Below, piece by piece: positions 1-53,698 of a stretch of DNA of 53,698 nucleotides (the stretch's first letter is position 1; every line of letters starts with the position of its first letter). This stretch comes from a virus. A program made the translations under genes and the position numbers. Where the stretch lies: IMG/VR virus record IMGVR_UViG_3300028802_000020, positions 1 to 53,698 of that record. The stretch is one strand, 5' to 3'. The notes beneath the pieces were generated by a model that was given only the letters and a program-made list of their open reading frames with translations, made no database searches and was not told where the DNA came from.

Positions 1-38
1 GTCAGGCCCCTCTCCCCCCGAGCCCTCCCGTACCGGCC

Positions 39-67
39 TGCATAAACGGGGGCACCCCATGTATAAA
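39..67 (+). promoter_or_regulatory. Weak candidate late promoter upstream of terminase genes
   Basis: A TATAAA box at 62-67 stands out in G+C-rich sequence, with TGCATA 17 nt upstream as a poor -35. It is about 50 nt before the first gene of the late block. The rest of 1-119 shows no gene; it may contain the cos or pac end, but no overhang can be identified from sequence alone. Promoter status is inference. Confidence 0.25.
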
Positions 68-119
68 GTGACGCTGCGTAGTGAGTGGCGGAATCAGGGA
101 ATGTGACGGAGGGTGACAA

Positions 120-539
120 ATGCCTCCGAGCCGGAAGCTTGCCGCAGTACCAGTAACGCAGCGTGAAAGTGCCCCTGACCTGCGGGATGCCGTCCGGTCC
201 ACAGTGGACGCAATGGACTGGCTCACCCCCACCGACGAAGCGATGAAAACCCTCGCTCTCCGTCAAGCAGAAGAGATCGAAAAGGCTGTTGACCGCGCCG
301 AAGAAGCCGCAGCGATCCTCCGCGACGCCGGCGGCGACCCCGGCATCTACAAACGCCTCAAGGCCCTCGAGAACATGTGCGAGGTCACCAAGACCGTCGG
401 CTGGCTCGGCCCTCAACTCCAAGGCGTCCTCCGCGACCTCGGCGGCACACCGGCCGCCCGAGCAGCGATGAAGAAGGACAAGCCGGTGGGGAGTCGCCTT
501 GCCCAACTCCGCGACGCTGCCGGCAAGACCGACGACTAA
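120..539 (+). CDS. Putative terminase small subunit
   Basis: A 139-residue, mostly helical, charged protein immediately upstream of the large terminase subunit, where small subunits normally lie. Residues 35-75 (acidic, Ala- and Glu-rich) look like an oligomerisation helix and the C-terminus is Lys/Arg-rich. The role would be recognising the packaging site and loading the large subunit. No sequence motif proves this; the call rests on size, composition and position. It ends inside the first codons of the next gene (41-nt overlap), suggesting coupled translation. Confidence 0.6.
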   Translation: MPPSRKLAAVPVTQRESAPDLRDAVRSTVDAMDWLTPTDEAMKTLALRQAEEIEKAVDRAEEAAAILRDAGGDPGIYKRLKALENMCEVTKTVGWLGPQLQGVLRDLGGTPAARAAMKKDKPVGSRLAQLRDAAGKTDD

Positions 540-2112
540 CCTCCTCGGCTCCACAACCCCCCGCATCTACACCCCGCCGCTCGCTGCTGGCTCGCCCGGA
601 CCGTGCGGCTGCGGCTGTGCGCTGACCCGGAGCACCTCGCTCGGCTTCTCTGCCGTCGACTTCGCCGAGGACGTGCTCGGCTTCGACCTGCTGCCCTGGC
701 AGCGGTGGCTGTTCATCCACGCGATGGAACTCCGGGCTCCTGGCCGGTTCCGCTTCCGGACCGTCCTCGTGCTCGTCGCCAGGCAGAACGGCAAGACGAC
801 CTGGGTTGAGGTCAAGAACCTGTGGAAGATGTTCGTCCTGCGCGTCCCTCTGGTGATCGGCACCGCGCAGAACCTCGACATCTCCGAGGAATCCTGGGAC
901 AAGGCCGTTGAGATCGTCGAGTCGGTGCCCGACCTGCTCGCCGAGCTGGCGCACGTCGACAAGACCAACGGCAAAAAGGCGCTGAAACTCACCAACGGCT
1001 CCCGGTGGAAGATCGCCGCGGCGTCCCGCAAGGGCGGTCGTGGTCTCTCCGGCGACGACGTCAACCTCGACGAGTTGCGCGAGCACCACACGTGGGAATC
1101 CTGGGCTGCGGTCACCAAGACGACAATGGCCCGATCCAAGGCGCAGATCTGGGCGATCACCAACGCCGGCGACGACCGGTCGGTGGTCCTCAACGCGCTG
1201 CACGACGCCGCGACGGCGGCGCTTGAACTCGACGAGCCGGACGAGGATGCGCCGGCCGTGTTCGAATGGTCAGCCCCCGATGACTGCCCGATCGACGACC
1301 CTGAGATGTGGGCACTGGCCAACCCGTCCCTCGGCTACCCGCAAGGCATCAGCGTCGCGGCGCTGCGCTCGGCGATGGCGACCGATCCTGAGCCGATCTT
1401 CCGGACCGAGTGCCTGTGCCAGCGGGTGCCGGACCTGGTGCCGTCGAAGATCCCGCTGACGGCCTGGGTGAAATGCGCCGACCCGAAGTCGAAGATGGTC
1501 GGCGGGCTCGTCCTCACCTGGGAACTGTCCTGGAACCGCGAGTACGGGGCCATCGGCATCGCCGGCTACCGTTCCGACGGCATCCCGCACGTCGAACTCA
1601 TCGACTACCGGCAAGGCCCCGACTACATCCCGGGCCGTATCGGTGAGCTCGTCAAGAAGCATCAGATCCTCGCCGTGGTCTTCAATCCGGGCGGTCCGGG
1701 CGCGTCGATGCTCACCGAGGTCACCGACCGGCTTCCCGTGAAGCTCGAGCCGAAGGGCATGACGGCCCGGGATCAGGCCAACGCCTGCGGCCGGATCTAC
1801 GACGCCGCGACATGGGTCGACACCGAACCGAACCCGGCGGAACGCAAGCCGCCGGGACTTCTCCGGCATCTCGGCGACGACCGCATCCTCGAGGCGCTCC
1901 GCAAATCCGCGACCCGTCCGCTCGTCGACGCGTGGGCGTGGGACATGCGAACCGCAACCGGGGAGATCAGTCCCCTGTCCGTAGTCACGAACGCGCTGCA
2001 CGGGCTGTACGTGTACGGCAAACCGCCGACGCCCGCCCCGCCGCCGATGGTCACCACGATCGCCGAGCTCGGCCAGCGCGAAGGCAACGACTTCATGTCG
2101 CTCGGGTTCTAG
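499..2112 (+). CDS. terL: Terminase large subunit (ATPase/nuclease)
   Basis: A 537-residue packaging motor subunit. The ATPase domain shows a Walker A-like ARQNGKTT near residues 94-101, preceded by the adenine-binding LLPWQRW region, and a Walker B-like VNLDELREH near 188-196. The C-terminal half should hold the RNase H-like nuclease that cuts concatemers; acidic residues are present but were not assigned individually. The start appears to be TTG at 499, with GGGGAG five bases upstream; no ATG or GTG occurs in frame before the conserved LLPWQRW segment. The gene overlaps the small subunit. Length is typical for the family. Confidence 0.93.
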   Translation: MPNSATLPARPTTNLLGSTTPRIYTPPLAAGSPGPCGCGCALTRSTSLGFSAVDFAEDVLGFDLLPWQRWLFIHAMELRAPGRFRFRTVLVLVARQNGKTTWVEVKNLWKMFVLRVPLVIGTAQNLDISEESWDKAVEIVESVPDLLAELAHVDKTNGKKALKLTNGSRWKIAAASRKGGRGLSGDDVNLDELREHHTWESWAAVTKTTMARSKAQIWAITNAGDDRSVVLNALHDAATAALELDEPDEDAPAVFEWSAPDDCPIDDPEMWALANPSLGYPQGISVAALRSAMATDPEPIFRTECLCQRVPDLVPSKIPLTAWVKCADPKSKMVGGLVLTWELSWNREYGAIGIAGYRSDGIPHVELIDYRQGPDYIPGRIGELVKKHQILAVVFNPGGPGASMLTEVTDRLPVKLEPKGMTARDQANACGRIYDAATWVDTEPNPAERKPPGLLRHLGDDRILEALRKSATRPLVDAWAWDMRTATGEISPLSVVTNALHGLYVYGKPPTPAPPPMVTTIAELGQREGNDFMSLGF

Positions 2113-2236
2113 CGGACTCCTAAGTGCGCACCGGAGAGATATCCCCCAACTTCACTGCGCCAGATTCTGTCGTGGCCCCCGGACGTGCACGGCACAACGG
2201 AGCCGAGCTACACCACCCCGGGGCCGCCGTGCTTCA

Positions 2237-2308
2237 TCCCAGAGCCGGACTCGAACCGGACCTCCCACCCCTGAGGGGGGCGTGCTACCGAACCACTGAC
2301 TTCGAGGC
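2237..2308 (-). tRNA. Degenerate tRNA-like element, possible anticodon CAG
   Basis: Read on the minus strand, 72 nt resemble a tRNA: a D-arm-like segment AGTGGTTCGGTAGCAC, an anticodon loop CTCAGGG in a C5/G-rich stem with one mismatch, and a T-arm CCGG-TTCGAGT-CCGG. The acceptor arms GCCTCGA and TCTGGGA give only four Watson-Crick pairs and one G-T pair. CAG would specify leucine, but there is no long class II variable arm. It could be a decayed phage tRNA, an anti-codon-specific decoy, or a tRNA-derived fragment brought in with the adjacent HNH gene. Identity is uncertain. Confidence 0.4.
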
Positions 2309-2317
2309 TACGCGCGG

Positions 2318-2827
2318 CTACTCAATCCAGGCCTTGCCATTCTTGATACGGCTGATCTGCGACTGATTGATGCCGAACCGGCGTGCCAGCGTGCTTTGCG
2401 AAGTGCCTGCCGCCAGCGCTGTAAGAATTTTCGGGATGTCTACTCTCGTCAGTTTTGCTTGCCCATTTTCCTCGCCTCGAGGCGCCTCCCGGCGACCCTT
2501 CGCCAGGCAGTCGCGTGTGTTGTCCAGGGCCGTCCCCTCGAAGAGGTGCTCGCCGTTGCAGCATGGCGGGTTGTCGCAGCGATGGCAGGCGAACAGACCC
2601 GACGCGATCGGCCGGCCCATCGCGAGTTCAAGCGCGAGCCGGGCCACGGTGCCCGTGAGGACTCCCCGGCTGGTTGAGTATTTGTACCGGCCGTAACCTC
2701 GGTGGTTGCAGGTCCCCTGCCACACCCAACAGCCGGTGACTGGGTCGATCACGACGCGTTTCCGGATCCACTCGACGTCGCGGATGTGCCGCGGCGGTCC
2801 GTGCCGCACGCCCGTAGTCTCTGTCAT
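2318..2827 (-). CDS. HNH homing endonuclease with C-terminal helix-turn-helix
   Basis: A 169-residue protein of the free-standing HNH class found in phages. The N-terminal part has a WVWQG segment and a Cys/His cluster (CHRCDNPPCC then HLFEG, residues 81-98) that is typical of this nuclease type. Residues 126-165 form a resolvase-like helix-turn-helix (AGTSQSTLARRFGINQSQIS). ATG at 2827 is chosen because GAGGG lies nine bases upstream; an ATG three codons earlier has that sequence too close. It is on the opposite strand from the late genes and sits beside the tRNA-like element, so it is probably a mobile intron-less homing gene inserted between terminase and portal. Confidence 0.85.
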   Translation of the reverse strand: MTETTGVRHGPPRHIRDVEWIRKRVVIDPVTGCWVWQGTCNHRGYGRYKYSTSRGVLTGTVARLALELAMGRPIASGLFACHRCDNPPCCNGEHLFEGTALDNTRDCLAKGRREAPRGEENGQAKLTRVDIPKILTALAAGTSQSTLARRFGINQSQISRIKNGKAWIE

Positions 2828-2936
2828 TGGGTCCATCCCTCACAGTAGGGCTCTGGATCAAGGCTCCCGTTTGGTGATTGCACACCCAGCGGGAGCCGAC
2901 TCATAAGTAAGTATATCGAATCGGGGTGACGAAATC

Positions 2937-5900
2937 GTGTCTCCCGATGCCCCGACTACCGAAATCGGATACACCCTGGCACCCACCTATAGCAGGGTGC
3001 CATTCGACGACGGCGAAACCACTCCCGAACTGGTCTGGCCGCAGAGCATTTATGTCTATGACCAGATGCGCCGCACCGATTCGCAGGTCGGATCGGTACT
3101 GCGGGCGGTCACCGAGACGCTGCTGCGGACCCCGTGGCGGATCGACCCAGCCGGCGCGAAGGCCCGGGTGACGAAATTCGTCGCCGACGACCTCGGTTTG
3201 CCGATCGTCGGGAAGAACCCAACGCCTCCGCCGCGGCTGAAGGACCGGTTCTCGTGGCCCTCGCACCTCCGCGAGGCCCTGCTCATGCTCCCCATGGGGC
3301 ACGCCTACTTCGAACAGGTCTACCGCATCACCGACGACGGCAAAGCAGCGCACCTGCGGAAACTCGCCTACCGGCCGGCGAAGACGCTCGAGTACATCAA
3401 CGTCGCATCCGACGGCGGACTGATCTCGATCCAGCAGTACTGGACCCGGCTGGACAGCGAGCCGAAGCCGATCCCCGTCGACCACCTTGTCGCCTACATC
3501 CACGCCAAAGAAGGCGGCAACTGGCTCGGAACCAGCATTTTGCGGAATTGTTACAAGAATTGGCTGTTGAAAGACCGTTTGTTGCGGGTTCAGGCGCAAA
3601 CAATCGAGCGCAACGGCATGGGAATCCCGCTCTACACGGCCGCCGAAACGGAAACCGACCTCGCCAAAGGGCTCGGCATGGCCACCTCGTGGCGCGCCGG
3701 TGAAGCCGCCGGCTCAGCCGTGCCGTTCGGTGCGTCCCTGAAGCTGGTCGGTGTTGAGGGCACCCTGCCCGACGCGATGCCGGTGATCGAATACCACGAC
3801 GCCCAGATCGCCCGTGCCGTCCTCGCGCACTTCTTGAACCTCGGCCAGCAGACCGGCTCATGGGCGCTCGGTACGACGTTCGCCGACTTTTTCACGATGA
3901 GTTTGCAGACGTTGGCCGAGCAGATCCGCGACACGGCCACCCAGCACATCGTCGAGGACCTCGTCGACCACAACTTCGGCCCGGAGGAGCCCGCCCCCCG
4001 GCTCGTCTTCGACGAAATCGGCTCAAGGCAAGCCCCCACGGCACAGGCCATCAAGACCTTGGTCGACGCCGGAGTCCTCCACCCCGATGAGGTACTCGAG
4101 GAATCCTCCCGGCAGCAGTACGGCCTACCACCCGCCGATCCGGCGACAGCAACCCTCCCTCCCGGCACGGCCAGCGCAACCCCGCCGGCGACGACGCAGA
4201 TGGGGGACACGAGTCCCTCGGTGGCGGCGAGCGGGGACCCAAAAGCGGCCGCCGCCGAGGAGGCGGAACTCGACGAAGAGGCTGACGACTGGGAAGACGC
4301 CATCGATGCGCTCATCCTGGCGTTCGAAGAACTGTCGGCCGAGCGGGTCGAGGCAGCGTTCGACCCGGCGAAGCACGCCCGGAACCCGAAGGGCAGCCCG
4401 GGCGGCGGCAAGTTCCGCAGCATGGCCGACCGGCTGAAAGAGGCCATCACCCAGCACGGGAACGGTGACGGGAAAGGCCATCCGCTCGACGGGTTCGACC
4501 GCGAGCAGTTGCGGCGTGTCGCCAAGTCGCGTGGCGTCGAGTTGGGCCGCGGCGAGTCCCGTGACTCCATCGCCGAGAAGCTCGTCAAGCACCTCGGCCC
4601 GGCGCCGGAGAAGACCGCGGCGCCAAAGAAGGCCGTCGACAAGCCTGCGGAGAGGGCCGTCAAGAAGGCCGCACCGAAGGCGGACGCACCGAGCTCACCG
4701 GCGGGCTCGCTCGACAAGTCCGTCAAGAGCGGCGTCAAGTCCAGCAAGGTCCTCACCTCGAGCGGTTCCGGCACGATCACGCTCGTGACGTTCAAGGACG
4801 GCACCAAGGCGATCAAGAAGACGATCCACGCCAAGGGTGAGGACGGGAAGCGGCAGGTCGACGCCGCCGAACTGGCCGCATCCTTGGCCCAGGCGCTCGA
4901 GGTGGCGACACCGGCTGTGCGCCGGATCGACGACCGCGAGTTCTACATGGAGTACATCGACTCGCCGACCGCCTACCACGACGAGCGTATGCACCAGGGG
5001 AACCTCGACAAGCTGCACGGCTCGTCGGCCGGTCAGATGCTCGGCCTGTTCGACCTGCTGATCGACTACGACGACCGCAGCAACCGCGAGAACTGGGCAT
5101 TCGACAAGAACCGCCGGATCGTCGCCCTCGACCACGACACCGCCTGGGAGGTTGGCCGGAACCCGGCGAAGCCACCACAGGAGAACTGGGCACAGTCACC
5201 GTTCGCGGCGCACTGGGTCGCCGGCAAGAAGTGGAAGCCCAACGACCTTGCGCCGGTCGTCGCGGACACCATCCGGCAGCGGCTGGACGGACTCCGCCCG
5301 GAGTTCGAGCGGCACGGCCGCGGGGCATGGCTGGACTTCGCTCTCGCCCGACTGGCCGTGATCGAGGCGCACTCGACGAGCGGGCACACCATGGCCGCCT
5401 CGGCGGCAGACGATGACGGCCTCTTCCCGCTGTCCGACGTCCAGGCCAAGTACAACCCTGGGCAACTGCGGGACCCGGGCGGCGAGGACGGCGGACGGTG
5501 GGTCAAGAACCCGGCGAGCGCCGCCAAGGATGCGCTCAAACTCGCCGGGAAGATTGACCTCGCCGACGACGAGCAGCTGCTCGGCTCCGCAAAGATCGAC
5601 GGCGAAGCTGGCGGCATCCGCATGGCGCTCATCGATCGCGGCGGACGGAAGATGCTGCGCCTCGGACTCGGCCCCGAAGACTACGGCAAGGCCAACCGCG
5701 ACGAGGGCACCCCCGCCTGGGACGGCAACCCCACCCGCACGCCCCTGACCTCCGGAACAAAGCGGCTGCTCGACGAAGAGTTCGGAGACCTGAACGACGA
5801 GTACGACTCCGCCAGCCCGGAACGCCAGCAAGAAATCGACGATCGGCAAGCCAAGATCCGCGAACTACTCGCCGCGGACGAGCACTTCAACGGCATCGCC

Positions 5901-7607
5901 GCACTCGACGAGTACAACATGGACCGGCTCGCGTCGAAGATCCGTCCAGCGCTCACCGAAGCCGTCGAACAGGCGACTGCCGAGAACGTGGCAGACGACG
6001 AAATCGAGGAGCTGAAGGCCGAGGCGGCGGTAACCGGAGTCCAACCCGACCCGGACCGTCTCGCCGCGCTCCGCCGGATCACGGATCGCAGCCACCTCAT
6101 CGTTTTCGATCAGGGCATCATTCCCGGCTCCGGCAACGACTGGGGCGACGTGCACTGGTCCGTCGAACTCGATGATCCCACGGTCGGCCCCGAGGTCCGG
6201 CTCGGCGTACAGCCCAAGGGTGCCGGCGACGACTGGGGCGTCGGGGTCGACTGGCAGGGCACCTTCACCCCTGCCGAGACCCGCAAGTTCCTCCGCCTGC
6301 TCGACCAGTACAGCAAAGGCGGAGTCCAGGCAGCAGCAGGTGTCGACACCCACCCGGGTGGCGAACAACTCAAGCACTACTGGGTGTATGGCGAAGGCGC
6401 AGCAAAATGGGCGACGTGGACCGAGCTTGAGCACCATCTCCTGAAGTACCTGAAGGAGGGCCTGGCGAAGCGGACCGCTGCAGCCTGGTTCCACCTCCGG
6501 TACGGCTATTGGCCCGGTGACCACCGCAACGTCCACGCCTCAGCCGACGCCGAAGCCGACGACTGGGAAGAGGCCATCGCCGCGCTCGTCCAGGCTCTCG
6601 CCGAACTCTCCGGTGAAGTACTGGCCGGGGCCTTCGACGAAGCCAGGCATCCCCGCGGCAAGGGCGGCAAGTTCCGCTCCACCGTCGACAAGCTGAAGGA
6701 CGCGATCCAGACCCACCGTTCCGGCGGCGGGAAGGGCGACCCGTTCGAAGGCTTCGACCGCGAGCAGCTGCGTCGCGCCGCAGTGAAGCAGCCCGGCATC
6801 ACGCTGACCCGCGGCGAGTCGCGGGATTCGATCGCCAAGAAGCTGCTGGACGATCTCGATGGCGGTTCGAAGGCCGAAACGCCGAAGGTTGCGGAGCCGA
6901 AGCCGGTCAAGAAGACGCCGGTGAAACGTGCTCCGCGGAAGAAGGCGGCGCCCAAGCCGGAGGCCGCACCGAAGAAGGCCGTCACGCCGAAGTCGGCGGG
7001 TCGGGTTGCCGGCCGCGACATGATCGCCAACGGCGGTGACGCCAAGCTCGTTCGTGAGGTCGACGCCGACCACGGCTCGTACCAGTCGGCCGACACACAA
7101 CTCGCGTCCATCGCCGCGAAGCAGGGCTTCGACGGCCCGCCCAAGGTCGTGTCCCGCAGCGAGATGGACCGGCTCACCAAGGATCGGGAGCCTCTGTACC
7201 GCGGCGTGCACTCGCACGGCGGTGTGTCTGCCGCAGCCATCCATGAGCAGACCCGCAACGGGCCTGCCTGGTTCGGGAACGGCATCTTCGGCAACGGCTA
7301 CTACTTCGCCGTCGACGAGGAGAAGACCCGCCACTACAGCGACCGGACGCCGGGTTCCATGATGCGGGCAGTCCTGGATCCCGACGCGAACATCATCTCG
7401 TTCGACGACCTCAAGACACTGCTCCGCGACTACGACCGGAAGATGGAGGACGACGACCCGCGCTGGCCCGTCTTCAGCGACCCCGGCCGGCTCGCGGCAG
7501 CGCTCGGCTACGACGCGGTCCGGGTCCCCATGTCCCAGGGTGAGGGTGGCGACCAGGTGCTCGTCCTGAACCGGACGGCGCTGATCATCGAGGAGCCGGC
7601 CGGATGA
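2937..7607 (+). CDS. Portal protein fused to kinase-like and ADP-ribosyltransferase-like modules
   Basis: A single open frame of 1556 residues. Residues 1-440 look like a portal of the Mu gp29/DUF935 type and alone have normal portal length. What follows is modular. Residues 446-555 form an adaptor: an acidic DDWE helix, a basic-Gly motif ending GGKFRS, and a SAP-like helix pair. Residues about 600-815 resemble a PI3/4-kinase-fold domain, with Lys near 624-628, EYID at about 672, and D-x4-N-x2-NW then ALDHD at 707-735. A second, shorter linker (about 838-870) precedes an unrecognised domain. The adaptor is repeated at 1207-1308, followed by a Lys/Pro linker and an ADP-ribosyltransferase-like domain (YRG at 1421, FGNGIFGNGYYFA at 1446-1458). 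Start is GTG after GGGGTG. No internal ribosome-binding site was seen that would separate the domains. The portal call is firm; the enzyme calls are motif-based inference. Confidence 0.85.
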   Translation: MSPDAPTTEIGYTLAPTYSRVPFDDGETTPELVWPQSIYVYDQMRRTDSQVGSVLRAVTETLLRTPWRIDPAGAKARVTKFVADDLGLPIVGKNPTPPPRLKDRFSWPSHLREALLMLPMGHAYFEQVYRITDDGKAAHLRKLAYRPAKTLEYINVASDGGLISIQQYWTRLDSEPKPIPVDHLVAYIHAKEGGNWLGTSILRNCYKNWLLKDRLLRVQAQTIERNGMGIPLYTAAETETDLAKGLGMATSWRAGEAAGSAVPFGASLKLVGVEGTLPDAMPVIEYHDAQIARAVLAHFLNLGQQTGSWALGTTFADFFTMSLQTLAEQIRDTATQHIVEDLVDHNFGPEEPAPRLVFDEIGSRQAPTAQAIKTLVDAGVLHPDEVLEESSRQQYGLPPADPATATLPPGTASATPPATTQMGDTSPSVAASGDPKAAAAEEAELDEEADDWEDAIDALILAFEELSAERVEAAFDPAKHARNPKGSPGGGKFRSMADRLKEAITQHGNGDGKGHPLDGFDREQLRRVAKSRGVELGRGESRDSIAEKLVKHLGPAPEKTAAPKKAVDKPAERAVKKAAPKADAPSSPAGSLDKSVKSGVKSSKVLTSSGSGTITLVTFKDGTKAIKKTIHAKGEDGKRQVDAAELAASLAQALEVATPAVRRIDDREFYMEYIDSPTAYHDERMHQGNLDKLHGSSAGQMLGLFDLLIDYDDRSNRENWAFDKNRRIVALDHDTAWEVGRNPAKPPQENWAQSPFAAHWVAGKKWKPNDLAPVVADTIRQRLDGLRPEFERHGRGAWLDFALARLAVIEAHSTSGHTMAASAADDDGLFPLSDVQAKYNPGQLRDPGGEDGGRWVKNPASAAKDALKLAGKIDLADDEQLLGSAKIDGEAGGIRMALIDRGGRKMLRLGLGPEDYGKANRDEGTPAWDGNPTRTPLTSGTKRLLDEEFGDLNDEYDSASPERQQEIDDRQAKIRELLAADEHFNGIAALDEYNMDRLASKIRPALTEAVEQATAENVADDEIEELKAEAAVTGVQPDPDRLAALRRITDRSHLIVFDQGIIPGSGNDWGDVHWSVELDDPTVGPEVRLGVQPKGAGDDWGVGVDWQGTFTPAETRKFLRLLDQYSKGGVQAAAGVDTHPGGEQLKHYWVYGEGAAKWATWTELEHHLLKYLKEGLAKRTAAAWFHLRYGYWPGDHRNVHASADAEADDWEEAIAALVQALAELSGEVLAGAFDEARHPRGKGGKFRSTVDKLKDAIQTHRSGGGKGDPFEGFDREQLRRAAVKQPGITLTRGESRDSIAKKLLDDLDGGSKAETPKVAEPKPVKKTPVKRAPRKKAAPKPEAAPKKAVTPKSAGRVAGRDMIANGGDAKLVREVDADHGSYQSADTQLASIAAKQGFDGPPKVVSRSEMDRLTKDREPLYRGVHSHGGVSAAAIHEQTRNGPAWFGNGIFGNGYYFAVDEEKTRHYSDRTPGSMMRAVLDPDANIISFDDLKTLLRDYDRKMEDDDPRWPVFSDPGRLAAALGYDAVRVPMSQGEGGDQVLVLNRTALIIEEPAG

Positions 7608-7768
7608 CGCCCGACCTCTCCCGGCGGCTCGGCCGGATCCTCGGCAACACCGTCCTGCCCGCCGCAGACCGATGGCGCATCGTCGACGCCGCCGTGAAGG
7701 CCGACACCTTCGCGGACCTGCCGGACGACATCCGGCGGCTCGTGGAGTCGCTCGAACCGCAGACCTGA
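7604..7768 (+). CDS. Small hypothetical protein downstream of the portal fusion
   Basis: A 54-residue protein whose ATG overlaps the portal stop codon in ATGA, indicating translational coupling. It is mixed charged/hydrophobic with likely helices (RWRIVDAAVKADTF, DDIRRLVESLE) and no Cys or membrane segment. The position directly after the ADP-ribosyltransferase-like domain would suit a small partner or inhibitor of that domain, but nothing in the sequence proves it. Overprinting by chance is possible; the overlap and codon use favour a real gene. Confidence 0.6.
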   Translation: MTPDLSRRLGRILGNTVLPAADRWRIVDAAVKADTFADLPDDIRRLVESLEPQT

Positions 7769-7812
7769 TCCGGCTGCACCGACCCCACCCACCGAAGGAG
7801 GTGCGTGGGGAA

Positions 7813-9702
7813 ATGACGCACGCCCTGAGCGCCGCATATGACCCATCGGAGCACCCGCATGCCCCCGCCGGCTCGTCGACGGGCGGCCAGTTCGCTCAGA
7901 TCGGGAACACCGCGAAGAAGGCGGCGACCAAGTCGGCGAAGTCCGGCATGTCAAGGTCGGGCCGGTCCCATACGCCGTCCGGCCATCCGGCGCGGAAACC
8001 CGACGACGGCACCATGTCCTACGACCCGAAATCCAACCGCGGCACCGGCTACGACAACCCGGACGGCGACCCGAGGGTCAAGAAGCTGCAGGAGGCGCTG
8101 ACCCGGCTCGGGCTCACCGACTCCGCCGGGAAGCCGTTGAAACTTGACGGGAAACTCGGTCCGAAGACGACCGCGGCCGTGCGGAAGGCGCAGCACCGGA
8201 TGGGCGTCCCGGTCGACGGGAAAGTCACACCGGCACTGCTGCAGAAGCTCGCCGAGGCGAAGACGATCACCCGGGCGGCGGCCCCGATGATGCCGTACGG
8301 CGGCGATGTCTCCTACGCCGACCCGGGCTACCAGCCGGACAAGAAGAAGCGATATCCGCTGGACTCGGAGGAGCACTGCCGAGCGGCGTGGTCCTACATC
8401 AACATGCCGAAGAACGCGGCAATGTACACCGCCGAGCAGCTCGCCACCATCAAGGCGAAGATGCAGGCTGCGGGGAAGAAGTACGGCATCGACTTCGCCG
8501 GCCAGGTGAAGGCCGCCGCTGTCGACGGCGCCCTGCGTGGTGTGGAGCTCGCCCGTCCGGGTGCCTGGAAGCTCTCCAGCGGCGACGTCGAGTTCACCGA
8601 GCAGATGCTCCGCGACGCCGCAGACTTCTTCGCCGCGTCCGGCGGTCAGGCCGTCCCGGTGAAACTGGGTCATACCGACAACCGGTTCAACGGCGACGGA
8701 GAACCGGCGTTCGGGTCCGTCACCAACGTGCGTTTCACCACCGATGACCGTGGTCCGGTGCTGCTCGGCGACATCGTCGACATGCCGCAGTGGCTCGGCG
8801 CTGCAGCTCCGAAGCGGTGGCCGAACAGGTCCATCGAGGGCTGGCAGAACTTCTCCTACGACGGCCGCGAGTACTCGCTGATCCTGTCTGGGCTCGCGTT
8901 CCTCGGGGTGACCCCGCCGGGCGTCAAGAACATCAAGTCCCTCGCCGATCTCCAGGTCGCGCTCGCTGCCTCGTCCGCGACACGACTCGTTGCCTCGGCT
9001 CCACCGGACGATCCTGCGGAACCACCCGACGACGAAGTCGAAGACCTCGGCGAGGAAGACGACGACGAGCCCGACGACGGGGAACCGGACGCCACCGAAC
9101 TGCAGGAACCCATCCCGACCACCCGAACGCCCGCCCATCCGGCGGGCGTTTCGCATGTCGCCGCTCAGGCGGCAGCCCGCATCCACAACGCACCAGTGAG
9201 AGGAGCCGGGATGAACCTGGCCAAGTACAGGGAGGCACTGGCCGGGCTCCCGGACGACGCCTCCGAAGAGGAAATCGCGGCGGCACTCGCCGCGGCCGGC
9301 CTCGCATCGGAACCGGTGGGTGAGAGCACCCAGGAGCTCGACCAGCGGGTCGCCGCCGCAGCGGCGAAGGGTGGCCTGGTCACCATCGACCCGGCGCAGC
9401 TGCAGGAGTTCCGGGACGCCATGGTCCGTGCCTCGGCGCTGACCAAGCGCCTCGAAACCCAGGACCGGGACAGCACCATCACCGACGCCATCAAGATGGG
9501 CAAGTTCCCGCCGGCCCGGCGTCAGCACTACGAGCGGTACTGGGACGCGGACCCCGTCGGCGCGAAGGAAGTCATCGCGTCGCTCGCCGCCAACCTGGTG
9601 CCGGTGACCGCATCCGGCTACGACACCGACGCCGACCGGCAGGACGACGAACTCGACCGTGAGATCGCCCGCCTGTCCCCGCCGAAGGCGAAGGTGGCCT
9701 AG
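7813..9702 (+). CDS. Mu gpI-like capsid maturation protease with peptidoglycan-binding domain
   Basis: A 629-residue multidomain protein. Residues 8-30 carry the same kind of Gly-rich adaptor motif as in the portal fusion (AAYDPSEH...TGGQF). Residues about 83-150 match a PG_binding_1 fold (RVKKLQEALTRLGL, LDGKLGPKTTAAVRKAQ). Residues about 236-385 resemble the Mu-like prohead protease (RPGAWKLSSGDVEFT, VPVKLGHT, RSIEGWQNFSYDG). An acidic stretch (397-433) is followed by a scaffold-like C-terminus. ATG at 7813 follows AAGGAG at 7795-7800. The protease would trim scaffold and head proteins; the wall-binding domain is unexpected in a head protease. Confidence 0.82.
   Translation: MTHALSAAYDPSEHPHAPAGSSTGGQFAQIGNTAKKAATKSAKSGMSRSGRSHTPSGHPARKPDDGTMSYDPKSNRGTGYDNPDGDPRVKKLQEALTRLGLTDSAGKPLKLDGKLGPKTTAAVRKAQHRMGVPVDGKVTPALLQKLAEAKTITRAAAPMMPYGGDVSYADPGYQPDKKKRYPLDSEEHCRAAWSYINMPKNAAMYTAEQLATIKAKMQAAGKKYGIDFAGQVKAAAVDGALRGVELARPGAWKLSSGDVEFTEQMLRDAADFFAASGGQAVPVKLGHTDNRFNGDGEPAFGSVTNVRFTTDDRGPVLLGDIVDMPQWLGAAAPKRWPNRSIEGWQNFSYDGREYSLILSGLAFLGVTPPGVKNIKSLADLQVALAASSATRLVASAPPDDPAEPPDDEVEDLGEEDDDEPDDGEPDATELQEPIPTTRTPAHPAGVSHVAAQAAARIHNAPVRGAGMNLAKYREALAGLPDDASEEEIAAALAAAGLASEPVGESTQELDQRVAAAAAKGGLVTIDPAQLQEFRDAMVRASALTKRLETQDRDSTITDAIKMGKFPPARRQHYERYWDADPVGAKEVIASLAANLVPVTASGYDTDADRQDDELDREIARLSPPKAKVA
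9211..9702 (+). CDS. Nested scaffold protein from an internal start
   Basis: An in-frame ATG at 9211 inside the protease gene is preceded by GAGAGGAG six bases upstream, a strong ribosome-binding site. The product would be 163 residues, helical and Ala/Glu-rich (KYREALAGLPDDASEEE) and equal to the protease C-terminus. In phage Mu and relatives a scaffold is made by an internal start in the protease gene, so this is probably the free scaffold. The existence of the separate product is inference from the ribosome-binding site and family precedent. Confidence 0.65.
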   Translation: MNLAKYREALAGLPDDASEEEIAAALAAAGLASEPVGESTQELDQRVAAAAAKGGLVTIDPAQLQEFRDAMVRASALTKRLETQDRDSTITDAIKMGKFPPARRQHYERYWDADPVGAKEVIASLAANLVPVTASGYDTDADRQDDELDREIARLSPPKAKVA

Positions 9703-9704
9703 CG

Positions 9705-10088
9705 ATGGCTGACTATTCCCCGATCTACAGCGGCGGCGTCCAGCCGTTCACGCAGACCACATCCGGCACCGTGACCGGCGGGCAGGTGGTTGTCGCGTCC
9801 GGCGTGGACACCGTCGCCGCTGCCGGCGCCGGCTCGCTCGTCGTGGTCGGCGTCGCTGCCCACGACGCCGCATCCGGCGCCAAGGTGTCGGTCTGGCCGA
9901 TCGCCAACTGCATCCACGAAGTGACGACCACCGGCACGGTCACCGCGCTCGACGGCGTGGTCACCGCGGCGTCCGGCACCGTCGGCACGGCCGCGATCGC
10001 GACCGCCGCGGCGGCCGGCACGCTGATCGGCACCGCGCTCAACACGAAGACCACCGGTCTCAAAGTCAAGTTCCTCGGCCGTAACTAA
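9705..10088 (+). CDS. Head decoration protein (DUF2190-like)
   Basis: A 127-residue protein rich in Ala, Gly, Thr and Val, with alternating beta-strand pattern and segments such as GGQVVVASG and AHDAASGAKVSVWP, as in small capsid decoration proteins of the DUF2190 type. It lies two bases after the protease and 18 bp before the major capsid gene, the usual place. It would bind the capsid surface and stabilise it. A similar protein is encoded at 11256-11651. Confidence 0.7.
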   Translation: MADYSPIYSGGVQPFTQTTSGTVTGGQVVVASGVDTVAAAGAGSLVVVGVAAHDAASGAKVSVWPIANCIHEVTTTGTVTALDGVVTAASGTVGTAAIATAAAAGTLIGTALNTKTTGLKVKFLGRN

Positions 10089-10106
10089 TCTCGGAAGGAG
10101 ATAGGC

Positions 10107-11048
10107 ATGCCTTACGCATTCCCAGCGGCAGCGCCCACCCTTTCGGGCGACCTCATCACCATCTCTCGATTCCTGTCCGACCCGACCCGCATCCAGCGGC
10201 GGCTGCGGGACGCCACCGACCTCCGGTTCGTCGCCGACCAGCTGCTCAAGGACCGGCAGCGGGCATCGGGCGGCGCGGTGCTCTACGACATGACCGAACC
10301 GTTCATCTCCGACCGTGCGGTCGAGGCCGTGTCGGCCGGATCGACGTACCCGTACGCCAACCTCGGCACCGGCACCGCCGGTATCGCAGCGGTCTCCAAA
10401 TGGGGCCAGAAGGTGCTCCTCACCGACGAGGAGATCACCCGCAAGTCGTGGCCGATGTCGGCCGTGGACCGGGCCCTGACCAAGGTCGTCACCACGATCA
10501 TCAAGCAGGTCGACACGATCGCCATGTCCGCCATCGGCACCGCGATCACCGCCGAGGTCGCCACCGCAGGGTCGTGGGACAACGCGACCCCGTCGCTGCG
10601 CAAGCCGCTGGACGACATCCTCCTCGGCATCCAGGCGATCGAGGACCTCAACCTCGGCTACCACGCCGACACCCTCGTCGTCAGCCCCAAGGCGTACACG
10701 TACCTGATGCTCAACGACGCCATCGCCCAACTCCGCAAGCGGGAGACGAACGACAACCCGGTCTACACGGGCCTGATCGAGACGGTGGCGAACCTGACCG
10801 TCATCAAGACCCCCAACCTGCCGGTCATCACCAGGGCGTGGATCCTCGACTCCACCCAGCTCGGCGGCATGGCCGACGAGTCGGCGAGCGCGCCCGGCTA
10901 CGCCGAGATGGGCGGCCTGGCCGGCGTCGAGGTCAAGTCGATCCGCAAGGAGGACCAGGACGCCTGGGATCTGCAGGCCCGCCGCCTGACGGTTCCGTTC
11001 GTCCAGGAACCGGGGGCGGGGTACGAGATCACCGGTGTGGTGAGCTGA
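10107..11048 (+). CDS. Major capsid protein
   Basis: A 313-residue protein following GGAAGGAGATAG. It is the right size and in the right position for an HK97-fold coat protein, with an N-terminal helical region, a central ITRKSWPMSAVDRALTK helix, a long alternating strand/helix body and a C-terminal QARRLTVPF segment. It has no obvious delta-domain cleavage site; the scaffold seems to be supplied by the preceding gene. It builds the icosahedral shell around the portal. Confidence 0.87.
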   Translation: MPYAFPAAAPTLSGDLITISRFLSDPTRIQRRLRDATDLRFVADQLLKDRQRASGGAVLYDMTEPFISDRAVEAVSAGSTYPYANLGTGTAGIAAVSKWGQKVLLTDEEITRKSWPMSAVDRALTKVVTTIIKQVDTIAMSAIGTAITAEVATAGSWDNATPSLRKPLDDILLGIQAIEDLNLGYHADTLVVSPKAYTYLMLNDAIAQLRKRETNDNPVYTGLIETVANLTVIKTPNLPVITRAWILDSTQLGGMADESASAPGYAEMGGLAGVEVKSIRKEDQDAWDLQARRLTVPFVQEPGAGYEITGVVS

Positions 11049-11245
11049 TGGCTGTCCCTACCGACGCCGAGGTCAGGATCGGTGTGCGCGAGGCGCTCCT
11101 GATCATCATTCGTCAGTTGCCGGTGATTCAGGGTGCTGTCGAGCGTGCCGAAGGCGCGTTCTCTGGTCCGGACTTCTCCGCCGCAGTCACCGCGTTGGAC
11201 GAAGCCCACGACCAACTGATGGCGGCACTCAACACCACAGATTAG
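11048..11245 (+). CDS. Small helical hypothetical protein after the capsid gene
   Basis: 65 residues; ATG overlaps the capsid stop (TGATG). It is predicted to be two helices (REALLIIIRQLPVIQGAVERAEGAF and AAVTALDEAHDQLMAAL), with no Cys. The tight coupling to the capsid gene suggests a stoichiometric head role or a chaperone, but the family was not recognised. Confidence 0.7.
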   Translation: MAVPTDAEVRIGVREALLIIIRQLPVIQGAVERAEGAFSGPDFSAAVTALDEAHDQLMAALNTTD

Positions 11246-11255
11246 GAGGCTACTG

Positions 11256-11651
11256 ATGCCTGTCATCTCCGCGTCGATCCTGCGCAACTCGAACCACCTC
11301 CACGAAGGTTTCGAACACGTCTACTCGGGCTCGACCGCTTCGGCCACCGTTACCGCCGACCAGCTGCTCGAGGTCAGCGGTGATGGAACTGTCGGCCCGG
11401 CCGGTGCCGCATCCACGGCAGTGGTGGGGCTCGCGCTCCTCGGCGCGTCCAGTGGTCAGCCGGTGAAGATGCTGACCTTCGGGCCGGTGCTCTCCATCAC
11501 GTCGACCGGCGCCATTACCGCCGGCGCGAAGGTCGCTGCTGGCGCCGCGGGCGTCGTGGCGACGATCGGCGCCGGCACGTTCCAGCAGGTAGTCGGTACG
11601 GCTTTGACGACCGCGGCCGGCAACGTCGTCAAGGTGGTGATGCACACGTGA
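11256..11651 (+). CDS. Second decoration-like protein
   Basis: 131 residues, Ala/Gly/Val/Thr-rich and beta-rich, with the same style as the 9705-10088 product (short strands, AGAKVAAGAAGVVATIGAGTF, ending NVVKVVMHT). GGAGG lies seven bases before ATG. Two decoration-type genes flanking the capsid gene suggest a duplication; one may occupy threefold or fivefold sites. Assignment is by composition and context. Confidence 0.65.
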   Translation: MPVISASILRNSNHLHEGFEHVYSGSTASATVTADQLLEVSGDGTVGPAGAASTAVVGLALLGASSGQPVKMLTFGPVLSITSTGAITAGAKVAAGAAGVVATIGAGTFQQVVGTALTTAAGNVVKVVMHT

Positions 11652-12037
11652 GCGCACCTCGAGCACGTGTGGTCGCCGCCTACGCGACCGTCAAGATCAC
11701 CGACCCGGTGTCGGGGAAGTGGACCGTCCACGGCTTCACCCAGGGCGGGGTCTTCCCGGCCGAGGCCGACCCGGAGAACGTCGCCAACCTGGTTCGCAGG
11801 GGCTACGCCGAATGGGTCGACGCGCCAGCCCCAACTGCACCCGCGGAGCCGGCGGCACCGCCGGAAGCCCCGCCCGTCGAACCGGTCGCGCCGGACGGTC
11901 GGCCGAAGGACTACGCGTCCAAGCCGGAATGGGTCGACTACGCGGTATCCCGCCGCAGCGACGACGTGTCCGAAGAAGACGCACGGGCCGTGGCCGAGTT
12001 GTCGTCGAAGGCCGACCTGATCGCCGAGTTCGGCTAG
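11648..12037 (+). CDS. Hypothetical head protein with Pro/Ala linker and C-terminal SAP-like helices
   Basis: 129 residues; the GTG start overlaps the previous stop (GTGA). Residues 1-58 form a compact beta domain (VVAAYATVKITDPVSGKWTV). Residues 59-90 are a Pro/Ala linker. Residues 95-129 are a short two-helix domain (KPEWVDYAVSRR, EDARAVAELSSKADLIAEFG) similar in outline to Rho-N/SAP modules. Probably a head or neck component; the precise role is unknown. Confidence 0.7.
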   Translation: MSAPRARVVAAYATVKITDPVSGKWTVHGFTQGGVFPAEADPENVANLVRRGYAEWVDAPAPTAPAEPAAPPEAPPVEPVAPDGRPKDYASKPEWVDYAVSRRSDDVSEEDARAVAELSSKADLIAEFG

Positions 12038-12052
12038 AGGAGGTAGGGGGCG

Positions 12053-12430
12053 ATGACCGACCTCTTCACGCTGGCGGAATTCGCCTCCTACCTGAAAGAG
12101 GACATCGACACGTCGAGCGCAACAGTCGCTCGGCGTGTCGCCAACGGCTGGCTCCTCAACGCCACCGGCCTCACCGACTGGACCGTGCCGGTCTCCGACG
12201 CACTGTTCGGCTGGGGCCTCGAGCTCGCCGCGATCGCGTGGCGCAACCCGGACGGCGCCTCATCGGAGTCGGTCGATGACCATAGCGTCGCGTGGGACCG
12301 GCTCCGACGTGCCGAGATCCTCAAAGCCGCGCAAACCGCCTACGGCTCCGGCGGCTCGCCGCAGTACTCGTTCCCGGCAGTCGACTGGCACTGGCAAACC
12401 GTGCCTGCCATCCCACCGCTCACCAACTGA
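12053..12430 (+). CDS. Head-tail connector (gp6-like adaptor)
   Basis: 125 residues, after GAGGAGGTAG. Mostly helical: an N-terminal FTLAEFASYLKEDID helix, central DALFGWGLELAAIAWR and C-terminal LRRAEILKAAQTAYG. Size, fold pattern and place after the capsid genes fit the adaptor that docks on the portal ring. The tail end (SFPAVDWHWQTV) is aromatic. Confidence 0.68.
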   Translation: MTDLFTLAEFASYLKEDIDTSSATVARRVANGWLLNATGLTDWTVPVSDALFGWGLELAAIAWRNPDGASSESVDDHSVAWDRLRRAEILKAAQTAYGSGGSPQYSFPAVDWHWQTVPAIPPLTN

Positions 12431-12548
12431 GGCAGCGGCACGTTCGCCGCCTGACCAAGCCAGCCCGGCCGGCGTGCCGGTCTCGTCCGTATCGGATAAG
12501 CCACCAAACCCGCGGCCCGTTCGCCGCCAGACCGCGGGAGGAATCCGC

Positions 12549-13229
12549 GTGCCACTGAACAGCCTTTCGCAGAACGCCGCGCTTGACGGCCTCGACGAGT
12601 CCATCACCGCCGGCATCAAATTTATCGGCATCAACACGCTGGTGACAGCGCCACCAACGGACACCACGCCAGGTACGGGCGCGACAGCAGCTTCCACCGA
12701 GGCAACCGGCGGGTCACCGGCGTACGCCCGGATCGCTGCCGTGTGGGGTGCCGCAGCGTCAGGGACGAAGGCCAACACCACCGCGGTGACGTTCGATGTG
12801 CCGGCCGGGACGTACGGGTTCTTCACCTACTGGAACGCGTCGACCGGCAACACCGGCACCGAATACCGGGGCTACGCGGTGTTCGGCGGCGCCACCCCGA
12901 AGAAGGGCTTCGGGGTCGTCGATGCCACCGACGTCACGAACGACACGGTCACGTCGAACGGTCACGGCCTCGTCAACACCGACCGGGTCATCTTGTTCAA
13001 CGTCGTCGGCGAGACCATCCCGACCGGCATCACCGAAGGCGGCTGCTACTTCGTGGTCGGTGCGGCGACGGACACGTTCCAGATCGCGCTCACGTCCGGT
13101 GGCGCCGCCGTGAACCTCACCACCCAGGGCGAGGTCTATTTCGAAAAGGTCGTCCCCGAGGTCTTCGCCGGGCAGGGCCAGATCACCGCCGCCATCGGCG
13201 CACTCGTCCTCGACGCTTCAACGATCTGA
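12549..13229 (+). CDS. Structural protein of accessory block, beta-rich
   Basis: 226 residues; GTG at 12549 with GGGAGGA six bases upstream. The first half contains a jelly-roll-like pattern (VTFDVPAGTYGFFTYW, YRGYAVFGG). The second half (DATDVTNDTVTSNGHGLVN, ATDTFQIALTSGG) resembles small ubiquitin-like or Ig-like repeats often seen in tail fibres. It opens a group of five genes inserted between the connector and the neck genes, all coding for beta-rich proteins. Function not recognised; probably a surface or fibre component. Confidence 0.7.
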   Translation: MPLNSLSQNAALDGLDESITAGIKFIGINTLVTAPPTDTTPGTGATAASTEATGGSPAYARIAAVWGAAASGTKANTTAVTFDVPAGTYGFFTYWNASTGNTGTEYRGYAVFGGATPKKGFGVVDATDVTNDTVTSNGHGLVNTDRVILFNVVGETIPTGITEGGCYFVVGAATDTFQIALTSGGAAVNLTTQGEVYFEKVVPEVFAGQGQITAAIGALVLDASTI

Positions 13230-13240
13230 AGGGAAAACCC

Positions 13241-13567
13241 ATGTCCTGTGGGGATGCCGCGAACTCCTGGGTGCCGACACTGGCGCCATCGGTGTGGACG
13301 GGGACAGTCGGCACGGACAGCCTCGTCGCCGTGTTCACCACGGCCCTGCACGCCGCAGCGATCGTCATCGGCGGGGTCGCCGGTGTCGGTACGTGGTCGA
13401 AGGACTCCGAAGGCTTCAAGTTCACCGCCGCGCTCGAAGGCATCACCTGGCACGTCACCGTCCACGCCGACGCTTGCGCGGTCGGCGGCGACGTGACCGC
13501 CGCGGCCGGCACGGCACTGGACGGCAACTCGCAGTCCTACGCCGTCGCCATGACCCGAACCGTCTAG
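13241..13567 (+). CDS. Hypothetical structural protein
   Basis: 108 residues. Alternates short hydrophobic strands with polar turns (SLVAVFTTALHAAAIVIGGVAG, TWHVTVHADACAV). Two Cys residues (C3, C80). GAAGGGAAAA precedes ATG. Lies in the accessory structural block; no family recognised. Confidence 0.65.
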   Translation: MSCGDAANSWVPTLAPSVWTGTVGTDSLVAVFTTALHAAAIVIGGVAGVGTWSKDSEGFKFTAALEGITWHVTVHADACAVGGDVTAAAGTALDGNSQSYAVAMTRTV

Positions 13568-13593
13568 CCGAGCAGGGAAGGGAGGGGCCTGCC

Positions 13594-14139
13594 ATGGGCG
13601 ATTTTTACATGACTACCCCGGTCGGGCCGTTCCCGACTGCGGTCGGTGCCTCGTTCGGCACCTTCACCACCCGCCAGGACGTGTCCCCGCAGCCGCTGCC
13701 CGTCGTGCAGGGCTACCAGCTGCGCCTCGGATCAAAAATCAAGATCGAGGCTGAGGGCGAGTTCTCGACGACCGGCACCCCGACCCTGGTGCTCGGGTTC
13801 TACATCGGCACCGCCGCCGGCGCGATCACCACCGTGATTGCCGAATCTGCGGCGATCACGACCGCATCCGCCGCTGCAGCGCTCCCGTGGCGGCTCGAGT
13901 ATCGGGGCATCGTCACGACCCTCGGCGTCTCCGGCGCCTGCGTCGGCATGGGTGACCTGGAGCTCGGCACGACGCTGACCGCGTTCTCCGACAACGCGAT
14001 CCCGGCAACCCAGGCCCTGCGCACCATCGTCTGGGACACCACGATCGCCCGCGCGATCGGTGTCTGCGCCACCTGGGGCGCGTCGTCGGCGTCGAACACC
14101 GTCAAGACCATCAACCACTCCGTCGCGTTGCTCAACTGA
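13594..14139 (+). CDS. Hypothetical structural protein, beta-sandwich-like
   Basis: 181 residues, start after GGGAGGGG. The pattern (LPVVQGYQLRLGSKIKIEAEG, PTLVLGFYIGTAAGAITTV, LPWRLEYRGIVTTLG) suggests a jelly-roll like those of head fibres or decoration domains. Thr/Ala/Gly-rich, no membrane segment. Part of the accessory block; role unknown. Confidence 0.7.
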   Translation: MGDFYMTTPVGPFPTAVGASFGTFTTRQDVSPQPLPVVQGYQLRLGSKIKIEAEGEFSTTGTPTLVLGFYIGTAAGAITTVIAESAAITTASAAAALPWRLEYRGIVTTLGVSGACVGMGDLELGTTLTAFSDNAIPATQALRTIVWDTTIARAIGVCATWGASSASNTVKTINHSVALLN

Positions 14140-14152
14140 CGAAAGGACCGAC

Positions 14153-14467
14153 ATGGCAGTCGGCTATGCCCTGGACAAGGCGTCCATCGACAACCGGGCG
14201 GCGGCGATCACGCTCGGCATCCGCAGCAACCTGCAGATGGCAACGGACCTCTGCGCCCTGTTCAACAACACGACGATCTTCGCGAACAACGCGGCGTTCC
14301 TGGCGTTCGGCTGGGTGCAGGCGGAGATCGACTTTCTCCGCGGCGCCATGACCGACCTCGGCGGCTCGTCGGGTTCGTCGCTGTACCGGATCGCCCACGG
14401 CTCGGCGACCCTCGGCGGTGTCAACGACTTCTTCTTCAACGGCCAGCACCTGACCGGCGTGCTCTAA
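14153..14467 (+). CDS. Hypothetical helical protein of accessory structural block
   Basis: 104 residues, start after GAAAGGA. Unlike its neighbours it is helical and Asn/Ala/Phe-rich (RSNLQMATDLCALFNN, FANNAAFLAFGWVQAEIDFLRG). Ends with NDFFFNGQHLTGVL. It could form a coiled stalk or capping element for the next, repeat-bearing protein, but this is a guess from context. Confidence 0.68.
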   Translation: MAVGYALDKASIDNRAAAITLGIRSNLQMATDLCALFNNTTIFANNAAFLAFGWVQAEIDFLRGAMTDLGGSSGSSLYRIAHGSATLGGVNDFFFNGQHLTGVL

Positions 14468-14509
14468 ACGAGGAGGGGGCCTGACGGTTCCGTCGAAGGG
14501 CGGTAGGCG

Positions 14510-16990
14510 ATGGCCCCCGAAGTTGCCGAGGTCGTCTGGTACGCCGAGGATTCGGTCTCGCCGCTGACCGTGGCGAAGCCGGCCGGGTTCACGTCCGGTG
14601 ACCTGCTCATCGCGGTCATCGTCCAGCACAACAACCCGTCCGCGCAGTCCGACCTCAGTGTCTCCGCCGACTGGACCCTCGAAGGCAACTACGACGGCAC
14701 CATCTCCGACGCCAAAATCTTCAGCCACATCTACGACCCGGCCGACCCGTCGACGTGGTCGTTCGTCTACCGGGCCACCGCCGACGTGTGTCTCGGACTG
14801 TTCCGGATCACCGGCGCCGACCAGGCACCCGTCATCACCATCACCTCGACGGCGTTCGCGTCGACGACCGCGTCGATGGACGCACCGGACCTCAGTCCGG
14901 CCGGCGCCGACGACCTGCTGATCTCGGTCATCTGCGACCACGGCAACGGTGGCGCGTTCACCGTCACCGACCCGGCCGGGATGACGGACCTCGGTCAGGT
15001 TCAGGTCGCGAACCTCTACATGGCGGCGGCGGCCGCGCATGAGGCCCTCGTCTCCAACGCCAACCCCGGTGTCCGGACCTGGACGAACGTGTCCCGGACC
15101 GGCACGACCGGCGGCACCATCTCCATCGCCGTCAAGTCCCCGGCCTCCGCGGACCCGCTCGACCCGATCGTCAACGCCGGCCCGCCGTGGTGGATCGCCC
15201 GGCAGATCGCGATGGCGCAGACCCGGCTCCGCCCGCAGGACGACCCTCCCGGCCCCGGCATCGAAACCGGCCTGGCCCCGCTCGCGCTCACCACCACCGG
15301 CGCTGCCGTCAAGGTCGCCTCCTGCAGCGGCCGGACCGGGCTTGCGCTCGGGTCGGCCGGCACCGAAACCCGCACCGACGTCTACGTCGCCGAAACGTTC
15401 AGCTCGGTGCAGTCCGACGGCCTCGGCAACGGCTCGGCGATCACGACCGCCCGGACCTACACCGGCGACTACCTCATCGTCGCCGTCACCGACTCGCAGT
15501 CCGCGACGCCACCGACCGCCCCGGGCGGCTGGACCGAAATCACCCTCCCGGACACCGACCAGGGCACCAACTTCGAGGTCCACGTCTACCAGCTGCTGAA
15601 CCCGGCGGCGCAGACCACGTACACGTGGACGGTCACCGGCGGCCGACGGACCATCATGGGTGCCCTCGTCCGCGGCGCCTCCACCACCACGCTCCTGGAC
15701 GAGGCTGACTCCCTCGAGACCGCGTCCGGGACGTCCCACACCTCCCCGTCGGTGACGACCCTCGGCACCAACCGGGCCATCCTCGCGTTCGACGTGCTCC
15801 GCGGCTTCCCGACCTCGACCTGGTCGCAGACATCCGGCTGGCTCGAATACGTCGAAGCCGTCGGCGCCGACGCCACCACCAACATGCAGGTCTCCCTCCA
15901 GGCCCGCACCGCACCCACCGCCACCGCCTACTCCGACACGTTCGTCTGCTCTGTCGCCGAACCGGCCATCGTCGTCCTGCTCGCCGTCATCCCGCTCGTC
16001 GGCGGCGGCGCCGGCGCCACCGCCGAAAACGGCACCACGCTGGCCGCGCTCACCGCGGCGGGTACGGCCCGGAAAACCGGCATCGATGCAGGCGCAGGCC
16101 AACTCGCCATCACCGCCGCCGGCACGGCACGCAAGACCGGCCTCGACACCGGCACGGCCCAGGTCGCGCTGTCGGCCGCGGGCGCCGCACGGAAGGTCGC
16201 ATCCCAGACCGGCACGGCCCGCGTCGGCATCGTCGCCACCGCCGCAGCCCGGAAGACGGCCACGACCGCCGGCACCGCGGCCGCCGCCCTCACTGCTGCC
16301 GGTACTGACCGCAAGACCGGCATCGACGCCGGCACCGCCACGCTTGCCCTGCGTTCGGCCGGTACGGACACCAAGTCGGTGTCCCGGACCGGCACCACAC
16401 AACTCGCGCTGACCTCGACCGAATCGGCCAGTGCCGCCCGGGCCCAGACCGGTACCTGCACGCTCGCCGCGACCTCGACCGGCACGGCACGCAAGTCGGT
16501 GTCCCGCACCGGCACCACGCAGGCCGGCATCGTCGCCACCGGCGCGGCACGACGGACCGCGGTCGTCACCGGCCGGTCCATGGCCGCGCTCGTCGGCACC
16601 GGCGTCCAGGTCAAACGGGCCACCCCAACCGCCACGGCAACGCTCGGCGTCCTGTCGACCGGCACGGCGCGCAAGACCGCGCTTGGTGCAGGTCGTTCGC
16701 AGGTCGGCCTTGCCTCTTCGGCGCTGGAACTCAAACGTGCCCCGGTAGCCGGCCGTGCGCTGCTCGTCCTGGTCGCCCGGAGAAGTCCGGCCGACATCCG
16801 CTCGGCGACCGGCCGGACCACGCTCGCCCTGCTCGCCCGCCTTCACATCTGCACGACGAGACGGCCAGGCTCCGGCACCACATCCCGGGGGAGCTCGGGC
16901 ATCACCGCCTACTCCCTGGCGACGACTGCCCGACCCTCCTCAGGTATCACGACACGTCCAGATACAGGCATCACCGAGGACCCGTGCTGA
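14510..16990 (+). CDS. Large repeat-bearing structural protein (putative head or tail fibre)
   Basis: 826 residues. Two related beta-sandwich domains occupy about residues 1-220 and 285-500 (compare LIAVIVQHNN with LIVAVTDSQ, and DLLISVICDH with AILAFDVLRG). Two units of a short repeat precede the second domain, and 13 or so follow it: a 20-residue unit like TAxxALTAAGTARKTGIDAG running to about residue 775. A Thr/Ser/Gly-rich tail ends the protein. The periodicity suggests a beta-solenoid or stacked-strand stalk. It is probably a surface fibre; position between connector and neck genes argues for a head-attached appendage, but this is inference. Confidence 0.78.
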   Translation: MAPEVAEVVWYAEDSVSPLTVAKPAGFTSGDLLIAVIVQHNNPSAQSDLSVSADWTLEGNYDGTISDAKIFSHIYDPADPSTWSFVYRATADVCLGLFRITGADQAPVITITSTAFASTTASMDAPDLSPAGADDLLISVICDHGNGGAFTVTDPAGMTDLGQVQVANLYMAAAAAHEALVSNANPGVRTWTNVSRTGTTGGTISIAVKSPASADPLDPIVNAGPPWWIARQIAMAQTRLRPQDDPPGPGIETGLAPLALTTTGAAVKVASCSGRTGLALGSAGTETRTDVYVAETFSSVQSDGLGNGSAITTARTYTGDYLIVAVTDSQSATPPTAPGGWTEITLPDTDQGTNFEVHVYQLLNPAAQTTYTWTVTGGRRTIMGALVRGASTTTLLDEADSLETASGTSHTSPSVTTLGTNRAILAFDVLRGFPTSTWSQTSGWLEYVEAVGADATTNMQVSLQARTAPTATAYSDTFVCSVAEPAIVVLLAVIPLVGGGAGATAENGTTLAALTAAGTARKTGIDAGAGQLAITAAGTARKTGLDTGTAQVALSAAGAARKVASQTGTARVGIVATAAARKTATTAGTAAAALTAAGTDRKTGIDAGTATLALRSAGTDTKSVSRTGTTQLALTSTESASAARAQTGTCTLAATSTGTARKSVSRTGTTQAGIVATGAARRTAVVTGRSMAALVGTGVQVKRATPTATATLGVLSTGTARKTALGAGRSQVGLASSALELKRAPVAGRALLVLVARRSPADIRSATGRTTLALLARLHICTTRRPGSGTTSRGSSGITAYSLATTARPSSGITTRPDTGITEDPC
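16033..16830 (+). repeat. 60-bp (20-codon) tandem repeat, about 13 degenerate copies
   Basis: Within the 826-residue protein gene the DNA repeats every 60 bp. Conserved parts are ACSGGCACSGC and a GGCACGGCACGCAAGACC-like core coding for GTARKT. Copies diverge by substitution, keep length almost perfectly and show no frameshift, so selection acts on the protein repeat. Two more copies lie at about 15260-15380, separated from the main array by a beta domain. Confidence 0.8.
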
Positions 16991-17000
16991 GGAGGTGGCT

Positions 17001-17402
17001 ATGACCGCCGTCACGCTCATTCCACGCGGTCGGGTAGCAGCCGAACGAGACATGATCGACACCTGCACCGTGCGGCGGGCCAGTGGTTCGTCCGCCGACC
17101 CTGAGACCGGTGTCATCAGCGCAGGACATACGACGGTCTACTCGGGCAAATGCAAGGTGCAGCAAACCACGCCGGCTGCAACCCCGACGGTCGTCGGCGA
17201 GGCCGAGGTGTTCATCGGCCAGATGCAACTGCACCTGCCGGTGTCGACCGCCTCGGCTGGCGTCGCTCCCGGTGACGTCGTCACGATCGACACCTGCGTC
17301 CTGGATGCCTCGCTCGTCGGCAAGAAGTTCAAGTTGCGTGGGCCGGCACACAAGTCCTTCGCCACCGCACGCCGCTTCCCCGCCACGGAGGTGAGCGGCT
17401 AG
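17001..17402 (+). CDS. Head closure / neck protein (DUF6093-like)
   Basis: 133 residues; ATG seven bases after GAGGAGG. The layout (N-terminal helix with Arg, DTCTVRRASG, YSGKCKVQQ, VSTASAGVAPGDVVTIDTC, GKKFKLRGPAHKSFATARRF) matches small beta-barrel head-closure proteins of actinophages. It would seal the connector and dock the tail. Followed, with overlap, by the other neck genes in standard order. Confidence 0.72.
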   Translation: MTAVTLIPRGRVAAERDMIDTCTVRRASGSSADPETGVISAGHTTVYSGKCKVQQTTPAATPTVVGEAEVFIGQMQLHLPVSTASAGVAPGDVVTIDTCVLDASLVGKKFKLRGPAHKSFATARRFPATEVSG

Positions 17403-17833
17403 TGGGAGCCAAGACGGTCGGCTGGAAAGAGATCGGCGACGACATGCACACCGCGTCCGAGCGGGTCGTCGAGGACGGTAAGAAGGTCGTCGGCGCAGGC
17501 TGCTTGCAGATCAAGAAACAGGCGCGGCGGATCATCGAGGCGAACACCCCGCACGGCTACCTGGTGCACTACAAGAAGGACTTCTCGTACGACGTCACCG
17601 CGCACGCCACGGACATCATCGGAGAAGTCGGACCCGACGCGAACAAGCCGCAAGGCGGCCTCGCTCGGATCATCGAGTACGGCAGCATCAACTCGGCGCC
17701 GATCCCACATTTGAGCCCGAGCCTCGACGCCGAAGCGCCGAGGTTCGCGCGGTACGTCGCCGAGCTCGGCCAGAAGCTGCTCAACGGCCAGCCCGGGCCT
17801 GACGGTCCGGCCACGGATCCGGGCGGCGGGTAG
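17402..17833 (+). CDS. Neck protein, HK97 gp10-like
   Basis: 143 residues; GTG overlaps the previous stop. N-terminal amphipathic helices (EIGDDMHTASERVVEDGKKVV, LQIKKQARRIIEAN) and a YEV-like IIGEVGPDANK then IIEYGSINSAPIPHLSPSLD segment are typical of HK97 gp10-type tail-joining proteins. The C-terminal 15 residues are Gly/Pro-rich. Confidence 0.78.
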   Translation: MGAKTVGWKEIGDDMHTASERVVEDGKKVVGAGCLQIKKQARRIIEANTPHGYLVHYKKDFSYDVTAHATDIIGEVGPDANKPQGGLARIIEYGSINSAPIPHLSPSLDAEAPRFARYVAELGQKLLNGQPGPDGPATDPGGG

Positions 17834-18288
17834 TGACCGACGGCTTCGACATCGCCCTCGTCAACGGCGGCCTGGCGCTGCTCACCGCCGATGCGTCCTT
17901 GGTCGTCTACCCCGGCGGCGCGCCGCAGCCCATCCCGCCGGCGCCGCCGATCCCGCCGCCGTACGTGGCCGTGTACTCGGTCGTCGAATGGCCGTTCGGG
18001 AACGCCGACGCGCTCGACGGAATCGCGGGAACACCGACGGTCCGGTGGATCTGCCACTGCATCGGCGGCGGTCCTGACGCCTCACCCGCCGACGCCGACC
18101 AGGCCGCCCGCGCGGTCGCGCAGCGCGTGCGGACAGCCCTGCTCAACAAGCGGCTCGTCATCGCCGGCCTCAACCTCGGCATCATCCGCCAGGAGTCCGG
18201 CGGCGGTGTACCGCAGCAGCCCGTCTACCAGACCGGCGACCCGGTCATGGACCTCACCGTCGTCTACCGCACCATCGCCGGCACCTGA
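17833..18288 (+). CDS. Tail terminator protein
   Basis: 151 residues; GTG overlaps the previous stop. Contains a helix with Ala/Arg repeats (DADQAARAVAQRVRTALLNKRLVI) followed by C-terminal strands (VMDLTVVYRTI), the pattern of tail terminator/completion proteins that cap the tail tube. An unusual Pro-rich loop (residues 31-45) precedes YVAVYSVVEWPFG. Placement between neck and major tail genes supports the call. Confidence 0.72.
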   Translation: MTDGFDIALVNGGLALLTADASLVVYPGGAPQPIPPAPPIPPPYVAVYSVVEWPFGNADALDGIAGTPTVRWICHCIGGGPDASPADADQAARAVAQRVRTALLNKRLVIAGLNLGIIRQESGGGVPQQPVYQTGDPVMDLTVVYRTIAGT

Positions 18289-18336
18289 GTTTCCCCCGCC
18301 TCAAGCGGCGGTCCCTTCACAAGGAGGTACGCCGCT

Positions 18337-18675
18337 ATGGCGGCTCTTACGTCTGTATCCATCACAAACCTCGGCGGCACACCCGCACCGGTGGCCGTGT
18401 CCGCGTCGGACACGATCGCCGCGACGCAGTTCGGATCGGCCGGCGTCATCCTGCGGGTCATCAACGCCGGCGGCTCACCGGATGTCGTCGGGGTCACCGA
18501 CCCGAACCTGACCGTCATCGGCGGCACCGGCACCGTCGCGGGCGTTTCGGTGCCGGCCACGACCGGCATCCGCATGATCCTGATCCCGATCGCGGCGGTC
18601 AACCAGGCCACCCAGGTCGCGACGGTGACGCACACGTTCACGACCACCGTGACCTGCGAAGTTTACCGGTATTAG
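18337..18675 (+). CDS. Small beta-rich tail-region protein
   Basis: 112 residues, strong AAGGAGGT site. The sequence is a run of short strands (PAPVAVSASDTIAATQFG, ILRVINAGG, THTFTTTVTCEVYRY). The pattern is that of small tail-associated or capsid-decorating proteins. A family was not recognised. Confidence 0.7.
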   Translation: MAALTSVSITNLGGTPAPVAVSASDTIAATQFGSAGVILRVINAGGSPDVVGVTDPNLTVIGGTGTVAGVSVPATTGIRMILIPIAAVNQATQVATVTHTFTTTVTCEVYRY

Positions 18676-18678
18676 CCG

Positions 18679-18921
18679 ATGACGACCTTCGCCGTGATCC
18701 GGCACCCCGAGACAGGCGGGCTGGGCATCGTGCCCGCCTCCGCCCTGGACATGCAGCGCGCCCACGGCTGGATCCGCGTGTCCGACTTCCGCGCCGAGCC
18801 CGCCGACTTCCACCTGCCCGAATTCGCCGACTCGACTACCGACCTCGACGCCGGACCCGAACCCGGACCCGAACCCAAGGCCGCCAAGAAGGCCACGACG
18901 ACCAAGGAGCACACCGCATGA
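18679..18921 (+). CDS. Small hypothetical protein with Lys/Thr tail
   Basis: 80 residues. N-terminal compact part (FAVIRHPETGGLGIVP, HGWIRVSDF) resembles the short Rep-like/adaptor domain found before major tail genes in some actinophages. C-terminal Pro/Glu/Lys tail (GPEPGPEPKAAKKATTTKE). Four bases separate it from the upstream gene and it overlaps the next one by 4 bp. Confidence 0.65.
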   Translation: MTTFAVIRHPETGGLGIVPASALDMQRAHGWIRVSDFRAEPADFHLPEFADSTTDLDAGPEPGPEPKAAKKATTTKEHTA

Positions 18922-19421
18922 GCGTCGTCATCATGGACGGCCGGGTCAAGGTCATCTGGATGACCGCCTGTTCGAACATCGCGTTGCCCACCACCACCGA
19001 ACTCAACGCCGGCACCGACCTGACCACCTACATCACCCCCGACGGTCTCGACATCTCGATGACCACCGGCAAGGTCGACGTCGGCAACGTGGGCTCCACC
19101 TACACCCTCAACCGGGTCGGCCGGCGCTCGCCGACCATCTCGCTGACCTGCCACCACGACGCGACGAGCGGCTCCACGGATCCCGCGTGGAACCTGCTCG
19201 TCTACCGTGCGGTCGGCTTCCTCGCCGTCCGGGAAGGTGTGCTCACGGCCACCGCATGGACCACAGGGCAGGGTGCGGGTGGCACCACCGGCAGTCTGCG
19301 GATCTTCCCGGTGGAATGCGCCGAATACAACGGCGAGAAGCCGGCCCCCGATACCTCGTGGGACTTCAGCGTGGATCTGACCGTCTACCTCGACCCGAAC
19401 CAGCGCTCCGTGGTCGCCTAG
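18918..19421 (+). CDS. Major tail protein
   Basis: 167 residues, ATGA overlap with the upstream gene. Beta-rich, with segments typical of tube proteins: GRVKVIWMTAC, DLTTYITPDGLDIS, YTLNRVGRRSPTISLTCHH, and a C-terminal WDFSVDLTVYLDPNQR. It polymerises around the tape measure to form the non-contractile tube. Position before the chaperones and tape measure is as expected. Confidence 0.8.
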   Translation: MSVVIMDGRVKVIWMTACSNIALPTTTELNAGTDLTTYITPDGLDISMTTGKVDVGNVGSTYTLNRVGRRSPTISLTCHHDATSGSTDPAWNLLVYRAVGFLAVREGVLTATAWTTGQGAGGTTGSLRIFPVECAEYNGEKPAPDTSWDFSVDLTVYLDPNQRSVVA

Positions 19422-19433
19422 GACGTCAGCGCC

Positions 19434-20123
19434 TTAGGGAATCGTCCAGAAGCCCTGATTCTCGGAGCTGCGTCCGCCCTCCCGCAACTCGATGCGGCCT
19501 CCGGTCTGGGCTGCTTGCGGGATGTCGAACACCACGACCCCGGACGCCTTCTGCCCGCGGTTGAGGTCGAGTGCGTCCAGACCTCCGTCGACCTGGTAGC
19601 CGCTTCCCTCGTAGGCGGTGCCGTCCTTGGCGATGAGGGCGAAGTCGCAGGCACACACGTATGTCGTACCGCCGACCACCTCGACGGACACCTTGATGCC
19701 GTAGAGCACGCCTTTCTCGGGCTTCGTTCCGTACTTCGTCTTGGTGTAGACCTTGTCGGCCGTGACTACGTAACGGACCTCACCGCCGGCGCTGTCGGTA
19801 ACAACGAGAGTCTCACCGAATGCCACCGAGATGTCTTGTGGAGCCGGGGGGCTGTACGGCGCGACCGGGGAGTAGGACGGCGTCGGGCTCACCGACGCCG
19901 CGGCTGGGGACGCCGCCCTGTCGGTGCCGCGGCCGGCCATCACGGCGACCGTGCCGCCGAGCAGTACAACCAATGCGCCGAGGCCAGCGGTTGCACCGAT
20001 CAGTAATTTGTGGCCGCTTTTCGGCGTCTGCGGAGCGTCGGCCGCGGACACGGCCGGGCCGCTCGCCGCGATATCGGCCGGCCCTGGCACGTAGGGGATG
20101 AACGGGGGCGGGGTGTCGGTCAT
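19434..20123 (-). CDS. Membrane-anchored DUF4352-like protein (moron candidate)
   Basis: 229 residues on the minus strand inside the late operon, convergent with the major tail gene (12 bp apart). Residues 1-38 are Pro/Ala-rich and would be cytoplasmic; 39-63 are a membrane helix (LLIGATAGLGALVVLLGG); 70-95 a Ser/Pro linker; 95-229 an extracellular Ig-like domain like DUF4352 proteins (VAFGETLVVTDSAGG, VLYGIKVSVEVVGG, GVVVFDIPQ). The reversed orientation and lack of link to tail assembly suggest a gene expressed from the prophage, possibly for surface change or superinfection exclusion. The function is inference. Confidence 0.8.
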   Translation of the reverse strand: MTDTPPPFIPYVPGPADIAASGPAVSAADAPQTPKSGHKLLIGATAGLGALVVLLGGTVAVMAGRGTDRAASPAAASVSPTPSYSPVAPYSPPAPQDISVAFGETLVVTDSAGGEVRYVVTADKVYTKTKYGTKPEKGVLYGIKVSVEVVGGTTYVCACDFALIAKDGTAYEGSGYQVDGGLDALDLNRGQKASGVVVFDIPQAAQTGGRIELREGGRSSENQGFWTIP

Positions 20124-20204
20124 GCCGAGCAGTGTGGCGCAGTGACGCCAACATCACCCTCCGCCGATCAGATACCCGGTTCCGCAACTTGCACGACCAA
20201 AGCG

Positions 20205-20238
20205 GGAAGCCGGGCTCGGTGGCCCTTGCCCGGCTTCC
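20205..20238 (+). terminator. Hairpin upstream of the tail chaperone region
   Basis: Perfect 11-bp inverted repeat GGAAGCCGGGC / GCCCGGCTTCC with a 12-nt loop, and no U-tract. It lies between the divergent moron start and the next tail gene, so it could attenuate transcription from the highly expressed major tail gene into the chaperone genes. Confidence 0.5.
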
Positions 20239-20274
20239 TCCAGTTATCAAGGGCCACACGATGAAGGGCCACAC

Positions 20275-20565
20275 ATGCCGAACCCAAGCCTGTCCACCAT
20301 GGAAGAGCTGTACGATCACGTCCTCGACTGGCTCATCGCCAACGGCATCGACCCGAAGCGCATCCCAGCCGACCCGCACATGACCCTCTACGGTGACCAG
20401 CTCACCACCGACCAGAAGGTCCTCGGCTCGAACGGCAAAGACCAACTCGACCCGGCGAACCTGGACACGATCGCGCGGGAGACTGTCACCTACACGATCA
20501 CCGTCCCCCCGCCGCTGGACGTCGCCACCTGGCTCCTGCCCCGCTGTCCGACCTGCGGGCGGTGA
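20275..20565 (+). CDS. Hypothetical tail-region protein with C-terminal CPTC motif
   Basis: 96 residues, ATGA-type overlap with the next gene. N-terminal helix MEELYDHVLDWLIANG, then mixed strands, ending LLPRCPTCGR, a lone CxxC. It precedes the tail assembly chaperone. Possibly involved in tail assembly; no family recognised. Confidence 0.7.
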   Translation: MPNPSLSTMEELYDHVLDWLIANGIDPKRIPADPHMTLYGDQLTTDQKVLGSNGKDQLDPANLDTIARETVTYTITVPPPLDVATWLLPRCPTCGR

Positions 20566-21227
20566 CCGGCGTGACCACAGCCAAGCGTCGTCCGGCTAAG
20601 CCGAAGCCGTCCGACATCGAGTCGATCATCGACGAGGTCGAAACCCCCGAGACCAGCGTCACCCTGTGCCTAAGAGCCTCGCTCGTCGCCGAGCATGAGC
20701 GGCTCTCTGCGCAACTCGACGGCATGACGCTCGACCCGATCAACCTGGCCGGCGACGGACCGGGCAGAGAGGTCGCCAGTCGGCTGACGGAGTTGCGCGA
20801 GCAGATGATCGCCCACAATCGGGCGTTCCGGTTCCGGGCCGTCACGCCTCGAGGCGCCTGGCGGACGCTGGCCGGGAAACGACCGGTCAAGACTGCGGAC
20901 CTCGACGACGAGCAATACGCCGAGCTGTATCACGGCTGGGTATGCCTGATCGTCTCGTCGTCGGCGATCGACCCGGTGATGAGCCCGGAGCAGGTGGAAC
21001 GCCTCGCCGACAAACTCTCCAACGGGCAGTGGCAGCAACTCGCCAACGCCGCCTGGACGGTCAACGACGACGCGCAGGGTATCCCTTTCTCCGCCGCCGC
21101 CTCCGTGCTTTCCCGGAGCTCCGGCGAGAAGTCGAAGCAGCCCGAGCAGTCCGGCAACCCCACTCACGGCTCCTTGGCCGGGAACCCCGAACCATCACCG
21201 AGCACGAATATGACGGAGATCGACTGA
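20562..21227 (+). CDS. Tail assembly chaperone, short form (G-like)
   Basis: 221 residues. Typical upstream chaperone: charged helical N-terminus (ESIIDEVETPETSVTLCL), a conserved-looking ALR-like middle (FRAVTPRGAWRTLAGKRP) and a central YAELYHGWVCLIVSSSAIDP, then the PEQVERLADKLSNGQWQQLANAAW helix. The C-terminus after the slippery site (SAAASVLSRSSGEKSKQPEQ) is hydrophilic and probably dispensable. It lies directly before the tape measure. Confidence 0.82.
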   Translation: MTGVTTAKRRPAKPKPSDIESIIDEVETPETSVTLCLRASLVAEHERLSAQLDGMTLDPINLAGDGPGREVASRLTELREQMIAHNRAFRFRAVTPRGAWRTLAGKRPVKTADLDDEQYAELYHGWVCLIVSSSAIDPVMSPEQVERLADKLSNGQWQQLANAAWTVNDDAQGIPFSAAASVLSRSSGEKSKQPEQSGNPTHGSLAGNPEPSPSTNMTEID

Positions 21228-21490
21228 TCCGTTCGGTCGCCACGTCGGAGCCGATGTGGACCGACGAAGATCGCGACCTTCTCCTCGCGCTCCTGGCCGA
21301 GGAGCGCGAGGAATGCTCCGGCTGCGGGAACCCGCTGGAGATCTCCACCGACCCTGCAACGCAACGGACCTGGGAAGTGCACCGCATCACCTGCGAGGCA
21401 TGCCGGGTGCTCGAGGCCGAGGTCGGCAACGACGCCGGAGCGAAGTCGCCGAAGCGTGGCGTCCGATACGCGGTCCGCCGCACGACCTGA
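20562..21490 (+). CDS. Tail assembly chaperone, frameshifted long form (G-T-like)
   Basis: Produced by -1 slippage at 21083-21089: frame 0 to 21089, then the -1 frame from 21089 to the stop at 21490, total about 309 residues. The extension reads LRRRLRAFPELRREVEAARA, later TITEHEYDGDRL and MWTDEDRDLLLALLAEERE, then a zinc-ribbon-like CSGCGNP and CEACRVLE (two CxxC pairs). The extension has no start of its own with a good ribosome-binding site, and its protein-like composition supports expression by frameshift. Such long forms recruit tape measure to the tube protein. Confidence 0.75.
21083..21089 (+). other. Programmed -1 ribosomal frameshift site CCCTTTC
   Basis: In frame 0 the codons are ATC CCT TTC, so the heptamer is C CCT TTC and fits X XXY YYZ exactly; after slippage the tRNAs pair with CCC and TTT. 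It lies about 48 codons before the short-form stop, the usual place in siphophage chaperone pairs. A downstream G+C-rich stretch could supply the stimulatory structure. Confidence 0.78.
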
Positions 21491-21504
21491 TCGGGGGGGA
21501 CGTT

Positions 21505-23673
21505 GTGGCCGACCGCACCGCATCCGTCGCACTGAAACTGGAAGCCGGGCAGTTCAAGTCCGAGGCTCTCATCGTCGAGAAGAAGATCGGCGACGTCGAC
21601 AGCAAGGTCGAGAAACTCGACAGGGACATCACAAAAATTCCAGCAGACGCGGCCCGAGCGGCTGTATCGATGAAGCTGCTCGGCGGTGACGTCGGATCGG
21701 TCGACGACAAGATCTCTTCGCTCGGCGAGAAGAATGTCGGTCTGGCGACGTTGGACGCGAAGATCCGCACGTCCCGCAGTGAGGTCCGGAAACTCGCGGA
21801 CGAATTCGTCAAAACTGGCGATATCGATGTATTCCGGAAACTCGGCAACGCCGAGGGGCATCTGCGTGGCCTGACCGAAGTCCGCAAGAAACTGGCCAGC
21901 ACGCTGGTCGACGGCGTCGAGGACGCCGCCCGAGTCATCCCCAAGGAACTGGCGAAGACCGGCGTCCAGGCTGGGCAGGAGACTGCGAAGTCGTTCTCAG
22001 CGGGCTTCCAGGGCATCCTGTCCACGCCGCTGCTCGGCCCGGCGGTCATCGCCGCCCTCATCGCTGCTGCTCTTCCGGTCGTCGGTGCCCTCACGGCCGC
22101 TATCGGCGGCGCGCTGGGGCTCGGCGGCGCGGTCGGCGGCGCTGGCCTGGGTCTCGCCGGCGCCTGGATGGGCGACCCGCAGAAGTACGGGGCGTTGTGG
22201 AGCAAGTCCATCGACGGCATCCAGCAGCGGTGGATGAGGTCGTCGGCGGCATTCGGCAACGAACTCGAGGATGCCCTCAAGATCGTTGACAGGACGCTGC
22301 GGGACCTGCCCATCGAACGCATCCTGGCGATCTCGCAGGGTTTCGTCGGGCCGCTTGCCGGCGGTATCGGTGCGGGTATCACCGCGGCGGTCGACGGGTT
22401 CGCCGACGCCCTGGCCAGGGCTCAGCCGATCGTCGACAAGGTCGCGCCGGCGCTCGCCAACCTGGGTCACGACCTCGGCGACTCGATCCGGATCATCAGC
22501 ATGGGCTCCAAACAGGGCGGCGATGCACTGTCCGACCTGATCGGTGTGATCGGCTACGTGACCAAGGCCGTCAGCCTGCTGGTCCTCGGATTCGAGTTGG
22601 CCTACGGAGCGGTGCGCGACTTCGCGACCGAAGCCAACAGCACAGCCCATTCCGTGCCCGTCCTGGGCAGTGCCCTCGACTACATAAACGAGAAGCTGTA
22701 CCACATCGGGGTGACGGGGGTCACCGCGGGCATGGCGCTCGACGACCTCGGCGCGTCAGCGTCAGCGTCGTCTGTCGCGTCGAATGCGGCTGCAGCCTCG
22801 GCCCGCGGGATGGGCAACGCCCTGGATGAGTTGCGGCAGAAGGCTTTCGCCGCTGCCGACGCCAACCTTGCCCTTGCGCAGGGCTGGTTCGATCTTGAGA
22901 AGGAACTCGAAAACGGCAAGCGCGTCCTCAATGACAACTCGGAGGCTGGCGTCGCCAATGAAAAGGCAGTCCTTTCCCAGATTGAGGCGGCCGACAAGGC
23001 GCGGCGTCAACAGATCGAACTCGCTGGCGGGGTCAACGCGTCGACCGAGGCGATCGCGAACGCCAACGCCGAGTATGACCGGAACATCGCCAAGATCCGG
23101 GCGACGGCACTCGCGCTTGGCTACACGAAGGCCGAGGTCGACCGGTACATCGCCAGCGTCGTGGGCATTCCGCCGGCGGCGGAAACGAAGATCACGACGC
23201 CCGGCATGTTCGACGCGCTGACGGCCGCGGCCCGCCTCAGCGCGACACTGGGCGGCCTCGACCGCACCTACTCCCCGCACGTCGCCATCTCTGGCATGGG
23301 CGCGGCGCTGGCCGACGCAGCCCGCCTCGCGGCCACCCTGTCCCGCGCTGGGCAGTCGCGGGACAACGGTCGCGCGCTGGGCGGTCCGGTCTCGGCTGGC
23401 GTGCCGTACGTCGTCGGCGACGGTGGGCGCCCAGAGGTGTTCGTCCCGGACACCAACGGGACGATCATCCCGAGTGTTGGCCAGTACGCCAGCATGCAGC
23501 AAGGCGGATTCGGGGGCTGGCGTCAGATGGGCAGCAGTGGAGGCGGCGGCGGAGTGCAGACGGTCCATCACGTCGTCGACATCGTGGGTCACGGTGAGCT
23601 GATCCGCCGGGTCATCATCGCCGATGCCGCGAACCGTGGTCAGTCGGTCGAGACGTTCTTGGGTATCGGCTGA
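21505..23673 (+). CDS. Tape measure protein
   Basis: 722 residues; GTG at 21505 after a G-rich ribosome-binding site. Long helical N-terminal coiled coil (VEKKIGDVDSKVEKLDRDI, EVRKLADEFVKTG), two hydrophobic stretches near 178-222 and 350-372 that may insert in the host membrane, then an Ala/Gly-rich helical body and a C-terminal GGPVSAGVPYVVGDGGRPEVF segment typical of tape measures. At about 0.15 nm per residue this predicts a tail near 110 nm. It sets tail length and is ejected during infection. Confidence 0.9.
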   Translation: MADRTASVALKLEAGQFKSEALIVEKKIGDVDSKVEKLDRDITKIPADAARAAVSMKLLGGDVGSVDDKISSLGEKNVGLATLDAKIRTSRSEVRKLADEFVKTGDIDVFRKLGNAEGHLRGLTEVRKKLASTLVDGVEDAARVIPKELAKTGVQAGQETAKSFSAGFQGILSTPLLGPAVIAALIAAALPVVGALTAAIGGALGLGGAVGGAGLGLAGAWMGDPQKYGALWSKSIDGIQQRWMRSSAAFGNELEDALKIVDRTLRDLPIERILAISQGFVGPLAGGIGAGITAAVDGFADALARAQPIVDKVAPALANLGHDLGDSIRIISMGSKQGGDALSDLIGVIGYVTKAVSLLVLGFELAYGAVRDFATEANSTAHSVPVLGSALDYINEKLYHIGVTGVTAGMALDDLGASASASSVASNAAAASARGMGNALDELRQKAFAAADANLALAQGWFDLEKELENGKRVLNDNSEAGVANEKAVLSQIEAADKARRQQIELAGGVNASTEAIANANAEYDRNIAKIRATALALGYTKAEVDRYIASVVGIPPAAETKITTPGMFDALTAAARLSATLGGLDRTYSPHVAISGMGAALADAARLAATLSRAGQSRDNGRALGGPVSAGVPYVVGDGGRPEVFVPDTNGTIIPSVGQYASMQQGGFGGWRQMGSSGGGGGVQTVHHVVDIVGHGELIRRVIIADAANRGQSVETFLGIG

Positions 23674-25025
23674 TGGCCTGGCTCTACGACTACACCCGCG
23701 TCGAAATCCGCAACGCCGCCGGGGACTGGGTCGACGTCACCGTCTACGTCCGGCCCAACCGGGTGGAGGTCCGGTCGACCCGGGGCCGTGACACCGAACT
23801 CGACCGCACCGGAGTCCCCGGCCAACTGACGATGGGGTTGGACAACGCGTCCGGGATCTTCACCCCGGGCCTGTCGACGGCCCCGTTGCAGATCACGTTG
23901 GGGATGCCGGTCCGGGTCACCGACGTCATCGGCTACAAGTCGTTCAGATGGTTCACCGGCACGTTCGAGATGCCGGACACGGTCGAGGACCTTGAGGGTG
24001 TCGACAACGTCATCGTCGTCACCGCAGTGGACCGCAAGCAGCTCCTCGACAACGGCCGGACGTTCATCTCCACCCTGTCCGAGCAGGTCCGCTACACCGG
24101 CGGGTCGAACCTCGTCGCGTTCTGGCCGCTGGGCGAGGCCTCAACCGAGGTGGCTGCGGTCGGGGTCCAGGGGACTGAGCCGCCGCTGGCCTACTCCACG
24201 TCCGACTTCGTGTCGGTCGGCTCGGGCGTCGGGCCACCCGGTGACGAACTGCGGGTCCCGGTGTTCGTCGATGCGGGTGTGGCGACACCGAATTCGCCGA
24301 TGGCTTCCGGGACGTGGGAGACGGCGAACCGGATCAACCTCACCAGCACGGACACGGTGACGATCGCCGTATGGGTGAGACCCGACACCGCTGCCGCCGG
24401 GATCACGACCGTCGACCTGTTGAAGTTCTCCGGCACCGGCGATGTGTTCCTCGGCCTCGACTACACCGCGGTGCTGCCTGTGTGGAATGCAGGTGCGGTC
24501 ATCGGCGGGTGGGGTCCGATCGCCGGGGTCGCCGGCCCTGCGGGCTCGGTGGGGTCGTGGACGCTGGTCGCGCTGCGGTTCGGCCTGCGTGACCTTCAGG
24601 ATCTGTGGGTCGGGACCGCGACGGCGTCCCTGTCGTTCGGCGGCGGCGCCCCTGGGTCGGCGTTCTTCAACACGCTGCAACTGTCGCCGCTGACGCACTG
24701 GTCGGGGTTGATCGGCCAGGTGCAGATCTACCTCAACGGCTACACCTACGCCCAGCACCTCGAGCAGCTCCGGCAGGGCTTCCAAGGTCTGGCCTATCAG
24801 CGCACCGACGAGCGGATCGCGACGATCCTCCGCTACGCCTCCCCGACCACTGCGATCCCGGCGGCGCTCGACGAGGGCGCCACGTTCATGCAGCAGGCAA
24901 GTCTGGCCGGCCGGAAACCCGGCGACCTGCTCGACGAGGCCGTTGCTACGGAACGTGGCCGGCTGTTCGTCGACCCCGCCGGCATCACCCGGTTCCATGC
25001 GCGCACGCGTGCCTACAACCTCTGA
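23673..25025 (+). CDS. Distal tail / minor tail protein with LamG-like domain
   Basis: 450 residues; ATG overlaps the tape measure stop (TGATG). Residues 1-125 resemble a distal tail protein N-terminal barrel (VEIRNAAGDWVDVTVYV, RVEVRSTRGRDTELDRTGVP, SFRWFTGTFEM). Residues about 145-370 form a concanavalin-like sandwich (NLVAFWPLGEAS, VTIAVWVRPD, WTLVALRFGL, GLIGQVQIYLNGYT), the usual LamG pattern. The C-terminal helical part (RIATILRYASPTTAIP) resumes the hub-like fold. It joins tube to tip and may bind a surface sugar. Confidence 0.82.
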   Translation: MAWLYDYTRVEIRNAAGDWVDVTVYVRPNRVEVRSTRGRDTELDRTGVPGQLTMGLDNASGIFTPGLSTAPLQITLGMPVRVTDVIGYKSFRWFTGTFEMPDTVEDLEGVDNVIVVTAVDRKQLLDNGRTFISTLSEQVRYTGGSNLVAFWPLGEASTEVAAVGVQGTEPPLAYSTSDFVSVGSGVGPPGDELRVPVFVDAGVATPNSPMASGTWETANRINLTSTDTVTIAVWVRPDTAAAGITTVDLLKFSGTGDVFLGLDYTAVLPVWNAGAVIGGWGPIAGVAGPAGSVGSWTLVALRFGLRDLQDLWVGTATASLSFGGGAPGSAFFNTLQLSPLTHWSGLIGQVQIYLNGYTYAQHLEQLRQGFQGLAYQRTDERIATILRYASPTTAIPAALDEGATFMQQASLAGRKPGDLLDEAVATERGRLFVDPAGITRFHARTRAYNL

Positions 25026-25033
25026 GGAGCACC

Positions 25034-25846
25034 GTGGCGATCTCCACCCTGGATCAGCTCGTCGCCGGCCTGGTCGGCTACCCGACCGACCTGCTCAAGG
25101 ACACCGGCACGGCGGAGGCGGCCGGTGTCCGGCACTCCCTCTGGTACACGACCGGCACCCCCGGTGCGGGTGCTGCACCGTCGTCGGGCCTGGCGGGTGG
25201 CACGCACTCGGGCACGGTGACCGGGCAGGTCCCGATCCCGGCAGCATCGAACCAGACGTACCTCGCCAGGCTGGAGATGGCGCAGACCGGCAACATCGGC
25301 CGGGTCGAAATCTACGACCGGCTGTGGACGAACTCGGGCTTCACGATCACGACCACGACCGGGCAGACCGTCAACTCGGTCGCGTTCCCGGCCCGGGACT
25401 CGTCGGCGAGCACCAACGGTGCCGACGTCCGGGTCGCGATCGAGGTGTCATCGGCAACCGGCAACGGCGGTGCCGTCACCAACACCACGCTCACCTACAC
25501 CAACTCGGCCGGCACCGGGTCGAAGACCGGCACGATCGCCAGCTTCCCGGCCACTGCGGTTGCCGGGACGTTCGTGCCGTTCTCCCTCGCCGCCGGCGAC
25601 ATCGGGGTCCGGTCGATCCAAACCCTGACATTGGGCACGTCCTACGTGTCCGGGACGATCCACCTCGTCGCCTACCGGCTCATCGCCTCGATCCCCACCC
25701 CGACCGCGAACATCGCCGCCATGTCCAACTGGACCCAGTTGGGGCTGCCGAAAATCTGGGACAACAGCGTCCTGTGGCCCGTCGTCCTGCCGACCGGCAC
25801 GGCACTCGGCGCGCTGGTCGGGTCGCTGACCTATGCGCAGGGCTGA
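25034..25846 (+). CDS. Minor tail protein, beta-rich
   Basis: 270 residues, GTG start after GAGGAG. Begins with ISTLDQLVAGLVGYPTDLLKDTG, then a long series of Thr/Ser/Gly-rich strands (FTITTTTGQTVNSVAFPAR, TTLTYTNSAGTGSKTGTIASF) suggesting a beta-sandwich of tail-fibre type, and ends with a Trp-rich segment (WTQLGLPKIWDN, LWPVVLPTG). It sits between two hub-type proteins. A role in receptor binding is possible. Confidence 0.75.
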   Translation: MAISTLDQLVAGLVGYPTDLLKDTGTAEAAGVRHSLWYTTGTPGAGAAPSSGLAGGTHSGTVTGQVPIPAASNQTYLARLEMAQTGNIGRVEIYDRLWTNSGFTITTTTGQTVNSVAFPARDSSASTNGADVRVAIEVSSATGNGGAVTNTTLTYTNSAGTGSKTGTIASFPATAVAGTFVPFSLAAGDIGVRSIQTLTLGTSYVSGTIHLVAYRLIASIPTPTANIAAMSNWTQLGLPKIWDNSVLWPVVLPTGTALGALVGSLTYAQG

Positions 25847-25849
25847 CCG

Positions 25850-26986
25850 ATGTCAGCGACCGGCAAGGGCCGGCTGACCGGCTTCGAACTCGCCGATGAG
25901 GATCTGCTGGATCCGACGTCGACGTCGTGCATCGACAGTCCGCTCGCCACCATCACCAACGACTACCTGTGGGGCGGTTTCCCGCCGACCCCGACGCGGA
26001 TCCCGTACTCGTGGCTCACCCCACCGGCGCGGTGGCGGTCCGACCAGCCGCGGAACGTCGCGCAGGTCACCCGCACCGGCGGTTCCACAGCTCGAGCAAC
26101 ATCGGTGGCGTCGGTGACCGCCGTCGGTGAGCGGCCGTTCGCCGCCATGCTGTCGAGTCCGGTCATCGCCGACCCGCAGGCATACGCGACCTGGATCGTC
26201 GGGAACTACACGGCCCCCCGGCAGCGGATGCCGCAGCTGCGGCTCAACCTGTTCTCCCGGACCGCGGTGGAGTGCTGGCTCATCCTCGAACGGGAGATCG
26301 GCGACCGGATCTCCATCACCGGCGCCCCCGGCGAGGACGTGCAACTGCTGTCGAACACCGGGTTCGAGATGACCGCATCGCCGTGGACGGCGCAGAACGG
26401 GACGGTCGCCCAGTCCGCACTGTTCCCCCGGGCGGGTACCGGGTCGCTGCTGCTGACACCGACCGGCGGGATCTCCGTCGTCAACGCCCTGTCGGAACTG
26501 GTGCCCGTCGCCGCCGGGTCGGTATATGCGACCACAGCATGGGTGGTGTCGCCGCTCGGCTGGGCCGGTGGCGTCACCACCGGCGTGAACTGGTTCCTCG
26601 CCGGGAACTTCGTCTCCACGATCTTCGGCACTGCGGTGCCGGTGACCGCGGGCACGATGACGCAACTCCCCGTTGAGATGTTCACTGCACCGGCCGGCGT
26701 CGACGCCGGGCAGTTGCGGATCCGGATGTCGGGCACGCCGGCCGCAACGGACCTGCTGTACATCGACGAGCCGTCGGTGACCGGCCCGGACGGCACCCGC
26801 AACCCGTGGCCGGACGGCGTCACCGAACTCGTCATCGAGGGCATCGCCCACTCCGCCGCCGGCGACACCCGCACCGTCACCTGGAACACCGCCCCGGTCA
26901 TCGGCGCCAGCCCGGGTGTGGCCGGGCCGTGGTTCCGCGCCGACGAATCCCGCACCGACACCGGCTCCGACCTGCTCGCGTTCTAA
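25850..26986 (+). CDS. Tail hub protein with inserted carbohydrate-binding-like domain
   Basis: 378 residues. Residues 1-160 and 330-378 belong together as the C-terminal part of a tail hub (LRLNLFSRTAVECWLILER, IGDRISITGAPGED; then VTELVIEGIAHSAAGDTRTV, WNTAPV). Between them residues about 165-320 form a CBM4/9- or galactose-binding-like sandwich: LLSNTGFEMTASPWTAQNG, AGTGSLLLTP, VYATTAWVVSP, LYIDEPSVTGP. The insertion would add a glycan-binding module to the baseplate. The hub identity and domain type are inferred from pattern. Confidence 0.78.
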   Translation: MSATGKGRLTGFELADEDLLDPTSTSCIDSPLATITNDYLWGGFPPTPTRIPYSWLTPPARWRSDQPRNVAQVTRTGGSTARATSVASVTAVGERPFAAMLSSPVIADPQAYATWIVGNYTAPRQRMPQLRLNLFSRTAVECWLILEREIGDRISITGAPGEDVQLLSNTGFEMTASPWTAQNGTVAQSALFPRAGTGSLLLTPTGGISVVNALSELVPVAAGSVYATTAWVVSPLGWAGGVTTGVNWFLAGNFVSTIFGTAVPVTAGTMTQLPVEMFTAPAGVDAGQLRIRMSGTPAATDLLYIDEPSVTGPDGTRNPWPDGVTELVIEGIAHSAAGDTRTVTWNTAPVIGASPGVAGPWFRADESRTDTGSDLLAF

Positions 26987-26995
26987 GGAGGTCCG

Positions 26996-27499
26996 GTGGC
27001 TGTCCCCGTCAAACCCGTCTTCGGCACGAACGCCGTCGTGCCGTCATCAAAGCTCAACGCGCTCGCCGACCTGGCCAACTATGCGGTGAAGCCGCCGGCC
27101 TGCGCGGTGACGAGGTCGACGGCACAGTCGATTCCGAACTCAGCGATCACCTACATCACGTTCGACACCGAGCTCGTCGACACGACCGGCTCGATGTTCA
27201 CCGCCTCGTCGACCACGATCACCGTTCCTGAGACCGGGATCTACATGGTGTCCGGCTACTCGGGTCTGGCCATCAACGCCACCGGCTACCGGCGGCTCCT
27301 CCTCGACCAGAACGGCTCGTTCGTCGTCATCGACCAGCGCACCGCGGTCACCGGCGACAACACCCACATGACGATCAACACGTTGCTGGTGTGCACCGCC
27401 GGTGATGCCATCAAGCTCGCCGCCGACCAGAACTCCGGCGGCGCGCTCAACACTGCCGGCACACCGCGGTTCACCATCTCCTGGCAGTCGGCGACGTAG
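26996..27499 (+). CDS. C1q/TNF-like tail-tip protein (receptor-binding candidate)
   Basis: 167 residues; GTG start five bases after AAGGAGGT. After a short helical start (SKLNALADLANYAVKPP), the rest has the C1q-like jelly-roll pattern: YITFDTELVDTTGSMF, TTITVPETGIYMVSGYSG, GYRRLLLDQNGSFVV, MTINTLLVCTAGDAIKL, PRFTISWQS. Such trimeric domains often end tail fibres. Position after the hub proteins fits a receptor-binding tip. Confidence 0.75.
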   Translation: MAVPVKPVFGTNAVVPSSKLNALADLANYAVKPPACAVTRSTAQSIPNSAITYITFDTELVDTTGSMFTASSTTITVPETGIYMVSGYSGLAINATGYRRLLLDQNGSFVVIDQRTAVTGDNTHMTINTLLVCTAGDAIKLAADQNSGGALNTAGTPRFTISWQSAT

Positions 27500-27508
27500 G
27501 AGGCGTAC

Positions 27509-27772
27509 ATGTGGCGAAAGATCGACGATGACCGGTGGATGTTCGACCACCCGGACGGCTCGACGCTCTACCTCCAGCGCTCCGGCGAGCGGCTCGTGGA
27601 ACTCCACGTGAACGGCCGGCAGGGCACCATCCACACCTACGTCGGTGAACTCGAAGCCGACGACACCCCGCTGTCTGCGGCGACATGGCAGTCCACGGTT
27701 GAGGTGACCGTCGACGGCGGTTCGTCGACGTGGGCGTGGGCAACGCTGGCCGAGGCAGTCCGGCCGACATGA
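27509..27772 (+). CDS. Small beta-rich hypothetical protein before endolysin
   Basis: 87 residues; start after AGGAGG. Reads like a compact sandwich: DDRWMFDHPDGSTLYLQRSG, RLVELHVNGRQGTIHTYVG, WQSTVEVTVDGGSSTW. The stop overlaps the endolysin ATG. It could be a tail-tip accessory; family not recognised. Confidence 0.72.
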   Translation: MWRKIDDDRWMFDHPDGSTLYLQRSGERLVELHVNGRQGTIHTYVGELEADDTPLSAATWQSTVEVTVDGGSSTWAWATLAEAVRPT

Positions 27773-28791
27773 CGATCTTCGGCTGGGACGCGTCGGACTT
27801 CGACCACGACCGCGGCCCGATGGACATGGCCGCCGCCCGAGCGGCCGGCATCGACTTCTACACCCACAAAGCCACCGAGGGCACCGGCGTGAAGCACCAC
27901 CCGGGCCCGTCGCTTGCTGCCGCCAAGGCTGCCGGGATTCCGTTCCTCGGCTGCTACATGGTGCCCCGCACCCCCGGCCCGTCGGTGGAGAAGCAGGTCG
28001 ACTACTTCCTGACCTGGGTCGGCCTCGAGGTGCCCTGGTGGCGGACGTTCCCCGGCTGGTTCTGGCAGATGGACACCGAGCACTGGGGCTACGACAACGT
28101 CCCGGCGTCGGTGGGGCATCAGGCAGCGCAGCTGCTGGCGCAGCGGACCGGGAAGACGGTCCTGCACTACGCACCGAAATGGGCGTACGGCGACAGTGTC
28201 CCTGCCGGTGAGCCGTTGTGGGCGTCGGCGTATGTGACCGGCTCCGGCCATTTCCGGCAGTTGTACCCGGGTGACACCTCGAGCCGCTGGGCTGCGTACA
28301 GCGGCAGGGCGCCAGCCATCCTGCAGTACACGTCCAGCGCCGTCATCGGCCGTCAGGCCGTCTGCGACGCGAACGCGTTCCGGGGCACCGTCGCCGACTT
28401 CGCGCGGCTCATCGGCGCATCTCACCTCACCTCCAAAGGAGCAGACGTGAACCTGACCGATCCGGTGCCGGGCGTTCCCGGCCTCACCGTGGGACAGGCC
28501 CTCGCCGACACGTGGCAGTGGTCCGCGACCGCTCGTGGCCTCGCCCCGACCGATCTGGACGGCATCCCGCAGCCGCGGACCGACGACCGGTTCTCCGACC
28601 CGACGTTCCAGGGTGCGGTGGTCAACGCCCTGCACCACCTGCCGCTGGTCAACATCGCCCCGGAGGCGGTGGCTGCGCTCCTCGCGCAGCAGCTCGGCCC
28701 GCTCCTCGGGGCGGCGCTGCTCAGCGTGCTGACGAGCCCGGAGGGTCAGGCGGCGATCGTCGCAGCGGTCAACACTGCCGAGGACTCGTAG
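27769..28791 (+). CDS. Endolysin, GH25-like muramidase
   Basis: 340 residues. Residues 1-220 match a GH25-type lysozyme: GWDASDF near the N-terminus (D7), DTEHW around D102/E104 as likely catalytic acids, TGKTVLHYAP, ILQYTSS and CDANAF (D200). Residues about 227-340 form a separate domain with a helical start (LTVGQALADTWQWSA) and a C-terminal Ala/Leu-rich helix, probably for wall binding. ATG at 27769 overlaps the upstream stop in ATGA. No signal peptide is seen, so export needs a holin. Confidence 0.88.
   Translation: MTIFGWDASDFDHDRGPMDMAAARAAGIDFYTHKATEGTGVKHHPGPSLAAAKAAGIPFLGCYMVPRTPGPSVEKQVDYFLTWVGLEVPWWRTFPGWFWQMDTEHWGYDNVPASVGHQAAQLLAQRTGKTVLHYAPKWAYGDSVPAGEPLWASAYVTGSGHFRQLYPGDTSSRWAAYSGRAPAILQYTSSAVIGRQAVCDANAFRGTVADFARLIGASHLTSKGADVNLTDPVPGVPGLTVGQALADTWQWSATARGLAPTDLDGIPQPRTDDRFSDPTFQGAVVNALHHLPLVNIAPEAVAALLAQQLGPLLGAALLSVLTSPEGQAAIVAAVNTAEDS
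28447..28791 (+). CDS. Internal-start endolysin C-terminal fragment
   Basis: GTG at 28447 is in frame with the endolysin and follows AAAGGAG at 28435-28441 with five-base spacing, a site as strong as any in the window. The 114-residue product equals the C-terminal wall-binding-like domain. Some phage endolysins are known to use internal starts to make extra binding subunits that multimerise with the full enzyme. Production here is inferred. Confidence 0.6.
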   Translation: MNLTDPVPGVPGLTVGQALADTWQWSATARGLAPTDLDGIPQPRTDDRFSDPTFQGAVVNALHHLPLVNIAPEAVAALLAQQLGPLLGAALLSVLTSPEGQAAIVAAVNTAEDS

Positions 28792-28795
28792 CACC

Positions 28796-29209
28796 GTGAT
28801 CAAGCGGGGTGTTTCACTCAAGGAGCACTTCGAGAGATTGCTGGCGGAGAAGGATCTCCGCGACCAACAGCGGTTCGATGCCCAGGAGAAGGCGCTCACC
28901 GCAGCGCTGAACGCCGACCGGCTCGCCGTGCAGGCTGCGTTGACCGCACAGGAGAAAGCGGTTACGAAGGCGGAGGTTGCCGCCGACAAGCGCTTCGATC
29001 TGATCAACGAGTTGCGGGTCGGTGTCGCCACCCGGGACGAGGTCCAGGCGTTGGAGAAGATCGTCACGGTGATGCGTGACGAGGTCACCGCCCTGCGTGG
29101 CGCGACGGCGGGCGGCGCCAGCGCGCGGACCACCCTGTTCACGATCGGTGGTCTGGTCATCGCCGCGGTCAGCGCCGCAACGATCGTCATCTCGTTTGTT
29201 GCGCGTTGA
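28796..29209 (+). CDS. Coiled-coil membrane protein, holin or lysis accessory
   Basis: 137 residues, GTG start four bases after the endolysin stop. Residues 5-100 are charged heptad-rich helices (SLKEHFERLLAEKDLRDQQR, QALEKIVTVMRDEVTAL). Residues 112-134 are one membrane helix (LFTIGGLVIAAVSAATIVIS). The N-in coiled coil and C-terminal anchor recall actinophage lysis-cassette proteins beside endolysins. Whether it forms holes is unknown. Confidence 0.78.
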   Translation: MIKRGVSLKEHFERLLAEKDLRDQQRFDAQEKALTAALNADRLAVQAALTAQEKAVTKAEVAADKRFDLINELRVGVATRDEVQALEKIVTVMRDEVTALRGATAGGASARTTLFTIGGLVIAAVSAATIVISFVAR

Positions 29210-29272
29210 GCACCACCCGCTCAGCCCAGACCCCGCGGGCGGGACGATCAACCCCGGAAGGCCAAGGCGTGC

Positions 29273-29524
29273 ATGGAGACGCTGACCCCCTGGTTCGAAC
29301 CGTCCGCCTACGGCCTGCTTGGCCTGATCGTCCTACTGGTGCTGGGTGGCCGCCTGGTCACCAGCAAACAGCTCACCAGGGAGTTGGCGCGGGAGCGGCA
29401 GCGGGCGGACGAGTACAAGGCAGCCTGGGCGGCGGCGGACGCCAGGTCGGACAAGCTCGCCGATACTCTCGCGGAGGCACTGCCGCTGATCAGGGCGGTG
29501 GCGCAACGCAGTCAGGTGCAGTAA
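29273..29524 (+). CDS. Holin-like small membrane protein
   Basis: 83 residues. A membrane segment at 12-30 (AYGLLGLIVLLVLGGRLV) is followed by a highly charged helix (LTRELARERQRADEYKAAW) and a coiled tail. One-helix proteins of this layout often occur after endolysin genes and are called holins. Its stop overlaps the next ATG (TAATG). Confidence 0.75.
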   Translation: METLTPWFEPSAYGLLGLIVLLVLGGRLVTSKQLTRELARERQRADEYKAAWAAADARSDKLADTLAEALPLIRAVAQRSQVQ

Positions 29525-29820
29525 TGCTGCCAGCGAACCTGTGGAAACTGCTGTGGCGGGTGTTCATCCCGATCCGCCGGCATGCGGCGCCCGCCCACGA
29601 CGGCAAGGTCACCCCGGCCCGGATGGATGAGGCCCGGTCCGCGCGGCTCGACGCTGAGGCAAAGCTCGCCGACACGGACAGTGTGGTGCAGCATGCCCGC
29701 GGGGTGCTGTGGCGGCTGCATCGTCAGCGCGACCACGACGGCGGCGATGACCGCCAGCGCGAGCCCAATCATCGCGATTGAGCCTGGTAGGCAGCCACCA
29801 CGGTCGGTCGGTTCACTCAT
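29512..29820 (-). CDS. Possible minus-strand small membrane protein (conflicts with plus-strand gene)
   Basis: 102 residues from ATG at 29820. Begins with a short polar segment then a clear membrane helix (GSIAMIGLALAVIAAVVVAL). It follows the last gene of the leftward operon by 60 bp. It overlaps 29524-29781 almost fully. Asp/Arg-rich coding DNA gives Val/Ile/Ala on the other strand, so the helix may be an antisense artefact. Reported because a real short membrane gene ending within this frame cannot be excluded. Confidence 0.3.
   Translation of the reverse strand: MSEPTDRGGCLPGSIAMIGLALAVIAAVVVALTMQPPQHPAGMLHHTVRVGELCLSVEPRGPGLIHPGRGDLAVVGGRRMPADRDEHPPQQFPQVRWQHYCT
29524..29781 (+). CDS. 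Small helical protein of lysis cassette (DUF7620-like)
   Basis: 85 residues; ATG overlaps the previous stop by one base. A basic N-terminus (LWKLLWRVFIPIRRHAAP) then a helix (RMDEARSARLDAEAKLADTD) and an Arg/Asp-rich end. Similar short proteins with KLPWRR-like starts and charged helices follow lysis genes in many actinophages. The last 100 bp lie opposite a minus-strand frame with a membrane helix; translation of both is possible. Confidence 0.6.
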   Translation: MLPANLWKLLWRVFIPIRRHAAPAHDGKVTPARMDEARSARLDAEAKLADTDSVVQHARGVLWRLHRQRDHDGGDDRQREPNHRD

Positions 29821-29880
29821 GCCCCGCATGGTGCACCAGCCGCGCCACCATCGACAGGCATGCGTCCGTGATCCGTGCGG

Positions 29881-30036
29881 CTAGTCGGTCCAGCGCACCG
29901 GGAACGGACCGACCTTCCCCTCGTGCACCGAGTCGCCCTTCTCGATGTGATCTGCGCTCTTGGCGCACCGGACCTCGACGTCACCGACGGCCGTCGGGCT
30001 GAGGTGGACGGCCGGGCACTGCTCCGGTTCAGCCAC
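29881..30036 (-). CDS. Small hypothetical protein, two cysteines
   Basis: 51 residues; GTG at 30036 overlaps the end of the upstream gene by 8 bp. Sequence includes CPAVHLSPTAVGDVEVRC and ends VGPFPVRWTD, a pattern that occurs in short actinophage proteins. C7 and C24 could pair or bind metal with H11. Co-transcribed with the gene at 30029-30817. Confidence 0.65.
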   Translation of the reverse strand: MAEPEQCPAVHLSPTAVGDVEVRCAKSADHIEKGDSVHEGKVGPFPVRWTD

Positions 30037-30817
30037 GGTTCATCGGCTGCTTCCCGGCCCATGCCCTGACCGTCTGCCGGTCAACGCCGGCAGTCCGGGC
30101 GATCTCGGTCTCCTCCCGACGCTCCTCCAGCGCCCGCAGGACACCGGCGCGCAGGATCGCGGTCGCCTCGTCGTATGCCCGCTTGGCGTCGGCGCGCACC
30201 CGACCGAGCGCGCCCAGGTCGACGCTGCCGTGGGGTGCCTCAACCTGGATCTGCTGGTAGCCCTCGTTGTCCAGCCACGCCCGGCGCTGCTCCGCCTGCT
30301 CTGCGGTGTCGGCGTAGCCGCCGCAGTACTCACGTGCGCGAACCCGTGCGGAGATGAACCAGCGCGGTCCCCGGTTGCTGCGCATCTCGGCGAGCCTGCC
30401 GATGGAGAGCAGGTAGACCATCGCCGTGCCCGAGGTGATCGGCCGTGCCGGCGCCGGTGCAACGTTGTGCAATTCGACCTGCTCGACCGCCGCCGGTTCG
30501 GTGCTGGTCTCGATGGCCGCCAGGGCGGCGATCACGGCATCGACGAGGGCGTCTCCGTCCCGGCTAGCGGTCTGGGCGGACAGGATGCCGTCCTGCCAGA
30601 AGACCGCGCTGTCTGCCAGCCGTTTGGCCTCGGCGTTGGAGATCTTCTCGCCGCGGAGGGCGGCGAAGCTGATGTTGCCCGTCTTGTAGTAGTCGATCTC
30701 CAGGCCGATCAGCTTGGCCAGGGCCGCGCCCCTGAGGTAGACGCGGGTGACCTTCTGGTCGGGGCTGGTCCAGGACTTGCCGCCGATGGCCTCGATCTGC
30801 TCTGCCGTGTATGTCAT
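30029..30817 (-). CDS. Putative DNA-binding regulator behind twin palindromes
   Basis: 262 residues from ATG at 30817. Residues 1-95 form a domain seen in actinobacterial mobile elements (YTAEQIEAIGGKSW, RVYLRGAALAKLIGLEIDYY, ISNAEAKRLADSAVFW). The middle is a variable helical part; residues 175-215 a domain with AEMRSNRGPRWFISARVRA; the C-terminus has a helix-turn-helix (EETEIARTAGVDRQTVRAWA). Two 14-bp palindromes abut the start codon, so the transcript may be nearly leaderless and autoregulated. The role (control of lysogeny, or plasmid-like copy control) is inferred. Confidence 0.8.
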   Translation of the reverse strand: MTYTAEQIEAIGGKSWTSPDQKVTRVYLRGAALAKLIGLEIDYYKTGNISFAALRGEKISNAEAKRLADSAVFWQDGILSAQTASRDGDALVDAVIAALAAIETSTEPAAVEQVELHNVAPAPARPITSGTAMVYLLSIGRLAEMRSNRGPRWFISARVRAREYCGGYADTAEQAEQRRAWLDNEGYQQIQVEAPHGSVDLGALGRVRADAKRAYDEATAILRAGVLRALEERREETEIARTAGVDRQTVRAWAGKQPMNRG

Positions 30818-30847
30818 GTAGAGCACTCTACACGTAGAGCACTCTAC
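30818..30847 (-). promoter_or_regulatory. Two tandem palindromic operators
   Basis: GTAGAGCACTCTAC occurs twice, at 30818-30831 and 30834-30847, 16 bp centre to centre. Each is a 14-bp inverted repeat with a two-base asymmetrical centre (CA). The first touches the ATG at 30817. Spacing near one and a half helical turns allows two dimers on opposite faces. Most likely the binding site of the downstream gene product or of another phage repressor. Confidence 0.7.
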
Positions 30848-30906
30848 GCACAAGACCCTTCTTAGCTAGCCCGCTCGCCACAGGCGACCGGGCTGAACAG
30901 CCGCGC

Positions 30907-31018
30907 CCCGATCCGTATCCGCCTTCTGAGGGGTGTGGCGACGAGGCGGATCGGGCGCTGAACGTGCCCGGCTCGCGTCGCCTCCCGCTTGGGAAGGCCG
31001 GAAGCCGACGCGAGCCGG
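30907..31018 (+). other. Two stable hairpins upstream of antirepressor
   Basis: First hairpin: CCCGAT and CCGCCT (30907-30924, with a 6-nt bulge) pair with AGGCGGATCGGG (30944-30955); the loop holds CTTCTGAGGGGTGTGGCG. Second: CCGGCTCGCGTCG (30968-30980) pairs perfectly with CGACGCGAGCCGG (31006-31018). They fill the leader before the antirepressor start at 31061. They could control its translation or act as terminators. The loop resembles others at 32.4, 32.9 and 35.5 kb. Confidence 0.6.
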
Positions 31019-31060
31019 CGCACTGATTTGCCTTCCCGCCTTCCCGGAATGAGGTCCAAC

Positions 31061-31750
31061 GTGACCGACATGCAGTTGTTCAACAACGGAGAGTTCTCGC
31101 TGAGCTTCACCTCGGCGGGCGACTCGTTCCGGGTGTCCGCGCCCGACGTGGCACGAGCGCTCGGCTTCCGCGACGCCGGCCGGCTCGTCCAGTCGATCCC
31201 CGAAGTCGACAAGGGGTACACGCTGGCGCGTACCCCTGGCGGCGAGCAGCGGATCTGGTACCTGACCGAGGCCGGGTTCTACCGCGCCCTCGGCCAGCGG
31301 CAGCCCGCGCGGATCCGCGACGCCGTTGTCCGGGAGCAGGTGTCGCGGTTCCAGTCGTGGGTGTACAGCGAGGTGCTCCCGTCAATCCGCAAGACCGGTG
31401 GCTACGTGGCCGCGCAGCGCACGGTGTCCGCGTCGATGTACGAGCCGCACACCTTCACGTGGGACGAGGTCTCCGCGAAGCTGCGGCAGAGTTTCGGCAT
31501 CACGCTGACCGTGAACGAGTTGACCCGGCTCCTGCGGACCGGCGGGGTTCTCAAGCAGAACGGCTCACCGACGAAGCGGTACCAGCATCTTTTTTGGTTC
31601 ACGAACTCGGCGTGGAACGTCCATCCGCACGTGATGCCGGAGATCGCCGTCAAGGTCTACGACACCGGCCGCGAGCTCCAGGACTTTCGGTTCATCCAGG
31701 CGCGCTTGCAGTTCGAGGGCGTCGGGGACGTGCGGGAGATCAAGGCGTGA
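31061..31750 (+). CDS. Antirepressor, BRO-N family
   Basis: 229 residues. The BRO N-terminal domain spans about 1-115: LFNNGEFSLSFTSAGDSFRV, APDVARALGFRDAGRLVQSI, IWYLTEAGFYRALGQRQ, FQSWVYSEVLPSIRKTGGY. The C-terminal part (FTWDEVSAKLRQSFGITLTV, YQHLFWFTNSAWNVHP) resembles antirepressor C-terminal DNA-binding domains. GTG at 31061 follows GAGG at 31051-31054; ATGs at 31049 and 31070 are alternatives. It would counter a repressor or act as a transcriptional regulator. Confidence 0.85.
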   Translation: MTDMQLFNNGEFSLSFTSAGDSFRVSAPDVARALGFRDAGRLVQSIPEVDKGYTLARTPGGEQRIWYLTEAGFYRALGQRQPARIRDAVVREQVSRFQSWVYSEVLPSIRKTGGYVAAQRTVSASMYEPHTFTWDEVSAKLRQSFGITLTVNELTRLLRTGGVLKQNGSPTKRYQHLFWFTNSAWNVHPHVMPEIAVKVYDTGRELQDFRFIQARLQFEGVGDVREIKA

Positions 31751-32394
31751 GCGACTACGACTCCACCGCCGACACGCTCCAGCATGCCCGCCGCGTGGCC
31801 GAACTGGTCGCGCCGCTCGCTGCCGAGATGGTGCAGCGAGGCATCCAGCACGACCGCTCAAAGACCGAGGCGCCCGAGGTGGACGTCTTCAACGAGTACA
31901 CGCCGAAGCTGAAGAATTCCACCTACGGCTCCGACGAGTACAAGGGCTTCCTCGCCGGGATGGGTGCCGGACTGGAGCACCACTACAGTGCGAACCGGCA
32001 TCACCCGGAGCACTTCACGCATGGCGTGGACGGCATGACGCTGGTCGACCTGCTCGAAATGCTCGCCGACTGGAAAGCCGCCACCGAGCGCCACGCCGAC
32101 GGCGACCTGCGCAGGAGCCTCGCCGTCCAGCGCGACCGGTTCGGTCTCAGCGACCAGCTCGTGCAGATCCTGACGAACACCGCCGCGTACTACGACTGGA
32201 TCCCCGGTCAGCCGGCGATCACCGGCCCGCGGGAGACGTGCGGCGTTGCTGGCCGCGCGCCGAACGGTGACGTCCTGGACTGCAACCAGGCGGCTGGCCA
32301 TGAGCGCGACAACCGCGTGCCGGGTGCGCGCGTGCACTGCGACGGCTCGCGGGACAGCCTGTGCTGGAACGACGGCGAGATCGCCTCGCTCTGA
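31747..32394 (+). CDS. DUF5662 family protein
   Basis: 215 residues; GTG overlaps the antirepressor stop (GTGA). Residues 10-115 match DUF5662: HARRVAELVAPLAAEMVQRG, QHDRSKTE, FNEYTPKLKNSTYGSDEYKG, LEHHYSANRHHPEHF, TLVDLLEMLADWKAA. The His/Asp-rich motifs suggest metal-dependent chemistry, but no activity is established. The C-terminal tail (170-215) has four Cys (CGVAG, CNQ, HCDG, CWND) that may form a zinc site. Confidence 0.85.
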   Translation: MSDYDSTADTLQHARRVAELVAPLAAEMVQRGIQHDRSKTEAPEVDVFNEYTPKLKNSTYGSDEYKGFLAGMGAGLEHHYSANRHHPEHFTHGVDGMTLVDLLEMLADWKAATERHADGDLRRSLAVQRDRFGLSDQLVQILTNTAAYYDWIPGQPAITGPRETCGVAGRAPNGDVLDCNQAAGHERDNRVPGARVHCDGSRDSLCWNDGEIASL

Positions 32395-32400
32395 CCGAAC

Positions 32401-32516
32401 CCTGAACCACCCGGCGCCCCGTTCAGGACTTCGCCGGTTTCCCTGAATCCCAAGATCGTGCCCCGGCTCGCGCCCGTCTTCCGAGGGGTGGGGCGGTGTA
32501 GCGCGAGCCGGGGCAC
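32401..32516 (+). other. Structured leader with 16-bp perfect hairpin
   Basis: CCTGAAC (32401-32407) pairs with GTTCAGG (32421-32427). Then GTGCCCCGGCTCGCGC (32458-32473) pairs perfectly with GCGCGAGCCGGGGCAC (32501-32516); its 27-nt loop includes CTTCCGAGGGGTGGGGCGG, like the loop at 30923. It precedes the holin-like gene by about 50 bp and may be a terminator or a regulatory leader. Confidence 0.6.
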
Positions 32517-32564
32517 CGACCCACCTGCTCAACCCCCAACACCCCTTCATCGAAGGAGTGCACC

Positions 32565-32858
32565 ATGAACGACTTCTTGAAGTCCGTGGTTCGCGAGCTC
32601 GCCCAGAAGGCTGTCGGTGTCGCCGTGGTCTGGCTCGTCGCCCACGGCGTCGACGTGCCGGCCGCCGTCACCGACTGGACCGTCCTCGCACTGGTCGGCG
32701 GCGGTGTCGCCCTATGGACCATCGCCGTGAGGTTCCTGGAGACCCGCGACTCCGGTGTGCTCCGCGGCCTCGCCCGGCTGCTGATGCTCGGCATCGGGTC
32801 GAAGCCCACCTACCCGCCTGCAGTCCCGGAACCTGTCAAGGCAGTCCGAGGCTTCTGA
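32565..32858 (+). CDS. Holin-like protein
   Basis: 97 residues, start after GAAGGAG. Two hydrophobic segments (LAQKAVGVAVVWLVAHGV, 11-28; WTVLALVGGGVALWTIAV, 38-55) with a short loop of DVPAAVTD, then a basic tail. This is the layout of phage holins of the small two-helix type. It lies away from the endolysin, next to the antirepressor genes. It could be a second holin or a prophage-expressed membrane protein. Confidence 0.7.
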   Translation: MNDFLKSVVRELAQKAVGVAVVWLVAHGVDVPAAVTDWTVLALVGGGVALWTIAVRFLETRDSGVLRGLARLLMLGIGSKPTYPPAVPEPVKAVRGF

Positions 32859-32960
32859 TGGGCGACGGCACCGGCGGAGGCAACTGACCCGCGGCTGTAC
32901 GACACGGGCTGTAGTACAGGAGTGTTGTACAGGCGCCGGCTCAGAACGTCATCGAGAAGC

Positions 32961-33000
32961 AGAGCGGCCCCGCACCTCTTCGGAGGGGCGGGGCCGCTCT
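32961..33000 (+). terminator. Convergent terminator with UUCG loop
   Basis: AGAGCGGCCCCGC (32961-32973) pairs perfectly with GCGGGGCCGCTCT (32988-33000), with an inner CCTC-TTCG-GAGG hairpin, followed by TCTCGTT. It lies between the holin-like gene and the leftward genes, so it may serve both directions. Confidence 0.8.
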
Positions 33001-33022
33001 TCTCGTTGATGAGTCTTTGTCC

Positions 33023-33211
33023 TCACAAGGTGTTCAGCGGAGACCGGTGCGTGATCAGCCACCACCACGATGCAGCCTTCCGGTGGTAGGAGCCCTCCGC
33101 CGGATACCATCCCCCAGTCTCCCGGGTCCAGGTGCAGCCGTGGGCGTCGGTGACGCGGAACAGGTTGAGGGGCTCGTTGTCGCCGAGGACGAAGCGCCGC
33201 GGCCTGGTCAT
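33023..33211 (-). CDS. Small aromatic-rich hypothetical protein
   Basis: 62 residues, last gene of a leftward operon, overlapping the upstream gene by 4 bp. Contains RRFVLGDNEPLNLFRVTDAHG and a Trp-rich part (GGWYPAEGSYHRKAASWWWL). One Cys. Compact beta-like pattern; family not recognised. Confidence 0.65.
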   Translation of the reverse strand: MTRPRRFVLGDNEPLNLFRVTDAHGCTWTRETGGWYPAEGSYHRKAASWWWLITHRSPLNTL

Positions 33212-33381
33212 GCCGGGCGCCGCATCGTCTCGCGTACCCGCTGCAACTTGTCGATCAACTCGTCCAGCTCCTCAGCGTCCAGGTCGACGATCCCGCAGGA
33301 CTGCAACCCGTACACGATCACCGTCGCGATGTTGCCGACCTGGTAGGCCCCGAACTTCTCGGTGCCGGTCTGAGTCGTCAC
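33208..33381 (-). CDS. Small hypothetical protein with C-terminal helix
   Basis: 57 residues; GTG at 33381 with GGAGGAG just upstream decides the start. Reads FGAYQVGNIATVIVYGLQSCG then a charged helix (DAEELDELIDKLQRVRETM). It overlaps both neighbours by 4 bp. No function recognised. Confidence 0.68.
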   Translation of the reverse strand: MTTQTGTEKFGAYQVGNIATVIVYGLQSCGIVDLDAEELDELIDKLQRVRETMRRPA

Positions 33382-33629
33382 CGCTCCTCCTTGGTGCGCT
33401 TCTCCATGTCGCTGCGGATCAGCAGGCACCCGATGGCCTGCTGCAGGTGGTAGGCGAGCAGCGCCGCGGTTTCGAGGTCGTCGGCGTCCATTCCGCCGAG
33501 CACGTCCATGAGTTTGTCGTGGCCGCTCGCCGGGAGCGACCAGTCGTGATCGATTGACACTGCGGCGGCGAGCAGTGCGCGGCCGGACTCGGTGACGGCT
33601 TGCCGGACCGGCGGGGTGTAGGTCGTCAT
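33378..33629 (-). CDS. Small helical hypothetical protein
   Basis: 83 residues. Helical, with VRQAVTESGRALLAAAVSID and LETAALLAYHLQQAIGCLLI. Ends with a Lys/Arg/Glu cluster. GAGTCTCC-like leader; ribosome-binding site on the minus strand is GGAGA. Part of the leftward operon with DUF2637. Confidence 0.68.
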   Translation of the reverse strand: MTTYTPPVRQAVTESGRALLAAAVSIDHDWSLPASGHDKLMDVLGGMDADDLETAALLAYHLQQAIGCLLIRSDMEKRTKEER

Positions 33630-33675
33630 GTCGGAGTCTCCAATCCTAGGTCTGAGTTCGAGTGTGCTGCTGTGC

Positions 33676-33706
33676 GCCGCCCGGTCGCTTCGTGCGACCG
33701 GGCGGC
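33676..33706. terminator. Strong hairpin terminator
   Basis: GCCGCCCGGTCGC (33676-33688) and GCGACCGGGCGGC (33694-33706) pair perfectly around a TTCGT loop, followed on the plus strand by CTTTTCG. It lies inside the leftward operon between two minus genes, so it may weaken downstream expression; the U-tract favours plus-strand termination. Confidence 0.75.
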
Positions 33707-33716
33707 CTTTTCGTCG

Positions 33717-34289
33717 TTACCGGATCGCCGGGGACACCGGTGCGTCCGCGGGGCTGTAGCCGTTGGCCATCGCGGCCAGTTCGGCGGCGGCCTTCTTGTT
33801 GGCGATCGTGATGGCGCGCTTCTGGGCGGGGGTGAGGGTCTTGGCCTTGGCGTGCCGGCGGCAGGTGCAGCCCTCGACGCAGCGCTTCCCGGCGCGGGTC
33901 TCCGGCGTGGTCTCGGCCTGCGGGGCGGGGCGGAGCTTCATCGAGTACCACTCGGCGGCGATGAACCCGGCAACGACGAGGACGCCGTAGAGCTGCTGGC
34001 CGAGGTTGTGTCCGGCGTAGACGTTGCAGGCCAGGGAGAGCGACCCGGCGCCGGACATCAGCAGCAGCCCGGCGCGCTGGGTGGACACCGCGAACTTGCT
34101 GCCGCGGCCGATGAGCCCGAGGACGGCGAGTCCGTCGATGAAGCCGGGGACCGTCCAGGCCTCCCAGCCGAGTCCGAGCGCCCGGGAGGTGGAGACGATG
34201 TGCATGAAGCTGATGGCTGCGGCGCCGAGCATGAACGCTCGGACGATGAGGCAGATGAGGATGTAGGTCCAGTTGCGCTTGGTGGTCAT
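33717..34289 (-). CDS. DUF2637-family membrane protein
   Basis: 190 residues. Four membrane helices in residues 8-110: TYILICLIVRAFMLGAAAIS, WTVPGFIDGLAVLGLIG, GLLLMSGAGSLSLACNVY and LYGVLVVAGFIAAEWYS. Then a cytoplasmic Lys/Ala-rich tail with CVEGCTCRR and a helix-turn-helix-like end. DUF2637 proteins are common on Streptomyces plasmids and integrative elements and are linked to transfer or spread. Here it is probably a prophage membrane gene of unknown function. Confidence 0.85.
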   Translation of the reverse strand: MTTKRNWTYILICLIVRAFMLGAAAISFMHIVSTSRALGLGWEAWTVPGFIDGLAVLGLIGRGSKFAVSTQRAGLLLMSGAGSLSLACNVYAGHNLGQQLYGVLVVAGFIAAEWYSMKLRPAPQAETTPETRAGKRCVEGCTCRRHAKAKTLTPAQKRAITIANKKAAAELAAMANGYSPADAPVSPAIR

Positions 34290-34358
34290 TGCGTCCTCCG
34301 GGGAGCTTGGGGTGTTGGGGATGCGCGGAGCGGGTGGCGCTCGAACGCGCGACGTCTG

Positions 34359-34388
34359 AGATCAGTGTGAACCGCTAGCGGTGTCCAA
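34359..34388 (-). promoter_or_regulatory. Candidate promoter of DUF2637 operon with palindrome in the spacer
   Basis: On the minus strand TTGGAC (34388-34383) and TGATCT (34364-34359) are 18 bp apart. The spacer carries a perfect 12-bp palindrome, ACCGCTAGCGGT, at 34371-34382. A protein bound there would block the polymerase. The -10 matches poorly, so the promoter call is tentative; the palindrome itself is certain. Confidence 0.45.
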
Positions 34389-34665
34389 ACCATGGCCGCT
34401 GACCTGCGGCGATGACCGGTGATCTGCTGGTGCGCCCGGGTTCTGGCCCCGTCGTTACGGTGTGTTGCCGAATGTAAGGGGTGATGTGGCGAGGCTGCTT
34501 ATACCGAGTGGATCTCCAAGCCCCGCAACCTCCGTATGCACCGCTAGATGTGCACGAAAGGTTGAGCAGTGATGTCCGAATCCGGCAGGTTTGGCTCGCC
34601 TAGATCAACATGTTGGCACGGTAACCGGACAAAGAGACGCCCTGGAGATCAACACGGAGCGTTTT
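34389..34665. other. Gene-free region between DUF2637 operon and excisionase-like gene
   Basis: No credible coding frame on either strand. The part at 34455-34570 is lower in G+C than its surroundings (TGTAAGGGGTGATG, CTTATACCGAG). A half copy of the upstream palindrome (ACCGCTAG) occurs near 34542. It might hold an attachment or binding site, but no tRNA-like core was found. Confidence 0.4.
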
Positions 34666-34905
34666 TCAGACCGAATCGCGGGACGCGGGACGCCGCCGCG
34701 CCTGCCACGCATCCACCGTCTCGGGCCACCAGAACGGCGTGCGCCCGTCGATCTCCCCGTCGTGCCGCGGTGCAGGGTTCGTCTTCGGCAATTGCCGCGA
34801 CACGTAGGAGTGCCACGTCTCCGGCGAGATCCCGACCCGCGCAGCCACTTGCGCGCGCAGCAGAACACGCCGCCCGTTCACGATGATCTCGTCGCCGCTC
34901 GCCAC
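34666..34905 (-). CDS. Excisionase-like helix-turn-helix protein
   Basis: 79 residues from GTG at 34905. A MerR/AlpA-like fold: VNGRRVLLRAQVAARVG, ISPETWHSYVSRQLPKTNP, and DGEIDGRTPFWWPETVDAWQ, where the last Trp helix is characteristic. The GTG lies seven bases after a -10-like CAGACT, with TTGCCG 18 bp further up, so a leaderless mRNA is likely; ATG at 34935 would fall inside that promoter. It may direct the integrase to excise the prophage. Confidence 0.75.
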   Translation of the reverse strand: MASGDEIIVNGRRVLLRAQVAARVGISPETWHSYVSRQLPKTNPAPRHDGEIDGRTPFWWPETVDAWQARRRPASRDSV

Positions 34906-34912
34906 GATCCCA

Positions 34913-34942
34913 AGTCTGCACGCCGTGCGGTGCATCCGGCAA
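34913..34942 (-). promoter_or_regulatory. Candidate leaderless promoter of excisionase-like gene
   Basis: Minus-strand TTGCCG (34942-34937), 18-bp spacer, CAGACT (34918-34913), then seven bases to GTG. The -35 is identical to that proposed for the repressor promoter at 38.25 kb. Inference from spacing and similarity. Confidence 0.45.
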
Positions 34943-35048
34943 CTCGCCGGAACGGGCGGGTTGATCCGGTCGAGCCGGATCGGTCGATCGGACCTTCCTG
35001 CACTGCTTTCCTGCGCGACCGCCTCGGCTGGCGCTAGTCTCCGCACGC

Positions 35049-35369
35049 ATGACGCAACCCGAACAAGAGCCGATACCGCAGCGCATCGAGTTCACCGCCA
35101 CTCCCGAGGTTGAGGCCGGCACCTACGCGAACTTCGTCGGCGTGTGGAACCTGCCGGACTGCTTCGTCCTGGACTTCTCGGTCTTCACCCAGGCGCCAAG
35201 GCTCGCGGAGGATGACGACGGCAAGCCGTTCGTGCACATGCCTGCCCGGGTCGTGTCTCGTGTCCGCATTCCGCCAATTCAGGTCTTCGAGTTGATGAAG
35301 GCGTTGAACCTTCAACTCGCTGCCTGGGAAGAGCACACTGGGAACAAGCGCCCCGACCCCGACCAATGA
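35049..35369 (+). CDS. DUF3467 family protein
   Basis: 106 residues. The DUF3467 pattern is clear: ATPEVEAGTYANFVGVWN, CFVLDFSVFTQAPRL, RVVSRVRIPPIQVFELMKAL, LAAWEEHTG. The family occurs in bacteria and phages and has no settled function. Its ATG lies eight bases after TAGTCT (35035-35040), so it may be leaderless. It is divergent from the excisionase-like gene. Confidence 0.85.
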   Translation: MTQPEQEPIPQRIEFTATPEVEAGTYANFVGVWNLPDCFVLDFSVFTQAPRLAEDDDGKPFVHMPARVVSRVRIPPIQVFELMKALNLQLAAWEEHTGNKRPDPDQ

Positions 35370-35379
35370 GGAGACCGCG

Positions 35380-35538
35380 ATGACCGCCATGACCACGGTG
35401 ACGACCACGGCCACCACGGACGCCCTGCCGCTGCCCATGGTCAAACGGCCGGGTATCGAGATCGTGTACAAGCCCTCACCGGCGCCGGTGATCTACACCG
35501 CCGAGCCGCATGCCCCGACACCCCGCGACACGAAGTAG
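35380..35538 (+). CDS. Small Thr/Pro-rich protein
   Basis: 52 residues, ATG preceded by GAGGAG. A Thr/Ala-rich start (MTAMTTVTTTATTDALPL) is followed by KRPGIEIVYKPSPAPVIYTA and a Pro-rich end. It lies 10 bp after the DUF3467 gene, so likely co-transcribed. No function recognised. Confidence 0.55.
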   Translation: MTAMTTVTTTATTDALPLPMVKRPGIEIVYKPSPAPVIYTAEPHAPTPRDTK

Positions 35539-35569
35539 CAACCGACACCCCCATCGCAGCTCGAACGAC

Positions 35570-35606
35570 ACCGGCGCTGCGGCCTCTTCGGAGGTGCGGC
35601 GCCGGT
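35570..35606. terminator. Terminator between convergent genes
   Basis: ACCGGCGCTGC (35570-35580) pairs with GCGGCGCCGGT (35596-35606) with one G-T pair, and an inner CCTC-TTCG-GAGG hairpin. It ends both the DUF3467 pair and the leftward gene at 35611-35817. It shares its core with the 32961-33000 terminator. Confidence 0.75.
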
Positions 35607-35610
35607 TGGT

Positions 35611-35817
35611 CTAGATCGACCCACCCGGTGGATGCCACCCACGACGCACCGGCTCCGCAAACGCCTTCCCGTCCCAGCACCGACCGTCCTCGGACGCGAT
35701 GTGGAGCCAGATCAGCCCCTGCCAGATCGGCTCGAAGCAGTGCCGGCACAGGACCGCAGCAGGTGGCGGAGTCCACTCCGTGACGCTCTTCGGAGCCCGC
35801 TCGTCCGCCTCGGCCAT
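35611..35817 (-). CDS. Small zinc-finger-like protein
   Basis: 68 residues; ATG at 35817 with GGATCGGGG upstream. Has LCRHCFEPIWQGLIWLHIAS followed by GRCWDGKAF: CxxC-x11-H-x6-C, a likely single zinc site. Such small proteins accompany actinobacterial integrative elements. Monocistronic and convergent with the genes at 35.0-35.5 kb. Confidence 0.7.
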   Translation of the reverse strand: MAEADERAPKSVTEWTPPPAAVLCRHCFEPIWQGLIWLHIASEDGRCWDGKAFAEPVRRGWHPPGGSI

Positions 35818-36100
35818 GAGCCCCGATCCTTTCGATGAGCTTTTGGTAGCGCAGGTACGGCACCGGCCTTCCTGACGCGGCACCGCACCTGCGGCTTGTG
35901 GTCCAGGTCGACACGGGCGGGTGGGCCGGTCCGGCTCGCAGTCGAGCTATGCGCGGAAATCCACTTCCCGCCCGCGTCTACCTGGTGTGCCACCGGAGCG
36001 GCCGACGGTCGCAGTGAGAGAGGCAGCCGCCCCGGTGGTGGGAGAACCAACCGGGGTCCCTCGGCCGCCAAGCTTCGGGAGGGTGGTTCCGCGATCCAAG
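35818..36100. other. Gene-poor region upstream of GntR-like gene
   Basis: About 280 bp (336 bp to the next start) with no convincing gene. It is divergent between the zinc-finger gene and the GntR-like gene. A frame on the plus strand runs through it but lacks coding character before 36154. Confidence 0.5.
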
Positions 36101-36121
36101 TTAGACGACTAAGCTGTCTAA
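36101..36121 (+). promoter_or_regulatory. Inverted-repeat operator upstream of GntR-like gene
   Basis: TTAGAC (36101-36106) and GTCTAA (36116-36121) form an inverted repeat with a 9-bp centre, GACTAAGCT, itself containing a related CTAAG half site. AT-rich and 32 bp before the start codon. Probably the binding site for the downstream regulator or overlapping its -10 region. Confidence 0.6.
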
Positions 36122-36153
36122 GACAACCACGTGTTGAGGGAAAGGCACACCCC

Positions 36154-36441
36154 GTGATCGAATTGGCGAGCCGCCAAGCACCGGGAGTCGCCATGCCCTC
36201 GACCGAGGCCGACTATGAACGCGTCTTCAACGGGATCTCCAGCAAGATCGCAGCGAAGAAGAAGGACTACCTGCCCGGGGACAAGTTGCCGACCATCGCC
36301 GCGCTGGCGGTCGAGTACGTCACCAGCGAGACGACGGTGAAGACCGCGCTGGTCCTGCTGCGGCAGGCCGGGTGGACGATCGGCCGACAGGGCAAGGGAA
36401 CGTTCGTTGCCGAACGTCCACCGATAGTTGCCGACAGCTAA
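36154..36441 (+). CDS. GntR-like winged-helix regulator (short)
   Basis: 95 residues; GTG at 36154 after GAGGGAAAGG. Only the winged helix is present: YERVFNGISSKIAAKKKDYL, PGDKLPTIAALAVEYVTSE, TVKTALVLLRQAGWTIGRQG, KGTFVAERPP. This is the GntR DNA-binding domain without an effector domain, as in transfer regulators of actinobacterial mobile elements. ATG at 36193 is a possible later start. It may repress its own promoter. Confidence 0.82.
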   Translation: MIELASRQAPGVAMPSTEADYERVFNGISSKIAAKKKDYLPGDKLPTIAALAVEYVTSETTVKTALVLLRQAGWTIGRQGKGTFVAERPPIVADS

Positions 36442-36504
36442 CGGAACGCTGTCATCCGTTCGGGGGATTGAGCGATTCTTTAACGTTTGGTTACGGTCCG
36501 ATCA

Positions 36505-36540
36505 ACACCCCGTCAGACACCCCGTTTGATCTGACACCCC
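36505..36540 (+). repeat. Three direct ACACCCC repeats
   Basis: ACACCCC at 36505, 36517 and 36534; the last two lie in an inverted arrangement GTCAGA...TCTGAC. They are between the GntR-like gene and the resolvase-like gene, about 350 bp from the 3' end of the integrase. They could be integrase or excisionase arm sites. No core site was found. Confidence 0.45.
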
Positions 36541-36607
36541 AGGCGTCGAGCCGAGACCCCGCTCCCACCTGTCCCCGGACTCTGCGACAGGGAAGGAGCG
36601 CCGACGT

Positions 36608-36928
36608 ATGCCCAAAAGACCCCGCGTCTTGATCTACGTCCGCGGTTTATCCGAGGAACGCGACGAGCAGGCCGACCAGTGTGCCCGGTACATCGAGGAG
36701 CGCAGTTATCGACTCGTCGGTGTGGCGTCCGACGAGCCGCCGTTTCGGGACGGCTGGGTCGACGCCGAGCAGATGCTGAACGCCGGCGAAGTCGACCGGA
36801 TCATCCTGGTCAGCGCCGCGAACATCCCCGAGGATCTGGAGTCGGTGACCGGCGGTCTGCCGGCCGGGCAGTTCACCCGGCCGGCAGAGCAGCGGGTCAA
36901 GCCTGTGCGGCGGGGCGGGGAAGCATAG
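36608..36928 (+). CDS. Resolvase-like N-terminal domain, probably inactive
   Basis: 106 residues. Matches the start of serine recombinases: RPRVLIYVRGLSEERDEQAD, QCARYIEERSYRLVGVASDE, LNAGEVDRIILVSAANIPED. The catalytic serine in YVRxS appears replaced: the sequence is YVRGLS, with Leu at that position. The DNA-binding domain is missing. The 3' end overlaps the convergent integrase gene by 32 bp. Such stand-alone domains occur in actinobacterial integrative elements; the function is unknown. Confidence 0.75.
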   Translation: MPKRPRVLIYVRGLSEERDEQADQCARYIEERSYRLVGVASDEPPFRDGWVDAEQMLNAGEVDRIILVSAANIPEDLESVTGGLPAGQFTRPAEQRVKPVRRGGEA

Positions 36929-37784
36929 CCCGCGCGGCCCGCTGCTGCTCGGCCGTCGCTTTGGTGTAGATCTGCGTCGACTGCAGCGACTCGTGCCCGA
37001 GAACCTCCTGCGTCACGCGCACGTCCTTGTAGGCCGCCTGGGTGCGCACACCGAGCCAGTGCCGGAACCGGTGCATCGACACGCCCGGCATGCCCAGCCG
37101 GCGCCGGAAGTAGACGGCCGAGGTCGAGGAGACGTAGAACGCCGTCGCCCGCGTCCCGGTACGTGGGTCGACGGCGACCGGCCCGGGCGGCAGGTCCTGG
37201 ACCGCTGCCCAGACAAGCGGGTCGGTGTCGTGGATCCGCGGTTTGCCGCCCTTGCCCTTGACGACGCGGAGCAGCTGCTCGGTGATGTGCTCCCGGTCCA
37301 GTCGGGAGATTTCGATGCAGCGCAGGCCCTGGAAGGCGGCGATCGTGGCCCACAGCCGGTAGGGCTGCCGGGCCTCGTCGAGGATCCGCCAGAGTTGCTC
37401 GTCCTCGACGTCCCGGGCGATGCCGCGCACGGTGCGGACCGGTGTCATGTACAGGGTGGGGTTGTCGTCGAGCCACCGGTCACGAGGGTCGGCCGCCCAC
37501 GTGTAGAAGCTCTTCAGCGCCGTCCAGTAGGTGGCCTTGGTGTTCTGCGTCCACCGCTCCTCGTCCGGGTGGGCGGCCTCCCAGCGCTCGTCGTGGAGCC
37601 ATTCCTCGAGCTCGTCCTGGCAGGTGTGGTCCACGCCGTACGGCAGTTGCCGCTGGAGCCGGCAGAGGATTTCGCGGCGGCCGTCGATGGTGGCGTCGGT
37701 GAAGGAGTTGCGTGCGAGGTGCTTGAGGTAGCTCTCGATCATCTCCATCCCGTCACCGTCCACCGCCGATGTCTGGAAGGCCAT
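36897..37784 (-). CDS. int: Tyrosine integrase
   Basis: 295 residues. N-terminal core-binding domain (MIESYLKHLARNSFTDATID, TQNTKATYWTALKSFYTWA) and a catalytic domain with R155 (QGLRCIEIS), a Lys in VVKGKGGKP, H238 and R241 (HRFRHW), H264 (LGHES) and nucleophile Y273 (QIYTKAT). It should integrate the phage by site-specific recombination. Start M1 or M13. Directly downstream of the repressor on the same strand, six bases apart, so likely co-transcribed. Confidence 0.92.
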   Translation of the reverse strand: MAFQTSAVDGDGMEMIESYLKHLARNSFTDATIDGRREILCRLQRQLPYGVDHTCQDELEEWLHDERWEAAHPDEERWTQNTKATYWTALKSFYTWAADPRDRWLDDNPTLYMTPVRTVRGIARDVEDEQLWRILDEARQPYRLWATIAAFQGLRCIEISRLDREHITEQLLRVVKGKGGKPRIHDTDPLVWAAVQDLPPGPVAVDPRTGTRATAFYVSSTSAVYFRRRLGMPGVSMHRFRHWLGVRTQAAYKDVRVTQEVLGHESLQSTQIYTKATAEQQRAARAMLPRPAAQA

Positions 37785-37790
37785 CGGGCG

Positions 37791-38219
37791 TCAATCCCCT
37801 GTTGAGGTGGCGTGCCGCGGAACTCTGACCGTTCGGCGGCCGCCGGGGTGCCGGGGCTCCGCGGGGTAACCGGACGGCCGATTGCCGTGCGTCCGGTGCG
37901 GGGTGTGGATGGGCTCTTCGGTCAGAGGCAGGTACGGTGCGATAGCTGGCCCGCCGCCGATATCGCCAGGTCGGCGCCCACGGAGCAACCAAGTCGCGTC
38001 GATCCCTAGCCCGGCCTCGATGGCATCGGCGACCTCGACGCGATCCCGCGGCTTGCGGCCGTCCTCCCAGTGCGCCCAGTTGCCGGCGTTCAGCCCGCAC
38101 ATCGCCGCGGCCTTCTCGATGCTCAGCCGTCCTGCGTGGTGGCGAGCGAGGACAAGCCGAGCGGCGAACGTGTCTGTTGGCACGCTCGGTCGCGTCCGTT
38201 CCTCAATGTTCGCGGTCAT
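37791..38219 (-). CDS. Immunity repressor
   Basis: 142 residues from ATG at 38219. Residues 15-80 form a Cro/C1-type helix-turn-helix: DTFAARLVLARHHAGRLSIE, KAAAMCGLNAGNWAHWEDG, RVEVADAIEAGLGIDATWLL. This pattern is typical of actinophage immunity repressors. Residues 82-142 are Pro, Arg, His-rich and probably unstructured. An ATG 24 bp upstream would lie inside the proposed promoter. The gene is divergent from the early operon and shares an operator motif with it. Confidence 0.85.
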   Translation of the reverse strand: MTANIEERTRPSVPTDTFAARLVLARHHAGRLSIEKAAAMCGLNAGNWAHWEDGRKPRDRVEVADAIEAGLGIDATWLLRGRRPGDIGGGPAIAPYLPLTEEPIHTPHRTHGNRPSGYPAEPRHPGGRRTVRVPRHATSTGD

Positions 38220-38223
38220 GGCG

Positions 38224-38254
38224 CAAGTGTGGCACTCAACCACAAGTCCGGCAA
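38224..38254 (-). promoter_or_regulatory. Repressor promoter and operator OL
   Basis: Minus-strand -35 TTGCCG (38254-38249), 17-bp spacer, -10 CACACT (38231-38226), then six bases to ATG at 38219, so a leaderless transcript. The operator CAAGTGTGGCACTC (38224-38237) covers the -10, which suggests autorepression. A near copy controls the early promoter. Confidence 0.6.
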
Positions 38255-38310
38255 CACGCTAAATGCGACAGGTTCCAAAGAAGCCGTCAGAACTGAGCAC
38301 ACCCGTGGGA

Positions 38311-38341
38311 TTGACACTGAAGCGTGGCAGTGCCACTCTTG
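38311..38341 (+). promoter_or_regulatory. Early promoter PR and operator OR
   Basis: TTGACA (38311-38316), 17-bp spacer, CACTCT (38334-38339), then GTG codons at 38343 and 38346. On the minus strand 38341-38328 reads CAAGAGTGGCACTG, 12 of 14 identical to the repressor-promoter operator. A 13-bp palindrome GTGGCAGTGCCAC (38324-38336) overlaps it. Repressor binding would shut off the early operon. Confidence 0.65.
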
Positions 38342-38345
38342 CGTG

Positions 38346-38558
38346 GTGATCGAGCCAACCGAACGTAGCAGCCTCTACAAGGCGGTCGAGCGACTCCTCA
38401 GCGAGGACCTGGGAACGCTCGTGACCTCCCGCCGCCAGTACCAGTACCCGTGGGCCGCAATCGCCCGTGAGGTGTCGGACAAGTCCGGCGTCGAAGTGAG
38501 CGACGAGTCGCTGCGCCGGTGGTTCGACACCGACACCGCCGAGCGGACCGCGGCATGA
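38346..38558 (+). CDS. First early gene, Cro-like small HTH candidate
   Basis: 70 residues. GTG at 38346 is seven bases after the -10 box, GTG 38343 an alternative. Sequence ERSSLYKAVERLLSEDLGTL, WAAIAREVSDKSGVEVSDES and LRRWFD looks like a short helix-turn-helix regulator with tryptophan-ended recognition helix. As first gene of the early operon it may play the Cro role. Confidence 0.7.
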   Translation: MIEPTERSSLYKAVERLLSEDLGTLVTSRRQYQYPWAAIAREVSDKSGVEVSDESLRRWFDTDTAERTAA

Positions 38559-38866
38559 CCACACCGAAGCTCCGCGATGACGAGATCGCGATGACCGCCC
38601 AGCCGCGGGCCTCGTGCGTGACGACGACCCGCAAGATGCCGAACCAGCGCTTCCACTACGTAGCCGGCGGCTGGGCCATCTGGCGCCGCACCGCTGAAGG
38701 AAACCGCGTCCCGGTACGGCTGGCCGTGCACACGCTGTGCCGGCAGTGGATTTCAATGCCGGTCCTGCTCGACGACGCACCGTCCGCCGAGATCTGTGAC
38801 CTGTGCATGCTGCACCAGGATCGAGTCTGGGCCGCCCGGACGGCATCGGGCCAGGTGGATTTCTGA
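38555..38866 (+). CDS. Hypothetical early protein, Cys-containing
   Basis: 103 residues; ATG overlaps the previous stop. A beta-like centre (FHYVAGGWAIWRRTAEGNRV) and Cys at HTLCRQW and ICDLCMLHQ, possibly a zinc site (C, CxxC, H). The family was not recognised. Confidence 0.7.
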   Translation: MTTPKLRDDEIAMTAQPRASCVTTTRKMPNQRFHYVAGGWAIWRRTAEGNRVPVRLAVHTLCRQWISMPVLLDDAPSAEICDLCMLHQDRVWAARTASGQVDF

Positions 38867-39972
38867 TGGCCGCCAAGAGCACGGGCTACAGGAAGCTCTC
38901 CGGTGCCGAGCAGCGCGCGCTCGCTGAGCAACTGGCGACGGCCCAGGTCGATCACATCGAACGGGCCAAGAGCCGCGAGATGGCGATGGTGGCGAACCTC
39001 GGCCGCTTCGCTGACGAGTGCCGCTGGTTCATGGCCAACAAGGTCTGGCTGACGCTCGGCTACGAGACGTTCGTCGAGTGGTGGGCCGACCGGATCACGC
39101 CGGTCGTGGAGACGCTCGGCCTGACGCCCGGCCCGGAGCTTGCACAGATGGCGATCGAGGCGATCCGGAAGGAAGAGGAGGGTCTGCCTGCGGCGCAGCG
39201 CCACACCAAGAAGGCGATCGCGTCGATCGTCGGTGTTGGTGAGTGGAAGGTTCGAGGTCGCCAAGATCAACGTCAGCGGCGGCCCACCGCTGGGGCCGAT
39301 CTTGAGAACGCGGCCGGGGTCATCGACGGAGAGCTCGTCGCCGAGAAGGCCGCCCTCGTCGACGGGATGCGCGCCGCGATCGAAAGCGCCGAGGAGAACC
39401 AGAAGAACGCCCAGAACTCCACCGGTGGCGCACCGGTGGACGGGAAGCCGGGCGCCACCGGCTCCTCGGCCGGACCCGTTGATGTTTCGCGGCTCGACGG
39501 GTCCGGCACCCCAAACTCTCCGGCTGACCAAACCCCGCCGTCAGATACGGCGGAGGAGCCCTTGGATCTGGCGCGCGCTGGTGACACCGGCGGTCAGCCG
39601 GAGCAGGCCCACCGGGACGCGATTCCCGGTGAAGCGGAGGACGAAGGCCCCACGGGTGGCGAGTCCTCCGATGCGGCAGACGTTCGAGCGTCGGCCGCGC
39701 AGACCGAGGTGGAGGTTCCGACCCCCGTCGACCCCTCCGTCTCGGTCAACGGACGGCAGCAGCAGGGAGGGACTGGGGTGTCAGGCCCTGCTGCTGCCGT
39801 ACCGGAGTGGCTCGTCCGGGTCTCAGCCGTCATCGCCGCAGTCGACGAACTCGCCAAAGAGGACCCGGCCGAGGTCGGTCAGTTCATCGGTGAGGTGTTC
39901 GGCCACGACCTCGGCGCCACCTACGACCTGTTCCACGACTGGTACCTGCGGATGCGAGACGCCACCCCTTAA
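38866..39972 (+). CDS. Early protein with disordered middle, possible DNA-binding
   Basis: 368 residues; TGATG overlap with the previous gene. Residues 1-130 are helical (AEQRALAEQLATAQVDHIER, WFMANKVWLTLGYETFVEWW, HTKKAIASIVGVGEWKV) with a HTH-like end. Residues 140-325 are low complexity, Ala/Gly/Pro/Glu-rich. Residues 325-368 form a short C-terminal domain (PEWLVRVSAVIAAVDELAKE, GATYDLFHDWYLRMRD). It may be a phage partition- or nucleoid-type protein; unproven. Confidence 0.72.
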   Translation: MAAKSTGYRKLSGAEQRALAEQLATAQVDHIERAKSREMAMVANLGRFADECRWFMANKVWLTLGYETFVEWWADRITPVVETLGLTPGPELAQMAIEAIRKEEEGLPAAQRHTKKAIASIVGVGEWKVRGRQDQRQRRPTAGADLENAAGVIDGELVAEKAALVDGMRAAIESAEENQKNAQNSTGGAPVDGKPGATGSSAGPVDVSRLDGSGTPNSPADQTPPSDTAEEPLDLARAGDTGGQPEQAHRDAIPGEAEDEGPTGGESSDAADVRASAAQTEVEVPTPVDPSVSVNGRQQQGGTGVSGPAAAVPEWLVRVSAVIAAVDELAKEDPAEVGQFIGEVFGHDLGATYDLFHDWYLRMRDATP

Positions 39973-39992
39973 GCCCCGGGCCGTTCCCGGAA

Positions 39993-40361
39993 ATGTCCAC
40001 ATTGGATTGGAGCACCGTGCCCACAGACAAAGAGCAGCCGCGCGACTTTGCCGCAGCGCTGCTTGAGATCGGCAGCGGAAGGCTGCACACGCGGCTCTCC
40101 GAACAGCTCGCCGAGATCACGAAGGCGGTGTCGGAGACCGGCAAGAAGGGCGTCCTGACGCTGAAGATCGAGGTCAAGCCGCTGCCGAAGGCCGACTCGA
40201 AGACCCTCGTGGTCACCGGCTCGTCCACGTCGAAGGCGCCCGAGTCCGACGACTGCTCGCCGACCTCGGTGTTCTTCGCCGACGAGGACGGCAACCTGTC
40301 CCGCTCCGACCCGCGCCAGATGCAACTGCCGCTGCGCATGCCCACGAAGGAAACCTCATGA
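39993..40361 (+). CDS. Hypothetical early protein upstream of DUF2303
   Basis: 122 residues. Begins STLDWSTVPTDKEQPRDFA, then helix LEIGSGRLHTRLSEQLAEIT, strands GVLTLKIEVKPLPKA, KTLVVTGS and a hydrophilic end. Proteins of this outline usually precede DUF2303 genes in actinophages, so it is a conserved pair. It overlaps the next gene by 4 bp. Confidence 0.72.
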   Translation: MSTLDWSTVPTDKEQPRDFAAALLEIGSGRLHTRLSEQLAEITKAVSETGKKGVLTLKIEVKPLPKADSKTLVVTGSSTSKAPESDDCSPTSVFFADEDGNLSRSDPRQMQLPLRMPTKETS

Positions 40362-41176
40362 CCCTCGACGGGACTGCTGTCGAAGCCATCTCCGCCCTCG
40401 CCGACAGCGCTGCGCAAGCGGAGCGGCTGGAGCTCGGCGGCTACTACGCCATCACCAGCCGGGACGGCTCCCTGCACCGCATCGACCTCACCGGCGACGA
40501 GCACCGGGACCGGCCGAAGCGGAAGGCCGGAACCGTCGTCGTCCGGGACGTCACCTCGTTCGCCACCTACTGGGCGAAGCACGCCGACCCGGCCGCGTCC
40601 GAGGTGTACGCCGACCGGCAGGAAAGGAAGGTCACTGCGGTCCTCGACGCGCACCGTGAAGACGTCGCCGACTGGCGCGGCCACCGGCTCGTCCTCGGCC
40701 TGCGCCACTCCTCGGCGTTCACCGCCTGGACCGGCAAGGACGGCCAGCCGATGAGCCAGGAGCAGTTCGCCGAGTTCCTCGAGGACAACCGCGTCGACAT
40801 CGCCGACCCGCCCGCCGCCGCCATGCTGGAGATCGCGTCGTCGCTGCAGGCATCGACGAAGGCCGAGTTCGCGGCTGGCATCCGGCTCGCCGACGGACAG
40901 CGGAAGCTCTCATACGTCGAGCAGACCTCAGCCAGTGCGGGCGCTCGCGGTGACCTGACGATCCCTGAGGTCATCACCCTGCACCTGCCGGTGTTCGAAG
41001 GCGCTTCCACCGCCGACCAGTTGACCGCCCGGTTCCGGTACCGGATCAACGGCGGGAAGCTCGCGCTCCACTACGTCCTGGACCGCCCGGCCGACGTGGT
41101 CGCCGCGGCGTTCGAAGGCATCATCGCCGAGATCGCCGACGCCTGCACGACCCCGGTGCTGCGCGGCACCCCGTAG
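40358..41176 (+). CDS. DUF2303 family protein
   Basis: 272 residues. DUF2303 features: YYAITSRDGSLHRIDLTGDE, GTVVVRDVTSFATYWAKH, VTAVLDAHREDVADWRGHRL, MSQEQFAEFLEDN, TIPEVITLHLPVFEGA, FRYRINGGKLALHYVLDRP. The family is common in phages near recombination and replication genes; its biochemical role is unknown. Length is typical. Confidence 0.85.
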   Translation: MTLDGTAVEAISALADSAAQAERLELGGYYAITSRDGSLHRIDLTGDEHRDRPKRKAGTVVVRDVTSFATYWAKHADPAASEVYADRQERKVTAVLDAHREDVADWRGHRLVLGLRHSSAFTAWTGKDGQPMSQEQFAEFLEDNRVDIADPPAAAMLEIASSLQASTKAEFAAGIRLADGQRKLSYVEQTSASAGARGDLTIPEVITLHLPVFEGASTADQLTARFRYRINGGKLALHYVLDRPADVVAAAFEGIIAEIADACTTPVLRGTP

Positions 41177-41183
41177 AGACCCC

Positions 41184-41308
41184 GGACCGAGACGGTTGTC
41201 GCGAGCGACTGGTGAGCCGATCTCCGCCGTTTCGGTCCGGTCTTCCCAACAGACAGAAATGGCGCAGCGCCGCCCATCCGGTGAAGGAACTAGGCGGCGC
41301 CGACGAAA
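41184..41308 (+). other. Structured intergenic leader after DUF2303
   Basis: GGACCGAGACGG (41184-41195) pairs with CCGTTTCGGTCC (41227-41238) through 12 positions with one G-T pair. A second hairpin follows: GCGCCGCC near 41268 with GGCGGCGC near 41294-41301. Then GAAAGGA and the next start. Probably a terminator followed by a structured 5' leader, dividing the early operon. Confidence 0.55.
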
Positions 41309-41318
41309 GGAATCGTAC

Positions 41319-41753
41319 ATGAGCAAGCAGATTGTGGACCTCGGCACAGGCCGCCTCACGTGGCCGCGAGTCGAGCGGGTCGGGGACCGGTACGGCGTCG
41401 TCATGCTGATGGCGGACGGCGACTCGATGACCGAGACCAGCCACTACATCAACCCCACCGACCCGCCGATCGATCGGCATGGCTCCCTGATCGCTGAGGT
41501 CGTGGAGATCCGCGAGAGCACCCACATCGGGGACCTGTTCCGGGGGTTCTTCCCCGAGACGCCCGAGGTCGGCGACCGGATCGTCCTCGGTGAGGGCACG
41601 TTCTTCACCGAGGACACCGACTTCGGCGCCGTGGGCATGGGCCTGGCACCCGACGACGACCGCACCACGGACTGGCTCGACCCGAAGCAGCTCTACCGGG
41701 CGCATGAGCAGACCGTGCGGCTGACCTTCGTCGAGGGCGGACCGGACGCATGA
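41319..41753 (+). CDS. Hypothetical early protein, acidic
   Basis: 144 residues; ATG after GAAAGGAAT. Beta-rich N-terminus (DLGTGRLTWPRVERVGDRYGV), a conserved-looking HIGDLFRGFFPETPEVGDRI and FFTEDTDFGAVGMG. No Cys or membrane helix. Overlaps the next gene by 4 bp. Function not recognised. Confidence 0.7.
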   Translation: MSKQIVDLGTGRLTWPRVERVGDRYGVVMLMADGDSMTETSHYINPTDPPIDRHGSLIAEVVEIRESTHIGDLFRGFFPETPEVGDRIVLGEGTFFTEDTDFGAVGMGLAPDDDRTTDWLDPKQLYRAHEQTVRLTFVEGGPDA

Positions 41754-42172
41754 GCTTCTTCAAGAGCAAGAGCGCACCGGGAAACGACGGCAGAGCACGC
41801 CACGACTACAACGGCGCTGCCACCAAACTCACCAAGGCCGAGTGGGCGGACCTCGCGAAGCGGCGGCACGGCACGTACGTGTTCGTCTACCGGGGCATCG
41901 GAACGCCGGGCATGGCGGAGACGGCCACCTACGACCAGGCGATCGAGGTGCACCGGGGCTGCGTGGCGGTCAAGCTGCCCACCGGCGATCACGCCGTCAC
42001 CCCGCACTCGGGCCGCCGCGTGTTCGTGACAGGCCCGGACTACTGCGTCCAGCCCGAGGACCACTCCGACCCGCTGCTCATCGGTGCCGCTGCACTCCAC
42101 GCGGTCCTGTCGCCGGCCGAGTACGCCGCGATCGTTCAAGCCCCTGTCGCTGCTGCTGCCCTGGAGGCGTAA
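41750..42172 (+). CDS. Hypothetical early protein
   Basis: 140 residues. N-terminal basic helix (KLTKAEWADLAKRRHGTYVF), then a strand-rich part (VYRGIGTPGMAETATY, CVAVKLPTGDHAVTPHSG) and an Ala-rich C-terminus. YRG recalls ADP-ribosyltransferase motifs but the rest does not fit. Coupled to neighbours by 4-bp and 1-bp overlaps. Confidence 0.68.
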   Translation: MSFFKSKSAPGNDGRARHDYNGAATKLTKAEWADLAKRRHGTYVFVYRGIGTPGMAETATYDQAIEVHRGCVAVKLPTGDHAVTPHSGRRVFVTGPDYCVQPEDHSDPLLIGAAALHAVLSPAEYAAIVQAPVAAAALEA

Positions 42173-42393
42173 TGGACCCCGAAACCGTTGCGGCGCTTGA
42201 CCAAGGCGACGCAGAGTTTTCCGCCGAACTGAGGCACCTGGTGCGGGCAGTCCGCGCTGGCGTGGCCGAGTCCGGTGCGCAGCAGACCGTCTGCAACTTC
42301 ACCGCCTACTTCAACCGGAAGTTGGACCACCTCGTCGTCAGCGCACTGCTCGCGCAAGCCCTGCGGCAACTTGCTGAAGGAGTCGAGTCATGA
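42172..42393 (+). CDS. Small helical early protein
   Basis: 73 residues, TAATG coupling. Helices: ETVAALDQGDAEFSAELRHL, VRAVRAGVAESG and LDHLVVSALLAQALRQLAEG. Acidic. Similar short helical proteins abound in phage early operons. Overlaps the following gene by 4 bp. Confidence 0.66.
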   Translation: MDPETVAALDQGDAEFSAELRHLVRAVRAGVAESGAQQTVCNFTAYFNRKLDHLVVSALLAQALRQLAEGVES

Positions 42394-43595
42394 CCTTCCC
42401 CGATCCCCGTGTCATCCCGGGCTCTGGAGTCCCCGAAGTAGAGCAGGAGCAGCGCCACGACCACGTCTTCGGCGTGCGCTGCCGTCCCGACTGCCCACGC
42501 TGGATGAACCCGGTCCCGCAGCCCGGCTGGGAGACGCCGCAGGACTGGTACTTCACCTTCGGCTCCGACCACACGCACCCCGACACCGGCCAGCGCCTCG
42601 GCCGCAACTACGTCCAGATCTACGGCACCTGCGACGACACCCGGGACGCCATGTTCGCCGTGTTCGGGAACCGGTGGTCACACCAGTACTCCAGCAGCGA
42701 CAAGGCCCGCAGCATCGACGAGTACAACCTCACCGAGGTGCCGATGCCGGGCAAGGCCCAGACGCACGGCCTCGACGACGGCGGACGCACCCAGTGCGGG
42801 CAGCCCGGCGAATCCCTCGACGTCACCGAGTTCCCGGCGTTGGTGTCGTGTGAGGCATGCCTCCTAACGATGGCCCCGCCCGCCAAGGTCTGGCCTGAAG
42901 AGGCTGCCTTCTGGACCGAGGACGCAGACGGAGACCCAGTCCTGCCTGTTGGTGAGGTTGAAGAACGCACCGAGGAAGACTGCCCCGACCTGGGTATCGG
43001 CGATCACGACTGCATCACCCACGCCGAGCCGGAGGTCCAGCAGCTGGCGCAGGCGCTCCGCAGCTTCGGCGACCGGATCGCGCAGGCCATCGGCGACCCC
43101 GGCTCAATCGTCGGCCGCAGCGATGGCAAGGAGACCGTCACCCGCTGGGGAACGCGCGCCGTGCTGCAGGTCCTCACCGAAAGCAACGTCGGACCTCCTT
43201 CCGCTGAAGGCTTTTCGGGAGGTACTGCGGCGCTACGCGCCGACGTAGTGACGCAGGTGCTCGAAGAGGTCGCGAACGCACGCCGGCTCGCTCACACGTA
43301 CGGCCTCGCGAGCGAGAGCTACGCCGCCGGCGCCGACGACGTCGAGCGCTTCGCCGCGCTTCGGGCGATCACGGCCGCCAAGGCGAACCTCACCGCGTCG
43401 TTCGACCGGATTGCTTCTGCAGTGAAGGGAGAGCAGCGGCCGGCGTACGAGGACGGGATGTTCTACCTGCACCAGGACCAGATCAACGCGCTCCACGCCC
43501 TGCTGGCGCTGGTGCACTACGACGACCTGGCCGAGTCCTGGCTGAAGATGCTCCCCGCCGAGCTGCGCCCGCAGGGGCGGGGTGAGCAGCAGTGA
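42390..43595 (+). CDS. Large hypothetical early protein, composite
   Basis: 401 residues. Residues 1-115 hold CRPDCPRW and a beta domain (QDWYFTFGSDHTHPDTGQRL, YVQIYGTCDDTRDAMFAVFG, FGNRWSHQYSS). Residues 120-160 have CGQPG and SCEACL, perhaps a zinc ribbon. Residues 215-320 form a helical region (EVQQLAQALRSFGDRIAQAI, VVTQVLEEVANARRLAHTYG) and 325-395 another helical block. Looks like a fusion of two small early genes. No family recognised. Confidence 0.7.
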   Translation: MTFPDPRVIPGSGVPEVEQEQRHDHVFGVRCRPDCPRWMNPVPQPGWETPQDWYFTFGSDHTHPDTGQRLGRNYVQIYGTCDDTRDAMFAVFGNRWSHQYSSSDKARSIDEYNLTEVPMPGKAQTHGLDDGGRTQCGQPGESLDVTEFPALVSCEACLLTMAPPAKVWPEEAAFWTEDADGDPVLPVGEVEERTEEDCPDLGIGDHDCITHAEPEVQQLAQALRSFGDRIAQAIGDPGSIVGRSDGKETVTRWGTRAVLQVLTESNVGPPSAEGFSGGTAALRADVVTQVLEEVANARRLAHTYGLASESYAAGADDVERFAALRAITAAKANLTASFDRIASAVKGEQRPAYEDGMFYLHQDQINALHALLALVHYDDLAESWLKMLPAELRPQGRGEQQ

Positions 43596-43918
43596 GCGAC
43601 CTGACAGCAGAAGAGCAGCAGCAAATGGGCGAGATGCTCGACGGGCTCCACGCCCACGGCTACGTCGATGTCGCAGAGCACGGGAAGCTCCGGCCGGGCG
43701 TCCGGATCCGGCATCGGGGAGAGCGGTACCCGGAGGCGTTGGAGCACGGGACCGGCATCGTGCTGGCCATCACGGAAAGGCCCGACTCGCCGTGGTCGAA
43801 GACGTACGGCGCTGCCGACATCGAGCTGATCACGCTGTCCGACAAGGCGCGGTTCAACTCGCGGCTGTCGCAGCTTGCCCAGTACCACGTTGACGTGATC
43901 GGCGGTGGGCAGCGGTGA
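43592..43918 (+). CDS. Hypothetical early protein
   Basis: 108 residues, GTG start coupled to the previous gene. Sequence has EEQQQMGEMLDGLHAHGYVD, then a beta part (LRPGVRIRHRGERYPEALEH, GTGIVLAITERPDSPWSKTY) that resembles the small barrels used for RNA or protein contacts. Function unknown. Confidence 0.66.
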   Translation: MSDLTAEEQQQMGEMLDGLHAHGYVDVAEHGKLRPGVRIRHRGERYPEALEHGTGIVLAITERPDSPWSKTYGAADIELITLSDKARFNSRLSQLAQYHVDVIGGGQR

Positions 43919-44217
43919 GCTACGACGTTCACGGCGCGAACGGCAAGCCACGTATGACCAGCAGCCGCTGCACGAGCTGCATCCTCGGCGGCGAGAAGTC
44001 CATCACGCCCACGCTGCGCCCCGGACGGCTCAAGAGCTTCATCGAAGAGACGCTGCGGAACGAGTCGTTCGTCGTCTGCCACTCGACCTACGACGCGCAG
44101 CCCGCCATCTGTCGGGGGTTCTACGAGTCGTTCTCCACCAACCACCTGCGGATCATGGAGCGCCTCGGCGGGTTCGAAGAGATCGAGCCGCCAACCCTCC
44201 TATGGGGTGAGCGGTGA
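43915..44217 (+). CDS. Hypothetical early protein with Cys motifs
   Basis: 100 residues, GTG start. Contains SSRCTSCILGG (CxxC), FVVCHSTYD and AICRGFYESF, so three or four Cys may form a metal site. Reads like a small zinc-binding protein found near DNA metabolism genes. Overlaps neighbours by 4 and 1 bp. Confidence 0.66.
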   Translation: MSYDVHGANGKPRMTSSRCTSCILGGEKSITPTLRPGRLKSFIEETLRNESFVVCHSTYDAQPAICRGFYESFSTNHLRIMERLGGFEEIEPPTLLWGER

Positions 44218-44348
44218 TGCCGAAGAACCCCGGCCAGCAGGGCCGACCCGGCGGTGACAAGGACCGCCCGAAGGACAACCCGGGCCGCAAGTCGACCGGA
44301 CCCGACAAGCTCTCCGGCGGCAACGCCCCGCCCAAGACCGGGAAGTAG
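44217..44348 (+). CDS. Very small Lys/Pro/Gly-rich protein
   Basis: 43 residues, TGATG coupling to the previous gene. Composed almost entirely of Lys, Pro, Gly, Asp and Arg (NPGQQGRPGGDKDRPKDNPG, KSTGPDKLSGGNAPPKTGK). Likely disordered and nucleic-acid-binding or filler. Its coding status rests on the stop/start overlap and clean codon use. Confidence 0.5.
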   Translation: MPKNPGQQGRPGGDKDRPKDNPGRKSTGPDKLSGGNAPPKTGK

Positions 44349-44355
44349 GCGTGAG

Positions 44356-44730
44356 ATGACCACGATCAACTTTGAGCGGCTCGACGCTGCAATCACCCAC
44401 GGGTACGAGCACCCCGAAGAGTTCGACATGGACGCCTGGTTCCGGCGTATGCCCTGCGGCACTACCGCCTGCCTCGCCGGAACTGTGGTTCGTCAAGCGG
44501 GATGGGAACCCAGCGAATTCGACGATGAGACCGGCACGACATACCTCGCAGGCAAAGACGGCCATAAGCGCTCCGTCCGCTACGTGGCCGCCGAACTGCT
44601 GGGACTCGCCCACGACCAGGTCTCCGCGATGTTCTACGTGGCTGACCTCGCGGCGGTCATCGACGTCCGCAACGAATGGGCTCGTGAGGCTGACATACCA
44701 GAACGCGCGTGGGGTGCTCCCGATGCCTGA
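44356..44730 (+). CDS. Hypothetical early protein, CGTTACLAG motif
   Basis: 124 residues. The motif PCGTTACLAGTVVRQAGW with following YVAAELLGLAHDQVSAMF occurs in a widespread family of uncharacterised phage proteins. Helical, with D/E-rich ends. Overlaps the next gene by 8 bp. Confidence 0.72.
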   Translation: MTTINFERLDAAITHGYEHPEEFDMDAWFRRMPCGTTACLAGTVVRQAGWEPSEFDDETGTTYLAGKDGHKRSVRYVAAELLGLAHDQVSAMFYVADLAAVIDVRNEWAREADIPERAWGAPDA

Positions 44731-44953
44731 GGTCAAGGGCTGGAACGTTCGCCGCATGTGGTGGGAGCTGACGAAGCTGCTCTTCCGCGGCATCGGCGGC
44801 TACAACGTCTACTTCCGCGTCAACGACCTCAGCGACGAGGCGCAGGAGGACTACGACAGCGAGAACTGGGGACCCGTCGACCTGCACTGGACCGACGACA
44901 GGGATCACTTCGTCGTCGTCAACGCCGAGCCAGTGGAGGCCACCAATGCCTGA
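44723..44953 (+). CDS. Small hypothetical early protein
   Basis: 76 residues. Trp-rich helix (WNVRRMWWELTKLLFRGIGG) then an acidic strand region (YNVYFRVNDLSDEAQEDYDS, PVDLHWTDDRDHFVVV). Overlaps both neighbours. No function recognised. Confidence 0.66.
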   Translation: MPEVKGWNVRRMWWELTKLLFRGIGGYNVYFRVNDLSDEAQEDYDSENWGPVDLHWTDDRDHFVVVNAEPVEATNA

Positions 44954-45227
44954 GCACTCGCTGTTTCCCACGAAGCACCGCAAGGCATTCCTGCGCGCAG
45001 TCGCCGTCCCCGGCAGGGTCGTCGGCTACCGCTCATCGAAAGAGGCGTGGGACAACGTGGCAGCCCTTCAGGTCACTGCCCGCCTGCAGGAGGCGTTTGA
45101 CGCCGGCTGGGTCGAGCCGATCCCGCACGCCGATCTCTGGCCCGGTGCCAAGTCGAGAGATCAGGTCATTTACTTCCGGCTGACCGTGGCCGGCAAAAAG
45201 CTCATCGAGGAGAAGAGCAATGGCTAG
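44946..45227 (+). CDS. Hypothetical early protein, winged-helix-like
   Basis: 93 residues. HRKAFLRAVAVPGRVVGYRS, VTARLQEAFDAGWVEPIP and VIYFRLTVAGKKLIEE resemble a winged helix (Hx-turn with a beta wing ending in LTxAGK). May bind DNA. Overlaps neighbours by 8 bp each. Confidence 0.66.
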   Translation: MPEHSLFPTKHRKAFLRAVAVPGRVVGYRSSKEAWDNVAALQVTARLQEAFDAGWVEPIPHADLWPGAKSRDQVIYFRLTVAGKKLIEEKSNG

Positions 45228-45459
45228 CGGACCGACGCACTACCGAACGGCCGAGGCCCTCATTGATGTGCTTCACCGAAAGATGGAGGAGGGCGGCCCG
45301 CTCGACCGCGGCGACATGGACTCCACCTGCGCGCTTGCCCAGATCCACGCGACGCTGGCGGTTGCTGCCGCCTCTGCCATGAACATCCGCCGGAACGGCG
45401 CAGTTGAAGACGCCGACGCTGCGGCTGGGTGGGAGCGCGTGCTCGGTGGTTCGTCGTGA
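45220..45459 (+). CDS. Small hypothetical early protein
   Basis: 79 residues, helical: YRTAEALIDVLHRKMEEGGP, CALAQIHATLAVAAASAMNI. Ends with an acidic stretch and WERVLGG. No family recognised; coupled to the LuxR-type gene by a 4-bp overlap. Confidence 0.66.
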   Translation: MASGPTHYRTAEALIDVLHRKMEEGGPLDRGDMDSTCALAQIHATLAVAAASAMNIRRNGAVEDADAAAGWERVLGGSS

Positions 45460-45830
45460 CGACTGTGGAGCCCGCCGAGGTGCAGCCGTTCTCCCCGCTG
45501 GAGACGATGCCGTCCATCGACGCAGCTTTCGAGGAGATCGACCGTCACCTCGAGGCCATCGAGCGTCTCCGGGCCGGTATCACGGTCCGGCTGGACGAGC
45601 AGGGGCGGCGGATCTGCGGGGTGGCGACGATGGGCGCCGGCCTCACCCCGATGGAGGTAACCGTTGCCCGGCTGCTGCTGTCGCCGCTGACGGTCGTCGA
45701 GATGGCCGCGAAGTTGTTCATCTCCGTGAACACGGTGACGACCCACCGCAGAAACATCTACACGAAGCTCGGCGTCAACAGCCGTGCAGCGGCTGTCGAT
45801 GCTCTGACGTCCCGTGGGGTGACGTCGTGA
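45456..45830 (+). CDS. LuxR-type (GerE) helix-turn-helix protein
   Basis: 124 residues, GTG start. An N-terminal coiled coil (AAFEEIDRHLEAIERLRAGI) followed by a GerE-type HTH at 63-118: LTPMEVTVARLLLSPLTVVE, MAAKLFISVNTVTTHRRNIY, TKLGVNSRAAAV. It lacks a receiver domain. May control phage or host promoters. Confidence 0.85.
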   Translation: MTTVEPAEVQPFSPLETMPSIDAAFEEIDRHLEAIERLRAGITVRLDEQGRRICGVATMGAGLTPMEVTVARLLLSPLTVVEMAAKLFISVNTVTTHRRNIYTKLGVNSRAAAVDALTSRGVTS

Positions 45831-46048
45831 CCCCCGACCCGCAGGACTACGCCCGCACCGCTGCCCAGGAGCGCGCCGACGCCGCTCTGGTCGAGCTGCT
45901 CGGCCGCGCGATCCGGGACGCCGAAAACCTCGAGGGCGCCGGCGCCGAAATCCTCGCCATCGCCAACGCCAAAGCAGCCAACGCAGACCGGCTCACCGAG
46001 ATGGCTGCTGAGCGGCTTCAGGACTCATCGGAAGGACAGAGCGCGTGA
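45827..46048 (+). CDS. Small Ala-rich helical protein
   Basis: 73 residues, GTG start coupled to the LuxR-type gene. One long Ala/Glu-rich helix (AAQERADAALVELLGRAIRD, AKAANADRLTEMAAERLQ). Function unknown. Confidence 0.62.
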   Translation: MTPDPQDYARTAAQERADAALVELLGRAIRDAENLEGAGAEILAIANAKAANADRLTEMAAERLQDSSEGQSA

Positions 46049-46683
46049 TGCGCGAATACCCGAAGATCTACGGCCCGTTCAACCGTCACGTCGATGGTCC
46101 GGACCGGAACAAGCTCATCGAAGGGCAGTGGTCGCGTCCGGAGATCGGCTACCTCGCCGAGTTCGAGTGGGAGTTCACCGAGAAGGTGGACGGCACCAAC
46201 ATCCGGGTGCACTGGGATGGTCACAAGGTCGAGTTCGGGGGCCGGACCGACCGGGCGCAGATCCCGGCCAAGCTGATCGCGGTGCTGCAGAACCTGTTCC
46301 CCGAAGAGCTTTTCGAGCAGCAGTTCGGCGAGACCGAGGTGACGCTGTACGGCGAGGGCTATGGCGCCGGCATCCAGAAGGGTGGCGGGAACTACCTGCC
46401 GACCGGCGTCAACTTCGTACTGTTCGACGTCCGCGTTGGGGACTGGTGGCTGCTGCGCAAGGACGTCGTCGACGTGGCCATCAAGATGGGCGTCGACTGC
46501 GTCCCGATGACCCTGATCGGCACCATCGCCGACGCCATCGCCGAAGTCCGCGCCGGGCTCGTGTCGGAGTTCGGCCCGACGGCATTCCCCGCTGAAGGCG
46601 TCGTCGGCGTGACGTCGGCCGGGCTGCTCGACCGGTCCGGTCACCGGATCATGGTGAAGATCAAGACGGCCGACTTCCGGTGA
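46045..46683 (+). CDS. RNA ligase (Rnl2-like)
   Basis: 212 residues. Nucleotidyltransferase motifs are clear: motif I EKVDGTNI with K47 as AMP-binding lysine, VEFGGRTDRA, LYGEGYG (101-107), motif III VLFDVRVGDWWL (125-136), motif IV EGVVG (184-188) and motif V MVKIK (203-207). It would seal RNA ends, for example tRNA nicked by host anticodon nucleases. No polynucleotide kinase partner is visible. Start GTG (46045), next codon ATG. Shorter than T4 Rnl2, so the C-terminal domain is missing. Confidence 0.9.
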   Translation: MMREYPKIYGPFNRHVDGPDRNKLIEGQWSRPEIGYLAEFEWEFTEKVDGTNIRVHWDGHKVEFGGRTDRAQIPAKLIAVLQNLFPEELFEQQFGETEVTLYGEGYGAGIQKGGGNYLPTGVNFVLFDVRVGDWWLLRKDVVDVAIKMGVDCVPMTLIGTIADAIAEVRAGLVSEFGPTAFPAEGVVGVTSAGLLDRSGHRIMVKIKTADFR

Positions 46684-47312
46684 GCGTCTACTTCCCGGCC
46701 GTCCTAGACGGCCGTATCTCCAAGGCCGAGTGCCGTACCCGCCCCAAACGGGAGTGGGGACGTGCCACCGAAGCCGTGGTGTACAGCGTCACCGCCAGAG
46801 CCCTGCGGGCCATCAAGCGGCAGGAAGCCGAGGTCCGCAACGAGGACACGCCGCTCCCCCAGGACCCGCCGGTACCGCCGGGAGTTGGCCGCAGCACTGG
46901 CAGAAGCAGCAGCGAAAAGGAGGAAGGGCCGGTGATCACCTACCCGTACACAGAGGTCGGTGTGACCGACGCGTTCATCGCGCTCGGGCTCGACCCGGAC
47001 GACGTCGCCGAAGTGCTCACGGAGGAAGGGATTCGGGGCATCCCGGGCAGTGACTGCAACTGCCCGATCGCCCACTACCTCGAACAGTCGATCGTGGGCT
47101 GCGCTTCCGTGGGCGTCTTCCTCGATGACGCTCTTGGCCGTGAGCGCGAGGCGCACGCACGCCTTGAGGCGCTGGAGCATCTCGCCCTGGCAGCTGACGA
47201 CGACGGCGTTCTGCACGTCGACCTGACCGCTGCCGTCATCGTCTTCATCCGCCGCTTCGATGCCGGGAAATACCCAGAACTCATCGAGGAGAACAGCCAT
47301 GCCGCTGCGTGA
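46680..47312 (+). CDS. Hypothetical early protein, possible fusion
   Basis: 210 residues, GTG start overlapping the RNA ligase stop. Residues 1-55 are basic (GRISKAECRTRPKREWGRAT, VTARALRAIKRQEAE). A Pro/Ser linker (58-80) precedes a second domain (90-205) with VGVTDAFIALGLDPDDVAEV, CNCPIAHYLEQSIVGCASVG and a C-terminal helix. It may be a join of two small genes. Not recognised. Confidence 0.68.
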   Translation: MSVYFPAVLDGRISKAECRTRPKREWGRATEAVVYSVTARALRAIKRQEAEVRNEDTPLPQDPPVPPGVGRSTGRSSSEKEEGPVITYPYTEVGVTDAFIALGLDPDDVAEVLTEEGIRGIPGSDCNCPIAHYLEQSIVGCASVGVFLDDALGREREAHARLEALEHLALAADDDGVLHVDLTAAVIVFIRRFDAGKYPELIEENSHAAA

Positions 47313-47565
47313 CCTGCTCACCCGCCAGTCCGAGCACATCGGACGCCACGCCATCGAGCGACGCCCGCCGGAAGGGACGGTGTGCGTCGACTGCCGGAGG
47401 TCAGAGCCTGGCACCGAGACGGAACCCGTCGTCCTCGCCGAGTGCTCGATCTGCCGGGTGTGGCGGTGCACCCGTTGCTACGCCCAGCATTCGGCCCCGG
47501 CCGGGTGGGACGACCCGAAACCGCCGTGGTGGAAGCGCGCGCTGAAGGCGGTGCGCCGTGGTTGA
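47299..47565 (+). CDS. Small zinc-ribbon-like protein
   Basis: 88 residues. Cys pairs CVDCRRSEPG and CSICRVWRCTRCYAQH give six Cys and a His, a likely two-zinc or treble-clef fold. Basic C-terminus (PWWKRALKAVRRG). Possibly nucleic-acid-binding. Overlaps both neighbours. Confidence 0.72.
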   Translation: MPLRDLLTRQSEHIGRHAIERRPPEGTVCVDCRRSEPGTETEPVVLAECSICRVWRCTRCYAQHSAPAGWDDPKPPWWKRALKAVRRG

Positions 47566-48124
47566 GACTCTCACCGTCGCGGGTGTCATCGCCGTTGCGC
47601 TCTTTGCCCTGCTGATGCTGTCCCGTCCGCGCAAGGTGATGGCGGGCGAGATGACCGAGCCGATGAACCTCGAACGCAACCGGGCAAAGTCCGAAGCCAA
47701 CATGGCGGCCGCGGAAACCCAAGTACTCACCGAGGCGGATGCAGGTGAGGCGGCGGTGCTGGTCGGCCACTTCCGGGACCTGCCCACCGACGAACAGCCG
47801 CTCGTCACGCCCGTCCGCCGGCACACCGGGCACCGCAGGCCGGTCCGGTGGCAGCGGGTAGCTGCGCGCCGACGGGTTGTGCGCGGCTTCGCCACCGACC
47901 CGCTCGGTGCTGCCATCCCGGGCCGTCACCGCCGCGCTGAACCGGTGGAGCACATGTCGATGGCGCTGGCCTGGTTCACCACCCCGGCAATCGAGGCCTC
48001 CCGCTTCCCGGAACTCCCCGCCGAGCCCGAGCCGTTGCCGCCGCTGGATTTCACCGGCGAGTTTCACCGGAGCGACCTGTTCGCGCTGCTTGCTGCTGCT
48101 GACGAGGTAGGTGCACAGCGATGA
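47558..48124 (+). CDS. Membrane-anchored early protein
   Basis: 188 residues, GTG start. One membrane segment at 5-22 (LTVAGVIAVALFALLMLS), then Glu/Ala-rich and Arg-rich segments (RPVRWQRVAARRRVVRG) and an acidic C-terminus (FTGEFHRSDLFALLAAADE). No signal-peptidase site is obvious. Function unknown. Confidence 0.68.
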   Translation: MVETLTVAGVIAVALFALLMLSRPRKVMAGEMTEPMNLERNRAKSEANMAAAETQVLTEADAGEAAVLVGHFRDLPTDEQPLVTPVRRHTGHRRPVRWQRVAARRRVVRGFATDPLGAAIPGRHRRAEPVEHMSMALAWFTTPAIEASRFPELPAEPEPLPPLDFTGEFHRSDLFALLAAADEVGAQR

Positions 48125-48420
48125 AGCTCTACATCCGCTCCCCGGGCGACGCCCCGCACCGCATGTCGGATGAGTTCCCCGACTTCGCAGAGTGCGGCAC
48201 CGTCCTCATCGGTGCGCAGGAGATTACCGAAGCGCAGGCGCAGGTCTACCTCGGCAACGTGCGCTGCCAGACCTGCTTCCCGTTCCGGCTCCCAGGTGAG
48301 GACCGCGAGTACTTCGGCTTCGCGGAGATGTTCAACGAGGAGCTGGGCCCGGACTCTGTCACCGCACGGTGCACGGCGTATCCGGTGTCGTGGCGGAAGA
48401 CCGCAGGTGAGCCACGATGA
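48121..48420 (+). CDS. Hypothetical early protein
   Basis: 99 residues. Contains VRCQTCFPFRLPG (CxxC) and CGTVLIGAQEITEAQAQVYL, then YFGFAEMFNEELGPDS. Four Cys in all; may bind zinc. Tight overlap with neighbours. Confidence 0.68.
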   Translation: MKLYIRSPGDAPHRMSDEFPDFAECGTVLIGAQEITEAQAQVYLGNVRCQTCFPFRLPGEDREYFGFAEMFNEELGPDSVTARCTAYPVSWRKTAGEPR

Positions 48421-48602
48421 CCGCCCTGATCCCACCTGTCGCCCTGCTGGTGCTGCTTCTAGTCCTTGCCCGCCGTCCCCAGCGCACTGCCCAAAAGACT
48501 CAGCGAGAAGCAGCACGGGGCGCGCGGCTGGACACCTACACACCGCAGTCCCAGGACCGCCTCTGGGATGACTGGCTCAGGCACCACGGTGATTCGGGAT
48601 GA
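48417..48602 (+). CDS. Small membrane protein
   Basis: 61 residues with a membrane segment at 3-19 (ALIPPVALLVLLLVLA) followed by RRPQRTAQKTQREAARGARL and a Trp-rich end (LWDDWLRHHG). Overlaps both neighbours by 4 bp. Confidence 0.66.
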   Translation: MTALIPPVALLVLLLVLARRPQRTAQKTQREAARGARLDTYTPQSQDRLWDDWLRHHGDSG

Positions 48603-48703
48603 CCCGCCAGCCGAGGAGCCTCAACGTCGTCTTCACCATCGCAGTCCTCCTGGCCGTCCTCATCACGATCTACCTGATCTGCGGAGGGGCGCTGCTCCGA
48701 TGA
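48599..48703 (+). CDS. Very small membrane protein
   Basis: 34 residues: a short basic start (TRQPRSLNV) then one membrane helix (VFTIAVLLAVLITIYLI). The ATG overlaps the previous stop and its stop overlaps the next ATG, so it is embedded in a chain of coupled genes. Its coding status rests on that arrangement. Membrane role unknown. Confidence 0.6.
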   Translation: MTRQPRSLNVVFTIAVLLAVLITIYLICGGALLR

Positions 48704-48933
48704 GTCTCTTCAAAGCCTGGTGGTACCGACTGCTCCACGATCCAGAGCCGTGCAACCCGCTGCTGGAACGACGGCTCGACGATATCCCGCTGCCGGCACA
48801 CATCGTCGCTGGACAGGACCTCGACGACTCGAAGCTGATCGCCGAACTGCAACTCGCGTACATGCGCTACCGCCTCGGTGAGGACATCTTCGCGGGTGCC
48901 CGGCATGAGCAGTCTCCGGAGGTGAAGCGGTGA
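48700..48933 (+). CDS. Small hypothetical early protein
   Basis: 77 residues. MSLFKAWWYRLLHDPEPCNP then helices (VAGQDLDDSKLIAELQLAYM, RYRLGEDIF). Similar short proteins with SLFKAWWYRLLHDP starts occur near early genes of actinophages; no function assigned. Coupled by a 4-bp overlap. Confidence 0.66.
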   Translation: MSLFKAWWYRLLHDPEPCNPLLERRLDDIPLPAHIVAGQDLDDSKLIAELQLAYMRYRLGEDIFAGARHEQSPEVKR

Positions 48934-49301
48934 GCACGAGCTTTGACGCGTTGCGCATCCGGCGCGTGCTCGGCATCGGGGACTGGATGGCACCGAAGCC
49001 CTTCGGCCCCGACGGCTGGAGCTTCCTGCACCGCCGCTCCGACTCGTCGGTGATCGTGTCGTGCTCCGACCTCACCGGCGCCGAATGGGTGCACGCCTCG
49101 ATCGCGCACCCGGACCGGATGCCCACCTACGACGACCTGAAGCTGCTACACAGCGCAGTGTTCATCGGCGGCTGGGCGTACCAGGTGTTCGCGCCATTCA
49201 GCGACCACGTGAACATCCACGAGCACGCCCTCCACCTCTTCGGACGGCTCGACGGCAAGCCTGAGCTTCCGGACTTCACCGGCGGATCGGGGTCCATCTG
49301 A
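48930..49301 (+). CDS. DUF7694-like early protein
   Basis: 123 residues, GTG start. The pattern WSFLHRRSDSSVIVSCSDLT, GAEWVHASIAHPDRMPTYDD, LKLLHSAVFIGGWAYQVFAP, NIHEHALHLFGRLDGK matches an actinophage family annotated DUF7694. No biochemical role known. Confidence 0.75.
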   Translation: MSTSFDALRIRRVLGIGDWMAPKPFGPDGWSFLHRRSDSSVIVSCSDLTGAEWVHASIAHPDRMPTYDDLKLLHSAVFIGGWAYQVFAPFSDHVNIHEHALHLFGRLDGKPELPDFTGGSGSI

Positions 49302-49317
49302 TGGCCGTGATCCCACC

Positions 49318-49662
49318 GTGAGCTTCTTCTCCTACCTCCGCACCCGCTCGGCTCTCCTCGATGAGCTTGAAACCTTGCGGGCCGCGAACACCTACCTGAC
49401 CCGTGGCCGCCCGGCTGAACTCCTCGCCGAGAACGAAGCCCTCCGCTCCGAGAACGCCCAGCTCCGCTACGACCTCGCAACCGCGTGGCTGGCGTCCTGG
49501 ATTCGGCGCCCAGCCACACCGCCGAAGGCGGCTGCTCCTCCCGAAAACGCTCTACGCATCGACCAACGTGAACCCCACGCCGTTCGGGTGGGCCGTCACC
49601 AAGCCCGAGACCCCGAACTGACCGAGATCCATCCGCGCATTCCGCGCAGCCCCCTCAAGTAG
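49318..49662 (+). CDS. Small coiled-coil protein
   Basis: 114 residues, GTG start. Residues 2-55 form a leucine-rich coiled coil (RSALLDELETLRAANTYLTR, LAENEALRSENAQLRYDLAT); the rest is Pro/Arg-rich and probably disordered. Function unknown. Confidence 0.62.
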   Translation: MSFFSYLRTRSALLDELETLRAANTYLTRGRPAELLAENEALRSENAQLRYDLATAWLASWIRRPATPPKAAAPPENALRIDQREPHAVRVGRHQARDPELTEIHPRIPRSPLK

Positions 49663-49672
49663 GAGACCTCCC

Positions 49673-50029
49673 ATGAAGACGATCGCCCAGATGACCGCCG
49701 AGGTCCGCGAGGTGAACACCGAGAAGGGCTGGCGTCAGGGCAGCAACACCTTCGGCGACTACATCGCCCTGCTGCACAGCGAGTTGTCGGAGGCGCTGGA
49801 GGCATACCGGGATCACCGGCTGGAGGACGCGACGGAGGTGTGCTTCGGCAACCACGTCCCGAAGCCGGAAGGTGTGGGCAGTGAGTTCGCCGACGTGCTC
49901 ATCCGCCTCGTCGACGTCTGCGACATCTACGGCATCGACCTGGACGCCGAGTACGAGCGGAAGATCGCGTTCAACCGCACCCGCTCGTTCCAGCACGGTG
50001 GCCGGACGCTGAACGAGGCCACCAAGTGA
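49673..50029 (+). CDS. MazG-like nucleotide pyrophosphohydrolase
   Basis: 118 residues. The all-alpha NTP-pyrophosphatase motifs are present: HSELSEALEAY with E37 and E40, then EFADVLIRLVDVCDIYG with E71 and D74, separated by the expected loop. It would hydrolyse NTPs or dNTPs, lowering alarmone or modified nucleotide levels and aiding phage replication. Start after GGAGA. Confidence 0.85.
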   Translation: MKTIAQMTAEVREVNTEKGWRQGSNTFGDYIALLHSELSEALEAYRDHRLEDATEVCFGNHVPKPEGVGSEFADVLIRLVDVCDIYGIDLDAEYERKIAFNRTRSFQHGGRTLNEATK

Positions 50030-50325
50030 GTGCCCGCCCGTTCCTTCTCGGTGCCGCTCTTCTGCTCGTGCTGTCCGGCTGCGGCAACAGTTCGCAGAAG
50101 GACGCACCGGAGCCGACCCCGGCGAACATCGTCAACGGCACCAACACGCAGGTGATCCAGATGCCGGACGGCTTCCGCAACATCGCCTTCACCTGCTACG
50201 GCCCCAACGGTGTCTACGTCACCTCGCGCGGCGTCTACCAGGCCGGTGGAGAGCACGCCACGCCGCTCGCCTCGTCGGTGTTCGTGCTCGCCAACGATCC
50301 GCACTGCTCCGGCAGCGCCAAGTGA
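50026..50325 (+). CDS. Putative lipoprotein
   Basis: 99 residues, GTG start coupled to the MazG-like gene. Signal peptide with lipobox LLVLSGC at Cys 19, then N-SSQKDAPEPTPANIVN linker and a short domain (TQVIQMPDGFRNIAFTCYGP, GVYVTSRGVYQAGG) of about 65 residues. Would be anchored on the outer face of the membrane and could act in superinfection exclusion, as do some phage lipoproteins. Confidence 0.78.
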   Translation: MSARPFLLGAALLLVLSGCGNSSQKDAPEPTPANIVNGTNTQVIQMPDGFRNIAFTCYGPNGVYVTSRGVYQAGGEHATPLASSVFVLANDPHCSGSAK

Positions 50326-50828
50326 GCACCGAGGAGCGCCTCAGCAAGGCGTCCGCCGCCGGCAAGCGCGCGGCGAGCCCGTACGAGAAGCAGGACAAGT
50401 CCAGCGGCATCTACAAGGTCTACATGGTGGGCGCCTACGCCTTCGAGGCGGCGATCGCCCTGTGGCTCGGCCGGCACGGCGCTCCATGGTGGATGACGTG
50501 GGGCTGGTGGGCGCTGATCGCCTGGTCCGTGTCGATGACTGTCGTCTTCCTGCCTGTGGCGAACAAGCTCAAGCGCCGGAAGATGCTCCTGGCCCTGGAG
50601 CAGGTCCACCAGGTCCGCCTGCTCGACGCCTCCGATCCGGTCGGGCTCGGCCTCGGTCATCTCTTCGATGCCGATCCAGACCTCGACCACGTCAGTGCCG
50701 AGGCAGGCGTCCGCTTCGCTCTGGCCCGGGTGAATTCGGTCATGGACGAGGTCGACAAGTCGACGCCGGAGCCGAGCTTGTGGGGCTACACGATCGGCGA
50801 CGACGGCAAGGCAACCAAGACCAAGTGA
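50322..50828 (+). CDS. Two-helix membrane protein
   Basis: 168 residues, GTG start. Membrane segments near 35-50 (YMVGAYAFEAAIALWLG) and 58-77 (MTWGWWALIAWSVSMTVVFL). The C-terminal 80 residues are soluble (LRLLDASDPVGLGLGHLFD, VRFALARVNSVMDEVD). It lies after the lipoprotein, so both may serve the cell envelope. Confidence 0.75.
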   Translation: MSTEERLSKASAAGKRAASPYEKQDKSSGIYKVYMVGAYAFEAAIALWLGRHGAPWWMTWGWWALIAWSVSMTVVFLPVANKLKRRKMLLALEQVHQVRLLDASDPVGLGLGHLFDADPDLDHVSAEAGVRFALARVNSVMDEVDKSTPEPSLWGYTIGDDGKATKTK

Positions 50829-50833
50829 TCTTC

Positions 50834-50863
50834 CCGGTGGACCGTTCCTGAACGGTCCACCGG
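50834..50863 (+). terminator. Hairpin terminator
   Basis: CCGGTGGACCGTT (50834-50846) and AACGGTCCACCGG (50851-50863) pair perfectly around CCTG. Followed by ACCCCCAAAAGCTC, no U-tract. It ends the small-gene operon unit before a new ribosome-binding site GAGGAGGGAAG. Confidence 0.7.
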
Positions 50864-50895
50864 ACCCCCAAAAGCTCATCGAGGAGGGAAGTCCG

Positions 50896-51189
50896 ATGGC
50901 AGTCAAGCATGGCCGCCGTACCGGCGAGTGCCGTCGTTGCGGCCGGGTCGAGGAACTGCGAGCCCGCGGCCTCGATGCTGCCTGCTGGATGGCAGCGAAG
51001 GGCAACGGAACCCTTGCCAACTATCCGCTGACCAACCGCCCCCTCGCCGTCACGGCCGAGGAGTACGAGTTCCTGCGCTCCTTCGGTGAAAGTCATGAGC
51101 AGATTGCCCTGCGGCTGAATCGCAAGCCGAAGGCGCTCCACGACGCAATGACCCAGGCACGGCGGTCCGGTCTGGTCGGTGCGTCATGA
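50896..51189 (+). CDS. HTH protein with zinc-like N-terminus
   Basis: 97 residues. Starts with GECRRCGRVEELRARGLDAACW (three Cys) then a helix-turn-helix (TAEEYEFLRSFGESHEQIAL, RLNRKPKALHDAMTQARRSG) typical of WhiB-unrelated short phage regulators. ATG follows GAGGAGGGAAG. Confidence 0.75.
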   Translation: MAVKHGRRTGECRRCGRVEELRARGLDAACWMAAKGNGTLANYPLTNRPLAVTAEEYEFLRSFGESHEQIALRLNRKPKALHDAMTQARRSGLVGAS

Positions 51190-51713
51190 AGCGCTCCCCG
51201 ATGCCGCCACGCAAGAAGGCGCTGACGTCCTCGACACCGCTCAACCCGGGCTCCGGGCTGAGGCGTACCAGCATCCAGGCGCAGCGGGCCGGCAGGGAGT
51301 CGTTGAGCGCCCGCGGCACGGGCAAGAGCGCACCGAGGAGAGAGAGCGTTCCGGTCGGACCGAGCAACGAGGTCCGGGACGCGGTGATCGAGCGAGAGCG
51401 GCACTCCTGCCTGATCTGTGGCTACGGCGTGGGCCCGGACGAGCGTGGCCGGCGTTGGTCGCTCCACCACCGGCTCCGGCGCGCACAGGGCCCGGACCAC
51501 AGCATCCAGAACCTCATCCTGCTGTGCGGCGGATCCGAGGCGGACGGCTGCCACCAGCGGGTGCACCGCGACGTCGACGACGCCCGCGCCGGCGGCTGGC
51601 TGCTGAAGGGCCGCATGGAGCCGCTGGCCAAGAAGCTGTTCATCCCGCTTGAGGACCGGTGGGTCTACCTGACCTCGGTCGGCACCTACCACGACGTGAA
51701 GGAGGTGGCGTAG
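51186..51713 (+). CDS. HNH endonuclease
   Basis: 175 residues. After a basic tail (residues 1-60) the HNH fold shows CLICGYG (C75, C78), SLHHRL (H94, H95), QNLILLCGG (N109) and CHQRVHRD (C122, H123, H127). It may be a free-standing or packaging-related nuclease. ATG overlaps the previous stop by 4 bp. Confidence 0.85.
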   Translation: MKRSPMPPRKKALTSSTPLNPGSGLRRTSIQAQRAGRESLSARGTGKSAPRRESVPVGPSNEVRDAVIERERHSCLICGYGVGPDERGRRWSLHHRLRRAQGPDHSIQNLILLCGGSEADGCHQRVHRDVDDARAGGWLLKGRMEPLAKKLFIPLEDRWVYLTSVGTYHDVKEVA

Positions 51714-51716
51714 CCG

Positions 51717-51836
51717 ATGCATCTACGGACCTACCTGCGCCAGTCGTTGAGCGTGCTCCCGCTGGGCGTGGGCTGGTGGCTCCGCGACGTGTGGACCGGT
51801 CTCCGCTGGTGGTGGCGCGAGCGGGGGCGGTCCTGA
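51717..51836 (+). CDS. Very small Trp/Arg-rich protein
   Basis: 39 residues: MHLRTYLRQSLSVLPLGVGW then LRDVWTGLRWWWRERGRS. Amphipathic and cationic, with six Trp. The stop overlaps the next start. It may associate with membranes; expression is inferred from coupling. Confidence 0.5.
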   Translation: MHLRTYLRQSLSVLPLGVGWWLRDVWTGLRWWWRERGRS

Positions 51837-52273
51837 TGCGCGTGCTCTTCACCTGCTCCAGGACGTACACCGACCGGGACACCGCATGGGGCGTGCTGGA
51901 CATCATCGCCAAGAACGCAGCAGCGATCGGCGACGACGAGATGGTCATCGTGCACGGCGCCTGCTTCCCGAAGGACCGGGAGACCGGCCAGCCGCTCGAG
52001 GCGTCGGACTACCTCGCCTACCTGTGGGTGCGCCGCGGCGACCATCCGCTCCCGGTCCGGCATGAGGCCCACCCGCCGCAGTACGCGACCTACGGCCGGA
52101 AGGCCACGTGGATCCGCAACTCGGAGATGGTCAAGTCCGGCATCGACATCTGCCTGTCGTTCGAGACGCCCGGCTCCAAGGGCGCCAAGGGCACTGCGGA
52201 CTTGGCGGAGCGGGAAGAGATCACGGTCCGCCGGTTCCACGCCGAGGAGGTGTCCGATGCCCTCGGCGGGTAG
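51836..52273 (+). CDS. SLOG-family protein (DUF2493-like)
   Basis: 145 residues. The nucleotide-binding pattern is RVLFTCSRTYTDRDTAWGVL at the start, MVIVHGACFP, a Tyr/Trp loop (YATYGRKATWIRNSEMVKSG) and DICLSFETPGSKGAKGTADL, as in YspA-type SLOG proteins. SLOG proteins bind nucleotide ligands; in phages the role is unclear. ATG overlaps the previous stop. Confidence 0.8.
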   Translation: MRVLFTCSRTYTDRDTAWGVLDIIAKNAAAIGDDEMVIVHGACFPKDRETGQPLEASDYLAYLWVRRGDHPLPVRHEAHPPQYATYGRKATWIRNSEMVKSGIDICLSFETPGSKGAKGTADLAEREEITVRRFHAEEVSDALGG

Positions 52274-52535
52274 CTACGAGGTCCGTTCCCTCGACCACCC
52301 GGAGCGCACCGCGGTCGTATACCTCTCCGGCAGCCCACGGCGGGACGCGATCCTCCGCTTCATCGGCGACTTCTGGTACGGGCACGGCTACGCCCCGACC
52401 GTCCGGGAGATCGGCGTCGGTGTCGGGCTGCACTCGATCTCCTCGACGCATCGGCATCTGGCGCTACTCGAGGACGCCGGCCGAATCGCGCGGGAACGGG
52501 AGACCGCGCGGTCCATCAGGGTGGTGGAGCAGTGA
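52257..52535 (+). CDS. LexA DNA-binding-domain-like protein
   Basis: 92 residues. The winged helix of LexA is visible: RRDAILRFIGDFWYGHGYAP, TVREIGVGVGLHSISSTHRH, LALLEDAGRIARERETARSI. No catalytic Ser-Lys domain, so it cannot self-cleave. Overlaps the SLOG gene by 17 bp. May control early genes. Confidence 0.8.
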   Translation: MPSAGSYEVRSLDHPERTAVVYLSGSPRRDAILRFIGDFWYGHGYAPTVREIGVGVGLHSISSTHRHLALLEDAGRIARERETARSIRVVEQ

Positions 52536-53236
52536 GGCTGACGAGCACCGCGCCGGTGCGTCTGCACCTGGACAAGCTGCGGAAAGAGGCCGGTCTCGGC
52601 ACCCGCCGGATCGCTGAACTGGCGGGCGTGTCCCGGACAGGTGTCGAGGGTGCCCGCCGCAACGAGCGCATGTACCCGTACATCGCCGCGGCGATCCTGG
52701 CCGTACAGCCCCGGGAGGTGCTGCCGAGGCATCTGGTCGACGCGACCGGTACCCGGCGCCGGATGCGGGCATTGGTCGCGTTGGGGTGGTCGTTCCGGGA
52801 GCAGGCCCTCAACGCCGGGATCGCCGTCGACCCGTACCGCAGATCAGCGGGTGTGGGAGGGGTGCGGCTGGCGACCGCCCGGATGGTCGGCGACGTCTAC
52901 GACCGGCTTTCGATGGTCCGCCCGGACGGCCGGGCAGCGGGCTGGTCGCGGCAGTTCGCGCACCGGTGTGGCTGGTTCCCGCCGCTCGCCTGGGATGACG
53001 ACCGGATCGACGACCCCGACGCGCTGCCCTGCCTGCTCCCTCCGGTGCGTCCTTGTTCCCGGGAGCTCGAGCTCGCGGTGCAGCACGTCGCCGCCGGCCA
53101 TGACGTCGAGGTGACGACCGCGGTGCGGCGGGAACTCATCCTCCGGACCTCGGACCGTCCCATGAAGGTCGTGGCTGAGTTGGCCCGGTGCTCGTACGAG
53201 ATTGTCCGTCGTCACCGACTGGGGGCTGCGGCGTGA
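52532..53236 (+). CDS. HTH DNA-binding protein of actinophage type
   Basis: 234 residues, GTG start. N-terminal VRLHLDKLRKEAGLGTRRIA, ELAGVSRTGVEGARRNERMY, then YRRSAGVGGVRLATARMVGD and a C-terminal VVAELARCSYEIVRRHRLG. Two HTH-like regions flank a less ordered centre with WSRQFAHRCGWFPPLAWDDD. Proteins of this outline are common in actinophage genomes and annotated as HTH DNA-binding. Function unknown. Confidence 0.78.
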   Translation: MRLTSTAPVRLHLDKLRKEAGLGTRRIAELAGVSRTGVEGARRNERMYPYIAAAILAVQPREVLPRHLVDATGTRRRMRALVALGWSFREQALNAGIAVDPYRRSAGVGGVRLATARMVGDVYDRLSMVRPDGRAAGWSRQFAHRCGWFPPLAWDDDRIDDPDALPCLLPPVRPCSRELELAVQHVAAGHDVEVTTAVRRELILRTSDRPMKVVAELARCSYEIVRRHRLGAAA

Positions 53237-53412
53237 TCGAGCCGGTAGACGAGGACGAACGCGCTCAGCTTCTCGCCGAGTTGTTGATCGAACGGTTCGG
53301 TCCCCGCCCGTGGCGTCACGGTCAGGACGAACCCCCTCGGGTGCTGGCTGAGCGCAGGCGGGTGTTGGTGGGGATCGACAAGGTCAAGAACGCACCGAAG
53401 AAGAGGGGGTAG
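53233..53412 (+). CDS. Small charged protein
   Basis: 59 residues, GTG start coupled to the previous gene. Mixed-charge helix (EDERAQLLAELLIERFGPRP) and a basic end (KVKNAPKKRG). No family recognised. Confidence 0.62.
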   Translation: MIEPVDEDERAQLLAELLIERFGPRPWRHGQDEPPRVLAERRRVLVGIDKVKNAPKKRG

Positions 53413-53415
53413 CAG

Positions 53416-53698
53416 ATGTCAGTCAGCAAGCGGATGCGCTTCGAGGTGCTCCGGCGCGACAACCACACCTGCCGGTACTGCGGCCGGTCGGCACCTCAGG
53501 TGAAGCTCACCATCGACCATGTCATCCCGGAGGCTCTGGGCGGTCAGGACGTGCCGGAGAACCTGGTCGCGGCATGCGAGGACTGCAACAGCGGCAAGAC
53601 GTCGATCGCGCCCGGTTCTCCGCTGGTAGACGACGTGCGCCAGGAGGCGGTGCGCTGGACTGCCGCGCTCCGGGAGGCCGCCCGGCTCCGCCGGGCCG
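53416..53698 (+). CDS. HNH endonuclease, 5' part (continues past window)
   Basis: At least 94 residues, open at the right edge. Classical HNH: CRYCGRSAP (C19, C22), LTIDHVIPEALGG (D34, H35), ENLVAACEDCN (N49, C54, C57, N58). A basic start and a helical Arg-rich tail follow. ATG is four bases after the previous stop. Confidence 0.85.
   Translation, partial: MSVSKRMRFEVLRRDNHTCRYCGRSAPQVKLTIDHVIPEALGGQDVPENLVAACEDCNSGKTSIAPGSPLVDDVRQEAVRWTAALREAARLRRA

What the first reader, a model, noticed from the sequence alone, without database searches (positions are those of the whole stretch)
4270..7607. Portal protein with an ~1100-residue modular extension holding kinase-like and ADP-ribosyltransferase-like domains
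One uninterrupted frame joins a normal-size portal to a chain of domains: adaptor, kinase-fold domain, linker, unknown domain, adaptor, Lys/Pro linker and ART-like domain. No internal ribosome-binding site was seen to separate them. Portals are copied 12 times per head, so enzymes fused to the portal would be carried in the virion and could be released by the head protease and injected. I know of phages with ART domains next to head-morphogenesis proteins, but not of this arrangement.
Basis: partly seen in the sequence, partly recalled or inferred. Interest (0 to 1): 0.87.

Follow-up and report, generated by a model that had tools for sequence, protein, structure and literature searches.

The report
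Phage portal protein fused to effectors
In this uncultured actinobacterial phage the protein ring through which DNA enters and leaves the head carries a long, swappable tail of enzymes (a kinase and an ADP-ribosylating toxin-like domain), apparently separated by cutting sites and followed by a small possible antidote gene, which suggests that these phages deliver enzymes along with their DNA.

Summary
One ORF (2937-7607, 1556 aa) joins a Mu-type portal to a ~1150-residue tail with a kinase fold and an ADP-ribosyltransferase (ART) fold; structure searches support both. It is no assembly error: 28 other contigs with 59-94% identical portals carry different in-frame tails (up to 1706 aa; ART, zeta toxin, Nudix, kinase), and a sister phage lacks the whole insert (empty site). 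Cultured and prophage relatives lack such tails. Portal/MuF-effector fusions are already described (Iyer 2017, 2022; Jamet 2017), so this is a new variant of virion-delivered polyvalent/polymorphic toxins. Cleavage, packaging, injection, enzyme activity and immunity are inferred, not shown.

The parts
2937..4136 (+). portal core (residues 1-400)
   Evidence: Portal_Mu 6.8e-59, phrog_113; up to 59% identical to portals of cultured Gordonia phages
4221..4232 (+). VAAS at the portal/tail junction; sister short portals end at the same place (..GDLSTAASE, ..PGSVASA)
4347..4358 (+). VEAA, candidate cleavage site before cassette 1
4359..4415 (+). box 1 FDPAKHARNPKGSPGGGKF
4482..4600 (+). SAP-like helical repeat 1, followed by a Lys/Ala/Pro linker
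   Evidence: repeat copy; hhalign 86% to a mixed SAP-like set, none to the strict SAP set
4767..5370 (+). kinase-fold domain, HipA/CtkA/PI3K-like
   Evidence: relative L024 hits PF00454 at 2.9e-6; structure; catalytic residues; MuF-kinase homologue in pMLP1
5439..5450 (+). VQAK, candidate cleavage site before cassette 2
5451..5501 (+). box 2 YNPGQLRDPGGEDGGRW
5502..6323 (+). domain of unknown function, similar sequence in another portal tail (L041)
   Evidence: tails printed, compared by eye
6324..6335 (+). VQAA, candidate cleavage site before the HYW domain
6339..6530 (+). HYW domain (phrog_6439), also stand-alone or in other head proteins
   Evidence: phrog_6439 1.2e-10; Poushou gp53, Phendrix gp70
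6531..6542 (+). VHAS, candidate cleavage site after the HYW domain
6633..6674 (+). box 3 FDEARHPRGKGGKF
6741..6860 (+). SAP-like helical repeat 2, followed by a Lys/Pro linker
6999..7604 (+). ADP-ribosyltransferase-fold domain (R1422, Y1456; Q1540 at the usual Glu position)
7604..7768 (+). 54-aa ORF overlapping the portal stop codon (ATGA); candidate ART antitoxin/immunity protein
7813..9702 (+). head maturation protease with its own N-terminal box (7837-7893), PG_binding_1 domain (8071-8250) and VKAA (8506-8517) before the protease core
   Evidence: phrog_3894 2.3e-54, Mu-like_Pro 2.1e-10
36897..37784 (-). tyrosine integrase: the phage is probably temperate
   Evidence: PF00589 5.3e-8, over cut-off

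Best explanation
The ORF is a portal-effector polyprotein. Its first ~400 residues build the 12-fold portal. The C-terminal tail projects into the procapsid and carries three cassettes: SAP-like repeat + kinase; unknown domain + HYW domain; SAP-like repeat + ART. The Mu-I-like head protease encoded downstream then cuts at V-x-A|[A/K/S] sites at module borders, leaving portal and cargo pieces in the head, held on DNA through the SAP-like and Lys/Pro-rich parts. On infection the pieces leave with the genome, and the ART and kinase modify host targets to help establishment. In the producing cell the co-translated 54-aa protein keeps the ART inactive until packaging. The site between portal and protease is a hot spot where cassettes are gained, lost and exchanged. 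Shown here: the fusion, the predicted folds, the modularity, the empty site, the V-x-A pattern, the exclusive linkage of the small ORF to the ART. Inferred: cleavage, packaging, injection, enzymatic activity, antitoxin function.
For: Fusion and folds. Modular, hypervariable tails on near-identical portals; effector families in tails. Empty site in L012 and mosaic relation to L011. Box: 25 in portal ORFs against 0.15 expected; 4 in nine times more other sequence (0.8 expected), 3 of them in the next gene. V-x-A-[AKRS] before 32/38 module starts, background 2%. V/I/L-x-A-[AKRSG] just before the protease core in 13 of 20 loci, among them all with a clear N-terminal module; in the others the core appears to lie at or near the protein start (starts judged by eye). 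Small ORF: jackknife E-values 1e-3 to 1e-22; in 30,884 ORFs all confident hits directly follow this ART; kept intact in another frame in L045 and L095 where the portal ORF reads through. The same ART is fused to unrelated portals and to MuF proteins. Precedent: the prophage MuF-ART Bxa is antibacterial and is neutralised by two adjacent immunity proteins (PMC11699363).
Against: No virion proteomics or assay. The ART has Gln (Q1540) where many relatives have Glu, so catalysis may be weak or altered. The kinase model rests on 3 sequences and only one of five models was good. ART structure matches are modest (best Foldseek 1.1e-3, best VIA Z 7.0). The motif sequences are related by descent, so the V-x-A p-value overstates independence, and V-x-A-A could be a favoured linker. 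About half of the ART loci lack a recognisable small ORF, including the bacterial copies.
Confidence: 0.6

Rival explanations
1. The tail stays uncut on the portal and works inside the head as a structural or DNA-organising crown (SAP-like and Lys/Pro-rich parts bind packaged DNA); the enzyme domains are degenerate or act only from within the virion.
For: SAP-like repeats and histone-like linkers (all weak matches); missing catalytic Glu in the window ART.
Against: Near-identical portals do without any tail; effector types vary completely between relatives; the ART Arg and Gly/Tyr motifs are conserved in nearly all copies; a coupled small ORF follows the ART only.
Confidence: 0.15
2. The effectors act in the producing (lysogenic or lytically infected) cell rather than after injection, e.g. 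late host shut-off, exclusion of competitors or anti-defence, and the portal merely expresses them late.
For: No direct evidence of packaging; the phage is probably temperate; late operon position.
Against: Fusion to a capsid component is hard to explain if free enzyme in the cell is wanted; the same ART family is fused to several kinds of head protein; a neutralising small ORF beside it would fit protection of the producing cell better.
Confidence: 0.15
3. The cassettes are interbacterial weapons of the lysogen population (polymorphic toxin type): particles kill or weaken non-lysogens, and lysogens are immune through the small ORF.
For: Toxin-like repertoire (zeta toxin, ART, metallopeptidase-like); coupled small ORF; a giant bacterial frame uses Nudix + the same ART; model of Jamet 2017 (PMC5576092).
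Against: The small ORF lies in the late operon, so lysogens may not express it; none of the 39 portals found in sequenced host genomes carries a long tail.
Confidence: 0.2
4. Artefact: assembly error or frameshift merged separate genes.
For: Record from an uncultured-virus collection, one contig only.
Against: Same kind of in-frame fusion in 28 other contigs; stable GC3; no frame change; empty site with clean borders.
Confidence: 0.02

Closest known systems
Polyvalent proteins of phages (Iyer et al. 2017, PMC5512222; ART/Nudix survey 2022, PMC9503650)
   Same: Multidomain effector strings encoded with head genes of portal-terminase phages; ART, Nudix, zeta kinase and other domains; fusions to portal or MuF are mentioned.
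   Different: Here a defined box + SAP-like cassette grammar, V-x-A junctions, variation on near-identical portals, and an ART-specific overlapping small ORF; these were not found in the passages read.
MuF polymorphic toxins (Jamet et al. 2017, PMC5576092) and Bxa/Apk2 (PMC11699363)
   Same: Constant virion-associated N-terminal part, variable C-terminal toxin, adjacent small immunity genes, temperate phages; ART among the toxins.
   Different: The carrier is the portal itself (12 copies) and not MuF (1-2 copies in SPP1); the 54-aa family resembled no Pfam, PHROG or NCBIfam model in the scans made.
Gordonia phages Phendrix (gp66/gp67) and GodonK (cultured)
   Same: Phendrix gp66 starts with a box (WNEALHPRGADGRW), shows a HipA-like kinase pattern (by eye) and the same ART near its C-terminus, directly follows the portal gene and is followed by small gp67; gp70 has the HYW domain.
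   Different: Stand-alone gene, not fused to the portal; gp67 matches the small-ORF model only weakly (4.2 bits).
Phage T4 Alt and N4 virion RNA polymerase (own knowledge)
   Same: Large enzymes packaged in the head and injected; T4 Alt is an ART.
   Different: Not fused to the portal.

Membership tests
Mu-type phage portal (PF06074) | portal domain over its whole length, in the terminase-portal-protease-MCP order | tested here: met
   Portal_Mu 40-397, 6.8e-59; gene order as in SoilAssassin
Polyvalent phage effector proteins | several distinct effector domains in one polypeptide encoded among head genes | tested here: met
   kinase fold and ART fold in one ORF; relatives with zeta toxin and Nudix
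Polyvalent phage effector proteins | packaged in the virion and injected | not testable with these tools
   needs virion proteomics and a delivery assay
MuF polymorphic toxins | MuF domain (PF04233/PF06152) at the N-terminus | tested here: not met
   PF04233 not found in the record, no MuF model in the ORF; other loci with the same ART do have MuF
MuF polymorphic toxins | constant carrier with variable C-terminal toxins | tested here: met
   near-identical portals with different tails
MuF polymorphic toxins | adjacent immunity gene | tested here: inconclusive
   conserved overlapping small ORF; neutralisation not tested
ADP-ribosyltransferase superfamily | ART fold | tested here: met
   pLDDT 95 model; all 50 listed Foldseek hits are ART domains; VIA Z up to 7.0
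ADP-ribosyltransferase superfamily | R/H - Y/S - E catalytic triad | tested here: inconclusive
   R1422 and Y1456 conserved; Glu position is Q1540 here and Glu in only part of the relatives
Protein/lipid kinase superfamily, HipA/PI3K-like | kinase fold with beta-3 Lys, catalytic Asp-Asn and metal-binding Asp | tested here: met
   VIA Z 12.4 to CtkA, 11.5 to Fam20C, 9.6 to HipA; K628, D713, N719, D732; model quality moderate
SAP DNA-binding domain (PF02037) | significant SAP match of the adaptor | tested here: inconclusive
   no Pfam SAP hit in the window ORF; hhalign 86% to one SAP-like set, 1% to the strict set

The most novel reading that the evidence does not exclude
A phage portal that is a processed polyprotein: the head protease cuts it at V-x-A sites into a portal and several packaged effectors, with cassettes exchanged at this site, and a dedicated small antitoxin family translated from the ART stop codon protects the producing cell.
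Probability: 0.45. Interest if true: 0.87.

Novelty: new variant of a known kind. Interest (0 to 1): 0.74.

Why it matters
It would make the portal a delivery platform for enzymes with a definable cassette grammar, and would tie head maturation to effector release through a predicted cleavage motif. Cultured Gordonia phages with the same modules make the question 'are such effectors packaged, cut and injected?' directly testable. The small ORF family is a new candidate ART inhibitor.

Tried and rejected
Assembly error or frameshift: rejected by independent contigs, stable GC3 and the clean empty site. Separate translation of modules from internal starts: no in-frame start with a Shine-Dalgarno-like sequence. 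Single-sequence searches of viral contigs with the kinase or the ART found nothing; alignment searches worked. PDB sequence search gave nothing useful. The 11-row ART alignment and the small-ORF alignment were too diverse for pattern searches. Small-ORF hits in 395 genomes were weak and inside long frames, taken as chance. No match of a small-ORF homologue in the phage collection by tblastn. SVAA at the portal junction as a cleavage site proper to long portals: only partly convincing, since sister short portals end at the same place. A weak NCBIfam match to AcrIF11 (E 0.25) was not used. Papers on the cyanophage A4 ejectosome were not in the library.

Full report
What is there. The ORF at 2937-7607 is one uninterrupted reading frame of 1556 codons. 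Residues 1-400 are a portal of the Mu/P23-45 type (Pfam 6.8e-59, phrog_113), nearest to portals of cultured Gordonia and Arthrobacter phages at up to about 59% identity. In the cultured phages inspected the portal is only about 430-480 aa and the next gene is a head or capsid maturation protease. The window phage has the same gene order but about 1150 extra residues on the portal. GC3 is uniform and no in-frame internal start with a Shine-Dalgarno-like sequence was found.

The tail is an insert at a variable site. Among 80 viral contigs with close portals (59-94% identity), 28 distinct ones have a C-terminal tail of more than about 80 residues, up to 1706; the others stop within about 80 residues. 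Some tails run off the contig end and are minimum lengths. In a tree of the portal cores the long tails fall mainly in two neighbouring groups with short ones mixed in; eight changes are needed. In L012 (82% DNA identity) homology to the window runs to 4217 and resumes at 7788, with 33 bases between: an empty site. L011, whose portal is 94% identical in protein, shares the portal to 4245 and then only scattered modules (5394-5447, 6330-6539, 6547-7646) in a different arrangement. Of 39 portals found in host genomes none has a long tail (longest 130 aa), although those portals are at most about 69% identical to the window's.

Module grammar. Tails are built of cassettes. A box of the form [FYW][ND]Pxx(HP)RxxxGx[FW] opens a cassette: 25 boxes in portal ORFs (0.15 expected from shuffles) against 4 in nine times more other sequence (0.8 expected); three of those four lie in the ORF next to the portal. 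The window has three boxes in the portal ORF (4359, 5451, 6633) and one at the N-terminus of the protease (7837). Two cassettes continue with a SAP-like helical repeat and a Lys/Ala/Pro-rich linker. The SAP relation is weak: 86% by hhalign to a mixed set of SAP-like sequences, none to the strict set. Directly before the module starts stands V-x-A-[AKRS]: 32 of 38 starts against a 2% background. The head proteases of these phages often carry N-terminal modules too. In 13 of 20 loci, V/I/L-x-A-[AKRSG] stands just before the conserved protease core (GVELARPG), among them all with a clear N-terminal module (VKAA in the window, L013 and L015, VKAS in L043, L029 and L035, VSAA in L017). It is missing in L026, L034, L036, L037, L039 and L040, where a likely start codon lies just before the core, and in L046. 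I read this as a candidate head-protease site. That is inference: the sequences are related, the protein starts were judged by eye, and no cleavage was observed.

Effectors. The kinase-like domain (4767-5370) was modelled from only three sequences (pLDDT 75, one good model of five), yet structure searches return kinases throughout: CtkA Z 12.4 over 208 residues, Fam20C, HipT, HipA, Rio, PI3K. A relative, L024, reaches PF00454 at 2.9e-6, and in Micromonospora phage pMLP1 (same proteins in L092) the domain is fused to a minor capsid protein (PF06152 1.7e-75, PF00454 7.7e-7). Lys628, Asp713, Asn719 and Asp732 are in place. The C-terminal domain (6999-7604) gives a model with pLDDT 95 from 23 relatives. 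All 50 listed Foldseek hits are ARTs (PARP, ExoA, cholix and PE-like; best 1.1e-3), and VIA-align gives Z up to 7.0; its top row is a chain of the cyanophage A4 pre-ejectosome. Arg1422 and Tyr1456 are conserved; the usual Glu position is Gln1540 here. Other tails hold zeta toxin, Nudix, ADPrib_exo_Tox, PI3/4-kinase-like and SAP domains. The same ART family sits on unrelated portals (PF04860: L095, L097, L100), on a portal with a MuF domain (L111), on MuF-type proteins (L103, L112) and as stand-alone ORFs with a box (L096, L098, L102).

A coupled small ORF. A 54-codon ORF starts inside the portal stop codon (GGATGACG, 7604-7768). Thirteen sequences from the same position gave a profile; jackknife E-values run from 1e-3 to 1e-22. 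In 30,884 ORFs of all loci the confident hits lie in 15 distinct loci and every one directly follows the ART. Two of them (L045, L095) were not in the seed: there the ART stop is gone and the portal ORF reads on, but the small ORF is intact in another frame, in L045 with AGGAGG upstream. It is absent from the empty site (L012) and after tails that end in the HYW domain. Bacterial copies of the ART, one behind a Nudix domain in a giant frame, lack it. It matches no Pfam, PHROG or NCBIfam model significantly. An inhibitor of the ART is the likeliest role: the prophage MuF-ART Bxa is neutralised by two adjacent proteins (PMC11699363). A chaperone or accessory subunit is not excluded.

How it may work. 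The portal C-terminus faces the head interior in known portals (own knowledge), so twelve tails of about 125 kDa, some 1.5 MDa, would sit in the procapsid, similar to the mass of N4 virion RNA polymerase (own knowledge). The protease encoded downstream would free the cargo, which would leave with DNA. The phage has a tyrosine integrase gene (36897-37784, minus strand) and is probably temperate. The targets of the ART and kinase are unknown; host proteins or defence components are the natural candidates.

Known and new. Iyer et al. described polyvalent effectors and mention PBECR, 2H, Nudix and ART domains fused to portals or MuF (PMC5512222, PMC9503650); Jamet et al. described MuF polymorphic toxins (PMC5576092); Microbacterium phages have MuF-VIP2 and portal-MuF fusions (PMC7302621). 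New here, as far as the library shows: the cassette grammar, the hypervariable portal tail with an empty site, the V-x-A junctions shared with the protease, and the ART-linked overlapping small ORF. Cultured Gordonia phages Phendrix and GodonK carry a stand-alone version (Phendrix gp66: box, HipA-like kinase pattern, ART; gp67 small; gp70 HYW domain) and offer a test system.

Noticed in passing
window 7813-9702: The head maturation protease carries an N-terminal box, a PG_binding_1 domain (5e-14) and DUF6582 before the protease core; a peptidoglycan-binding domain in a head protease is unusual.
   Followed up: partly
window 2318-2836 (-): Minus-strand ORF of 172 aa between terminase and portal looks like an HNH homing endonuclease (by eye).
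   Followed up: no
L098:4054-10098: Six ART domains of the same family close together, an ART island in one viral contig.
   Followed up: no
L045:5979-6140 and L095:6800-6964: The small ORF overlaps the still-open portal-tail ORF in another frame over its whole length.
   Followed up: yes
L166: Bacterial giant reading frame (reported 20,955 aa open) with Nudix followed by the same ART, the order also seen in the phage portal tail of L023.
   Followed up: partly
window 6339-6530: The HYW domain (phrog_6439) also occurs as a small separate protein (Poushou gp53), in Phendrix gp70 and in head-protease families; its function is unknown.
   Followed up: partly
L160:1-3780: Cyanophage P-SS2 minor head protein combines zeta toxin, a weak Rho_N/SAP match and the same ART family.
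   Followed up: no
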